DNA of 39,623 nt, taken from positions 1-39,623 of the forward strand of contig NZ_SKOG01000176.1 in the NCBI RefSeq assembly GCF_007120195.1, written 5' to 3'. This document shows, piece by piece, positions 1 to 39,623 of this stretch. Below the pieces are notes generated by a model, which made no database searches, had not been told where the DNA came from, and saw only the letters and a list, made by a program, of their open reading frames with translations. How positions within the stretch are numbered: position 1 is the first letter of the stretch; each line of letters begins with the position of its first letter. The DNA comes from Aquisalimonas sp. Its GTDB lineage: Bacteria; Pseudomonadota; Gammaproteobacteria; Nitrococcales; Aquisalimonadaceae. Made by a program: the position numbers and the translations under genes.

Positions 1-582
1 GCGCAGGCGGCCCGCATGGAACGGATTCTCGCGGACCTGTTGCTGTTGTCCCGGCTGGACGCCCAGCCCAACCCGGATGATGAGGCCCCCCTCGACGTGG
101 CCGAGCTGGTGTGCAGCATCTGCAGGGATGGCCGCGTACTCGGCACGGATACGGTCGCTGTGGACTGTGACACCGAAGGAGGCATTGGACTGCGCGGCGT
201 CGCTTCAGAGTTGCGCAGCGCCTTTAGCAATCTCGTCCACAACGCGGTGAAGTACACGCCCGACGGCGGCAAAGTCCACATCCGCTGGTATGCGGACGGT
301 GAGAGTGCCTGTTTCGACGTGGTGGACACCGGCATCGGCATACCACCCCAACACATTCCGCGTCTTACGGAGCGCTTCTATCGCGTCGACGACGGCCGCT
401 CTCGGGACCGCGGCGGCACAGGGCTGGGGCTGTCCATCGTCCGGCATGCACTGCAACGACACGATGCCACCCTGGAAATCCGCAGCTCGCCTGGCCGGGG
501 CAGCACGTTTCGATGCCGTTTTCCGAAAGAACGGCTCGTGGCGCTGGCGCACAAGAAACAGGCCGCCACGGGCACCATGTAG
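1..582 (+). CDS. phoR: Phosphate regulon sensor histidine kinase PhoR, C-terminal part (5' end outside window)
   Basis: The reading frame is open from base 1, so this is the 3' part of a gene; 193 residues are visible. It starts in the second helix of the dimerisation/phosphoacceptor domain (ARMERILADLLLLSRLD) and continues through a full HATPase_c domain: N box with HNAVKY, G1 box DTGIGIP, F box ERFYRVD and G2 box GTGLGLSIV. The phosphoacceptor His lies upstream of the window. PhoR is the inner-membrane kinase that phosphorylates PhoB when phosphate is scarce. The identification rests on kinase subfamily features and on the pst-phoU genes lying convergently just downstream, as in many gammaproteobacteria. 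A different OmpR-partner kinase cannot be excluded from the C-terminus alone. Confidence 0.85.
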   Translation, partial: AQAARMERILADLLLLSRLDAQPNPDDEAPLDVAELVCSICRDGRVLGTDTVAVDCDTEGGIGLRGVASELRSAFSNLVHNAVKYTPDGGKVHIRWYADGESACFDVVDTGIGIPPQHIPRLTERFYRVDDGRSRDRGGTGLGLSIVRHALQRHDATLEIRSSPGRGSTFRCRFPKERLVALAHKKQAATGTM

Positions 583-646
583 TTTTGGCAACCACGCCAG
601 CGTCTCGCCTGTCACCCCTTCCCGTCGCTCCTAACCCAACAATGGT

Positions 647-1252
647 CTAAATCAACCAAGTCGTCCCCAGCCGCACCTCCGGCGCCGCCCCCGGGATCAA
701 GCTCACCGCCTGCCAGCCAAACGCAAAGACCACCAGCGCCGCGGCGCCCAGGCTTGCCGCATAATGACCCAGGCGATTACCCCGCCGCATGCCCAACACA
801 AGCGCGAAGGCCGCATACAGCAGTATCAGACTGTAGGCGATGCCCGCGAGCGCCAGCGGCGCGCCGTAGGGCCAGGGCAAGGCGGCCAGCACATTGCCGA
901 TCCAGGCAGGAACCATGGCCACGGACACGGCCGCCAGCGCGCGGGAGAACTCCGAGCGCCCCTGGAACAGATCGCAGAGGAAGTGTCCGGCGGTGGCAAG
1001 CCCGAGCACACCCACCAATTGCGTAAGCGCACTGTAAATGGCGAACGGCACAGGCTGCGGCCGGGTTTCTGGGGGGAATGCGTCCGGCGTGAGGCTGTGA
1101 GCCCAACCGGCGGCGACGACGCTGAGCACGATCATCGGCCCTGTGAAGCACAACAGCAGCGCCACCGACTCGGGGTCGTACTTGCGGAAGTCTTGAAGCG
1201 TCGCTGCGGGGCGCACAAACACGCCCCAGAGCGCCTGCCAGGCCCATCTCAA
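647..1252 (-). CDS. Yip1-family multipass membrane protein
   Basis: This 201-residue protein has about five hydrophobic helices and the N-terminal pattern seen in bacterial Yip1-domain proteins (a short amphipathic start with RPAATLQDFRKYDP, then GP and alternating membrane spans). Its function is unknown; family members are small integral membrane proteins of the inner membrane. The only good start is a TTG at 1252 whose last two bases overlap the phoU stop (TTGA overlap), so translation is probably coupled to phoU and the gene is the last of the pst operon. It converges on phoR with 64 bp between the stops and no obvious terminator. Family call from overall pattern; no motif fixes a reaction. 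Confidence 0.75.
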   Translation of the reverse strand: MRWAWQALWGVFVRPAATLQDFRKYDPESVALLLCFTGPMIVLSVVAAGWAHSLTPDAFPPETRPQPVPFAIYSALTQLVGVLGLATAGHFLCDLFQGRSEFSRALAAVSVAMVPAWIGNVLAALPWPYGAPLALAGIAYSLILLYAAFALVLGMRRGNRLGHYAASLGAAALVVFAFGWQAVSLIPGAAPEVRLGTTWLI

Positions 1253-1986
1253 TGGCGGTCACCCGTGGCCTCGCGAGCCATCTGGTCGAAGCTGGTATGG
1301 CGTACGTCCTTGCCGCGGACGAAGTACACCACGTACTCGCAGATGTTCCGCGCACGGTCGCCGATTCGTTCCATGGAGCGCGCGGACCAGACGATATCCA
1401 TGACCCGGGGGATACTGTCCGGGGAGGCCATCATCTGGTCCATCAGCCGTTGCAGGATCACCTGGTACTGGCTATCCGCCTGGATGTCCTGCTGGGCCAC
1501 CCGTACCGCGGCCTGGGCATCCATGCGTGCCACCGCGTCCAGGGCACCACGCACCATATCCCGCACGTGATAGCCGAAGGCGCCCATGTCCTTCATGGGG
1601 GCCACGGTACGGTCCTCTTGCAGCAGATGCAACGCCATGCGCCCGATGCGCTCGGCCTCGTCACCAATGCGTTCGAGATCGGTAATGGTCTTCACCACGG
1701 CCATGACCAGACGCAAGTCGCTGGCTGTGGGCTGGCGGCGCACCAGCACGTGCGTGCACTCCTCGTCAAGCTGCACTTCCAGGGCGTTCACCTTGTAGTC
1801 ACTGGTGACAACGGTCTGGGCCAGCTCCATATTGCCGTCCACCATCGCGGACACGGCATCCGTGAGCTGCTGTTCGACCATGCCGCCCATGGCAAGGACG
1901 CGGCTGTGAATATCCTCCAGCTCCTCGTTGAACTGGTGGGAGATGTGTTGCCTGAAAAAGCTTTCGTCGATGGAATCGTCTGTCAT
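1249..1986 (-). CDS. phoU: Phosphate signalling complex protein PhoU
   Basis: PhoU is a cytoplasmic/peripheral helical-bundle protein that links PstSCAB to PhoR and turns PhoB signalling off when phosphate is plentiful. The 245 residues (usual 230-245) show two PhoU repeats with HISHQFNEELEDI at the start and conserved metal-binding patterns such as ERIGDEAERIGRM and ERIGDRARNICE near the two repeat centres. An upstream in-frame ATG exists at 2007. I chose 1986 because MTDDSIDESFF begins just before the conserved HIS motif and follows GGAG/AAGGG sequences. It lies 68 bp after pstB and overlaps the start of the Yip1-family gene. Confidence 0.95.
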   Translation of the reverse strand: MTDDSIDESFFRQHISHQFNEELEDIHSRVLAMGGMVEQQLTDAVSAMVDGNMELAQTVVTSDYKVNALEVQLDEECTHVLVRRQPTASDLRLVMAVVKTITDLERIGDEAERIGRMALHLLQEDRTVAPMKDMGAFGYHVRDMVRGALDAVARMDAQAAVRVAQQDIQADSQYQVILQRLMDQMMASPDSIPRVMDIVWSARSMERIGDRARNICEYVVYFVRGKDVRHTSFDQMAREATGDRH

Positions 1987-2054
1987 GGCCCTTGCTCCTG
2001 CGGTCATTCGGGGGCCCTGAGGCCTGTCAATATTGGCGCGAACGGCGCGGCGAC

Positions 2055-2903
2055 TCAGCCGTGCCGGCCGGTGATGTAGTCTTCCGTCGCCTTCTTGGAG
2101 GGATTCGTGAACAGGGTATCGGTGTCGTTGAACTCCATGAGCTCACCCAGGTAAAGATACGCCGTGTAGTCCGACACGCGCGCGGCCTGCTGCATGTTGT
2201 GGGTGACAATGGCGATGGTGTAGTGCTTCTTCAGCTCGAAGATCAGCTCCTCGATCTTGAGCGTCGCCAACGGGTCCAGCGCCGAGGCCGGTTCGTCCAG
2301 CAGCAGGACCTCCGGTTCGATGGCGATCGCCCGCGCGATCACCAGCCGCTGCTGCTGCCCGCCGGAGAGGCCAAAGGCATTCTCGCTCAGGCGGTCCTTG
2401 ACTTCGCCCCATAGGGCCGCCCGGCGGAGGGATTTCTCCACCACCTCATCGAGAATACGCCGTTTTTTCACACCCTGAAGGCGCAGCCCGTAGGCCACGT
2501 TCTCGTAGATGGATTTCGGAAAGGGGTTGGGCTTCTGGAACACCATGCCCACCCGCCGCCGCAGCTCGGGAATGTCCACCGAGCGGTCGTATATCTCCTG
2601 GCCATCGATGCGAATGGCGCCCTCGACGCGGCAGTTGTCGATGAGGTCGTTCATCCGGTTCATGCAGCGCAGCAAGGTCGACTTGCCGCAACCTGACGGG
2701 CCGATGAACGCCGTCACCCGCTGTCGCGGGATCTTCATGTCGATCCCGTTGAGCGCCTGGTCGTTGCCGTACCAGAGCTTGAGCTGGTCAATCTCGACGC
2801 AGATGTCCTCGTTGCGGATATTCAGCTGCCGTTGTCCGCCACTGCGGCCGCGGTTCGAACTGACGGCGTGGGTGGCGGTGTCGCGGGTTTCTGTCTCACT
2901 CAT
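2055..2903 (-). CDS. pstB: Phosphate ABC transporter ATP-binding protein PstB
   Basis: PstB is the cytoplasmic ATPase subunit of the high-affinity PstSCAB phosphate importer. Its 282 residues contain Walker [10 protein letters not shown], the Q-loop region VFQKPNPFP typical of PstB, signature LSGGQQQR, Walker [14 protein letters not shown] and the switch His in VTHNMQQA. The first ~30 residues (Gly/Arg/Ser-rich) are a variable leader. It is separated from pstA by 113 bp that contain a perfect palindrome and a short hairpin followed by TTTT, which is unusual inside a pst operon and may uncouple pstB expression from pstCA. Confidence 0.97.
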
Positions 2904-2960
2904 TGCTCGGTCCTGCCTGATTCGGTTGTCCGTGCCGGCTGGTTGTGGCCCGCCGGTCCC

Positions 2961-2976
2961 AAAAGCCGCCTGCGGC
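2961..2976 (-). terminator. Short GC hairpin followed by TTTT between pstA and pstB
   Basis: Read on the minus strand, GCCGCAGGCGGC (2976-2965) can fold into a 4-5 bp stem and is followed by TTTT (2964-2961). It lies 41 bases past the pstA stop, directly after the 43-base palindrome. The stem is short and the U-run only four bases, so this is a weak terminator or attenuator candidate rather than a firm one. Confidence 0.35.
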
Positions 2977-2979
2977 GCT

Positions 2980-3022
2980 GACTAGTGTCCTGTAGCCGAA
3001 ATTCGGCTACAGGACACTAGTC
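2980..3022. repeat. Perfect 43-base palindrome, copy 1 of a dispersed element, at the pstA stop
   Basis: A perfect 21-bp inverted repeat around a single central A at 3001. The right half reads TTCGGCTACAGGACACTAG, followed by TC. The core 2984-3018 matches a second copy at 32360-32394 at 31 of 35 positions. The outer CTAG contributes the TAG stop of pstA on the minus strand (3019-3017), so pstA mRNA would end in a long stable stem-loop. Resembles a REP-like or miniature palindromic repeat. No T-run follows the stem directly, so it is not a standard terminator. Confidence 0.9.
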
Positions 3023-4681
3023 GCTCTCGGCGCGGAAACGCTCCCGCAGGTGGTTTCTGATGATGATCGCGGTGAGGTTCAGCACGATGATCACCATCAC
3101 CAAGATCAGCGCCGTTGCATACACCAACGGCCGCCCTGCCTCCACGTTGGGACTCTGGAAGCCCACGTCATAGATATGGAAGCCCAGGTGCATGAAACTG
3201 CGGTCCAGGTGGAAAAACGGGAAGTTGCCGTCCACCGGCAACGCCGGCGCCAGCTTCACCACGCCCACCAGCATCAGCGGCGCCACCTCGCCGGCCGCCC
3301 GCGCCACGGCCAGAATCAGCCCGGTAATCATCGCCGGCGTGGCCAACGGCACCACGGTGCGCCAGAGCATCTCCCCCTTGGTCGCCCCCAGCGCCAGGGC
3401 GCCGTGGCGGATGGACCCGGGGATCCGTGCCAACCCCTCCTCGGTGGAGACGATCACCACCGGCAGGGTCAGCAGCGCCAGGGTGAGCGAGGCCCAGAGC
3501 ACGCCGCCCTTACCGAAGGTCGGCGATGGCAAGCGCTCGGCGTAGAAGAACTGATCGATCCCACCGCCCATGAAATAGACGAAGAAACCAAGCCCGAACA
3601 CGCCGAAGACAATGGATGGCACCCCGGCCAGGTTGTTCACCGAGATGCGGATCATGCGAATCAGCGGCCCCTGCTTGGCATACTCGCGCATGTAGATGGC
3701 CGCCAGCACACCGAAGGGCGTCACGAACACCGCCATGACCAGGGTCATGAACACGGTGCCGAAAATAGCCGGCAGAATCCCGCCCTCGGTATTCGCCTCG
3801 CGGGGATAGCCGGAGACGAAGTCCCAGAACTCGCCGACGTAAAAGACGGTTTTCTCGCCGATGCTCATGGCGTTGGGGCGACTCGGCTTGACGATATCCC
3901 CCAGCGGCATGGTCGCCCGGTGCCCTTCCGCCGTCTCGAACACGGCCTCGAAACGCTCGATGTCCTCCAGGAGTTCGTTGCGGCGTTCGACGAGTTGGTC
4001 GTACTCGGCTTCCCAGCGCTCGCGTTCCTCCCGCAAGGCCTGGGAGCGTTCTTCTCGTTCCGGCTCCGACAACGTCTCGTCGGCCTGGAGGCGGCGCTGG
4101 GCCAGGCGCACCTCCTCGATCTCGGCATTGACGTTGCCGATCTCCACGCGCTCGATGCGGCCGATCTCCTCGATACGGGGCACATTCTCCGCAAACAGGC
4201 TGTCGAACCGCTCCCAGGCCTCATCGCCCTCGGCCACCACGTCGCCGCCGACGCGCACTTCGCGCAGGTAGCCGTAGAAGTCACCCCACTGGCGACGCTC
4301 CACCCGTACGGCGTCCTCGGGGTACTCCCATTCGGACATGTTCTCCTGCACATACCAGGTGAAATCGCGGTCCGTGATGTCCCGGTTGCCGCGCTTGATC
4401 CGGTGACGGGTAATCAGGTCCCCGTCTTCATCCACCTGGAAGCCCCGCTGCTGTGCCGCCTGCACGCTGAGCACCTCGGAGCGGTCGACTTCGCCCATGA
4501 CACTGACGGGCTCGTCGCCGGGCTCGGCGTAGTCGAAGGCGACGATGTTGCTCGGCCAGAAGTGCTGCAGGCCGGTGAACACGATATGGCCAAACAGTCC
4601 CACCACGAGCACCAGACTGATGGCCACCGCGCCGGCGTTCAACCATATCCACGGTATGCCGCGATTGAACCAATTACGCAT
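3017..4681 (-). CDS. pstA: Phosphate ABC transporter permease PstA with large periplasmic N-terminal domain
   Basis: One of the two channel-forming subunits of PstSCAB. The protein is 554 residues, far longer than E. coli PstA (about 300). After a first membrane span (~14-36) comes a ~260-residue extracytoplasmic insertion of the DUF3333 kind, with a strongly charged predicted coiled coil at ~165-250 (dense Glu/Arg). The permease core starts at ~305 and includes the EAA-type cytoplasmic loop HGALALGATKGEMLW. ATG at 4681 follows GGGAGA and lies 21 bp after pstC. The stop codon TAG is formed by the outer end of the palindromic repeat at 2980-3022. Long PstA forms are known in Pseudomonas-like bacteria; the role of the extra domain is not established here. 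Confidence 0.95.
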   Translation of the reverse strand: MRNWFNRGIPWIWLNAGAVAISLVLVVGLFGHIVFTGLQHFWPSNIVAFDYAEPGDEPVSVMGEVDRSEVLSVQAAQQRGFQVDEDGDLITRHRIKRGNRDITDRDFTWYVQENMSEWEYPEDAVRVERRQWGDFYGYLREVRVGGDVVAEGDEAWERFDSLFAENVPRIEEIGRIERVEIGNVNAEIEEVRLAQRRLQADETLSEPEREERSQALREERERWEAEYDQLVERRNELLEDIERFEAVFETAEGHRATMPLGDIVKPSRPNAMSIGEKTVFYVGEFWDFVSGYPREANTEGGILPAIFGTVFMTLVMAVFVTPFGVLAAIYMREYAKQGPLIRMIRISVNNLAGVPSIVFGVFGLGFFVYFMGGGIDQFFYAERLPSPTFGKGGVLWASLTLALLTLPVVIVSTEEGLARIPGSIRHGALALGATKGEMLWRTVVPLATPAMITGLILAVARAAGEVAPLMLVGVVKLAPALPVDGNFPFFHLDRSFMHLGFHIYDVGFQSPNVEAGRPLVYATALILVMVIIVLNLTAIIIRNHLRERFRAESD

Positions 4682-4702
4682 GAAGGTCTCCCGGGCCCGT
4701 TG

Positions 4703-7027
4703 TCAGAGGCTGCTGTATTTCTTGCGCAGGCGGTGGCGCACCACCTCGGCAATGGTGTTGAGGACGAAAGTCATGAGGAACAGCACAAGCGCCGCCAGGA
4801 ACAGAATGCGGTAGTGCGTGCCACCCACGGCCGCCTCGGGCATCTCCACGGCGATATTTGCTGACAGGGTGCGCATGCCCTCGAAGATGTTGAAGTTGAC
4901 CACCGGACTGTTGCCGGTGGCCATGAGCACGATCATGGTCTCGCCCACCGCCCGACCGAATCCGATCATGACCGCCGAGAAGATGCCCGGGCTGGCAGTC
5001 AGCAACACCACCGTCACTACCGCCTGCCAAGGGGTCGCCCCCAAGGCCAGCGCACCCTGGGTGAGGTGCTTGGGCACGTTGAATATGGCGTCCTCGGAGA
5101 TGGAATAGATGGTCGGGATTACGGCGAACCCCATGGCCATACCCACCACCAGGGCGTTGCGCTGGTCATAGGTAATGCCCTGATCGGTGAGCCATTGACG
5201 CATATCACCGCCGAAGAACCAGACCTCCAGTAACGGGCTCATGGACACCGCAAACCAGCCCACCGCCAACACCACCGGAATCAGCAACGCGCCCTCCCAA
5301 CCGGCCGGCACGCGACCACTTACCCCCGCGGGAATCACCCGCGTCCAGAGCCAGGCTGCGACGATGAAGGAGATCGGCGTCAGCAGCAGGATGCTGAAGA
5401 TCGCCGGCAGGTTGTTCTCGAAATAGGGTGCAGCCCAGAGCCCGGCCAGGAAGCCGAGAATCACGGTGGGCAGGGCCTCCATGATCTCGATGGTGGGTTT
5501 GGTGACGGTGCGCATGCGCGGCGCCATGAAATACGCCGAGTAGATCGCCGCCAGGATTGCCAGCGGGGCGGCGAACAGCATGGCGTAGAAGGCCGCTTTC
5601 AGGGTGCCCACGGTGAGCGGGACCATGGAAAACTTGGGCTCGAATTCCTGGGTGGCCGACGACGACTGCCAGACATAATCCGGGTTGTTGCGGCCTTCGT
5701 ACCAGACTTTCTGCCACAGCGCACTGAAGGAGATCTCCGGGTGCGGGTTTCTCACATCCAGGTAGCGAAAACCACCGTCCTCGCCCACGATCAGCATGCC
5801 GTTCTGGCGTGGCGCCATGGAGACGGAATCCACCTCGATTTCGTCGCCCAGGTTGAGTCGCGCCAGGGTGCGGTCGGAGGTGGCGTGATGCAGCTGCACG
5901 GTGCCGTCGGCGGCAGCGGTGGCGAACCCCTTGCGCGCGTGCTCCGGACCGATGCTCGTGACCGGCGCGCCGTGGGGCTCGAAGGAGCGGATCTGGGTCA
6001 GCCGCCGCTCCCCCTGCTCGTTACGCGCCAGAAACCACTGCGACACGGAGCCGTCGGAGCCGCCGGCGATGATGGACACCGCGCCAAGCAGGAAATCCAT
6101 GGCGGTCACCTCTGCATCGCCGCCCTGGATGGCCCGTTCGCTGGCAACCAGGCGCGGGTTGCGGCGATTGGAGATGTCGTAATAGTGGAGCCGGCCGTCA
6201 GCACCGCCGACGAACAGATTCCGCATGGTGGTATTCATGAGGATCTGGGTAACCTCGACACCCTCCTCCGGCCAGGGCATCTCGTAGACCTGGCGCTCCA
6301 CGGTGACATCACCGGTGAGGAAATCCTCGTCTTCCTTGAACAGGACCACCCGTAACTGCTCGTGCTCGTTGTTGGCGGCGATGATCGCGGTCCCCAATCC
6401 GCCGCGCTGCACGCCGATGACATCCAGGGCGTAACCCTCCTCGGCAAACACGTCCAGCGGCTCACCATTACCCTCCGGGTAGGTGATTTTCGGCGCGATC
6501 TGCCGCTCGCCGCCGGGATAGGAGATGTCGTAGTCGTGCCGCAAGAAGATCGCCGTGCCGTCGTCCAGGCCGTAGCCCACCAGGCGACTGCGCGCCTCGC
6601 CGGTGGCGAAGTCCGTGACATTGACGCCTTCGGGGCGGTTCAGAACCTCTTCGCTGATCACCTCGCCAGTGGTCGGGTAAAAGAACACGGCACGTGCGTC
6701 GTCGGTGAATCGCACCGCGACCTGTCGGTAGCGCTCCATGGCCGTGTGCAGGGTCGGCGCGCCGTCGGCGCCCGGGGCATCGTAACGCCCGACAGCCTCC
6801 ATTTCGGCGCTGCCGAAAATCGGTGCCGTCTCGGAAAACAGATACACGAACATCAGCACCAGCGTCACGATCACGCCAATGCCGAAGATGGCGATGGTGC
6901 CCTTGCCACACCAGTCCTTCGCGGCTCGCCAGCGCCGCAGGCGTTGGCGCTGCTGGAGTGACGGCATGTAGGAGCGCGGACCGGTTGGCCCCGACCCCGG
7001 ACTGTGAGTGCTCGCTGCATCGGTCAT
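4703..7027 (-). CDS. pstC: Phosphate ABC transporter permease PstC with periplasmic WD40-like propeller domain
   Basis: Second channel subunit of the phosphate importer, 774 residues against about 320 in E. coli. Membrane span ~43-64 is followed by ~400 extracytoplasmic residues with at least four WD-like repeats (~258-425; e.g. VGGADGRLHYYD, AGGSDGSVSQWF, TAAADGTVQLHH, VGEDGGFRYLD). The permease part begins near residue 465 and has the coupling loop ALALGATPWQAV. An in-frame ATG at 7060 is excluded as the start because it lies inside the likely -10 box (7064-7059) of the Pho-type promoter; ATG 7027 is downstream of the predicted transcript start. Cotranscribed with pstA, pstB and phoU. Confidence 0.94.
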   Translation of the reverse strand: MTDAASTHSPGSGPTGPRSYMPSLQQRQRLRRWRAAKDWCGKGTIAIFGIGVIVTLVLMFVYLFSETAPIFGSAEMEAVGRYDAPGADGAPTLHTAMERYRQVAVRFTDDARAVFFYPTTGEVISEEVLNRPEGVNVTDFATGEARSRLVGYGLDDGTAIFLRHDYDISYPGGERQIAPKITYPEGNGEPLDVFAEEGYALDVIGVQRGGLGTAIIAANNEHEQLRVVLFKEDEDFLTGDVTVERQVYEMPWPEEGVEVTQILMNTTMRNLFVGGADGRLHYYDISNRRNPRLVASERAIQGGDAEVTAMDFLLGAVSIIAGGSDGSVSQWFLARNEQGERRLTQIRSFEPHGAPVTSIGPEHARKGFATAAADGTVQLHHATSDRTLARLNLGDEIEVDSVSMAPRQNGMLIVGEDGGFRYLDVRNPHPEISFSALWQKVWYEGRNNPDYVWQSSSATQEFEPKFSMVPLTVGTLKAAFYAMLFAAPLAILAAIYSAYFMAPRMRTVTKPTIEIMEALPTVILGFLAGLWAAPYFENNLPAIFSILLLTPISFIVAAWLWTRVIPAGVSGRVPAGWEGALLIPVVLAVGWFAVSMSPLLEVWFFGGDMRQWLTDQGITYDQRNALVVGMAMGFAVIPTIYSISEDAIFNVPKHLTQGALALGATPWQAVVTVVLLTASPGIFSAVMIGFGRAVGETMIVLMATGNSPVVNFNIFEGMRTLSANIAVEMPEAAVGGTHYRILFLAALVLFLMTFVLNTIAEVVRHRLRKKYSSL

Positions 7028-7058
7028 GGTAGAGGCCCGGTAGTAACGATGTGGGCGC

Positions 7059-7092
7059 ATGCTAGGGCGCCAACATGACAGTCGTGTGACAG
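7059..7092 (-). promoter_or_regulatory. Pho box and -10 element of the pstCAB-phoU promoter
   Basis: On the minus strand CTGTCAC (7092-7086) and CTGTCAT (7081-7075) are separated by four bases, giving the 11-bp spacing of the PhoB half-sites (consensus CTGTCAT). Ten bases further is TAGCAT (7064-7059), placed where the -10 of PhoB-activated promoters lies. This predicts induction by PhoB at low phosphate and a transcript start near 7052. Confidence 0.85.
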
Positions 7093-7139
7093 GGGAAAGA
7101 CGTTACTGTGTCTAACAGCAAGGAAACGTGGCGCCTGCA

Positions 7140-7159
7140 GCAGTGCAGAAAAGCACTGC
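7140..7159 (-). other. Stem-loop between pstS and pstC
   Basis: GCAGTGC and GCACTGC form a perfect 7-bp stem around a 6-base loop, about 55 bases past the pstS stop codon on the minus strand. There is no following T-run, so it is not a standard intrinsic terminator. It could protect the 3' end of pstS mRNA, which is normally made in excess over the permease subunits; this is inference. Confidence 0.35.
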
Positions 7160-7214
7160 CAACCGATCCGCGTCGGCCGGCAGTGGCAACAGCTCCGGGG
7201 CTTGAGAGGCGGAC

Positions 7215-8195
7215 CTACTCGAGCCCGAGGTTGGCACGCTCCCGGGATGCGGCGCTCTCCGGCAGGGGAATGAAGCCGTCACGCCGCGTCACGTCCTGAC
7301 CCTCGGCGGAGAGCACCAGGCGCAGGAATTCCCTCTGCAGGGGCGGCAGATCCTCGTTCGGGTTCTTGTTCACGTAGACGTAGAGGAACCGGGCAAGGGG
7401 ATAATCCCCGCTCAAGGCGTTCTCGGGCGAAGCCTCGAAGTACTCGCCCTCCTCCTGGCCCAGGGGAATCGCGCGCACACCAGATGTGCGGTAACCGATG
7501 CCGGAGTAGCCGATGCCGTTCAGGGACTCGGTCACGCCCTGAACCACCGAGGCGGAACCCGGCTGCTCGTTGATGGCGTTCTTGAAGTCACCATCGCACA
7601 GGGCGTGCTCGCGGAAGTAGCCGTAGGTTCCGGAGACGGCGTTGCGGCTGTAGAGCGTAAAGTCGCGGTTGGCCCACGCGCCGTCCATGCCGAGCTGCCC
7701 CCAGGCGGTGATGTCTTCTTCGTAGCCGCAGCGGCGGGTCTCGGAGAACACCGCGTCCACCTGCGGGAGGGTCATGCCCTCGATGGGGTTGTCGCGGTTG
7801 ACGTAGACGGCGAGCACGTCAATGGCGGTGCGCACCAGGGTCGGTGGGTAACCGTGGGCTTCCTCGAAGGCCTGAATCTCCGACTCCCGCATTTGGCGGC
7901 TCATGGGGCCGAAGTCGGCGGTACCCTCGGCCAGGGCCGCTGGTGCGGTGGAGGAACCTGCACCCTCGATCTGGATGTTCACATTGGGGTAGAAGTCGTT
8001 GAACGCCTCCGCCCAGAGGGTCATCAGGTTATTCAGGGTGTCTGACCCTTGGCTCGAGAGATTGCCCGATATACCGGAGACGCTCGAATAGCCGGGTAAT
8101 GCATCGTCAAGCTCCGGCTCCTCTGCCGCGCCGGCCATGGTGGCAGCCATGGCCAACGCCGAAGCCGCGGCTGCAATACATGATGTTCTGAACAT
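7215..8195 (-). CDS. pstS: Periplasmic phosphate-binding protein PstS
   Basis: Substrate-binding component of the Pst importer, 326 residues. A signal peptide is clear (Arg near the start, Ala-rich hydrophobic core, likely cleavage at AGA|AEE). Phosphate-site motifs of the PstS family are present: SSQGSDT, EGAGSSTAP, ADFGPMSR and SRNAVSGTYG. ATG 8195 is chosen over ATG 8213 because GGAGAGAG lies just before it and the signal peptide then has normal length. It has its own strong Pho-box array upstream and a separate promoter from pstC, consistent with the need for excess binding protein. Confidence 0.95.
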   Translation of the reverse strand: MFRTSCIAAAASALAMAATMAGAAEEPELDDALPGYSSVSGISGNLSSQGSDTLNNLMTLWAEAFNDFYPNVNIQIEGAGSSTAPAALAEGTADFGPMSRQMRESEIQAFEEAHGYPPTLVRTAIDVLAVYVNRDNPIEGMTLPQVDAVFSETRRCGYEEDITAWGQLGMDGAWANRDFTLYSRNAVSGTYGYFREHALCDGDFKNAINEQPGSASVVQGVTESLNGIGYSGIGYRTSGVRAIPLGQEEGEYFEASPENALSGDYPLARFLYVYVNKNPNEDLPPLQREFLRLVLSAEGQDVTRRDGFIPLPESAASRERANLGLE

Positions 8196-8277
8196 GGTTG
8201 TCTCTCTCCGCATTACTGCGCTGCGATGTCAAGGCTGTCGCCGTCCAGCTGTCGGTCCTTCTTGAACGACTGCGGTG

Positions 8278-8333
8278 AGTATGGTGGTCGTATCTGACAC
8301 TGCGGTGAACGCTGTATGACCGTTTCATGACAT
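8278..8333 (-). promoter_or_regulatory. Four-half-site Pho box array and -10 of the pstS promoter
   Basis: Read on the minus strand, four 7-base units follow each other with 4-base gaps: ATGTCAT (8333-8327), CGGTCAT (8322-8316), CGTTCAC (8311-8305), GTGTCAG (8300-8294). All retain the TCA core at an exact 11-bp period, as expected for two tandem PhoB dimers. Ten bases on lies CATACT (8283-8278), a plausible -10. The array also lies upstream of the divergent glutathione S-transferase gene. Confidence 0.85.
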
Positions 8334-8453
8334 TGCCACATGGTCATTACACAGGATGGTGGCGCCTTGACACACGTTGCTCACAACAGCTGCAAGGCCG
8401 CGGTGGATCATCGATACTGGCGGTCAAGCACCGTCGCAACGGGAGTCTACGCC

Positions 8454-9050
8454 ATGGAGCTCTACTACAGCCTTACATCCCCCTATGCGCGCATCGTGCG
8501 CATTGCCCTGCTGGAGAAGCACCTGGACGATCGCGTCACTCATCACGTCGTCGACCCCTGGGGGGACGATCCGTCGCTCATGCAGGTCAACCCGGCCACC
8601 CGAGTACCGACACTGATTACACACGACGGCACGCCAATCACGGAGTCGTTGCTGATGGTGCATTACCTGGAAGCCGTGTGGCCGCAGCCTGGATTGATTC
8701 CGACCATCGATCGTGAACGCACGCTCAGCGAGGCCGGTCTGGCAGTGGGCATGATCGACGCGGCCGTACATACGCTACTGGGCAGGAAAATCGGTGGTGC
8801 ACAATTCGACGCCAGCCCCATTGGGCAGCGGCGCACCCGCGCCATCAACGCGGCCCTTGACCGGCTGGAGGCGCAATCACCGGCAATCTCGGGCCAATTG
8901 GGCGCGCTTACCGTGGCCATTGCTCTGGACTATCTGGATCTGCGCTTTCCCGACATGGGTTGGGCGGTAACACGCCCGCAACTCGCCCGCTGGCATGAAG
9001 CGATGGAAGAGCGCGAGTCGCTGTCACGCACACGGCCACCCCGGAGCTGA
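8454..9050 (+). CDS. Glutathione S-transferase family protein
   Basis: A 198-residue cytosolic GST-type protein. It has an N-terminal thioredoxin-fold domain with SLTSPYARIVRIAL (Ser/Pro active-site region near residue 9), the cis-Pro motif RVPTL and the glutathione gamma-Glu-binding ITES, then an all-helical C-terminal domain with the ALDYLDLRFP pattern. The likely activity is glutathione conjugation or thiol reduction; the substrate is unknown. ATG 8454 follows GGGAG (8441-8445). The intergenic region of 258 bp is shared with the divergent pstS and carries a TTGACA at 8367 without a convincing -10. Resembles the E. coli YibF-like subgroup. Confidence 0.87.
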   Translation: MELYYSLTSPYARIVRIALLEKHLDDRVTHHVVDPWGDDPSLMQVNPATRVPTLITHDGTPITESLLMVHYLEAVWPQPGLIPTIDRERTLSEAGLAVGMIDAAVHTLLGRKIGGAQFDASPIGQRRTRAINAALDRLEAQSPAISGQLGALTVAIALDYLDLRFPDMGWAVTRPQLARWHEAMEERESLSRTRPPRS

Positions 9051-9074
9051 GCGAATAGACCGATCCCTTGACAC

Positions 9075-9101
9075 ACTAAAGCGCCCGCCGAGGGCGGGCG
9101 C
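9075..9101 (-). terminator. Intrinsic terminator of the comEA-like gene
   Basis: GCGCCCGCC (9081-9089) and GGCGGGCGC (9093-9101) form a perfect 9-bp stem with a GAG loop. On the minus strand it is followed by TTTAGT (9080-9075), about 30 bases past the stop of the helix-hairpin-helix gene. The stem may also slow plus-strand transcription leaving the GST gene, but no T-run is present on that side. Confidence 0.8.
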
Positions 9102-9130
9102 ACGGATTCGCCATGAGTGCCGGGGGGCGC

Positions 9131-9406
9131 CTAGTCGTTGCCGACCGTCATGCGCTCCCGATTGTTCTCCACAGTCGCCGGGCCGACGCCCTGCACATCG
9201 GCAAGGGCGTCTACGCTGTCGAAGCCGCCATTGGCCTCGCGGTATTCCACAATGGCAGCGGCGCGGTGTTCTCCGATTCCATGCAGTGTCGCGGCCAGGG
9301 TCTCCGCATCCGCCGAGTTGAGATCCACCGTCTCGGCGAGAGCAACTCCGAGCGACAGCACCGATACGAGGGGAACCACACAGGCAAGACGAATCAGTTT
9401 CGCCAT
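9131..9406 (-). CDS. Secreted helix-hairpin-helix (ComEA-like) protein
   Basis: A 91-residue protein with a signal peptide (MAKLIRLACVVPLVSVLSLGVALAE, shown in two parts: charged start then hydrophobic core ending in ALA) and a single ComEA-type helix-hairpin-helix domain: VDLNSADAETLAATLHGIG, then GVGPATVENNRE. ComEA proteins bind double-stranded DNA in the periplasm during natural uptake; many short homologues have no proven role. ATG 9406 is preferred because a perfect AGGAGG (9418-9413) lies 6 bases upstream; ATG 9409 is possible. The gene stands alone with its own terminator, downstream of pyrF. Confidence 0.88.
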   Translation of the reverse strand: MAKLIRLACVVPLVSVLSLGVALAETVDLNSADAETLAATLHGIGEHRAAAIVEYREANGGFDSVDALADVQGVGPATVENNRERMTVGND

Positions 9407-9550
9407 CATCAACCTCCTTTGTCGTGTAGGCACGGACGTCAGTGTCCATGGCCCCGCTGGTGAAACGGGGCAAAAAAAGGTTAACCGGAGGCGTCTTCGA
9501 ATTCAAGCACGGGAACGCCTTAGGCGACCACGAGCAATCATGCCGCCTTC

Positions 9551-10273
9551 CTAAACGCGAAGGCTCGCAACGATGCCATGCAGTGCGGCGCACGGATCCG
9601 CGGCAGTGGTCACGGGCCGCCCGATCACGAGGTAGTCCGCACCCTGCTCCAGGGCGCCCGCGGGCGTCGCGATTCGCCGCTGGTCGTCGGGGGCGGCGTT
9701 CGCCGGTCGAATCCCGGGCGTCACCAGAATCGGAGCATCCCCGTGTTCGGCGCGCAGCCGACTCGCTTCAAGGGCCGAACAGACCAGGCCATCCAGACCC
9801 GCCCTCAACGCCAGCCGGGCCAACCGCGCCACCAGTGCATCCGATCCCTCGGCAAGGCCCAGCTGTTTCAGGTCGTCGGGGCCATGACTGGTGAGCACCG
9901 TCACGGCCGTCAACAGGGGTACGGGCCCGTTCGCCGTGGCGAGTGCCTCGCGGGCCGCCGCCATCATGCGCACCCCCCCCAGGGCGTGGACGTTGACCAT
10001 CCACACGCCCAGATCTGCCGCCGCCCGGCAGGCCGCGGCGGTGGTGTTGGGTATATCGTGGAACTTGAGATCGAGGAAAATCGTGAAACCGCGTTGCTGC
10101 AAACGCTCGACCAATTGCGGTCCGGTGCGGGTAAACAACTCCTTGCCAACCTTGAGGCGGCATAGCCTCGGGTCCAGCTGCGCGGCTAACGCCTCGGCTC
10201 GCTCGGCCTTGTCCAGATCCAGCGCCACCACCACTCGGGGCTCTTCAACGCCAGCCGCCGCCTCCACCGTCAC
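9551..10273 (-). CDS. pyrF: Orotidine 5'-phosphate decarboxylase
   Basis: PyrF decarboxylates OMP to UMP, the last step of de novo pyrimidine synthesis. The 240-residue TIM-barrel protein shows VALDLDK at strand 1, the invariant catalytic motif [10 protein letters not shown] with the Lys-Asp tetrad, TAVTVLTS, and the C-terminal phosphate-binding VTPGIR and IGRPVT. GTG 10273 overlaps the lapB stop as GTGA, so it is translationally coupled to lapB, an arrangement common in gammaproteobacteria. Confidence 0.96.
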
Positions 10274-11442
10274 TCCCCTTCGACACCCTGAATCGGCTTA
10301 ATGGTTGCCCAGGACCGGCATCTGGGACAGTGCCAGTGCATGGTCCGGGCATTGAAGCCACACCTGCGGCAGGCATAGCTGGGTTTATCACGCAGCAATG
10401 CCTGGCAAAGCTCCCGGAGGATTTCCAGGTCCTCGCGGCCGGTATCACCTGACTGGGCCAGATTGAGTTCAATCAACCGGTTCAGCCCCCGCACCGAAGG
10501 CCGCTGACGTAACTGCTCCACCAGGTAGCGGGCCGCCGCCGCCTCACCGTGATCCCGCCGAATTCGCTCCGAGAGTGCCAAGATCACGGAGGCGCCGCGG
10601 TAGTCCTGCTGCACACTCTCAAGATAGGCGCGGAAGTCATCCGGGCGCCCGAGCTGCGTGTAGCATTCGTGCAGGCCGACAAGGACTTCCCGAAGATAAT
10701 CCCGGTCCTGGTCACGCACGCGCTGATAGCTCTTCAGTGCCTGCTTGTAATTGCCAGCACCGCGCTCGATATCGCCCTGGAGGATGCTCGCGCGCACGCA
10801 GTCCGGATCCGCCGTCAGGGACCGCTTGATCAGATTGCGGGCACGATTGATCTCGCCCTTGCGCCAGGCGGTGTCCACCTGTTCGCAGTAGAATTGCGCG
10901 ACCATCGGTGCCATTCGCCGCTCCGTGTACGCCTCCAGGCGCGCTGCCACGGAGATCGCGTTATCCCATTCCTTTTCCTGCTGATAGATATCAAGCAGGT
11001 GATTCAGCGCCTCGGGGACATAAGCACCGGTGTCGACGACTTCCTGGAACAGATTCTCGGCGCGGTCGAGCAGACCTGCCCGGAGGTAATCCTTCCCCAA
11101 CTCCAGCAGCGCCTGGGTGCGCTGATCACGATGCAGTGAGGGGCGGGCAATCAGGTTCTGGTGAATCCGTATTGCGCGGTCAACCTCGCCACGCCGGCGG
11201 AACAGGTTCCCCAATGCGAGGTGTGTCTCAACGGTTTCCGAATCCACCTCGACCATCCGCGTAAAGACTTCGATGGCCTTGTCAGATTGTTCGTTGAGGA
11301 GGTAATTGAGTCCCTGGAAATAATCACCCCGCAGTGGCTCCGGCGTCCCGGGGTCCCCGCCACCCCGGCCCTGGCGACGCCGTCCGATGACCCAGCCCGA
11401 GACGGCGGCCACCGGCAGCATCAGCCAGAAGAGTTCAACCAT
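10270..11442 (-). CDS. lapB: Lipopolysaccharide assembly protein LapB (YciM)
   Basis: LapB is an inner-membrane-anchored cytoplasmic TPR protein that controls LPS synthesis by directing LpxC to FtsH and binding regulator YejM. The 390 residues (E. coli about 389) comprise an N-terminal anchor (~2-20), a long array of tetratricopeptide repeats and a C-terminal rubredoxin-like metal site with two Cys pairs (CRRCGF and CPRC). It follows lapA by one base (TGA-A-ATG), so the two are co-translated, and overlaps pyrF. All metal Cys residues are present. Confidence 0.96.
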
Positions 11443-11443
11443 T

Positions 11444-11737
11444 TCAGCGCGATTCTTTTAGCGGCAGTCGGCGCAACTCGCTGAGCTCTTTCTCGGAATC
11501 CCGCACCCGCCGGCGGAGGCGATAGACCTCGCGCTGCTTACCAAGCAGCATACCCATGGTGGTTAGAACACCGATGACCGCTCCGACAATGAGCGCGGCC
11601 AGCAGCGCCAGGGACAGCGGCGCCGCAACGGTGCCGAAGTAGTAATCCACGTCAACGCGGTTCGCGTTGAGTAAGGAAAAGCTCAAGCCGAACAAGATGA
11701 CAATCACGATTACCACGAAGCCGAGCAGTCGACGCAT
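11444..11737 (-). CDS. lapA: Lipopolysaccharide assembly protein LapA (DUF1049)
   Basis: A 97-residue inner-membrane protein with two membrane spans (~3-23 and ~41-65) and a basic/coiled C-terminal tail (REVYRLRRRVRDSEKELSEL), matching LapA/YciS. It works with LapB in LPS assembly. The Asn-rich loop LLNANRVDVDYYFG after the first span is the family signature. ATG 11737 follows GGGGAAAG; an upstream ATG at 11770 lacks such a site and would add residues atypical of the family. Lies 74 bp after ihfB. Confidence 0.93.
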   Translation of the reverse strand: MRRLLGFVVIVIVILFGLSFSLLNANRVDVDYYFGTVAAPLSLALLAALIVGAVIGVLTTMGMLLGKQREVYRLRRRVRDSEKELSELRRLPLKESR

Positions 11738-11811
11738 TTCCACTTTCCCCCGTATCAGAGCGCACGCCACAACGCCGTTGAGCTTCGCCCCAGGGACTGC
11801 GGCGGGGCTGA

Positions 11812-12093
11812 CTACTCACCATTGACCCGTTGCCGGAGTTCCTTACCCGGTTTGAAATGTGGCACATACTTCGCCGGGAGGGCAACCGGATCGCCGGTTT
11901 TCGGATTACGCCCGATGCGCGGCGGCCGATGATGCAGCGAGAAGCTGCCAAAGCCGCGAATTTCAATCCGTTGCCCAGACGACAGCGCCTCGCTCATATG
12001 TTCCAGCAGCGTTTTCACCGCCAGTTCCACATCACGATAGGCCAGGTGTTGCTGCTTCGCTGCAATGATTTCGATTAGTTCGGATTTCGTCAT
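11812..12093 (-). CDS. ihfB: Integration host factor beta subunit
   Basis: IHF-beta pairs with IHF-alpha to bind and sharply bend DNA in the nucleoid, acting in replication, recombination and sigma-54 promoters. The 93 residues (E. coli 94) show MTKSELIE at the start, the dimer-core motif [12 protein letters not shown], and the DNA-intercalating arm [13 protein letters not shown] with the key Pro. Start set at 12093 because the family begins exactly here; an upstream ATG at 12174 would add 27 unrelated residues. Gene order rpsA-ihfB-lapA is conserved. Confidence 0.97.
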
Positions 12094-12236
12094 TGTCAAT
12101 GTCCAGACGATTCCGTGCGCTTGCAGGCAGAAACCGCCTCGGGGGCCAGCATCATGCCTTGATGAATGGAGCACTTCTGGTGCATGCGGGGCGGCAGCAC
12201 AGCCTGCCCCCCCAGCCCGTTGGAATAGTCACCCGA

Positions 12237-13922
12237 TCAGTCGTTCTGATTGCCGCTGTCCATCTGTTCCTTGAGCAGATCACCAAGGGTGGTTGTCCCG
12301 GCCGCGGCACTACCACGGGAGTAGTCCTGCACCGCCCGAGCCTCCTCCTGGACATCCTTGGCCTTGATAGAGAGGCTGATCGCGCGATTCTTGCGGTCCA
12401 CACCCACAAACTTGGCCTCAACCTCGTCCCCTTCCTTGAGATAGTTCCGGGCATCGTCGACGCGCTCACGGGCGATGTCCGATGCCCGAAGGTGCCCTTC
12501 AATGCCGTGGCCGAGATCAATCACAGCGCCCTTGGCATCGACTTCGCGCACGGTGCCCTTGATCATGCTGCCCTTGGGATGATCAGCCATCCAGTTGGAG
12601 AACGGATCCTCCTCCATCTGCTTGACACCCAGGGAAATTCGCTCGCGGTCCGCGTCCACGGACAGCACCACGGCTTCCACCTCGTCCCCCTTCTTGTAGT
12701 GACGCACGGCTTCCTCGCCGGTGTCATCCCAGGACAGATCGGACAGATGCACTAGGCCGTCGATACCCCCCTCAAGGCCGACAAAGATGCCGAAATCCGT
12801 GATGGACTTGATCTGTCCGGTCACTCGATCGCCCTTGTTGTGCGTGGCGGCGAACAGCTCCCAGGGGTTCGCCTGGCACTGTTTCATGCCCAGGGAAATG
12901 CGGCGCCGCTCACCGTCAATATCCAGGACCATGACCTCGACCTCGTCACCGACGGCAACCAGCTTGCCCGGATTGATGTTCTTGTTGGTCCAGTCCATCT
13001 CGGAGACGTGGACCAAACCTTCGACGCCTTCCTCGATCTCCACAAAGCAGCCATAGTCGGTGATGTTGGTTACGCGGCCAACAACACGGGTGCTTTCGGG
13101 GTAGCGGCTGGCAATGTTCTCCCACGGATCCTCACCCAACTGTTTGAGGCCGAGGGAGACGCGGTTGCGCTCGCGATCGAACTTGAGCACCTTGACTTCG
13201 ATTTCCTGGCCGACTTCCACCACCTCCGAGGGGTGCTTGACACGCCGCCACGCCATGTCGGTGATGTGCAGCAGGCCGTCGATACCACCGAGATCCACGA
13301 AGGCGCCGTAATCGGTCAGATTCTTGACAATGCCCTTGAGCTGCTGGCCCTCCTGGAGGCGCTCCAAGAGCGCCTCGCGCTCGGCGCTGTATTCTTCTTC
13401 GACCACCGCGCGACGCGAGACGACAACGTTGTTGCGGCGTTCGTCCAGCTTGATGACCTTGAATTCGAGCTCGCGGCCTTCCAGGTAGGTGGTATCCCGA
13501 ACCGGACGAATATCCACGAGGGAACCGGGGAGGAACGCTCGGATGTGTTTGAGATCGACGGTGAAGCCACCCTTGACCTTGCCGCTGATGATGCCGTTGA
13601 CGGTCTCACCTTTTTCGTAGGCAGTCTCCAGATGCTTCCAGGCATGGGCACGCTTCGCCTTCTCCCGGGATAAGCGGGTTTCCCCGAAGCCGTCTTCCAC
13701 GGCATCCAGAGCCACTTCCACGTCGTCACCGACACCCACTTCGATCTGGCCGGATTCCCCGTAGAACTCATTCGCGGGGATCACGGCTTCCGACTTCAGC
13801 CCTGCATTAACCACCACGTGGTCGCCGCGAATTGCCACCACCTTCCCGGTGACGATCGCACCAGGGCGCATATCGGTCTGCGCCAGGCTCTCTTCAAACA
13901 GTTCGGCAAAGCTCTCGCTCAT
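12237..13922 (-). CDS. rpsA: 30S ribosomal protein S1
   Basis: S1 brings mRNA to the 30S subunit and unfolds structured 5' regions. The 561-residue protein contains six consecutive S1/OB domains (e.g. [56 protein letters not shown]), the full gammaproteobacterial complement (E. coli 557). The start [13 protein letters not shown] is the conserved ribosome-docking N-terminus. The start lacks a good Shine-Dalgarno sequence, as in E. coli. A 112-base leader with a possible hairpin separates it from cmk. Confidence 0.98.
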
Positions 13923-14034
13923 TGGTCAGCCAGTCCTAGAACGCCAAGGAGTTCATTGACGTCTTGTTGGTTACGTTGCAAACACCACCAGCCAGCAGGC
14001 TCAAGCGAGTCGGCTGGCCACCCAAGTTAATCGT
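13923..14034 (-). promoter_or_regulatory. rpsA leader region, possible S1 autoregulation site
   Basis: The 112-base gap between cmk and rpsA contains CCAGCC (13988-13993) and GGCTGG (14012-14017), which can pair across an 18-base loop. Only a weak AGGA lies before the rpsA ATG. E. coli rpsA is likewise translated from a structured leader without a canonical ribosome binding site and is repressed by S1. That the same control applies here is inference. Confidence 0.4.
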
Positions 14035-14718
14035 TCATGATAGCCGTTTTTGCAGCAGGTTGAGTAGCCTTTCGACGACTTCATCTACAGACAAACCGGT
14101 GGTATCCACCAATTCGGCGTCTGTGGCTGGCTTCAACGGCGCAATGGCACGGTTTCGATCCCGCTCGTCGCGCACGGCGATCTCATCCAAAAGATGCGCG
14201 AGGCTAACATCAACTCCCTGTTCCTTCAACTGATTATGCCGTCGCTGCGCCCTCTCCGCGGGGGTGGCCGTAAGAAACACCTTGAGCGTCGCATCGGGGA
14301 ACACCACCGTGCCCATATCCCGGCCGTCTGCAACCAGCCCCGGGGCCTTGCGGAATGCCCGCTGACGCTCGAGCAGGGCCTCCCGTGCTTCGGGGAGGGC
14401 CGCCACGCGGGAGGCAAGATCACCCGCCGTCTCGCTTCGCAACCGCATCGAGACATCGGCACCGTCGACAAACACACGACTGTGCCGATTGGGAGCCGGC
14501 TCAAAGACCACATCGAGCCGATAGGCCAGGTCCGCGAGGGCGCAAGGATCATCCACATCCAGGCCCCGATTCTCTGCTGCCACTGCCAGGGCACGGTAGA
14601 TCGCACCACTATCGAGCAGATGCCAGCCAATCGCGTCGGCGAGGGCGCGGCAAACGGTCCCCTTGCCCGAGCCTCCCGGACCGTCCACGGCGAGCACAGG
14701 CGCCGCCCAATCGGTCAC
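14035..14718 (-). CDS. cmk: Cytidylate kinase
   Basis: Cmk phosphorylates CMP and dCMP to the diphosphates. The 227-residue P-loop kinase shows Walker A GPGGSGKGT at residues ~13-21, LDSGAIYRA (nucleoside-binding helix), the CMP-specific insertion with SRVAALPEARE, and DGRDMGTVVFP plus the LID Arg pattern RRHNQLKEQG. It starts with GTG 14718 overlapping the aroA stop (GTGA). The order aroA-cmk-rpsA is conserved across gammaproteobacteria. Confidence 0.96.
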   Translation of the reverse strand: MTDWAAPVLAVDGPGGSGKGTVCRALADAIGWHLLDSGAIYRALAVAAENRGLDVDDPCALADLAYRLDVVFEPAPNRHSRVFVDGADVSMRLRSETAGDLASRVAALPEAREALLERQRAFRKAPGLVADGRDMGTVVFPDATLKVFLTATPAERAQRRHNQLKEQGVDVSLAHLLDEIAVRDERDRNRAIAPLKPATDAELVDTTGLSVDEVVERLLNLLQKRLS

Positions 14719-16052
14719 CTCGACTCCCCCGCCGCAAGCACGCTCAGGTCCAGTCCCGCCTCCCGGGCCAGATCCACGAAGCCCGGAAACGAGGTATCCA
14801 CGTTGCGGCAGTCCCTAACGGTAATCTCCGCACCGCTGCACAGGCCCGCCATGGCGAACGCCATGGCAATCCGGTGATCCCCGTGGCTGTCCACGGCGCC
14901 GCCCCGGATGCGCCCGCCGCGGATGAGGATGCCGTCGTCCCGCGGCTCCGCATGAATACCCACCGCTTGCAGCCCCTCGGCCATGACTGCAATGCGATCA
15001 CTTTCCTTGACCCGCAGTTCGGCGGCCCCCCGCAGTAACGTGGTGCCATGCGCACAAGCCGCGGCCACGAATAGGGCGGGGAATTCATCAATCCCCAGGG
15101 GCACGAGGCGTTCGGGGATGGTCAAACCGTGTAGCGGTCGCGCCTGAACGCGTACGTCGCCCACCGGCTCGCCGCCCACTTCCCGGCGATTACGGATTTC
15201 GATGTCGGCGCCCATGTGCCCTAGAATGTCAATCACCCCCGTGCGGGTGGGGTTAATGCCGACGTGTTCGAGAACCACATCGCTGCCCGTGGCAATGCTC
15301 GCACCGACGATGAAAAACGCCGCCGAGGAGATGTCCGCGGGTACATCGATCTCGCCGCCTTGGAGGCTGCCGTCTCCGCCGACCCCGCACCAGTTCCCCG
15401 TGCGCTCCACCGGGTAGCCGAAGCCCTCCAACATGCGCTCCGTGTGATCGCGGGTGGGCGCGGGCTCCTGCACCCAGGTTTCGCCCTCGGCATACAGACC
15501 GGCCAACAGCAGGGCCGACTTCACCTGGGCACTGGCAACGGGCATTGTGTAGCGAATCCCTTGCAGCGCCTGCCCGCCACGAATGTGCAGCGGCGCCGTG
15601 CCTTCCGGACCGGTTTCGATCCGTGCACCCATCTGCGCCAAGGGCTCCGTGACCCGGCGCATGGGCCGGCGGCGCAGGGAGGCGTCCCCAGTGAGGATGG
15701 AGTCGAACGGTTGAGCGGCCAGCAGTCCGGCCAGGAGCCGCATGGACGTCCCCGAGTTGCCCAGATCAAGCGGGCCGTCGGCGGGCTGCAAGCCGTGCAG
15801 CCCCACACCTTCGATGCGTAGCCGACCATGACGCGGCCCCTCCACGGTCACGCCCAGCTGCCGGATTGCCGCCAGCGTCGCCAGCGCATCGTCGCCTTCC
15901 AGGAAGCCGCTCACCTCGGTGGTCCCGTCAGCCAGGGCCCCCAGCATCACCGCGCGGTGCGAGATGGACTTGTCCCCAGGCACGCGAAACCGGCCGTGCA
16001 ATGCGCCGCCGGGGCGAACGAGAAAATCAATGGAACGGTCTTGATCAGTCAA
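14715..16052 (-). CDS. aroA: 5-enolpyruvylshikimate-3-phosphate synthase, class II-like
   Basis: AroA joins shikimate-3-phosphate and PEP in the sixth step of the chorismate pathway. Core motifs are VPGDKSISHRAVM, LGNSGTSMRLL, the PEP-site region with RRRPMRRVTEPL, and ELRVKESDRI. It also carries four patterns described for class II (glyphosate-insensitive) enzymes: GDKS, SAQVK, RDHTE and NPTR. No ATG is suitable: TTG 16052 follows GAGAGG and lies 13 bases after the tyrA stop (445 residues); TTG 16076, overlapping tyrA by 11 bases, is the alternative. In Pseudomonas tyrA and aroA are fused; here they are separate. Confidence 0.95.
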   Translation of the reverse strand: MTDQDRSIDFLVRPGGALHGRFRVPGDKSISHRAVMLGALADGTTEVSGFLEGDDALATLAAIRQLGVTVEGPRHGRLRIEGVGLHGLQPADGPLDLGNSGTSMRLLAGLLAAQPFDSILTGDASLRRRPMRRVTEPLAQMGARIETGPEGTAPLHIRGGQALQGIRYTMPVASAQVKSALLLAGLYAEGETWVQEPAPTRDHTERMLEGFGYPVERTGNWCGVGGDGSLQGGEIDVPADISSAAFFIVGASIATGSDVVLEHVGINPTRTGVIDILGHMGADIEIRNRREVGGEPVGDVRVQARPLHGLTIPERLVPLGIDEFPALFVAAACAHGTTLLRGAAELRVKESDRIAVMAEGLQAVGIHAEPRDDGILIRGGRIRGGAVDSHGDHRIAMAFAMAGLCSGAEITVRDCRNVDTSFPGFVDLAREAGLDLSVLAAGESR

Positions 16053-16065
16053 TGGGGGCCGCCTC

Positions 16066-16950
16066 TCAGGACTCAAGCATGGTCAGGAACCGATTGCGGG
16101 CATCCCGGGCATGCCGGAAAACCGCTTCCAGGCGCGCGCCGTCTCCGGCCTGAATGGTTTCGTGAAGCGCGGCAAGATCACTCATATAGCGCTCCAGCGC
16201 CACCAGCAGCGCCTCGCGATTGGCTATGCAGATATCTCGCCACATTCCGGGGTCACTGGAGGCGATACGGGTGAAGTCGCGAAAGCCACCGGCGGCGTAC
16301 GCAAACACTTCATCCCGATCCGACCAGCGCGAGAGCGTATCCACCAGGGAATACGCCAGCATGTGCGGCAGGTGCGAGGTGGCGGCCAGAACGTCATCGT
16401 GGTGCGCGGCTGTCATGTGCGTCACGCTGGCCCCGACAGCCGTCCACAGCTGCGTCACGCGCTCCAGCGCATCCGCGTCCGTCTCCTCGGCCGGTGTCAG
16501 AATCACCCGCCGCTGCCGGAACAGCTCTGGAAAAGCCGCGCCGGCGCCGCTTTTCTCGTTGCCGGCAATGGGGTGGCCCGGCACGAACCGGGAGTAGCGG
16601 TGGGTGAGCGCCTCCGCGGCGTCCGCCATGACACGGCCCTTGGCGCTGCCCACATCGGTAATCACCGCGTCGCCGGCCAAGTGATCGCGAATTGTGCCGA
16701 GCACCGGCCCCACCGCGCCAAGCGGCACGGCGACGACGACCAGATCGGCGCCTTGCACCGCCACCCGGGGGTCCGTCGTTGCCGAGTCGATGATGCCGCG
16801 CTCAAGCGCCGTCTTCAGATTGCTCATGGAGCGCCCGCAACCCACCACCTCGCCGCGCACCAGCCCCGCTTCACGAAGCCCGAGCACCCAGGAGCCGCCA
16901 ATCAGGCCCACGCCGATGAGCGCCAGGGTGCGCACCGCCGGCATGCTCAT
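16066..16950 (-). CDS. tyrA: Prephenate (or arogenate) dehydrogenase
   Basis: TyrA oxidatively decarboxylates prephenate to 4-hydroxyphenylpyruvate for tyrosine synthesis. The 294-residue protein starts with the NAD(P) Rossmann motif LIGVGLIGGSW, then has ITDVGSAKG, the active-site segment FVPGHPIAGNEKSG and the dimer-helix motif ATSHLPHMLAY with the catalytic-type His residues. ATG 16950 overlaps the hisC stop as ATGA; the longer open frame upstream lies inside hisC and does not look like TyrA. No chorismate mutase or ACT domain is attached. Whether prephenate or arogenate is preferred cannot be read from sequence. Confidence 0.94.
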   Translation of the reverse strand: MSMPAVRTLALIGVGLIGGSWVLGLREAGLVRGEVVGCGRSMSNLKTALERGIIDSATTDPRVAVQGADLVVVAVPLGAVGPVLGTIRDHLAGDAVITDVGSAKGRVMADAAEALTHRYSRFVPGHPIAGNEKSGAGAAFPELFRQRRVILTPAEETDADALERVTQLWTAVGASVTHMTAAHHDDVLAATSHLPHMLAYSLVDTLSRWSDRDEVFAYAAGGFRDFTRIASSDPGMWRDICIANREALLVALERYMSDLAALHETIQAGDGARLEAVFRHARDARNRFLTMLES

Positions 16951-18080
16951 CGGCCCGTGGTTACCAGGGCGGCGAGGGCGCCGACGAAGCGCTGGTTTTC
17001 CTGCGGCAAACCAACGGTGACGCGGATCCACTCGGGGAGCCCGTATCCGGCAATGGGCCGGACAATCACTCCGGCGCGCAATAACCCCGCATAGACAGCG
17101 TCCGCATCGCCGACCCGAACACAGAGGAAATTCGCCGACGACGGCAGCACCTCCAGGCCGAGCCCCTCGAGCTCGGCGCGCAGCCACACGCGCTGCTCAT
17201 TGTTCATGGCCACAGAGTCGCGGACGTAGGCGTTATCGGCGATGGCCGCCTCGGCCGCCGCCTGGGCGCAGGCGCTGACATTGAAGGGCTGGCGCACCCG
17301 GTTGAATAGATCGGCCACCGCTGGGTGAGCCAGACTGTAGCCCACGCGCAAACCTGCCAGGCCATGGACCTTGGAAAAAGTCCGTGTTACCACCAAGTTG
17401 GGCAACGCGTTCAGCCATTGCAGGGCATCCGGCTGCCGGGGATCCTCGCTGTACTCGCAGTAGGCCTCGTCGACGACGGCGATCACATGCCCCGGCAGCG
17501 CCCGCAGAAACTCCTCCAGTTCTGCGCGCTCGAGCCACGTTCCCGTGGGATTGTTCGGATTGGCCACAAACACTACGCGGGTTTTGTCGCTTACCAGCGC
17601 CCGCATGCCGTCGACGTCATGCCCATAGGGCATCGCGCGGCCCGGCGCCTGCGCCGGCGCAACCCGAGCCGTGGCTCCCACGGCACGCGTGACGATCGCA
17701 TACACGGCAAAAGCGTGTTCGGAGAACACCGCTTCACGCCCGGGCCCAAGAAAGGTGGAGGCCACCAGGGCGAGGACATCGTTGGAGCCGTTGCCAAGGG
17801 TGATTGTCTCCGGAGCCACCCCATGGTGGGCGGCCAGGGCCTGCTTGAGGCGAAAGCCGTTACCGTCCGGATAGCGGTTCGCATGAGCCATGGCATCGCG
17901 GGCCGCCGCCACCGCCTGCGGTCCGGGCCCGCGGGGATTTTCGTTGGAGGCCAGCTTGATGATATCGCTAAGGCCGTACTCGCGCTGAAGCTCTTCCATA
18001 GGCTTGCCGGGCTCGTACGGCTGCAGGCTTCGCACACCCTCGACAGCGACTTGCTCAAAGGTGGATCGCAGCTCGGTCAT
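16947..18080 (-). CDS. hisC: Histidinol-phosphate / aromatic aminotransferase
   Basis: A 377-residue class I/II PLP aminotransferase. Visible motifs are LASNENPRGPG (substrate loop), GNGSNDVLAL (PLP phosphate binding), FVANPNNPTG, DEAYCEY and the PLP Lys in TRTFSKVHGLAGLRVGY, with a C-terminal WIRVTVG Arg motif. HisC makes histidinol phosphate; in this operon position (HisC2/HisHb type) it probably also transaminates phenylpyruvate and 4-hydroxyphenylpyruvate made by PheA and TyrA. ATG 18080 follows GGGGAAGGA. It is 18 bp after pheA and overlaps tyrA. Confidence 0.93.
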   Translation of the reverse strand: MTELRSTFEQVAVEGVRSLQPYEPGKPMEELQREYGLSDIIKLASNENPRGPGPQAVAAARDAMAHANRYPDGNGFRLKQALAAHHGVAPETITLGNGSNDVLALVASTFLGPGREAVFSEHAFAVYAIVTRAVGATARVAPAQAPGRAMPYGHDVDGMRALVSDKTRVVFVANPNNPTGTWLERAELEEFLRALPGHVIAVVDEAYCEYSEDPRQPDALQWLNALPNLVVTRTFSKVHGLAGLRVGYSLAHPAVADLFNRVRQPFNVSACAQAAAEAAIADNAYVRDSVAMNNEQRVWLRAELEGLGLEVLPSSANFLCVRVGDADAVYAGLLRAGVIVRPIAGYGLPEWIRVTVGLPQENQRFVGALAALVTTGR

Positions 18081-18098
18081 GTTCGTCCTTCCCCAGTC

Positions 18099-19184
18099 TC
18101 ACCGCGCCGCCCGGGGGTAGGACCCGAGAACACGAAACAGCGACGCCTGTTCACGCATCTCCGACAACGCCTCGGTGACGTTGCCGTCATCAGCGTGTCC
18201 CAGCAGGTCGATGAAGAATGCGTATTCCCAGACGCCCTGGCGCGAGGGCCGGGCATCCAGGCGTGTCATGTTAATGTTGTGGCGCGCCAGCGGCTCCAGC
18301 AGCCGGACGAGTCCGCCAGGGCGGTCCGCCCGGGACACCACGAGAGACGTCTTGTCATCGCCGGTGAGCGGCGGCGAGTGTTGGCCGATGACCAGAAACC
18401 GAGTGGTATTGCCGGAGATGTCCTCGATCCCTTCAGCCAGCGCTTGCAGCCCGTACATCTCAATGGCCGCATCACTGGCGACCGCAGCACTGCCGGGTTC
18501 GCTGGCCGCCAAGCGGGCCGCCTCCGCCGTACTGTTGACGGTCACGCGCTCGGCGGCCGGCAGGCGCGAATCCAGCCAGCCCCGGCACTGGGCGAGTCCC
18601 TGCTGATGGGAGTAGACGCGACGGATTGCCTTGAGTTCGGTCTCGTGGCTGGCCAGGTTCTGCTGGATCCGCAGCTCCACCTCACCCACGATCTGGAGTG
18701 GTGATGTCAGGAAACAGTCCAGGGTATGATTCACCACGCCTTCGGTGGAATTCTCCACGGGTACCACGCCGTAGTTCATGTCACCGGCTTCCACCTCGCG
18801 AAAGATCGTGTCGATGGACGCCAGCGGCTGAAGGTGAACCCCATGGCCGAACTGCTTCAGCGCAGCGGCCTGGGTGAAGGTGCCTTCCGGCCCCAGAAAC
18901 CCCACCTTGAGGGGCTGCTGCAACGCCAGGCAGGCCGACATCACTTCCCGGAACAGCCGTGCGATCACCTCGTCGGGCAACGGCCCGGAGTTCAGCGACT
19001 GGAGCCGCCGCAGCACCTCCTGCTCCCGCTCCGGACGGTAGAAGTCCACCTGCTCGCCGTGTTGGCGTTTGATGCGGGCAACCTCTTTGGCAAGGCGGCC
19101 GCGCTCGTTGGCGAGCGCCAGCAACTGCTCGTCCAGAGCGTCGATGCGCGCGCGCACCTCGTCGAGTTGCTTGCGATCCGTCAT
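18099..19184 (-). CDS. pheA: Bifunctional chorismate mutase / prephenate dehydratase (P-protein)
   Basis: PheA converts chorismate to prephenate and then to phenylpyruvate. In 361 residues it has an AroQ chorismate mutase helix bundle (~1-90, RARIDALDEQLLALANERG), a prephenate dehydratase domain (~95-270, FLGPEGTFTQAA, VPVENSTEG and the catalytic NTTRF) and a C-terminal ACT regulatory domain (~280-355). The ACT motifs differ slightly from E. coli: GGLV for GALV and DARPSR for ESRPSR, which could change phenylalanine feedback. ATG 19184 lies after GGGGTGG; an in-frame GTG at 19193 is less likely. It is preceded by serA, 18 bp away. Confidence 0.95.
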   Translation of the reverse strand: MTDRKQLDEVRARIDALDEQLLALANERGRLAKEVARIKRQHGEQVDFYRPEREQEVLRRLQSLNSGPLPDEVIARLFREVMSACLALQQPLKVGFLGPEGTFTQAAALKQFGHGVHLQPLASIDTIFREVEAGDMNYGVVPVENSTEGVVNHTLDCFLTSPLQIVGEVELRIQQNLASHETELKAIRRVYSHQQGLAQCRGWLDSRLPAAERVTVNSTAEAARLAASEPGSAAVASDAAIEMYGLQALAEGIEDISGNTTRFLVIGQHSPPLTGDDKTSLVVSRADRPGGLVRLLEPLARHNINMTRLDARPSRQGVWEYAFFIDLLGHADDGNVTEALSEMREQASLFRVLGSYPRAAR

Positions 19185-19202
19185 GCCGACCACCCCACGG
19201 TG

Positions 19203-20372
19203 TCAGTCCAGCACGCGTACTTTCAGCACGCCCTTGATCCGGCGGATCACCTCCGCGACCTCCCGCGGGATGCTGCCTTCCACGTCGACGACTGTGTACG
19301 CCAGCTCACCCCGGGACTTGTTGTACATATCATCGATGTTCAGGCCGGCGTCCGCCAGCGTGGTGGAGATCTGGCCCAGCATGTTGGGCACATTGGCATT
19401 GACCACCGTCATACGATCGCCCTTGTCACCCCGCGCCATGACCACCTCGGGAAAATTCACGGAGTTGCGAATGTGGCCGCTCTCCAAATAATCACGCAGC
19501 TGCTCGGCGACCATGATGGCGCAGTTATCCTCCGCCTCGGTGGTGGATGCGCCCAGGTGCGGCAGCGTGACACAGCGCGGATGGTTCTTGGTCAGGTTCG
19601 TGGGGAAGTCGTTGATGTAGGCCGTCAGGTGCCCCTCCTCCAGGGCATCGACGACCGCCTGATCGTCGACGATGCCGGCACGGGAGAAGTTCAGCACCGC
19701 GCCGCCACTGCGCAGCAGGCGCAGCCGATCGGCGTTGATCAGATTCGCCGTATGGTCGTTATAGGGCACATGCATGGTGATAACATCGCAACGGCTGACA
19801 AGCTCGTCGACGCTGTGCGCCTGTCGCACACCGGCTTCCAGCGCCCAAGCACTGCTGACGGTAATGCCCGGATCGAACCCCACCACATGCATGCCAAGGC
19901 CGCGCGCGGCGTTGGCCACCTTGACGCCGATCGCACCGAGACCGATCACGCCCAAGGTTCGGCCGGGGAGCTCGTAACCGCGATAGTGCTTCTTACCCGC
20001 CTCCACCTCCTTGCTGAGCGTGGCGTCATCCCCGTCGAGGTTGCGCGCATAATCCCAGGCCTGGCAGATGTTGCGGGCCGCCAGAAACAGGCCCGCGAGC
20101 ACCAACTCCTTGACCGCGTTGGCATTAGCACCCGGCGTATTGAACACCGGCACGCCACGCGCACTCATGGCCTCCACGGGAATGTTGTTCACCCCCGCGC
20201 CGGCACGGCCGACGGCGATCACCGAATCCGGTAGCTCCATATTGTGCATTTTATAGGAGCGTAGCAGGATGGCGTCCGGATGCTGTATCTCGGAACCGGT
20301 TTCGTACCTGTCACGCGGAAGGCGCTCCAGGCCCTTGGCGGAGATGTTGTTGAGTGTCTGGATCTTGTACAT
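19203..20372 (-). CDS. serA: D-3-phosphoglycerate dehydrogenase with C-terminal ACT domain
   Basis: SerA catalyses the first step of serine synthesis, NAD-dependent oxidation of 3-phosphoglycerate. The 389-residue form has the D-isomer 2-hydroxyacid dehydrogenase core with GLGAIG nucleotide motif (~150), the substrate Arg in NFSRAGIVDD, the catalytic Glu further on and His in LPHLGAST, then an ACT domain (~315-389, VVNANVPNMLGQIS). It lacks the extra ASB domain of long SerA proteins. ATG 20372 follows AAGGAG; the longer open frame from 20399 is unsupported. It sits between serC and pheA, 45 bp after serC, so two serine enzymes are adjacent in the operon. Confidence 0.94.
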   Translation of the reverse strand: MYKIQTLNNISAKGLERLPRDRYETGSEIQHPDAILLRSYKMHNMELPDSVIAVGRAGAGVNNIPVEAMSARGVPVFNTPGANANAVKELVLAGLFLAARNICQAWDYARNLDGDDATLSKEVEAGKKHYRGYELPGRTLGVIGLGAIGVKVANAARGLGMHVVGFDPGITVSSAWALEAGVRQAHSVDELVSRCDVITMHVPYNDHTANLINADRLRLLRSGGAVLNFSRAGIVDDQAVVDALEEGHLTAYINDFPTNLTKNHPRCVTLPHLGASTTEAEDNCAIMVAEQLRDYLESGHIRNSVNFPEVVMARGDKGDRMTVVNANVPNMLGQISTTLADAGLNIDDMYNKSRGELAYTVVDVEGSIPREVAEVIRRIKGVLKVRVLD

Positions 20373-20417
20373 GGTGGCTCCTTGAAACTGGCAAAACAAT
20401 CGTGCGCGCAGCGGTAC

Positions 20418-21503
20418 TCAGCCTTGGCGGCGCGCGAAGTCCTGCATGAACTCGATCAGCCTGTCGACACCGGCTTCGGGCATGGCGTTGTAGAGGCTGG
20501 CGCGCATGCCGCCGACGCTGCGATGCCCCTTGAGGGTGGTCAGTCCGGCCGCCTCCGCCTCGCTGAGGAATGTCTCACTCAGTCGCCCGTCGGCGAGCAC
20601 GAACGGCACGTTCATCCAGGAGCGGCAGGCGGGGTCGACGGGGTTGCTGTAAAACGGGTTGTTGTCGATGACCGCGTAGAGCTTGTCCGCCTTACGCTTG
20701 TTCAGCTCGGCCATGGCCTCAAGGCCACCCTGATGCTTGAGCCACTTGAAAACCAGCCCGGCGAGGTACCAGCTAAAGGTCGGCGGCGTATTCAACATGG
20801 AGTCGGCATCCGCCTGGAGCTTGTAATCCCACACCGAAGGCGTCTGCGGCAGCGCACCGCCGATCAGGTCGTCGCGGACGATGACGATGGTGAGACCCGC
20901 GGGGCCGATGTTCTTCTGCGCGCCGGCATAGATCAGGCCATAGCGCGAGACATCAATGGGTCGGGAGAGGATGGTCGAGGACATGTCCGCCACCAGCGGC
21001 ACTCCACCCGTGTCCGGCACCCAGTGGAATTCCACGCCGGAGATTGTCTCGTTGGGCGTGTAATGCGCGTAGGAGGCCTGCGGATCGAGGCGCCACTCGG
21101 ACGGCGCGCCGATGTGCATTGGGGTTTCCTCATCGGCGCCCCAGGCAACGTTCACCTGGCAGTACTTCGTCGCCTCCTTGATTGCTTTCTTGGACCACGA
21201 CCCGGTGTTGATGTAGTCCGCGCGCTCGCCCCCGCGCAACAGATTCATGGGAATGCCGGAGAACTGACCTGTGGCGCCGCCCTGCAGGAAGAGCACCTTG
21301 TAGTGTTGCGGGACACCCAGCAGATCGCGCAGATCCTGCTCGGCCTCGGCGGCAATGGAGACGAACTCCTTGCCGCGATGGCTCATTTCCATCACGGACA
21401 TACCGCAGCCGCGCCAGTCCAGCATCTCGCTGGCGGCCTGCTCAAGCACCGCTTCCGGCAATACGGCCGGTCCGGCGCTGAAGTTGTAAACTCGGGACGT
21501 CAT
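20418..21503 (-). CDS. serC: Phosphoserine aminotransferase
   Basis: SerC makes O-phosphoserine from 3-phosphohydroxypyruvate and also serves pyridoxal synthesis. The 361-residue class V aminotransferase begins RVYNFSAGPAVLPE, contains GGATGQFSGIP (PLP phosphate region), TGSWSKKAIKEA and the PLP Lys in AGAQKNIGPAG, and ends with the substrate Arg segment GGMRASLYNA. ATG 21503 follows GGGGAG. It is 57 bp downstream of gyrA, the conserved gammaproteobacterial neighbour. Confidence 0.97.
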   Translation of the reverse strand: MTSRVYNFSAGPAVLPEAVLEQAASEMLDWRGCGMSVMEMSHRGKEFVSIAAEAEQDLRDLLGVPQHYKVLFLQGGATGQFSGIPMNLLRGGERADYINTGSWSKKAIKEATKYCQVNVAWGADEETPMHIGAPSEWRLDPQASYAHYTPNETISGVEFHWVPDTGGVPLVADMSSTILSRPIDVSRYGLIYAGAQKNIGPAGLTIVIVRDDLIGGALPQTPSVWDYKLQADADSMLNTPPTFSWYLAGLVFKWLKHQGGLEAMAELNKRKADKLYAVIDNNPFYSNPVDPACRSWMNVPFVLADGRLSETFLSEAEAAGLTTLKGHRSVGGMRASLYNAMPEAGVDRLIEFMQDFARRQG

Positions 21504-21560
21504 GATGTCTCCCCTTGGTACCGAAAGAAATCGTCGGGGCGACGGCCGAACCGGAGATAC

Positions 21561-24149
21561 TCAGGCCTCGCCGTCGCCTGGGGCGTCAGGGGCATCATCG
21601 TCCCCGTCGCCGCCGTCGTCTTCATCCAGTGCCTCGATTCGCTCGAGGCCCATGAGCGTCTCGTCGCGATCCAGGCTGATCAGTTTCACGCCTTGGGTGT
21701 TGCGGCTGAGTACGGGAATCTCGTCCACTGCAGTGCGCACCAGGGTCCCGCGCCGGGTGATGAGCATAATCTGGTCGTCTTCCACGACCTGGGTGGCCCC
21801 CACCACCTCGCCGTTGCGCTGGCCCGTACGAATGGAGATCACGCCCATGCCGCCACGGCCTCGCAACGGATAGTCACCCAGCGGGGTGCGCTTGCCGTAG
21901 CCGTTCTCCGTGGCAGTGAGAATGTCGCCCTCACCCAGGATCAGCAGCGCAATCACGTGCTGACCTGATTCCAGCCGCATTCCACGGACCCCGGTTGCTA
22001 TTCGGCCCATGGGCCGGACTTCCGTCTCGGTAAAGCGGATCGCCTTGCCGGCATTGCTGAGCAGCATGACGTCACGCTCGCCCTCGGTAATGCCGACATT
22101 GACCAGGTAGTCCTCACCACGCAGATCGAGGGCGATGATGCCGTTGGAGCGCGGCCGGGAGAAATGGGTCAGCGGTGTCTTCTTCACCGTCCCGTTGCGC
22201 GTGGCCATGAACACGTAGCGGTCTTCGGTAAAGGACTGCACGGTCAGTACGGCGTTGATCCGTTCGTCATTCTCCAGCGGTAGCAGGTTGACGATCGGCT
22301 TGCCGCGCGAGTTGCGACTCCCCTGGGGCAGTTCGTAGACGGGCAGCCAGTAGCACTTGCCGTGACTGGAGAAACACAGCAGCGTGTCGTGGGTGTTGGC
22401 CACGAACAGCTGATCGACAAAATCGGCGTCTTTCATGGTCGTGGCACTCTTGCCCCGACCGCCACGGCGCTGGGCACGATACGTGTCCAGCGCCTGGTAC
22501 TTCGCATAGCCGTAATGGGAGATCGTCACCACCACGTCTTCCGGAGTGATGAGGTCTTCCATGGTGAGATCGATGCGATCGTGGACAATCTCCGAGCGGC
22601 GCTTGTCGCCGAACTGCTCCTTGACGGCGATCAGCTCTTCACGGATGACTTCCATCAGTCGATCCGTGCTGTCGAGGATATCGATCAGCTCGGCGATGCG
22701 CGCCAGCAGCTCGCGATATTCATCGCGGATCTTGTCCTGCTCCAGCCCGGTGAGCCGGTGCAGCCGCAAGTCGAGAATGGCCTGCGCCTGGGTTTCCGTG
22801 AGCTGGTAACCGCCGTCCACGAACCCGAACTCGGGCCCGACCCCGTCCGGCCGCGAGGTCGCGGCACCTGCACGCTCCAGCATGTCCGTCACCATGCCCG
22901 GCTTCCAGAGCCGGCCGACCAGGGCCGCGCGAGCCTCTGCCGGACCGGGGGAGGCCTTGATCAGCTCAATCACCGGGTCGATGTTCGCCAGGGCAACTGC
23001 CAGTCCTTCCAGCACATGGGCGCGTTCCCGCGCCTTGCGCAGGTCATACATGGTGCGCCGCGTTACGACCTCACGGCGGTGTCGGAGAAAGGCATCGAGA
23101 ATCTCGCGCAGGTTCAGCAGCCGCGGCTGCCCGTCCACCAGGGCGACCATATTGATGCCAAAGACAGTCTCCAGCTGGGTGTGCTGGTAGAGGTTGTTCA
23201 GCACCACCTCGGCCACTTCGCCGCGGCGCAGCTCGATGACCATGCGCATGCCGTCCTTGTCGGACTCGTCACGCAGTTCTGTAATGCCGTCGATGCGTTT
23301 TTCCTTGACCAACTCGGCGATTTTCTCGAGCAGGCGCGCCTTGTTGACTTGGTACGGCAGCTCCGTGACCACCAGGGTCTGTTTGCCGGACTTTGGATCC
23401 TCCTCGATTTCGGTGCGCGCGCGCATCACCAGCCGCCCGCGACCCGTGCGATACGCCTCGTGAATACCACTGACGCCATTGATAATACCGGCCGTGGGCA
23501 AATCCGGGCCGGGCACCCGGGTGAGCAGGTCCTCCACCGTCAGGCTGTCATCATCGATCAAGGCTACGCAGGCGTCGATAATCTCCCCCAGATTATGCGG
23601 GGGAATGTTGGTGGCCATCCCCACCGCGATTCCGGACCCGCCGTTGACCAGCAGGTTCGGGAACCGCGCCGGGAGGACGGCGGGTTCCTGCTCGGAACCG
23701 TCGTAATTGTCGACAAGGTCGACCGTCTCCTTGTCGATATCCGCCAGTAGCTCGTGGGCGATGCGCGCCATGCGCACTTCCGTATACCGCATGGCTGCTG
23801 CGGCGTCACCGTCGACCGAACCGAAGTTGCCCTGGCCGTCCACCAGCATGTAGCGCATCGCGAACGACTGGGCCATACGCACGATGGTGTCGTACACGGC
23901 GGAATCACCGTGGGGGTGATACTTACCGATGACGTCACCCACCACGCGAGCCGACTTCTTGTAGGCGCGATTCCAGTCATTGCCGAGCACGCGCATGGCA
24001 AACAGCACGCGCCGATGCACCGGCTTGAGTCCGTCCCGTACATCGGGCAGGGCCCGCCCCACGATCACGCTCATGGCGTAATCCAGGTAGGACTGCCTCA
24101 TCTCGTCTTCCAGATTGACCGGCAGAATCTCTTTGGCGACGTTGGCCAT
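21561..24149 (-). CDS. gyrA: DNA gyrase subunit A
   Basis: GyrA forms the DNA-cleaving core of gyrase, which introduces negative supercoils. Its 862 residues include the winged-helix domain with catalytic Tyr122 (RYTEV), the quinolone-determining region [11 protein letters not shown] with Ser83 and Asp87 (both the susceptible-type residues in E. coli numbering), the coiled-coil gate and a C-terminal beta-pinwheel with GyrA-box QRRGGRG. The extreme C-terminus is an acidic Asp/Gly tail. ATG 24149 gives exact E. coli numbering; a TTG just before it is not needed. First gene of the serC-serA-pheA block. The 235 bp upstream hold a possible -10 (TATGAT on the minus strand, 24326-24321) without a convincing -35. 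Confidence 0.98.
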
Positions 24150-24384
24150 CAACGCTCTCGGCTGGTTGTCATGGTGGTCCTTGGGAGGCCGGGCTCAGCG
24201 CCTCGGGGCAGCGTGTCGGTAAGCAGCGCATACCACGCACACTGCTTGCCGCCGACAATACAACACCCCACGCCACGCGCAGCTTGGGTGGCGTTGGGTC
24301 ATCCGGCCCGGAAAACCGGAATCATATCACAGCCGGGGACACTACGGCATTTGCAGCCACGCCCCCGGCCCAACGAACAGGGGG

Positions 24385-24987
24385 CTATTTGCGCCGGGCT
24401 TCTTCGACCTTCACCGTCTCGCTCGGGACGTCCGCCTGGCCTCGCTGGCGCTCGGTGGGGATGGCGGCAATCCGGTCGACCACATCCATCCCGTCGACAA
24501 CCCGGGCGAACACGGCGTAACCGAAGTCGCGCACCCCGTGATCGAGAAACGCATTGTCAGCGAGATTGATGAAGAACTGGGATGTGGCGCTGTTGACGTC
24601 CTGGGTACGCGCCATGGACAGCATGCCACGCTCGTTCTTCAGACCATTGTCCGCCTCGTTCTTGATCGGCTCACGGGTCTCGCGTGGACGCATGTCGGCA
24701 TCGAGCCCGCCACCCTGGATCACGAAGCCGGGAATGACACGATGAAAGATGGTGCCGTCGTAGAACCCATCGTCGACGTATTGAAGAAAGTTCTCCACCG
24801 TCACCGGCGCCTCTTCCGGAAAGAGCTCAAGCGTGATATCGCCGTGACTTGTCTCGAAAATGACCATGTCCTGTTCCTCCTCCTCCTGTTGCTCGCTTCC
24901 GGCCGCAGCCATCCCCGCGTACAGCGCCATCGCCATCGCGACTGCAACCGCGCTCGCTGCGTGTACTCCCTTTGCACTCATCCGCAT
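24385..24987 (-). CDS. ppiA: Periplasmic cyclophilin-type peptidyl-prolyl isomerase
   Basis: A 200-residue cyclophilin with an N-terminal signal peptide (hydrophobic Ala/Met-rich core ending AGMAAAG) followed by an acidic Glu/Gln linker, then the catalytic domain: [13 protein letters not shown] contains the catalytic Arg, with [10 protein letters not shown] and the [16 protein letters not shown] motif. Cyclophilins catalyse cis-trans isomerisation of proline bonds. The signal peptide argues for PpiA-type export rather than cytosolic PpiB. ATG 24987 shares one base with the stop of the DUF3301 gene (TAATG) and follows GGGGAGA. Confidence 0.92.
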
Positions 24988-25328
24988 TAGATTCTCCCCT
25001 GTTCCTCAACGCCCGGCTCCGGCCAGGGCTCCATCTCAATGCGCCTGACGGCGCGTCCAACCACTTCCACAATGCCTTTATGTCGCCGGCTACCGTCCGC
25101 GGAGAATTCGAACCGATACCAGTGGATCAGGCGCATCCGCCCGCTGCGCGCACGACCCGGCCGCGTTCTGATCCGCACCAGACTCTCGTCGAGGAACTGC
25201 AGCCCCAGATCCCGGCAGCGCCGGGATGCGGCTCTGCGGGCCTGTTCCTGCGCCGCCATGAGCACACTCCAGACCAGTGCGGCCGAGCCAAGAATCAGGA
25301 CCGCCAGCAGAAAGGTTTCCAGCGTCAT
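24987..25328 (-). CDS. DUF3301 single-pass membrane protein
   Basis: A 113-residue protein with an N-terminal membrane span (~4-25) and a soluble part carrying the DUF3301 pattern: [17 protein letters not shown], then [19 protein letters not shown]. No function is known. It overlaps the NYN gene upstream (ATGA) and the cyclophilin gene downstream (TAATG), so the three are translated as a coupled unit. Topology suggests a cytoplasmic domain tethered to the inner membrane. Confidence 0.82.
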
Positions 25329-26233
25329 CGCTCGGGCGCGCCGCCGTTGTCCACCCGCGCGCCCTGGGCCGAGACCTGGCGGATGTTGGCCGCCTGTAAC
25401 CTGCCTTCCTTGACCGCCGAGACGGTGACATCGAACTCAAAGATCCGATTGTGGCTGGGCAGGTCCGCCGGGCGCACCCCCTCCGGCAAATCCGCATCCC
25501 GGAAGAACGCCGATAGATAGGGGGAGTGTGGATTGCGGGTGTCGGTGATCCAGAGGTTATCCGAGACGGCGCGCAGAAAGCGCATGAAACCGAAGCCCTC
25601 ACGGCTGTGGTGATAGCAGATTCCGCGCACCCGTGATCCCGGCTCACCCCAGGCCGACCCGGACTCACCACCGCGCGCCGGCAGCAGGTTCGGAACGGTG
25701 TAGCCGGAGACATAGACATCGGCTTCCCGGCGCAGGGCCGCCGAGACATTGTCGAAACCGAGCACCTCGACCCGGCATCCCTCGTTTTGCAGCGCACGCA
25801 CCACCTGGACGAAATCGCCGTCGCCGGTTGCAAGGACCACGCGGCCGAGGTTCTTGGATTGCAGCAGGGCATCCACCGCCATATCCAGGTCGGCATTTGC
25901 CTTGGCGTAGGCGTTGCCCTCGTCATCCGTATACCAGCGGTAGTTCTTGACGATGACCTTGAACCCGTACTCGCGCACGCAGGCAAAGAAATTGTTGGTG
26001 CCGACCGCATACTGCCGGTCCCGATTCGCGCGTTCCTCATCATAGGTCACGTAGGCGTTGAGCCGCACGGGCTCGCCGCCGCCACGGCAGGCAAACTGGC
26101 GCAAGACATCGTATTGCATGCCGAAACCGCCGTTGATCTGGATATTCGCCGCATCGACATACAGGCCGACGCCCATCAAGGCTGCTGTCATGCTGGCATC
26201 CGGTTTGTCATCATCCTCGGCAATGATCCCCAC
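25325..26233 (-). CDS. NYN-domain (LabA/DUF88-like) protein with possible cold-shock-like C-terminus
   Basis: A 302-residue protein. Residues ~20-180 form a NYN/PIN-like nuclease domain with acidic active-site candidates: Asp27 in LYVDAANI, Asp115/117/121 in NADLDMAVDAL, and Asp138/140 in ATGDGDFV. Such domains cut RNA. Residues ~203-290 resemble a divergent cold-shock/OB domain: REGFGFMRFLR recalls RNP1, SAFFRDADLP recalls RNP2, and GRLQAANI matches the closing CSD strand. The CSD reading is my inference. The start is uncertain: GTG 26233 gives full length, ATG 26191 would remove 14 residues. The gene lies 9 bases after mtnA and overlaps the DUF3301 gene. Confidence 0.85.
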   Translation of the reverse strand: MGIIAEDDDKPDASMTAALMGVGLYVDAANIQINGGFGMQYDVLRQFACRGGGEPVRLNAYVTYDEERANRDRQYAVGTNNFFACVREYGFKVIVKNYRWYTDDEGNAYAKANADLDMAVDALLQSKNLGRVVLATGDGDFVQVVRALQNEGCRVEVLGFDNVSAALRREADVYVSGYTVPNLLPARGGESGSAWGEPGSRVRGICYHHSREGFGFMRFLRAVSDNLWITDTRNPHSPYLSAFFRDADLPEGVRPADLPSHNRIFEFDVTVSAVKEGRLQAANIRQVSAQGARVDNGGAPER

Positions 26234-26242
26234 TGTATCCCA

Positions 26243-27316
26243 TCATTGACCCGCCGGCACCGCATCGCCCGCGCCAGTGCCGGCGAAGCGTGTCGCCATG
26301 CCCTCGCGATCGGGCCGGTGCACGACACCCGCCTCCGTGACCAGGGCATCGACCAGGGCGGCGGGGGTAATATCGAACACCGGATTCCAGGCATCCGCCC
26401 CGGCGGGCGCCACACGGTGGCCGTTCAGTGCCAGCAGCTCACCGGCCTCACGGCACTCGATGTCAATGGCATCGCCGTGCGGCAGCGTCATATCCACGCT
26501 CGAGCGTGGCGCCACCACCATGAACCCCGCGCCATGCTGGCGCGCCGCCACAGCCAGCGCATAGGTCCCGATCTTGTTCGCCACATCGCCGTTGGCCGTC
26601 ACCCGGTCCGCGCCAACCACCACCCATCGGACGGCACCACTGCGCATCAGGGCGGGGGCGGCGGAATCCGCAAGCAGCGTCACGGGAATACCATCCTGCA
26701 GCAGCTCCCAAGCCGTCAGGCGGGCCCCCTGAAGCCAGGGGCGCGTCTCACCGGCATACACGCGCGTGATCCGCCCCTCCATCCAGGCACTGCGAATCAC
26801 GCCCAAGGCGGTACCATAGCCGGCGGTGGCCAAGGAGCCGGTATTACAGTGCGTCAGTACACCGCCCGGCTCCGTCATCAGCGCCGCGCCCAGGACACCC
26901 ATGCGCCGATTGGCGGCGAGATCCTCGTCAACAATGGCCTGGGCCTCCCGCAGCAGCACCGCCGCGGGGTCCGGCGTCGCTGCATCAAGCCGCCGGCGTT
27001 GCCGCCGCAGCGCCCATCGCAGATTCACCGCCGTCGGTCGGGCGGCACCGAGGTGCTCCAGCGCCTGCTCCAGCCGCGGCAACCAGCTCGTCGGCGCCGC
27101 CGCCATCGCCTCGCGCGCCGCCAGCACAGCGCCATAGGCCGCCGCGATGCCGATGGCAGGGGCACCGCGCACCACCATGTCGCGAATTGCCTGCGCCGCC
27201 GCGGCGCTGCTCTCACATTGGATCCACCGCGTCCGGCCGGGCAGCGCGCGCTGATCCAACAGCATCAGGCGATCCCGCTCCCAGCGCACAGGGCGGATGG
27301 TGTCGTAATCGGTCAT
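26243..27316 (-). CDS. mtnA: Methylthioribose-1-phosphate isomerase
   Basis: MtnA isomerises 5-methylthioribose-1-phosphate to the ribulose form in methionine salvage. The 357-residue eIF2B-like protein shows [13 protein letters not shown] near the N-terminus, catalytic Cys in [11 protein letters not shown] and catalytic Asp in [23 protein letters not shown] 27316 opens the conserved [11 protein letters not shown] segment; an ATG at 27355 would add 13 atypical residues. It is divergent from mtaD, whose product also acts on methylthioadenosine, so the two make a functional pair. No other mtn genes are in the window. Confidence 0.95.
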
Positions 27317-27443
27317 TGGCAGACAGCCCTTCCCGGTTGATGCCCCAGTAGCCATCCATCATTGTCGCACAACCGGCCACGCGTAATGATGCATAGCCTC
27401 GGACAACGCCAGGACCGATGTATACTGGCCCGCGGAGGCACCC

Positions 27444-28763
27444 ATGGAACAGATCGACACCCTGATTAGCGCCCGCTGGGTGATCCCGGTGGAACCGGCG
27501 GGCACCGTGCTGCATCACCACAGCGTCGCCGTGCGCGGCGGGCGCATTATCGCCATCGTGCCAACGGACAGTGCCCGCACACACTACCGCGCGGAGCACG
27601 TGCGCGAGCTCCCGGACCATGCCGTCATCCCGGGGCTCATCAACGCCCACACCCACGCCGCCATGAACCTCATGCGCGGCATCGCCGACGACTTGCCGCT
27701 CATGACCTGGCTGCAGCAGCATATCTTCCCCGCCGAGGCCACCCACGTCAGCCCGGAATTCTGCCAGGACGGCGTGGAAGCCGCGGTGGCCGAGATGCTG
27801 GCCGGCGGGGTGACCTGCTTCAACGATATGTACTTCTTCCCCGAAGTCACGGCCCGCGTCACCTCGCGAGCCGGCATACGCGCCTGCGCGGGCATGATCC
27901 TGATCGACTTCCCGACGGCGTATGCCGAAAGGCCGGAGGATTACATCGACAAAGGCCTGGCCCTGCACGACGCCTGGCGGGGTGACCCGCTGGTGAGCAC
28001 TGCCTTTGCCCCGCACTCCCCCTACACCGTGGGCGAGGAGCGTTTGCGCCACGTCGCCACGTTGGCCAATGAGATGGATTGCCCCGTGCACATTCATGTC
28101 CATGAAACCGCACACGAAGTACAACAGAGTCTGGAACGCACCGGCGAGCGGCCGCTGGCACGCCTGGAGGCGGTGGGGCTTATGAACCCCGGCTTCATCG
28201 CTGTGCACATGACCCAGCTCACCGATTACGAGATTGAGCGACTGGCGGCCACCGGCTCCCACGTGGTGCACTGCCCCGAAGCCAACCTGAAACTGGCCAG
28301 CGGCTGCTGTCCGGTACAGAAACTCGCCGATGCGGGCGTCAATGTCGCCCTGGGCACGGACGGCGCCGCCAGTAACAACGACCTGGACATGTTCGGTGAA
28401 ATGCGCATCGCAGCGCTGCTCGGCAAAATGGTCGCCGATGATGCGGCGGCGCTCAAGGCCGACAGTGTCCTCGCCATGGCCACGGTCAATGGCGCGCGCG
28501 CCCTGGGCCTCGACGGCCAAACCGGGTCACTGGTCCCCGGTAAGGCCGCCGACATCACCGCCGTAGACCTGGGGGTCATCGAGTCCCAGCCGGTATACAA
28601 CCCGGTCTCGCAACTGGTCTACAGCGCCGGCCGCCATCAGGTCAGCGATGTCTGGGTCGCCGGGCGGCAGCTCGTGCACAAGCGGGAGTTGTTAACCATG
28701 AATCGTGACCGCATTCTCAGCCGGATGTATGCCTGGCGGGATAAACTGCAATCCAAGACATGA
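27444..28763 (+). CDS. mtaD: 5-methylthioadenosine / S-adenosylhomocysteine deaminase (TRZ/ATZ family)
   Basis: A 439-residue amidohydrolase. Metal ligands of the family are visible: INAHTHAAM (HxH), HIHVHET (third His), VHMTQL (fourth His) and GTDGAASNNDLDM (Asp). The expected reaction is deamination of methylthioadenosine and/or S-adenosylhomocysteine, as in Pseudomonas where the gene likewise precedes ubiG and mupP. ATG 27444 follows GGAGG by 5 bases. A TATACT at 27421 lies too close to the ribosome binding site to be a confident -10. Substrate preference is not readable from the sequence. Confidence 0.93.
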   Translation: MEQIDTLISARWVIPVEPAGTVLHHHSVAVRGGRIIAIVPTDSARTHYRAEHVRELPDHAVIPGLINAHTHAAMNLMRGIADDLPLMTWLQQHIFPAEATHVSPEFCQDGVEAAVAEMLAGGVTCFNDMYFFPEVTARVTSRAGIRACAGMILIDFPTAYAERPEDYIDKGLALHDAWRGDPLVSTAFAPHSPYTVGEERLRHVATLANEMDCPVHIHVHETAHEVQQSLERTGERPLARLEAVGLMNPGFIAVHMTQLTDYEIERLAATGSHVVHCPEANLKLASGCCPVQKLADAGVNVALGTDGAASNNDLDMFGEMRIAALLGKMVADDAAALKADSVLAMATVNGARALGLDGQTGSLVPGKAADITAVDLGVIESQPVYNPVSQLVYSAGRHQVSDVWVAGRQLVHKRELLTMNRDRILSRMYAWRDKLQSKT

Positions 28764-28842
28764 CAAACCGATTATCATGGTGGCGCAGGGAGCGTTTGCC
28801 GAGGGTGCACCATCTCCGCTTCGGGACGACCGGCAGATCCCT

Positions 28843-29556
28843 ATGGAATCGAGCGTGAACGTAGACCCACAAGAAGTGCGCAAGTTCTCGGATGCCGCCA
28901 GCCGCTGGTGGGACAAGGACGCCGAGTTTCAGCCGTTGCACGCCATTAATCCCTTGCGGCTCGCGTTCATTGAACGCCATATATCCCTCTCCGGGAAGTG
29001 CGTGCTCGATGTGGGCTGTGGCGGCGGCATCCTCAGCGAAGCCATGGCCAGCCGCGGTGCCCAGGTCACGGGAATCGACCTGAGCGAGGAATCCCTGGAT
29101 GTGGCCCGGCTGCATGCCGCGGAGACGGGAGTTGAGATCGCTTACCACTGCGTCGATGTGGAAGGGCTGGCCGAGGAGCGGCCGGGCTGCTTCGACGCCG
29201 TGACCTGCATGGAAATGCTTGAGCATGTTCCGGATCCGGCCTCCGTGGTGGCGGCCTGCGCGCGCCTGGTTCGCCCTGGGGGCCACCTCTTCTTTTCCAC
29301 GCTCAACCGCACCGCCAAATCCTGGCTTTACGCCATTGTCGGCGCGGAATACGTCCTCGGCCTGCTGCCGCGCGGCACTCATGACCATGGACACTTCATT
29401 CGCCCCTCCGAACTGGCAGCCTGGTGCCGCCGCTGCGACATTGCCATGGACGATCTCACCGGTCTGACTTACAACCCCGTCAGCCGCCAGTACCACCTGT
29501 GCACAGATGTCAATGTGAACTATCTGGCCCATGGCACGCGGACGGGGGCCGATTGA
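28843..29556 (+). CDS. ubiG: Ubiquinone biosynthesis O-methyltransferase UbiG
   Basis: UbiG performs both O-methylations in ubiquinone synthesis. The 237-residue class I SAM methyltransferase starts with NVDPQEVRKFSDAASRWWD, has motif I VLDVGCGGGILSE, EMLEHVPDP, and the membrane-associating segment SWLYAIVGAEYVLGLLPRGTHD typical of UbiG, ending in NPVSRQYHLCTDVNVNYL. Two reasons place the start at 28843: the upstream open frame overlaps mtaD and is unlike UbiG, and the family usually begins just before the NVDP motif. The ribosome binding site is weak. Confidence 0.95.
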   Translation: MESSVNVDPQEVRKFSDAASRWWDKDAEFQPLHAINPLRLAFIERHISLSGKCVLDVGCGGGILSEAMASRGAQVTGIDLSEESLDVARLHAAETGVEIAYHCVDVEGLAEERPGCFDAVTCMEMLEHVPDPASVVAACARLVRPGGHLFFSTLNRTAKSWLYAIVGAEYVLGLLPRGTHDHGHFIRPSELAAWCRRCDIAMDDLTGLTYNPVSRQYHLCTDVNVNYLAHGTRTGAD

Positions 29557-29590
29557 CACCGTGACGTTGAACCGCACCCGCGAGGCCCCT

Positions 29591-30370
29591 GTGGCAACCC
29601 CCGACACCCAGGCATTCGGCTCGCGGTCCCCTGGAGCTGCGGCGATCTTCGGCCCAAGCAGTACTCGGCCGAGCCAGCACCTGCGGCCTCTGGCCATCGA
29701 CACGGTCCTGTTCGACCTGGACGGCACTTTGCTCGACACGGCACCAGACCTCATTGGCGCGGCGAACACGCTGCTGCTGGAGCAGGGCCGCCCGCAGCAG
29801 GCCGCCGGCCTGTTCCGACCGGTGGTCTCCCACGGCAGCGCCGCCATGATCGCCCGGAGCTTTGGGCTGGCTCTCGAGGATCCGGACATGGAAACGCTGC
29901 GGGAGCGCTTTCTCACCCTTTACCGGGAGCGTGTGAGTCGGCTCACTCGCCCCTTTGCCGGCATACCCGATCTACTCGAGCGCATCGAGGGCCGCGGAGT
30001 GCGCTGGGGCGTTGTCACAAACAAGCCGGCCTGGCTCACGGAACCGCTCCTGCGTGATCTAGGGCTCGCCGACCGGGCCGCGTGTATCGTCAGCGGGGAT
30101 ACCGTTGCCTGCCGCAAACCTGACCCCCGCCCGGTCGCCTACGCCTGCGAACTGCTGGGGATTGCCCCCCACCAGGCGGTTGTGGTGGGCGATGCGCGGC
30201 GGGACGTCAACGCCGGGCGGCTCGCCGGCACAGCCACCATCGTCGCCCTGTTTGGCTACATCTGCGCCGAGGACGAGCCAACCCGCTGGGGCGCCGACGG
30301 CCTCATCGGTCATCCCTCGGAGCTGCTCCGCTGGCTCGCACCAACTGCCAATCAACCTGGCGGGATCTGA
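29591..30370 (+). CDS. mupP: HAD-superfamily phosphatase, MupP/Gph type
   Basis: A Cof-less HAD hydrolase with the nucleophile motif LFDLDGTLLDTAPD, Lys motif SGDTVACRKPDPRP and acidic motif VVVGDARRDVNAG. By position after ubiG and before yciK it corresponds to Pseudomonas MupP (N-acetylmuramic acid 6-phosphate phosphatase in peptidoglycan recycling); a phosphoglycolate phosphatase role is the alternative. The protein carries an unusual non-conserved N-terminal extension of about 35 residues before the HAD core. The start is uncertain: GTG 29591 follows GAGG with 5-base spacing; ATG 29531 and GTG 29561 are also in frame and overlap or abut ubiG. Confidence 0.82.
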   Translation: MATPDTQAFGSRSPGAAAIFGPSSTRPSQHLRPLAIDTVLFDLDGTLLDTAPDLIGAANTLLLEQGRPQQAAGLFRPVVSHGSAAMIARSFGLALEDPDMETLRERFLTLYRERVSRLTRPFAGIPDLLERIEGRGVRWGVVTNKPAWLTEPLLRDLGLADRAACIVSGDTVACRKPDPRPVAYACELLGIAPHQAVVVGDARRDVNAGRLAGTATIVALFGYICAEDEPTRWGADGLIGHPSELLRWLAPTANQPGGI

Positions 30371-30469
30371 ATGCGCCCCTTCTGCCAGCGCCCAATGCCC
30401 CACCCGACTGCGGTACACTGCGCCACCCAGGCGCTCATCACAGGCTGACCATGCGGGTCGAGAGGTACC

Positions 30470-31330
30470 ATGGAGCCGCTGAACTACTGCCGCGAGAAAG
30501 CCGCGACGCCCGGTTCCGCGCTGTATTACACCCTGCGTTTTTCCCCAGCCGATCAGCACGATGCGCTACTCGCCGTATTCGCCTTTCACGCCGAGGTCTC
30601 TGAGGTGCCCAACGAGGTGTCCGACCCCGGGGTCGGCGCCGTCAAGCTGGAATGGTGGCGTGAGGAGCTGGGGCGGGTGTTCGCCGGCGCACCCCGGCAT
30701 CCGGTGAGTCAAGCACTGGTGCCGGCAATCCGCGATCATGACCTGGAAGCGGAGCCGTTCCAGGACATGATCGACGGCACGGCGATGGACCTCGCCTACG
30801 ACGGCTACCCGAGCTTTCGGGAACTCTCGGTGTACTGTCATCGCACAGGCGGCGCCTTTGCCCGGCTGCTCACCGGCATCGCTGGCGCGAATAGCGGAGC
30901 CAGCGCGCGCTTCGCACACGACCTGGGTATGGCGCAAACCCTCAGGCGGCGACTGCTGAGCGTGCGCGACGACGCGCGAGCCGGGCGGGTCTACATCCCG
31001 GAAGACGAGATGCGACAGGCTGGAGTGACCCGGGAGGATCTACTGGCACCGCAGACGAGCGACGCCCTGCGCGCGCTGTTCAAGGAGCAGGCTGATCGTA
31101 TCATCGCCTTCCTGGACCAGGCGGAAGCCCATTTGCCGGATTCGGAGCGCGCCCGGCAGCGCAGTGGTATCATCCTCGCCGCGCTGGACCGCGCATTGCT
31201 TGAGGAATTGGCGCAGGATAACTTCCCCTTGCTGGAACAGGCGTTGGAGCTCACGCCGTTGCGGCGACTTTGGGTCGCCTGGCGAACCGCAAGGCGCCAG
31301 CAACGGCTCAGTAGAAGGGCAGGTCAATGA
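30470..31330 (+). CDS. Squalene/phytoene synthase-family protein with degenerate Asp-rich motifs
   Basis: The 286-residue helical protein has the family fold pattern: GSALYYTLRF start, KLEWWREEL, YCHRTGGAFARLLTGIAG and DDARAGRVYIPEDEM. The first Asp-rich substrate motif of true synthases (DDxxD) is replaced by the segment AEVSEVPNEVSDP, and the second is only partly kept as SVRDDARAGR. This is like the non-catalytic mitochondrial homologue NDUFAF6, so classical synthase activity is doubtful. ATG 30470 follows GAGAGG. It overlaps the SDR gene by ATGA and sits in the ubiG-mupP-yciK cluster. Confidence is high for the family, low for any reaction. Confidence 0.85.
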   Translation: MEPLNYCREKAATPGSALYYTLRFSPADQHDALLAVFAFHAEVSEVPNEVSDPGVGAVKLEWWREELGRVFAGAPRHPVSQALVPAIRDHDLEAEPFQDMIDGTAMDLAYDGYPSFRELSVYCHRTGGAFARLLTGIAGANSGASARFAHDLGMAQTLRRRLLSVRDDARAGRVYIPEDEMRQAGVTREDLLAPQTSDALRALFKEQADRIIAFLDQAEAHLPDSERARQRSGIILAALDRALLEELAQDNFPLLEQALELTPLRRLWVAWRTARRQQRLSRRAGQ

Positions 31331-32142
31331 CGCACGACGACTCCCCCCGTTGGGCGACGATCCCCCGGGACTACACACCGCCCGCGGATCTGCTCGCCGA
31401 GCGCATCGTATTGGTCACGGGCGCCGCCAGCGGCCTGGGCCGCGCACTGGCGCAGACGTGCGCCGGACACGGTGCCACCGTGGTGCTACTGGATAAGGAT
31501 CTCCGTCAGCTCGAAGCGGTCTACGACGCCATTGAACAGGCCGGGCACCCGCAGCCGGCCTTGTATCCGCTCAACCTCGAAGGCGTCGGCCCGGCGGAAT
31601 ACCTCGAGCTGGCCTCCTCACTGGACCGGGAATTCGGGCGGCTGGACGTCCTGGTCCACAACGCGGCCATGCTCGGCGTCCTCTCCCCAATGCAACACTA
31701 TGACGCGGAGCTGTGGGCCCGCGTGCTGCACGTCAACATCAACGCCCCGTTTCTGCTCAACAAGACACTGCTTGGGCTATTACAGCGCTCCGAGCGGGGC
31801 CGAATCCTCTTTATCAGCGACCGCGCGGGACGACGGGGGCGCGCATTCTGGGGTGCCTACGGCGTGTCAAAGTTCGCCCAGGAGGGCATGATGGAAACCC
31901 TGGCGGCAGAACTGGGAAGCCGTCATGCCGTGCGGACCATGAGCGTGGATCCGGGCATCGTCAATACGGCATTGCGCCGCCAGTGTTATCCGGGCGAAGA
32001 CAGCCAGGCGCTGCCGCAGCCCAACGAGGTGGCGCCCGCGTTGCTGTATCCGCTTGGCGCAGCGGGTAACACGCTCCACGGCGCGCGGCTGAGCCTGCAA
32101 GCAGAAGGGAGCCACGATGAGCACGACACAGAACACGACTGA
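31327..32142 (+). CDS. yciK: YciK-type short-chain dehydrogenase/reductase
   Basis: A 271-residue SDR with cofactor motif TGAASGLG (~31-38), the HNAA structural motif, and the catalytic Ser/Tyr/Lys set: Ser in ILFISDRAG, Tyr and Lys in GAYGVSK. The N-terminal lead with PRDYTPPADLLAERIVLVTG matches the YciK subgroup, whose substrate is unknown. ATG 31327 overlaps the previous stop (ATGA). Its 3' end overlaps the following 75-residue gene by 26 bases. Confidence 0.9.
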   Translation: MTHDDSPRWATIPRDYTPPADLLAERIVLVTGAASGLGRALAQTCAGHGATVVLLDKDLRQLEAVYDAIEQAGHPQPALYPLNLEGVGPAEYLELASSLDREFGRLDVLVHNAAMLGVLSPMQHYDAELWARVLHVNINAPFLLNKTLLGLLQRSERGRILFISDRAGRRGRAFWGAYGVSKFAQEGMMETLAAELGSRHAVRTMSVDPGIVNTALRRQCYPGEDSQALPQPNEVAPALLYPLGAAGNTLHGARLSLQAEGSHDEHDTEHD

Positions 32143-32344
32143 AAAACGCTTCGGTATTCGCCTGTCCCTACCGGAAGGCGATCCGCGTCGGGCGGCGCAT
32201 CTGCTGGGCCCGGACTGGGAAGCCTACCGCTGGTACGCAACGGTGCAGGAACGCGATCAGGCATTAGCCGACATGACCGGCCAGCACCCCTACTACCCGC
32301 GCGGAGAGCGCCCCTCGGTCCGTTGCGAACCAGTGGAACGCTAG
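32117..32344 (+). CDS. Small conserved-looking hypothetical protein (75 aa)
   Basis: I do not recognise a named family. The protein is hydrophilic, without signal or membrane span, and has a well-formed central block: FGIRLSLPEGDPRRAAHLLG, then DWEAYRWYAT, ERDQALADM and HPYYPRGERPS. The balanced composition and aromatic-rich core look like a real small folded protein. AAGGGAG lies 8 bases before the ATG and the gene overlaps yciK by 26 bases, so coupled translation is likely. Its stop is 15 bases before palindromic repeat copy 2. Confidence 0.8.
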   Translation: MSTTQNTTEKRFGIRLSLPEGDPRRAAHLLGPDWEAYRWYATVQERDQALADMTGQHPYYPRGERPSVRCEPVER

Positions 32345-32359
32345 GCGATCAGCGGCGCG

Positions 32360-32394
32360 AGTGTCCAGTAACCGGAATTCGGTTACAGGACACT
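32360..32394. repeat. Imperfect palindrome, copy 2 of the dispersed element
   Basis: Seventeen-base arms around central A 32377, with one A/A mismatch and one G/T pair. The core is identical at 31 of 35 positions to 2984-3018; the right arm reads TTCGGTTACAGGACACT and is followed by AG. One difference pair (positions 12 and 24 of the core, G-C in copy 1 and A-T here) preserves pairing. The element lies between convergent genes and its outer CTAG supplies the TAG stop of the minus-strand Ycf46-like gene (32395-32393). Confidence 0.85.
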
Positions 32395-32836
32395 AGCATA
32401 CGCCGCTGGCCCGGCGAGGGGCTGTGGTATGACGAACCCGCGCGATGTGGCCCTTGAGCGCCACCGGAATGGTCACGTTCGAGCCCACCAGCAGCACCAG
32501 GCGGCGGACACCGTCGTCCTGGGCGAGAATGCGGTGGAACCCACGCTGCACACTGGCCTTTTCCAGCACGTCCTGGAAATCGCGGATAAGGTAAATCCCG
32601 TAGTGCCGGCTGGCAGCGATATACCTCAGGGCGTCGGACAGGCCGCGGGTGTGGGGAATAAAAAGCCGCTCGCTGCCGAGCCGGTACAGTCCGTCGTTGG
32701 GCGACCAGCCATAGACGGCGCGGCCCGTGGCCAGCGTCAGGCGCTTAAAGCCGTCGACGATACGCTCAGGAACGTCTGTCTCAATGGTTGCGAGCCGGGA
32801 TTCCAACTCAATGACTTTATTCAAATTCTCGATCAT
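32393..32836 (-). CDS. Stand-alone domain resembling the N-terminus of Ycf46-type AAA proteins
   Basis: A 147-residue soluble protein. Its alternating pattern (IELESRLATIETDVPERIVDGF, shown here only in part as RLATIETDVPERI; then AVYGWSPNDGLYRL, DALRYIAASRHYGIYLIRDF and LVLLVGSNVTIPVALK) resembles the N-terminal domain that precedes the AAA+ ATPase module of Ycf46-like proteins. There is no Walker motif, so it would not be an ATPase itself. It ends inside palindromic repeat copy 2, after a basic, non-conserved-looking tail (TTAPRRASGVC), so C-terminal truncation by the element is possible. ATG 32836 is preferred to 32947 because the upstream residues look non-coding. Family resemblance is inference. 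Confidence 0.65.
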   Translation of the reverse strand: MIENLNKVIELESRLATIETDVPERIVDGFKRLTLATGRAVYGWSPNDGLYRLGSERLFIPHTRGLSDALRYIAASRHYGIYLIRDFQDVLEKASVQRGFHRILAQDDGVRRLVLLVGSNVTIPVALKGHIARVRHTTAPRRASGVC

Positions 32837-32850
32837 GGGCCGATGATCCT

Positions 32851-32885
32851 GTGGTCTAACATTCCGCACTGCGGCGTTAGGACAC
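32851..32885. other. Imperfect inverted repeat upstream of the Ycf46-like gene
   Basis: GTGGTCTAAC (32851-32860) pairs with GTTAGGACAC (32876-32885) at 8 of 10 positions, and an inner CCGC/GCGG stem (32864-32874 region) extends the hairpin. It occupies the 98-bp gap between the glycosylase stop and the Ycf46-like start. The outer arm GTGTCCTAAC is reminiscent of the GTGTCC arm of the dispersed palindrome, but the match is too short to call a third copy. Confidence 0.45.
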
Positions 32886-32934
32886 GATAGTCTGCCAGGC
32901 CCGGCACGACTGTGATGTACGTCACCATACCTCA

Positions 32935-33609
32935 TCACCGACCCCACTCGACCGGCTCAATGGTCTGCGCCGTCGGGCACAGGTGGCGCAGCGGGCAGCG
33001 GGGACAATGGGGGCGAGGCCGGCACACCTCACTGCCCAGGCGCACAAGCAGGGCATGGAATTCGTTGTAGAGCTCAGGATCCCGCGGTAGGTTCTCCTCA
33101 AACAGGGCAGCCAGCCGGGCATAGGGCTCGTCGCCGCCGGCGAGGCCAAGCCGTGCCATGATCCGACGCGTATACGCGTCGATGACGAACACCGGCCGGT
33201 GCAACGCGTACAACAAAATGCAGTCCGCCGTCTCCTCACCGATGCCCTTGATCCCCAGTAACCGCTGGCGCAGCATGGCCGTGTTCGAGGCCTGCCAGGC
33301 CTCCATGCCGCCGTCCATGAGCAGCGCCGCGGTGAGGTTGCGCAAGCGGGCGGCCTTGATGTTGTAGTAGCCGGAGGGCCGGAGCTGCTCGGCAAGGAGC
33401 AGCTCATCGACAGCCATGAGGGCGGAAGGCTCCAGGGCATCAATCGCGCGGAGATTGGCAAGCGCCCGCCTCACGTTCCGCCAAGCGGTGTTCTGGGTGA
33501 GCACTGCGCCAGCCATGACCTCATAGCCGGTGCGGGCGGGCCACCAATCCTGGGGCCCGAAAGCCGCATACAGGGCATCAAACACACGGTGAACGGCGGA
33601 CATGGTCAT
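32935..33609 (-). CDS. Endonuclease III-like HhH-GPD DNA glycosylase (MagIII-type)
   Basis: A 224-residue base-excision-repair glycosylase. It has GAVLTQNTAWRNV near the N-terminus, the helix-hairpin-helix LLGIKGIGEETAD, catalytic Asp in VIDAYTRR, and a C-terminal four-Cys iron-sulphur motif with spacing C-x5-C-x2-C-x5-C. The Lys that gives endonuclease III its lyase activity is replaced by Glu (GIGEETA), so a monofunctional glycosylase such as the 3-methyladenine-removing MagIII of Helicobacter is the closest model. ATG 33609 or 33603 begins the homologous part; the open frame up to 33732 overlaps rluB. Confidence 0.88.
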   Translation of the reverse strand: MTMSAVHRVFDALYAAFGPQDWWPARTGYEVMAGAVLTQNTAWRNVRRALANLRAIDALEPSALMAVDELLLAEQLRPSGYYNIKAARLRNLTAALLMDGGMEAWQASNTAMLRQRLLGIKGIGEETADCILLYALHRPVFVIDAYTRRIMARLGLAGGDEPYARLAALFEENLPRDPELYNEFHALLVRLGSEVCRPRPHCPRCPLRHLCPTAQTIEPVEWGR

Positions 33610-33637
33610 GTTTCGACAGGCAGTTCCGGGTTGGTAG

Positions 33638-34465
33638 TCACTGGCGGCGACGGGTGCCCTTGGGCGAGGCCCGCCGGGGTGATGGTTTGCGGCGCATGGC
33701 CAGTTCGGCGCTAATGGGGCGCTCGGGGTCAAGATGCACAGCGCGACACAGGGCGGCGATTAGATCCTGATCGAGAAAACGGTACTTGCCCCGCGGCAGA
33801 TCCCGGGGCAGAGTCACCGGGCCATAACGGACCCGGATCAGGCGACTGACGGTGATCCCCTGGGATTCCCACAGCCGCCGCACCTCACGCTGCCGCCCCT
33901 CGCGCACCACGACCTGGTACCAGGTATTGCTACTCCCTCCCCCCACCGGAGTGACGGAATCGAATCGGGCATCGCCGTCGTCCAGAGCGACCCCGGTGGT
34001 CAGCCGGTAGAGCACCGCCTGATCCACGTCGCCGAACACGCGGCAGGCATACTCGCGCTCGAGCTGCCACGACGGGTGCATCAAGCGGTTGGCCAACTCG
34101 CCGTCGTTGGAGAACAGCAGCAGGCCGAGGGTATTGAGGTCCAGACGGCCAACGCTGATCCAGCGCCCCTGACCCAGTCGCGGCAAGTGTTCGAAGACCG
34201 TGGGACGACCCTCGGGATCCTGGCGGCTCGTTACCTGGCCCACCGGCTTGTGATAGAGCAGCACCTTGCGCCGCAACCCCGCGAGCTGCTCCGGCGGCAC
34301 CCGGCGACCGTCCACCGTGATGTGTTCGGTTCCGCTCACGCGATCGCCCAAACCGGCAACGCGCCCGTCCACCCGCACGCGTGCGTCCCGGATCCAGCCC
34401 TCCAGCTCCCGGCGCGAACCCAGACCGGCCCGTGCCAGCACCTTCTGCAGCTTCTCATCAGCCAC
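33638..34465 (-). CDS. rluB: 23S rRNA pseudouridine synthase RluB
   Basis: RluB makes pseudouridine 2605 in 23S rRNA. The 275-residue protein has an N-terminal S4 RNA-binding domain (EKLQKVLARAGLGSRRELEGWI), the RsuA-family catalytic motif GRLDLNTLGLLLFSNDG with the nucleophilic Asp, and YACRVFG, plus a basic Arg/Lys-rich tail (RRKPSPRRASPKGTRRRQ) typical of RluB. GTG 34465 is chosen because the S4 domain starts there and it overlaps the scpB stop by 8 bases; the frame upstream is inside scpB. Confidence 0.93.
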   Translation of the reverse strand: MADEKLQKVLARAGLGSRRELEGWIRDARVRVDGRVAGLGDRVSGTEHITVDGRRVPPEQLAGLRRKVLLYHKPVGQVTSRQDPEGRPTVFEHLPRLGQGRWISVGRLDLNTLGLLLFSNDGELANRLMHPSWQLEREYACRVFGDVDQAVLYRLTTGVALDDGDARFDSVTPVGGGSSNTWYQVVVREGRQREVRRLWESQGITVSRLIRVRYGPVTLPRDLPRGKYRFLDQDLIAALCRAVHLDPERPISAELAMRRKPSPRRASPKGTRRRQ

Positions 34466-35084
34466 GGTCCGACTCCGTCCCAGGGGTAGCGGCGAAGGCC
34501 TGAGCACCCTCCTCGGCCTGCTCCTGGATTTTGCCCGGCAGTTCCGGGCGCAGGTCGTGCATCTCGTGCAACTCGAGCAGGGACGGCAGTTCACCCAGGC
34601 TCGCCAGGTTGAAGTAGTCCAGGAACTGCCGCGTGGTCCCGTACATGGCCGGGCGGCCGGGCACGTCCCGGTGCCCAAGACTGCGCACCCAGCCCCGCTC
34701 CTGCAGGGTTCGCATGATGTTCGTATTCACCGACACACCGCGAATATCCTCGATCTCACCGCGTGTCACGGGTTGCCGGTAGGCAATGATGGCGAGCGTC
34801 TCCAGCAGCGCGCGGGAGTAGCGCTGGGGCTTTTCTTCCCACAGCTTGGACACCCACGGGGCGAATTCCGCGCGCACCTGTATCCGATAGCCGCTGGCGA
34901 CTTCGCGCAGCTCGACGGCCCGCGCCGCGTAGTCGTTCGCCAGCTCCACCAGGCTGGCCCGCAGCGTCGCCTTGTCCGGCATGGTGTCCGCGTCGAACAG
35001 GCTCTGCATATGCTCCAGGGACAACGGCGCCCCCGCAGTCAGGAGTGCGGCCTCAAGGATCTGCTTCAAACCGGGTTCAGCCAT
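34458..35084 (-). CDS. scpB: Segregation and condensation protein B
   Basis: ScpB is the winged-helix kite subunit that dimerises and binds ScpA in the Smc-ScpAB condensin. The 208 residues contain LKQILEAALLTAGAPLS, the conserved ALLETLAIIAYRQPVTRGEIEDIRG (cited in parts: LAIIAYRQPVTRGEI and EDIRGV) and TTRQFLDYFNL. ATG 35084 follows GGGGAG. The scpA-scpB pair is intact and 50 bp apart. No smc gene is in the window. Confidence 0.96.
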   Translation of the reverse strand: MAEPGLKQILEAALLTAGAPLSLEHMQSLFDADTMPDKATLRASLVELANDYAARAVELREVASGYRIQVRAEFAPWVSKLWEEKPQRYSRALLETLAIIAYRQPVTRGEIEDIRGVSVNTNIMRTLQERGWVRSLGHRDVPGRPAMYGTTRQFLDYFNLASLGELPSLLELHEMHDLRPELPGKIQEQAEEGAQAFAATPGTESDRG

Positions 35085-35134
35085 TGTGCGCGTCTCCCCT
35101 GGAGCGGCCTGAGGCTGCCCGAGCCAACACAGCC

Positions 35135-35962
35135 TCAGGCACGAGCGCGTACGTAGATGGGTGCAAGGGGCTCCGACTGGACCACTTCGACCAGCGCCCC
35201 CTTGATCAGCTCAAGCATTGCCAGAAAGCCCACGACGACGCCGGCACGTCCTTCCTCTGCGTGCAGCAGCTCGGTGAAGGCAGTGAACCGATGGCTGTCC
35301 AGCCGGCTCAGTGTCTCGCTCATACGCGCGCGCACAGACAGCGCCTCTTTTTGCACATGATGGTGCGAGAACATCTCCGCCCGCGTCATGACCTCCGCCA
35401 AGGCCACCAGCAGCTCACGCAAGGCCACTTCGGGCTCGCAGCGCGGCGTGTCCACATCCGGCGCCTCAACAACCGCGGGGAAGACGTCCCGCCCCGTTCG
35501 CGGCCAGGCGTCCAGATTCTGCCCGGCCGCCTTGTAGCGCTCATACTCCTGCAGACGCCACACCAGCTCCGCGCGCGGGTCGTGCTCGTCGTCGTGCACC
35601 GTCGGCGGGCGCGGCAACAGCATGCGCGATTTGATCTCCGCCAGCACGGCCGCCATGACCAGGTACTCCGCGGCAAGCTCCAGGCGCAGCCCCTTCATGA
35701 GGTCGACATAGTCCATGTACTGCCGGGTGATCGCGGCAATCGGGATGTCCACAACATCCAGGTTTTGCCGGCGGATGAGATACAGCAGCAGATCCAGCGG
35801 ACCCTCGAAGGCATCCAGAAAGACCTCGAGGGCGTCGGGCGGGATGTAGAGATCCCGGGGGAACTCGCGCAACGGTTCACCGCGCACCCGGGCAGCCGGG
35901 GGCGTCTCCCCATCTCGATCACGGCCCTGGAGCGGGTTGTCCGTATCTGCGATCTCCGTCAC
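35135..35962 (-). CDS. scpA: Segregation and condensation protein A
   Basis: ScpA is the kleisin that bridges Smc heads and recruits ScpB. The 275-residue protein has the N-terminal kleisin motif FEGPLDLLLYLIRRQNLDVVDIPI (in parts: AFEGPLDLLLYLI, NLDVVDIPI), then YLVMAAVLAEIKSRMLLP, and a C-terminal winged-helix region ending near FLAMLELIKGALVEV. GTG 35962 overlaps the trpS stop (GTGA). The first ~35 residues are variable and charged. Confidence 0.96.
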   Translation of the reverse strand: MTEIADTDNPLQGRDRDGETPPAARVRGEPLREFPRDLYIPPDALEVFLDAFEGPLDLLLYLIRRQNLDVVDIPIAAITRQYMDYVDLMKGLRLELAAEYLVMAAVLAEIKSRMLLPRPPTVHDDEHDPRAELVWRLQEYERYKAAGQNLDAWPRTGRDVFPAVVEAPDVDTPRCEPEVALRELLVALAEVMTRAEMFSHHHVQKEALSVRARMSETLSRLDSHRFTAFTELLHAEEGRAGVVVGFLAMLELIKGALVEVVQSEPLAPIYVRARA

Positions 35963-37176
35963 CAGTACCGCAGCCCCATGACCCGACGCACTTCCTCCAG
36001 TGTCTCCCGGGCGCTGTCACGTGCCTCCTCGACCCCGGCTGCGACCAGGCTGCGCACGGCTTCCGGGTCGTCTTCGTACTCCCGGCCGCGTTGGCGGATC
36101 GGCGCGAGCTCCGCCTGGACGGCATCAATGACAGGCTTCTTGCACTCCAGGCAGCCGATACCGGCAGAACGGCAGCCCTGTTGCACCCAGTTCTGGGTCT
36201 GCGCATCGGAGTAGATCTTGTGGAACTCCCAGACCGGGCACTTCTCCGGCTCACCCGGATCGCTGCGGCGCACCCGCGCCGGGTCCGTCGGCATGGTGCG
36301 GATTTTCCGCTCCACCTCCGCTGGCTCTTCCCGCAGGGTAATCGTATTGCCGTAGGATTTGGACATCTTCTGGCCATCCAGCCCCGGCATGCGCGGCGCT
36401 GGCGTGAGCATGACTTTCGGCTCGGGCAAAACCACCACCCCCGCCCCGTCCAGATAACCGAATAATCGCTCGCGGTCTGCCAGGGTGATGTTCTGCTGGT
36501 TGTCCACCAGCGCCCGGGCGACCTCCAGGGACTCGGTATCCCCGGCCTCCTGATACTTTCGCCGCAACTCAAGATAGAGCTTGTTGTTCTTCTTGCCCAT
36601 CTTCTTTGCCGCCGCCTGAGCCTTGTCTTCAAAGCCCGGCTCGCGCCCGAATTGGTGATTGAACCGGCGTGCGATTTCCCGGGTCAGCTCCACGTGCGCC
36701 ACTTGATCCTCGCCCACGGGCACGGCAGTGGCACGATAGATGAGGATGTCAGCCGACTGCAGCAGCGGGTAGCCGAGGAAGCCATAGGTCGCCAAGTCCT
36801 TGTCGCGCAGCTTCTCCTGCTGGTCCTTGTAGGTGGGCACGCGCTCAAGCCATCCCAGCGGCGTCACCATGGACAGCAACAGGTGCAATTCCGCGTGTTC
36901 AGGCACCCGCGACTGGATGAAGATGCGCGCAAGGCTGGGGTTCACGCCGCAGGCAAGCCAATCGATGAGCATCTCCCAGACACTGCCGCCCAGGATTTCA
37001 CGCTCGTCATAATGCGTGGTCAACGCATGCCAGTCCGCCACGAAGAAAAAGCACTCGTGCTCCTGCTGCAGCTTGAGCCAGTTCTTGAGGACCCCGTGGT
37101 AGTGGCCCAGGTGCAGCCGCCCCGTGGGCCGCATGCCAGACAGGACGCGGCTGTGGCGTGCCGGTAGAGAACTCAA
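35959..37176 (-). CDS. trpS: Tryptophanyl-tRNA synthetase with iron-sulphur-type Cys motif
   Basis: A class I synthetase charging tRNA-Trp, 405 residues. Signature motifs are the HIGH-type RLHLGHYHG near residue 22 and KMSKS in GQKMSKSYGN. Downstream, four Cys residues occur as C-x21-C-x6-C-x2-C (CPVW...QQGC, GIGCLECKK), nearly the spacing of the [4Fe-4S] site of Thermotoga maritima TrpRS (C-x22-C-x6-C-x2-C). TTG 37176 has GAGGAG upstream with normal spacing and starts the conserved LPARHSRVLSGMRPTG segment; ATG 37212 is an alternative adding 12 residues. It is followed by scpA with an overlap. Confidence 0.94.
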   Translation of the reverse strand: MSSLPARHSRVLSGMRPTGRLHLGHYHGVLKNWLKLQQEHECFFFVADWHALTTHYDEREILGGSVWEMLIDWLACGVNPSLARIFIQSRVPEHAELHLLLSMVTPLGWLERVPTYKDQQEKLRDKDLATYGFLGYPLLQSADILIYRATAVPVGEDQVAHVELTREIARRFNHQFGREPGFEDKAQAAAKKMGKKNNKLYLELRRKYQEAGDTESLEVARALVDNQQNITLADRERLFGYLDGAGVVVLPEPKVMLTPAPRMPGLDGQKMSKSYGNTITLREEPAEVERKIRTMPTDPARVRRSDPGEPEKCPVWEFHKIYSDAQTQNWVQQGCRSAGIGCLECKKPVIDAVQAELAPIRQRGREYEDDPEAVRSLVAAGVEEARDSARETLEEVRRVMGLRYW

Positions 37177-37308
37177 CGCGGACTCCTCTCGTTCACCGCA
37201 ATGGCGGGTCATGATACCCGCTCGCAAGACAGGGGCACAGGGGCGAGAGCCACCTTGGTCAAAGGATGAACCTTCGAAAGTATTGATCCGCCACCTGCCA
37301 GGGACGAT

Positions 37309-37935
37309 TCACGCCTGTTCGAACACACTGGCATCGCCGGCACCACGGCGCAGCACCACCGGCACGCCGTCGTAGAGATCCACTACGGTGGACGGCTCAA
37401 GGCCGCAGGGACCGCCGTCGATAATCAGGTCCACCACCTTGCCGACACGCTCGCGAATGTCCGACGCCTGCGTAAATGGCATGTCCTGCTCGGGCAACAG
37501 CAGGCTGGTGCTCATAATCGGCTCGCCCAGCGCCTCGGCCAGCGCGTGGGGGATGGCATGGTCCGGCACGCGGATGCCGATGGTCTTGCGCTTGGGGTGT
37601 TGCAGTCGCCGCGGTACCTCGGCGGTGGCCCGCAACACGAATGTATACGGCCCGGGGGTGAACGCCTTGAGCAGGCGATACGCTGTATTCTCCACCCTGG
37701 CATAGGTGCCGATGTCGGAGAGATCCCGACAGGCCAAGGTAAAGTTGTGCTGTTGCGGCAGGTGGCGAATCTGACGGATACGATCCACCGCCTCCTTCGC
37801 ACCCATCACGCAGCCAAGCGCATACGTGGAGTCCGTCGGATAGACGACCACTCCGCCCTCCCGGAGCATGGCGACCGCCTGACGAATCAGCCGCGGCTGC
37901 GGTGTGTGTGGATGGACCTCAAAATACTGACTCAT
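37309..37935 (-). CDS. YciO/Sua5/YrdC-family protein (threonylcarbamoyl-AMP synthase-like)
   Basis: A 208-residue YrdC-domain protein. Motifs are YPTDSTYALGC (substrate-binding entry), KRKTIGIRVPDH, the STSLLLPEQD region and a closing GLEPSTVVDL. Sua5/TsaC make threonylcarbamoyl-AMP for the t6A tRNA modification. This protein is closest to the YciO subgroup by its location next to trpS and by PTDSTYALG where TsaC usually has PTEAVYGLG-like sequence, and YciO activity is less certain. ATG 37935 follows GGAGGGG. Confidence 0.88.
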   Translation of the reverse strand: MSQYFEVHPHTPQPRLIRQAVAMLREGGVVVYPTDSTYALGCVMGAKEAVDRIRQIRHLPQQHNFTLACRDLSDIGTYARVENTAYRLLKAFTPGPYTFVLRATAEVPRRLQHPKRKTIGIRVPDHAIPHALAEALGEPIMSTSLLLPEQDMPFTQASDIRERVGKVVDLIIDGGPCGLEPSTVVDLYDGVPVVLRRGAGDASVFEQA

Positions 37936-38074
37936 GCGCCCCTCCAGTGTGCTGTGTTGCCGAAGCGTGCGAACGGATGCCGCCCAAGGCTGTCAATCCT
38001 GATGTGTGAAGCGCAGCCGACCAGGGCATCCTGGCGCTACGCCCCAACGGAGGCATGCTGGCACTCCGGATTGG

Positions 38075-38103
38075 CTGACAGCCGCCTGTCGGAGGGCTAT
38101 GGT
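38075..38103 (+). promoter_or_regulatory. Sigma-70-like promoter of yciI-bolA-ppiC
   Basis: CTGACA (38075-38080) is one mismatch from TTGACA and is followed after exactly 17 bases by TATGGT (38098-38103). This predicts a transcript start near 38110 and a leader of about 38 bases before the yciI ATG. It lies in the 212-bp gap between divergent YciO and yciI genes, which otherwise shows no clear features. Confidence 0.6.
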
Positions 38104-38147
38104 AACCTCGCGAATTGTCTTCAGGCACCAACAGGCGGATGAAAACA

Positions 38148-38447
38148 ATGTATTACGCGATTATCGCCGAGGACGTACAAGACAGCCTCCCCCTGCGCAA
38201 GCAAGCCCGGGCAGCTCACCTGGAGCGGCTGGACGCTCTCAAATCCGAAGGCCGTCTACTGGTCGCCGGTCCCCACCCGGCGATCGACGGCGAAGATCCC
38301 GGTCCGGCAGGGTTCTCGGGCAGCTTGGTTATTGCCGAGTTCCCGTCCTTGCGCGATGCGCAGGCTTGGGCGGACGCGGACCCCTACGTGGCCGCCGGTG
38401 TCTATGCGTCTGTGGTGGTCAAACCGTTTAAGAAGGTTCTGCCATGA
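38148..38447 (+). CDS. yciI: YciI-family protein
   Basis: A 99-residue dimeric ferredoxin-like-fold protein of the YciI/YCII family (E. coli 98). It begins [21 protein letters not shown], given here as [13 protein letters not shown]; the conserved His-Asp pair candidates are in RAAHLERLD and DADPYV, with KPFKKVLP at the end. The biochemical role is not settled. ATG 38148 matches the family's first residue; ATG 38139 would add MKT. Its stop overlaps the bolA start (ATGA). Confidence 0.93.
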
Positions 38448-38734
38448 CCGAGGAGCGGGTCGCCATCATCCGGGAGCGTCTGCAACGGGCGCTGCCGGTG
38501 AGACACGTGGAGATCGAGGACGAAAGCCATCTGCACGCGGGCCACGCGGGAGCGAGGGACGGCGGCGGTCACTTCCGTGTGCTCGTCGTCAGTGACGCGT
38601 TCCGGGACAGGCGGCCGTTGCAGCGCCACCGGCTGGTCTACGACGCCATGGGAGACGCCATGCGCCGGGATACGATCCACGCCCTCAGTATCCGCGCGCT
38701 CACGCCGGAAGAACATGAGGACCAGCGGGCATGA
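38444..38734 (+). CDS. BolA-family protein
   Basis: A 96-residue BolA/IbaG-type protein, small cytosolic partner of monothiol glutaredoxins in iron-sulphur handling. Visible are the helix [14 protein letters not shown], the ESHLHAGH loop with metal-ligand-type His, [28 protein letters not shown] (in parts: [25 protein letters not shown]) with the invariant His, and [13 protein letters not shown]. Overlaps yciI (ATGA) and ppiC (ATGATG), so the three genes are a coupled operon. Confidence 0.93.
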
Positions 38735-39588
38735 TGCGGGCGGCGCAAACGTTCTGGGGCACCTTGATTCTGCTGCCAATCGCCATCGCCGTAGTCGCCT
38801 GCGACCGCGATACGCCGGCGACCGGTGACGGCGATGGCGACCAGGTCCGCATCGTCGCCAAGGTCAACGATGAGCCGATCAGCGAAGCCATGCTGCAATT
38901 CCACATTCTGCGGCGCACCGGCCAGAATCCGGACACCATCGATGACGACCAGCGCGAGACCCTACTCCTGGAGCTCGTCGAGATGACCCTGATCGCCCAG
39001 GATGCCCGCGCACACGGACTAGACAGGGACGATGCGGTGCAGGCGCGGATGCGCAACCTGCACCACGCCGTGCTTGCGCAGGCCATGCTGGAAGAGCTAA
39101 AGCGCGAGCCTGTTTCCGAAGACAAGCTGCTGGACCATTTCGATCAGCTCATGGAGAGCAAGGACCAGCTCAAGGAATACCACGCCCGCCATATCCTGCT
39201 GGCCGACCGGGACGAGGCTGAAGCCGTGATCGAGAAACTCGATACGGGTGAGGAGTTCGAAGCACTCGCCAAGCAGCATTCCCGCGGGCCGACCGCCTCA
39301 CGGGGCGGTGATCTGGGCTGGTTCGTGCCCGGCGACATGGTGAAACCCTTCGGCAAGGCCATCATGGCCCTGAACCAGGGTGAATACACACGGGAGCCTG
39401 TGCGCACGCAGTTCGGATATCACGTCATTAAACTCGAGGGCCAGCGGGATCGCGAACCCCCGCGTTTCGAGGAAGTCACCGAACAACTGGAGCGCAACCT
39501 GACCCAAGAGCGCATCGAGTCCTACGTGAGGGGGTTACGCCACGAGGGCGATGTGGAGCTGTATCGGCCGCAGGGCGTCGACGAGTAA
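38731..39588 (+). CDS. Parvulin-type peptidyl-prolyl isomerase, probable lipoprotein
   Basis: A 285-residue PpiC/SurA-like protein. A signal sequence ends in a lipobox (IAVVAC) with Asp after the Cys, which in enterics marks retention in the inner membrane. A SurA-type N-terminal chaperone region (~40-150) is followed by one parvulin domain (~148-245): EYHARHILL, SRGPTASRGGDLGWF and RTQFGYHVIKLEGQRD. It would fold or stabilise exported proteins in the periplasm. Last gene of the yciI-bolA operon; only 10 bases remain before the terminal poly-C run. Confidence 0.92.
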   Translation: MMRAAQTFWGTLILLPIAIAVVACDRDTPATGDGDGDQVRIVAKVNDEPISEAMLQFHILRRTGQNPDTIDDDQRETLLLELVEMTLIAQDARAHGLDRDDAVQARMRNLHHAVLAQAMLEELKREPVSEDKLLDHFDQLMESKDQLKEYHARHILLADRDEAEAVIEKLDTGEEFEALAKQHSRGPTASRGGDLGWFVPGDMVKPFGKAIMALNQGEYTREPVRTQFGYHVIKLEGQRDREPPRFEEVTEQLERNLTQERIESYVRGLRHEGDVELYRPQGVDE

Positions 39589-39598
39589 GGAACCGCCT

Positions 39599-39623
39599 CC
39601 CCCCCCCCCCCCCCCCCCCCCCC
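39599..39623. other. Terminal 25-base poly-C run (likely contig-end artefact)
   Basis: The window ends in an uninterrupted run of 25 C directly after a stop-codon-proximal intergenic sequence. Homopolymers of this kind at the end of an assembled contig are typical of sequencing or assembly artefact (poly-G reads). A genuine homopolymer tract cannot be excluded. Confidence 0.7.

Follow-up and report, generated by a model that had tools for sequence, protein, structure and literature searches.

What gives rise to a palindrome whose copies differ by a matched pair of base changes, and does such a pair speak for selection on the palindromic form? The question is raised by the window analyzed here, a 39,623-nt stretch of DNA from an Aquisalimonas sp. 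genome, in which a perfect 21-bp inverted repeat with a single central A occupies positions 2980-3022. The initial annotation placed this repeat between pstA and pstB, reported a second copy at 32360-32394, and took the paired change between the two copies as a sign that the palindrome itself is selected or copied, either as a REP/MITE-like element or as a symmetric protein site. Upon re-reading the sequence, we found both the inverted repeat and its second copy to be correct.

Two copies of the palindrome in the window

The transposon unit in copy 1 comprises 37 bp including both TA dinucleotides (2983-3019), compared with the 43-bp span noted earlier; the outer GAC/GTC is flanking DNA, except what the target shares. 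The features of this locus are as follows:

2983..3019, no strand: copy 1, a putative 37-bp palindromic minimal miniature transposon (MITE) with a TA at each end, located between the pstA-like and the pstB-like gene
2983..3000, plus strand: left transposon end of copy 1, TAGTGTCCTGTAGCCGAA, with a derived A13G change that is present in the right arm too
3002..3019, minus strand: right transposon end of copy 1, whose minus-strand sequence is the same as the left end
3017..3019, minus strand: TAG that terminates the pstA-like gene, its TA coming from the target and its last base from the element
3017..4681, minus strand: pstA-like gene (PF00528)
2055..2903, minus strand: pstB-like gene (PF00005)

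The domains BPD_transp_1 and ABC_tran fit the naming of the two neighbors as pstA and pstB, but domains as general as these are no proof of a Pst system on their own. As RNA, copy 1 folds at -41.1 kcal/mol (z = -11.4). Upstream of the pstA-like gene, a 785-aa protein is encoded at 4703-7060, in which a region ahead of the transport domain matches beta-propeller models below their cut-offs.

Orthologous alignment of the pst site revealed that the palindrome is absent from three congeners (G003, G004, and G002) and that TA is retained at the palindrome-free site in G003 and G002. On the pstA strand, G003, the closest of the three, reads GAG AGC GAC TAA, compared with GAG AGC GAC TAG followed by the element in the window. 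Judged from this alignment, the insertion that gave copy 1 took place at the TA of the stop codon of pstA.

Copy 2 has the following features:

32359..32395, no strand: copy 2, a decayed 37-bp palindrome of the same family, with the left TA changed to GA and two core pairs broken
32393..32395, minus strand: stop codon TAG of a predicted 184-aa ORF, at the element edge
32393..32947, minus strand: predicted ORF without a Pfam family

The 35-base cores of the two copies differ at positions 8, 12, 16, and 24, and the partners 12 and 24 form G-C in copy 1 and A-T in copy 2, exactly as first described. The G-C pair of copy 1 is the derived state, because A-T at this place is the family consensus. 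Copy 2 is imperfect, with core pairs 8/28 and 16/20 broken, and its RNA folds have z-scores of -5.8 and -6.0 on the two strands. The orthologous alignment of its site showed no palindrome in G003 and G002 (the rows of G001 and G004 were left out).

A family of miniature transposons in the genome

We searched the window's own genome (G000, a draft of 4.05 Mb in 292 contigs) and four congeners (G001-G004) with a degenerate form of the palindrome, allowing up to three mismatches, a pattern that favors well-kept copies. The 37-bp form was detected at 22 places in G000 (44 strand matches), and the reversed-pattern control yielded 0 matches in the same genome. A coincidence between only two copies was thereby ruled out, and the additional copies revealed further covariation. 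The expectation of copies in relatives did not hold: no 37-bp form was found at this threshold in the four congeners.

The ends of the family read C-TA-GTGTCCTGTAACCGAAATTCG, and its full length is about 268 bp, as judged from four elements that were read completely (266-268 bp). A single arm, CTAGTGTCCTGTAACCGAA, gave 135 matches in G000 with up to three mismatches (62 + 73), compared with 0 and 1 for the reversed control. Among the matches listed (about 100 of the 135), many arms pair as inverted ends across 163 or 266-268 bp, and the same ends are carried by 268-, 163-, 54-, and 37-bp elements within G000. Besides the 22 elements of 37 bp, the short forms in this genome include three of 54 bp and one each of 32, 36, and 70 bp; short forms of 43-47 bp occur in the congeners, which also carry 269-bp relatives ending in CCCAA rather than CCGAA. 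Coding capacity of the elements was ruled out by size only. By their sequence relationships, the 37-bp palindromes are the smallest members of a MITE family.

In addition, the family described so far (family 1) has the outer TAGTGTCCTGT in common with a sister family of 166-bp elements. The sister arm, TAGTGTCCTGTCCCG(C/T)AAATA, gave 95 matches in G000 with up to three mismatches, at least one of which (C56) is a family-1 arm, and 26 complete pairs were read. The sister family is the more abundant one (e.g., L214:66-231 in G000). Many G000 contigs begin about 100-120 bases inside a sister element (such as C5:99-119 and C15:99-119), which is likely to be the cause of the fragmented assembly. 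A nearly perfect 59-bp palindromic version of the sister family is present in the congener G004 (L201:1501-1559, corresponding to G004:C1:391774-391832).

Target site and stop codons

A target duplication of TA is supported by the pst site, which is free of the palindrome in three congeners. A 4-bp CTAG duplication was considered and rejected, since the non-CTAG targets of C149 (TTAG..CTAG) and C290 (ATAG..CTAT), if unmutated, fit 2 bp. The base before most arms is C, in line with the CTAG preference of IS630, which was reportedly described by Tenzen and Ohtsubo in 1991. The C290 palindrome (L014:325-379) sits in the middle of a pre-existing 20-bp palindrome, CTGCTAGAATATTCTAGCAG; its extra paired bases were considered as arm copying into the flank, which was rejected on account of this target being palindromic itself.

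The first base of the element is G, and an insertion that hits the TA of a stop codon (TAA or TAG) therefore restores a TAG and spares the gene. Such stop rebuilding is supported for pstA by the empty site in G003, and may apply to the other sites. Genes were called by a simple codon-score gene finder. Among 23 tight palindromes (22 of 37 bp and one of 36 bp), 13 have an edge at the predicted stop codon of a neighbor, the element's TAG being the stop in 12 of them and TAA in C260. The same holds for 7 of 11 other paired elements, although the sequence around C206 was too short for calling genes. None of 34 elements lies inside a predicted gene, and only one of 20 solitary arms (see below) does so, in a low-scoring gene. 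For comparison, we examined CTAG sites in 110 kb, consisting of the window and 19 stretches picked around solitary arms. Element-free CTAG sites (n = 33) were located at stops (3), between genes (8), and within genes (22), compared with 10, 12, and 3 for the element-linked sites. A preference of insertions for stop codons is suggestive only, because selection removes in-gene insertions and the gene finder is simple.

Relationship to the IS630 family

An exact search for CTAGTGTCCTGTAACCSAA in a collection of species genomes, a scan that may have left out the window's own records, returned 12 stretches. Eight of these are in Aquisalimonas lutea and two in an Aquisalimonas MAG; Salinisphaera japonica and an Acidobacteria MAG have one each. 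The place in S. japonica is a complete IS630-family insertion sequence (L187, terminal inverted repeats at 58 and 1204) encoding a protein of 365 aa in which a DDE_3 domain (E = 1.2e-21) and helix-turn-helix domains were recognized. Its 23-base ends, TAGTGTCCTGTAACAGAAATTCG and TAGTGTCCTGTAACCCAAATTCG, each differ by one mismatch from the MITE end TAGTGTCCTGTAACCGAAATTCG, and the S. japonica genome has one such end pair around a DDE_3 ORF. The transposase frame (L187:57-1154) runs through the inverted repeat and ends in ISVTGH, its stop codon TAG consisting of the target TA and a flanking base.

Because their ends nearly match those of the S. japonica element, the Aquisalimonas elements can be regarded as IS630-type MITEs, and matching ends point to an IS630-family transposase as the probable donor of their mobility. 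Within five Aquisalimonas genomes, including the window's own, DDE_3 was represented by a single decayed fragment in G001 (A. lutea), adjoining an end of only loose similarity (6 mismatches in 18), and no intact transposase was found. A search of the same five genomes with the S. japonica transposase, run without a positive control, gave no match. An autonomous element was also sought in contigs L049-L051, which have an arm about 1.1 kb into the contig, and rejected: the arms there are solitary, and inspection by eye of the ORFs listed for L049 and L051 revealed no recognizable transposase.

Origin of the 37-bp form and of solitary arms

Several G000 elements have CGAAATTCG at their left inner end and CGAATTTCG at the right one, and together these form a 9-bp near-direct repeat. 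A computed deletion between these repeats gave a 37-bp product in three of six G000 elements tested. For C242 and C114, the product equals the consensus palindrome letter for letter, and for C246 it equals the palindrome with C246's own arm change. The other three G000 elements, which are of the ATGCG subtype or mutated, had no such repeat at the threshold used; neither had any of the four congener elements tested, giving a 37-bp product in 0 of 4. Confinement of the 37-bp form to G000 may be due to the 9-bp repeat, although the congeners also have fewer copies.

About two dozen arms are solitary (L162-L181, e.g., L162:602), in which C-TAGTGTCCTGTAACCG is followed by unrelated sequence; in several of them, the TAG is the stop codon of a predicted gene. 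A partner was sought for 25 solitary arms within 330 bp or the available flank, and 24 had no match with fewer than seven mismatches; C104, which is among the 25, is a decayed palindrome. By eye, about 14 of the 24 lose similarity after 16-17 bases, near the center of the palindrome, which suggests that they are half-palindromes; shorter ones are missed at the search threshold used.

Taken together, the palindrome is probably a non-autonomous IS630-type transposon (Tc1/mariner superfamily) that has been cut down to its back-to-back terminal inverted repeats, with the arms subsequently homogenized. An IS630-family transposase would have placed ancestral MITEs of 160-270 bp at TA dinucleotides, mostly within CTAG, with duplication of the TA. 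Deletion between CGAAATTCG and CGAATTTCG would then have produced the 37-bp form, and the computed product does match the consensus. The bare palindrome might instead be a mobile unit in its own right, copied by an IS630-type transposase. Insertion with TA duplication and the single dominant junction (22 elements of 37 bp versus few other short forms) are in keeping with this idea, yet the 9-bp repeat accounts for the dominant junction without mobility. A transposase would also have to bridge two ends that have no spacer between them. We regard mobility of the bare palindrome as doubtful.

Covariation between the arms

In the 22 palindromes, arm positions 3-16 carry 9 compensated versus 16 uncompensated changes. 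Random re-pairing of the arms gave a mean of 0.71 compensated changes and a maximum of five, and 0 of 20,000 trials reached nine. The paired change seen between the two copies in the window thus extends to the whole family, with a compensated pair in 9 of 22 palindromes. Positions 9, 12, and 13 are free in the search pattern, so changes there are over-represented, paired and unpaired alike. With C104 added, the counts become 9 and 20. A first count that included the 36-bp C84 gave 9 and 19; this element was dropped from the final counts, since its right arm is displaced by a 1-base deletion. Among 23 palindromes (22 plus C104), nine have compensated changes, 11 have uncompensated ones, one has both, and four have neither. 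C157 is compensated in the target TA as well (CTGG..CCAG).

Elements whose ends are spaced show hardly any compensated changes. The 26 complete 166-bp sister elements have 0 compensated versus 10 uncompensated changes at positions 3-15, and 11 other paired family-1 elements of 32-268 bp have 1 versus 8, giving 1 versus 18 for spaced ends of the same or sister type. The 22 palindromes differ from all longer elements with a Fisher p of 0.027 (0.065 with C104) and from the sister family alone with 0.036 (0.079 with C104); within family 1 alone, tight versus longer elements gave p = 0.39 with C84 included. The numbers are small, and the contrast in covariation between tight and long elements is weak. 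Since none of the palindromes has an orthologous copy in another genome, the order of mutations cannot be read.

In the proposed scheme of transposon ends brought together by deletion, the adjoining arms would allow template switching during replication to copy one arm onto the other, which would either erase a single mutation or turn it into a paired change. Palindromes with several mismatches would escape such copying and decay, and some would probably lose one arm. Abutting transposon ends would in this way be self-correcting palindromes in which compensatory changes accumulate without any function, a proposal that we consider to have about an even chance of being right.

The main competing view is that of domesticated hairpins, in which RNA hairpins located 3' of genes serve in termination, attenuation, or the protection of 3' ends and have their arms kept paired by selection. 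The fold of copy 1 (-41.1 kcal/mol), the predicted stop codons at which 13 of 23 tight palindromes lie, and the compensated changes in 9 of 22 agree with this view. On the other hand, 11 of 23 palindromes carry unpaired changes, 20 in total, including six transversions that are unable to form G-U on either strand. The compensated C173 lies between divergent predicted genes, and the palindrome is missing from the four congeners searched. Moreover, the element ends in CACTAG without a T run of its own, and inspection by eye of the flanks of 18 copies revealed no regular T run of an intrinsic terminator after the hairpin. Transitions and transversions occur at similar ratios among compensated (6:3) and uncompensated (14:6) changes, so that there is no sign of a route through G-U, though the numbers are small. 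Hairpin selection appears unlikely, and template switching between the arms is favored over it.

It is also conceivable that the end variants were inherited, with different transposase specificities giving sub-lineages whose ends were already matched before being passed to the palindromes. The sister family does have species-specific matched ends (TAGTGTCCCG in G001 and G003, and CCCAG in some G004 copies), and T6C occurs in the two arms of both C235 and the 54-bp C186, which means that some of the covariation could have been inherited. However, each of the nine compensated changes in the 22 palindromes is a different one, and in the six G000 elements of 163-268 bp whose two ends could both be read (elements truncated at contig ends not being among them), none was found at both ends. 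As a general explanation, inheritance of matched ends is quite improbable. REP/BIME elements, which are mobilized by a RAYT (Y1 transposase), are likewise dispersed, extragenic, and hairpin-forming with covarying arms, but this origin deserves hardly any credence here: the target duplication of TA is symmetric, the ends are almost those of an IS630 element, and the flanks of 18 copies inspected by eye are mostly symmetric CTA..TAG without a one-sided GT(A/G)G head.

Of the reading first proposed for the two copies, the MITE-like nature stands; the REP assignment is not supported, and covariation alone is no sign of selection or of a symmetric protein site. Arm-to-arm copying explains the covariation at least as well as either. 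Paired substitutions are commonly taken to prove a functional RNA stem or a symmetric binding site. Remnants of known origin with strong arm covariation offer a natural set for separating mutational homogenization from selection and, if our interpretation is true, about 20 replicates in one bacterial genome would show directly that covariation can arise without selection on RNA or protein. In addition, the design of the element (TA target, first base G) enables it to enter a stop codon and rebuild it.

Comparison with known systems

The palindromes resemble IS630/Tc1-mariner elements (IS630, ISY100) in their ends (those of the S. japonica DDE_3 element), TA duplication, and CTAG preference, whereas they have no transposase gene and measure 37 bp versus about 1.15 kb. 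Insertion almost only at TA is described for ISY100 (PMC2170065). RUP (IS630-Spn1) and the Correia/NEMIS MITEs are likewise small, non-autonomous, and TA-ended, and RUP is attributed to an IS630 transposase (PMC2229807). These elements are about 107-155 bp long and have an interior; the palindromes described here have lost theirs, and their arms covary. REP/RAYT palindromes are dispersed extragenic hairpins too, but the GT(A/G)G head, which together with a Y1 (IS200/IS605-type) transposase characterizes REPs (PMC2817692), is absent here. We found no earlier description of these repeats in a limited literature search.

The closest parallel to the proposed mechanism is the homogenization of the arms of short inverted repeats by template switching, which is an established mutational process (PMC8604942, PMC8794818). 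The cases covered there share with the palindromes a short spacer, arms that turn identical, and paired changes. They are, however, yeast genes and RNA genes, whereas the repeats analyzed here are bacterial transposon remnants, in which the same mechanism would be at work.
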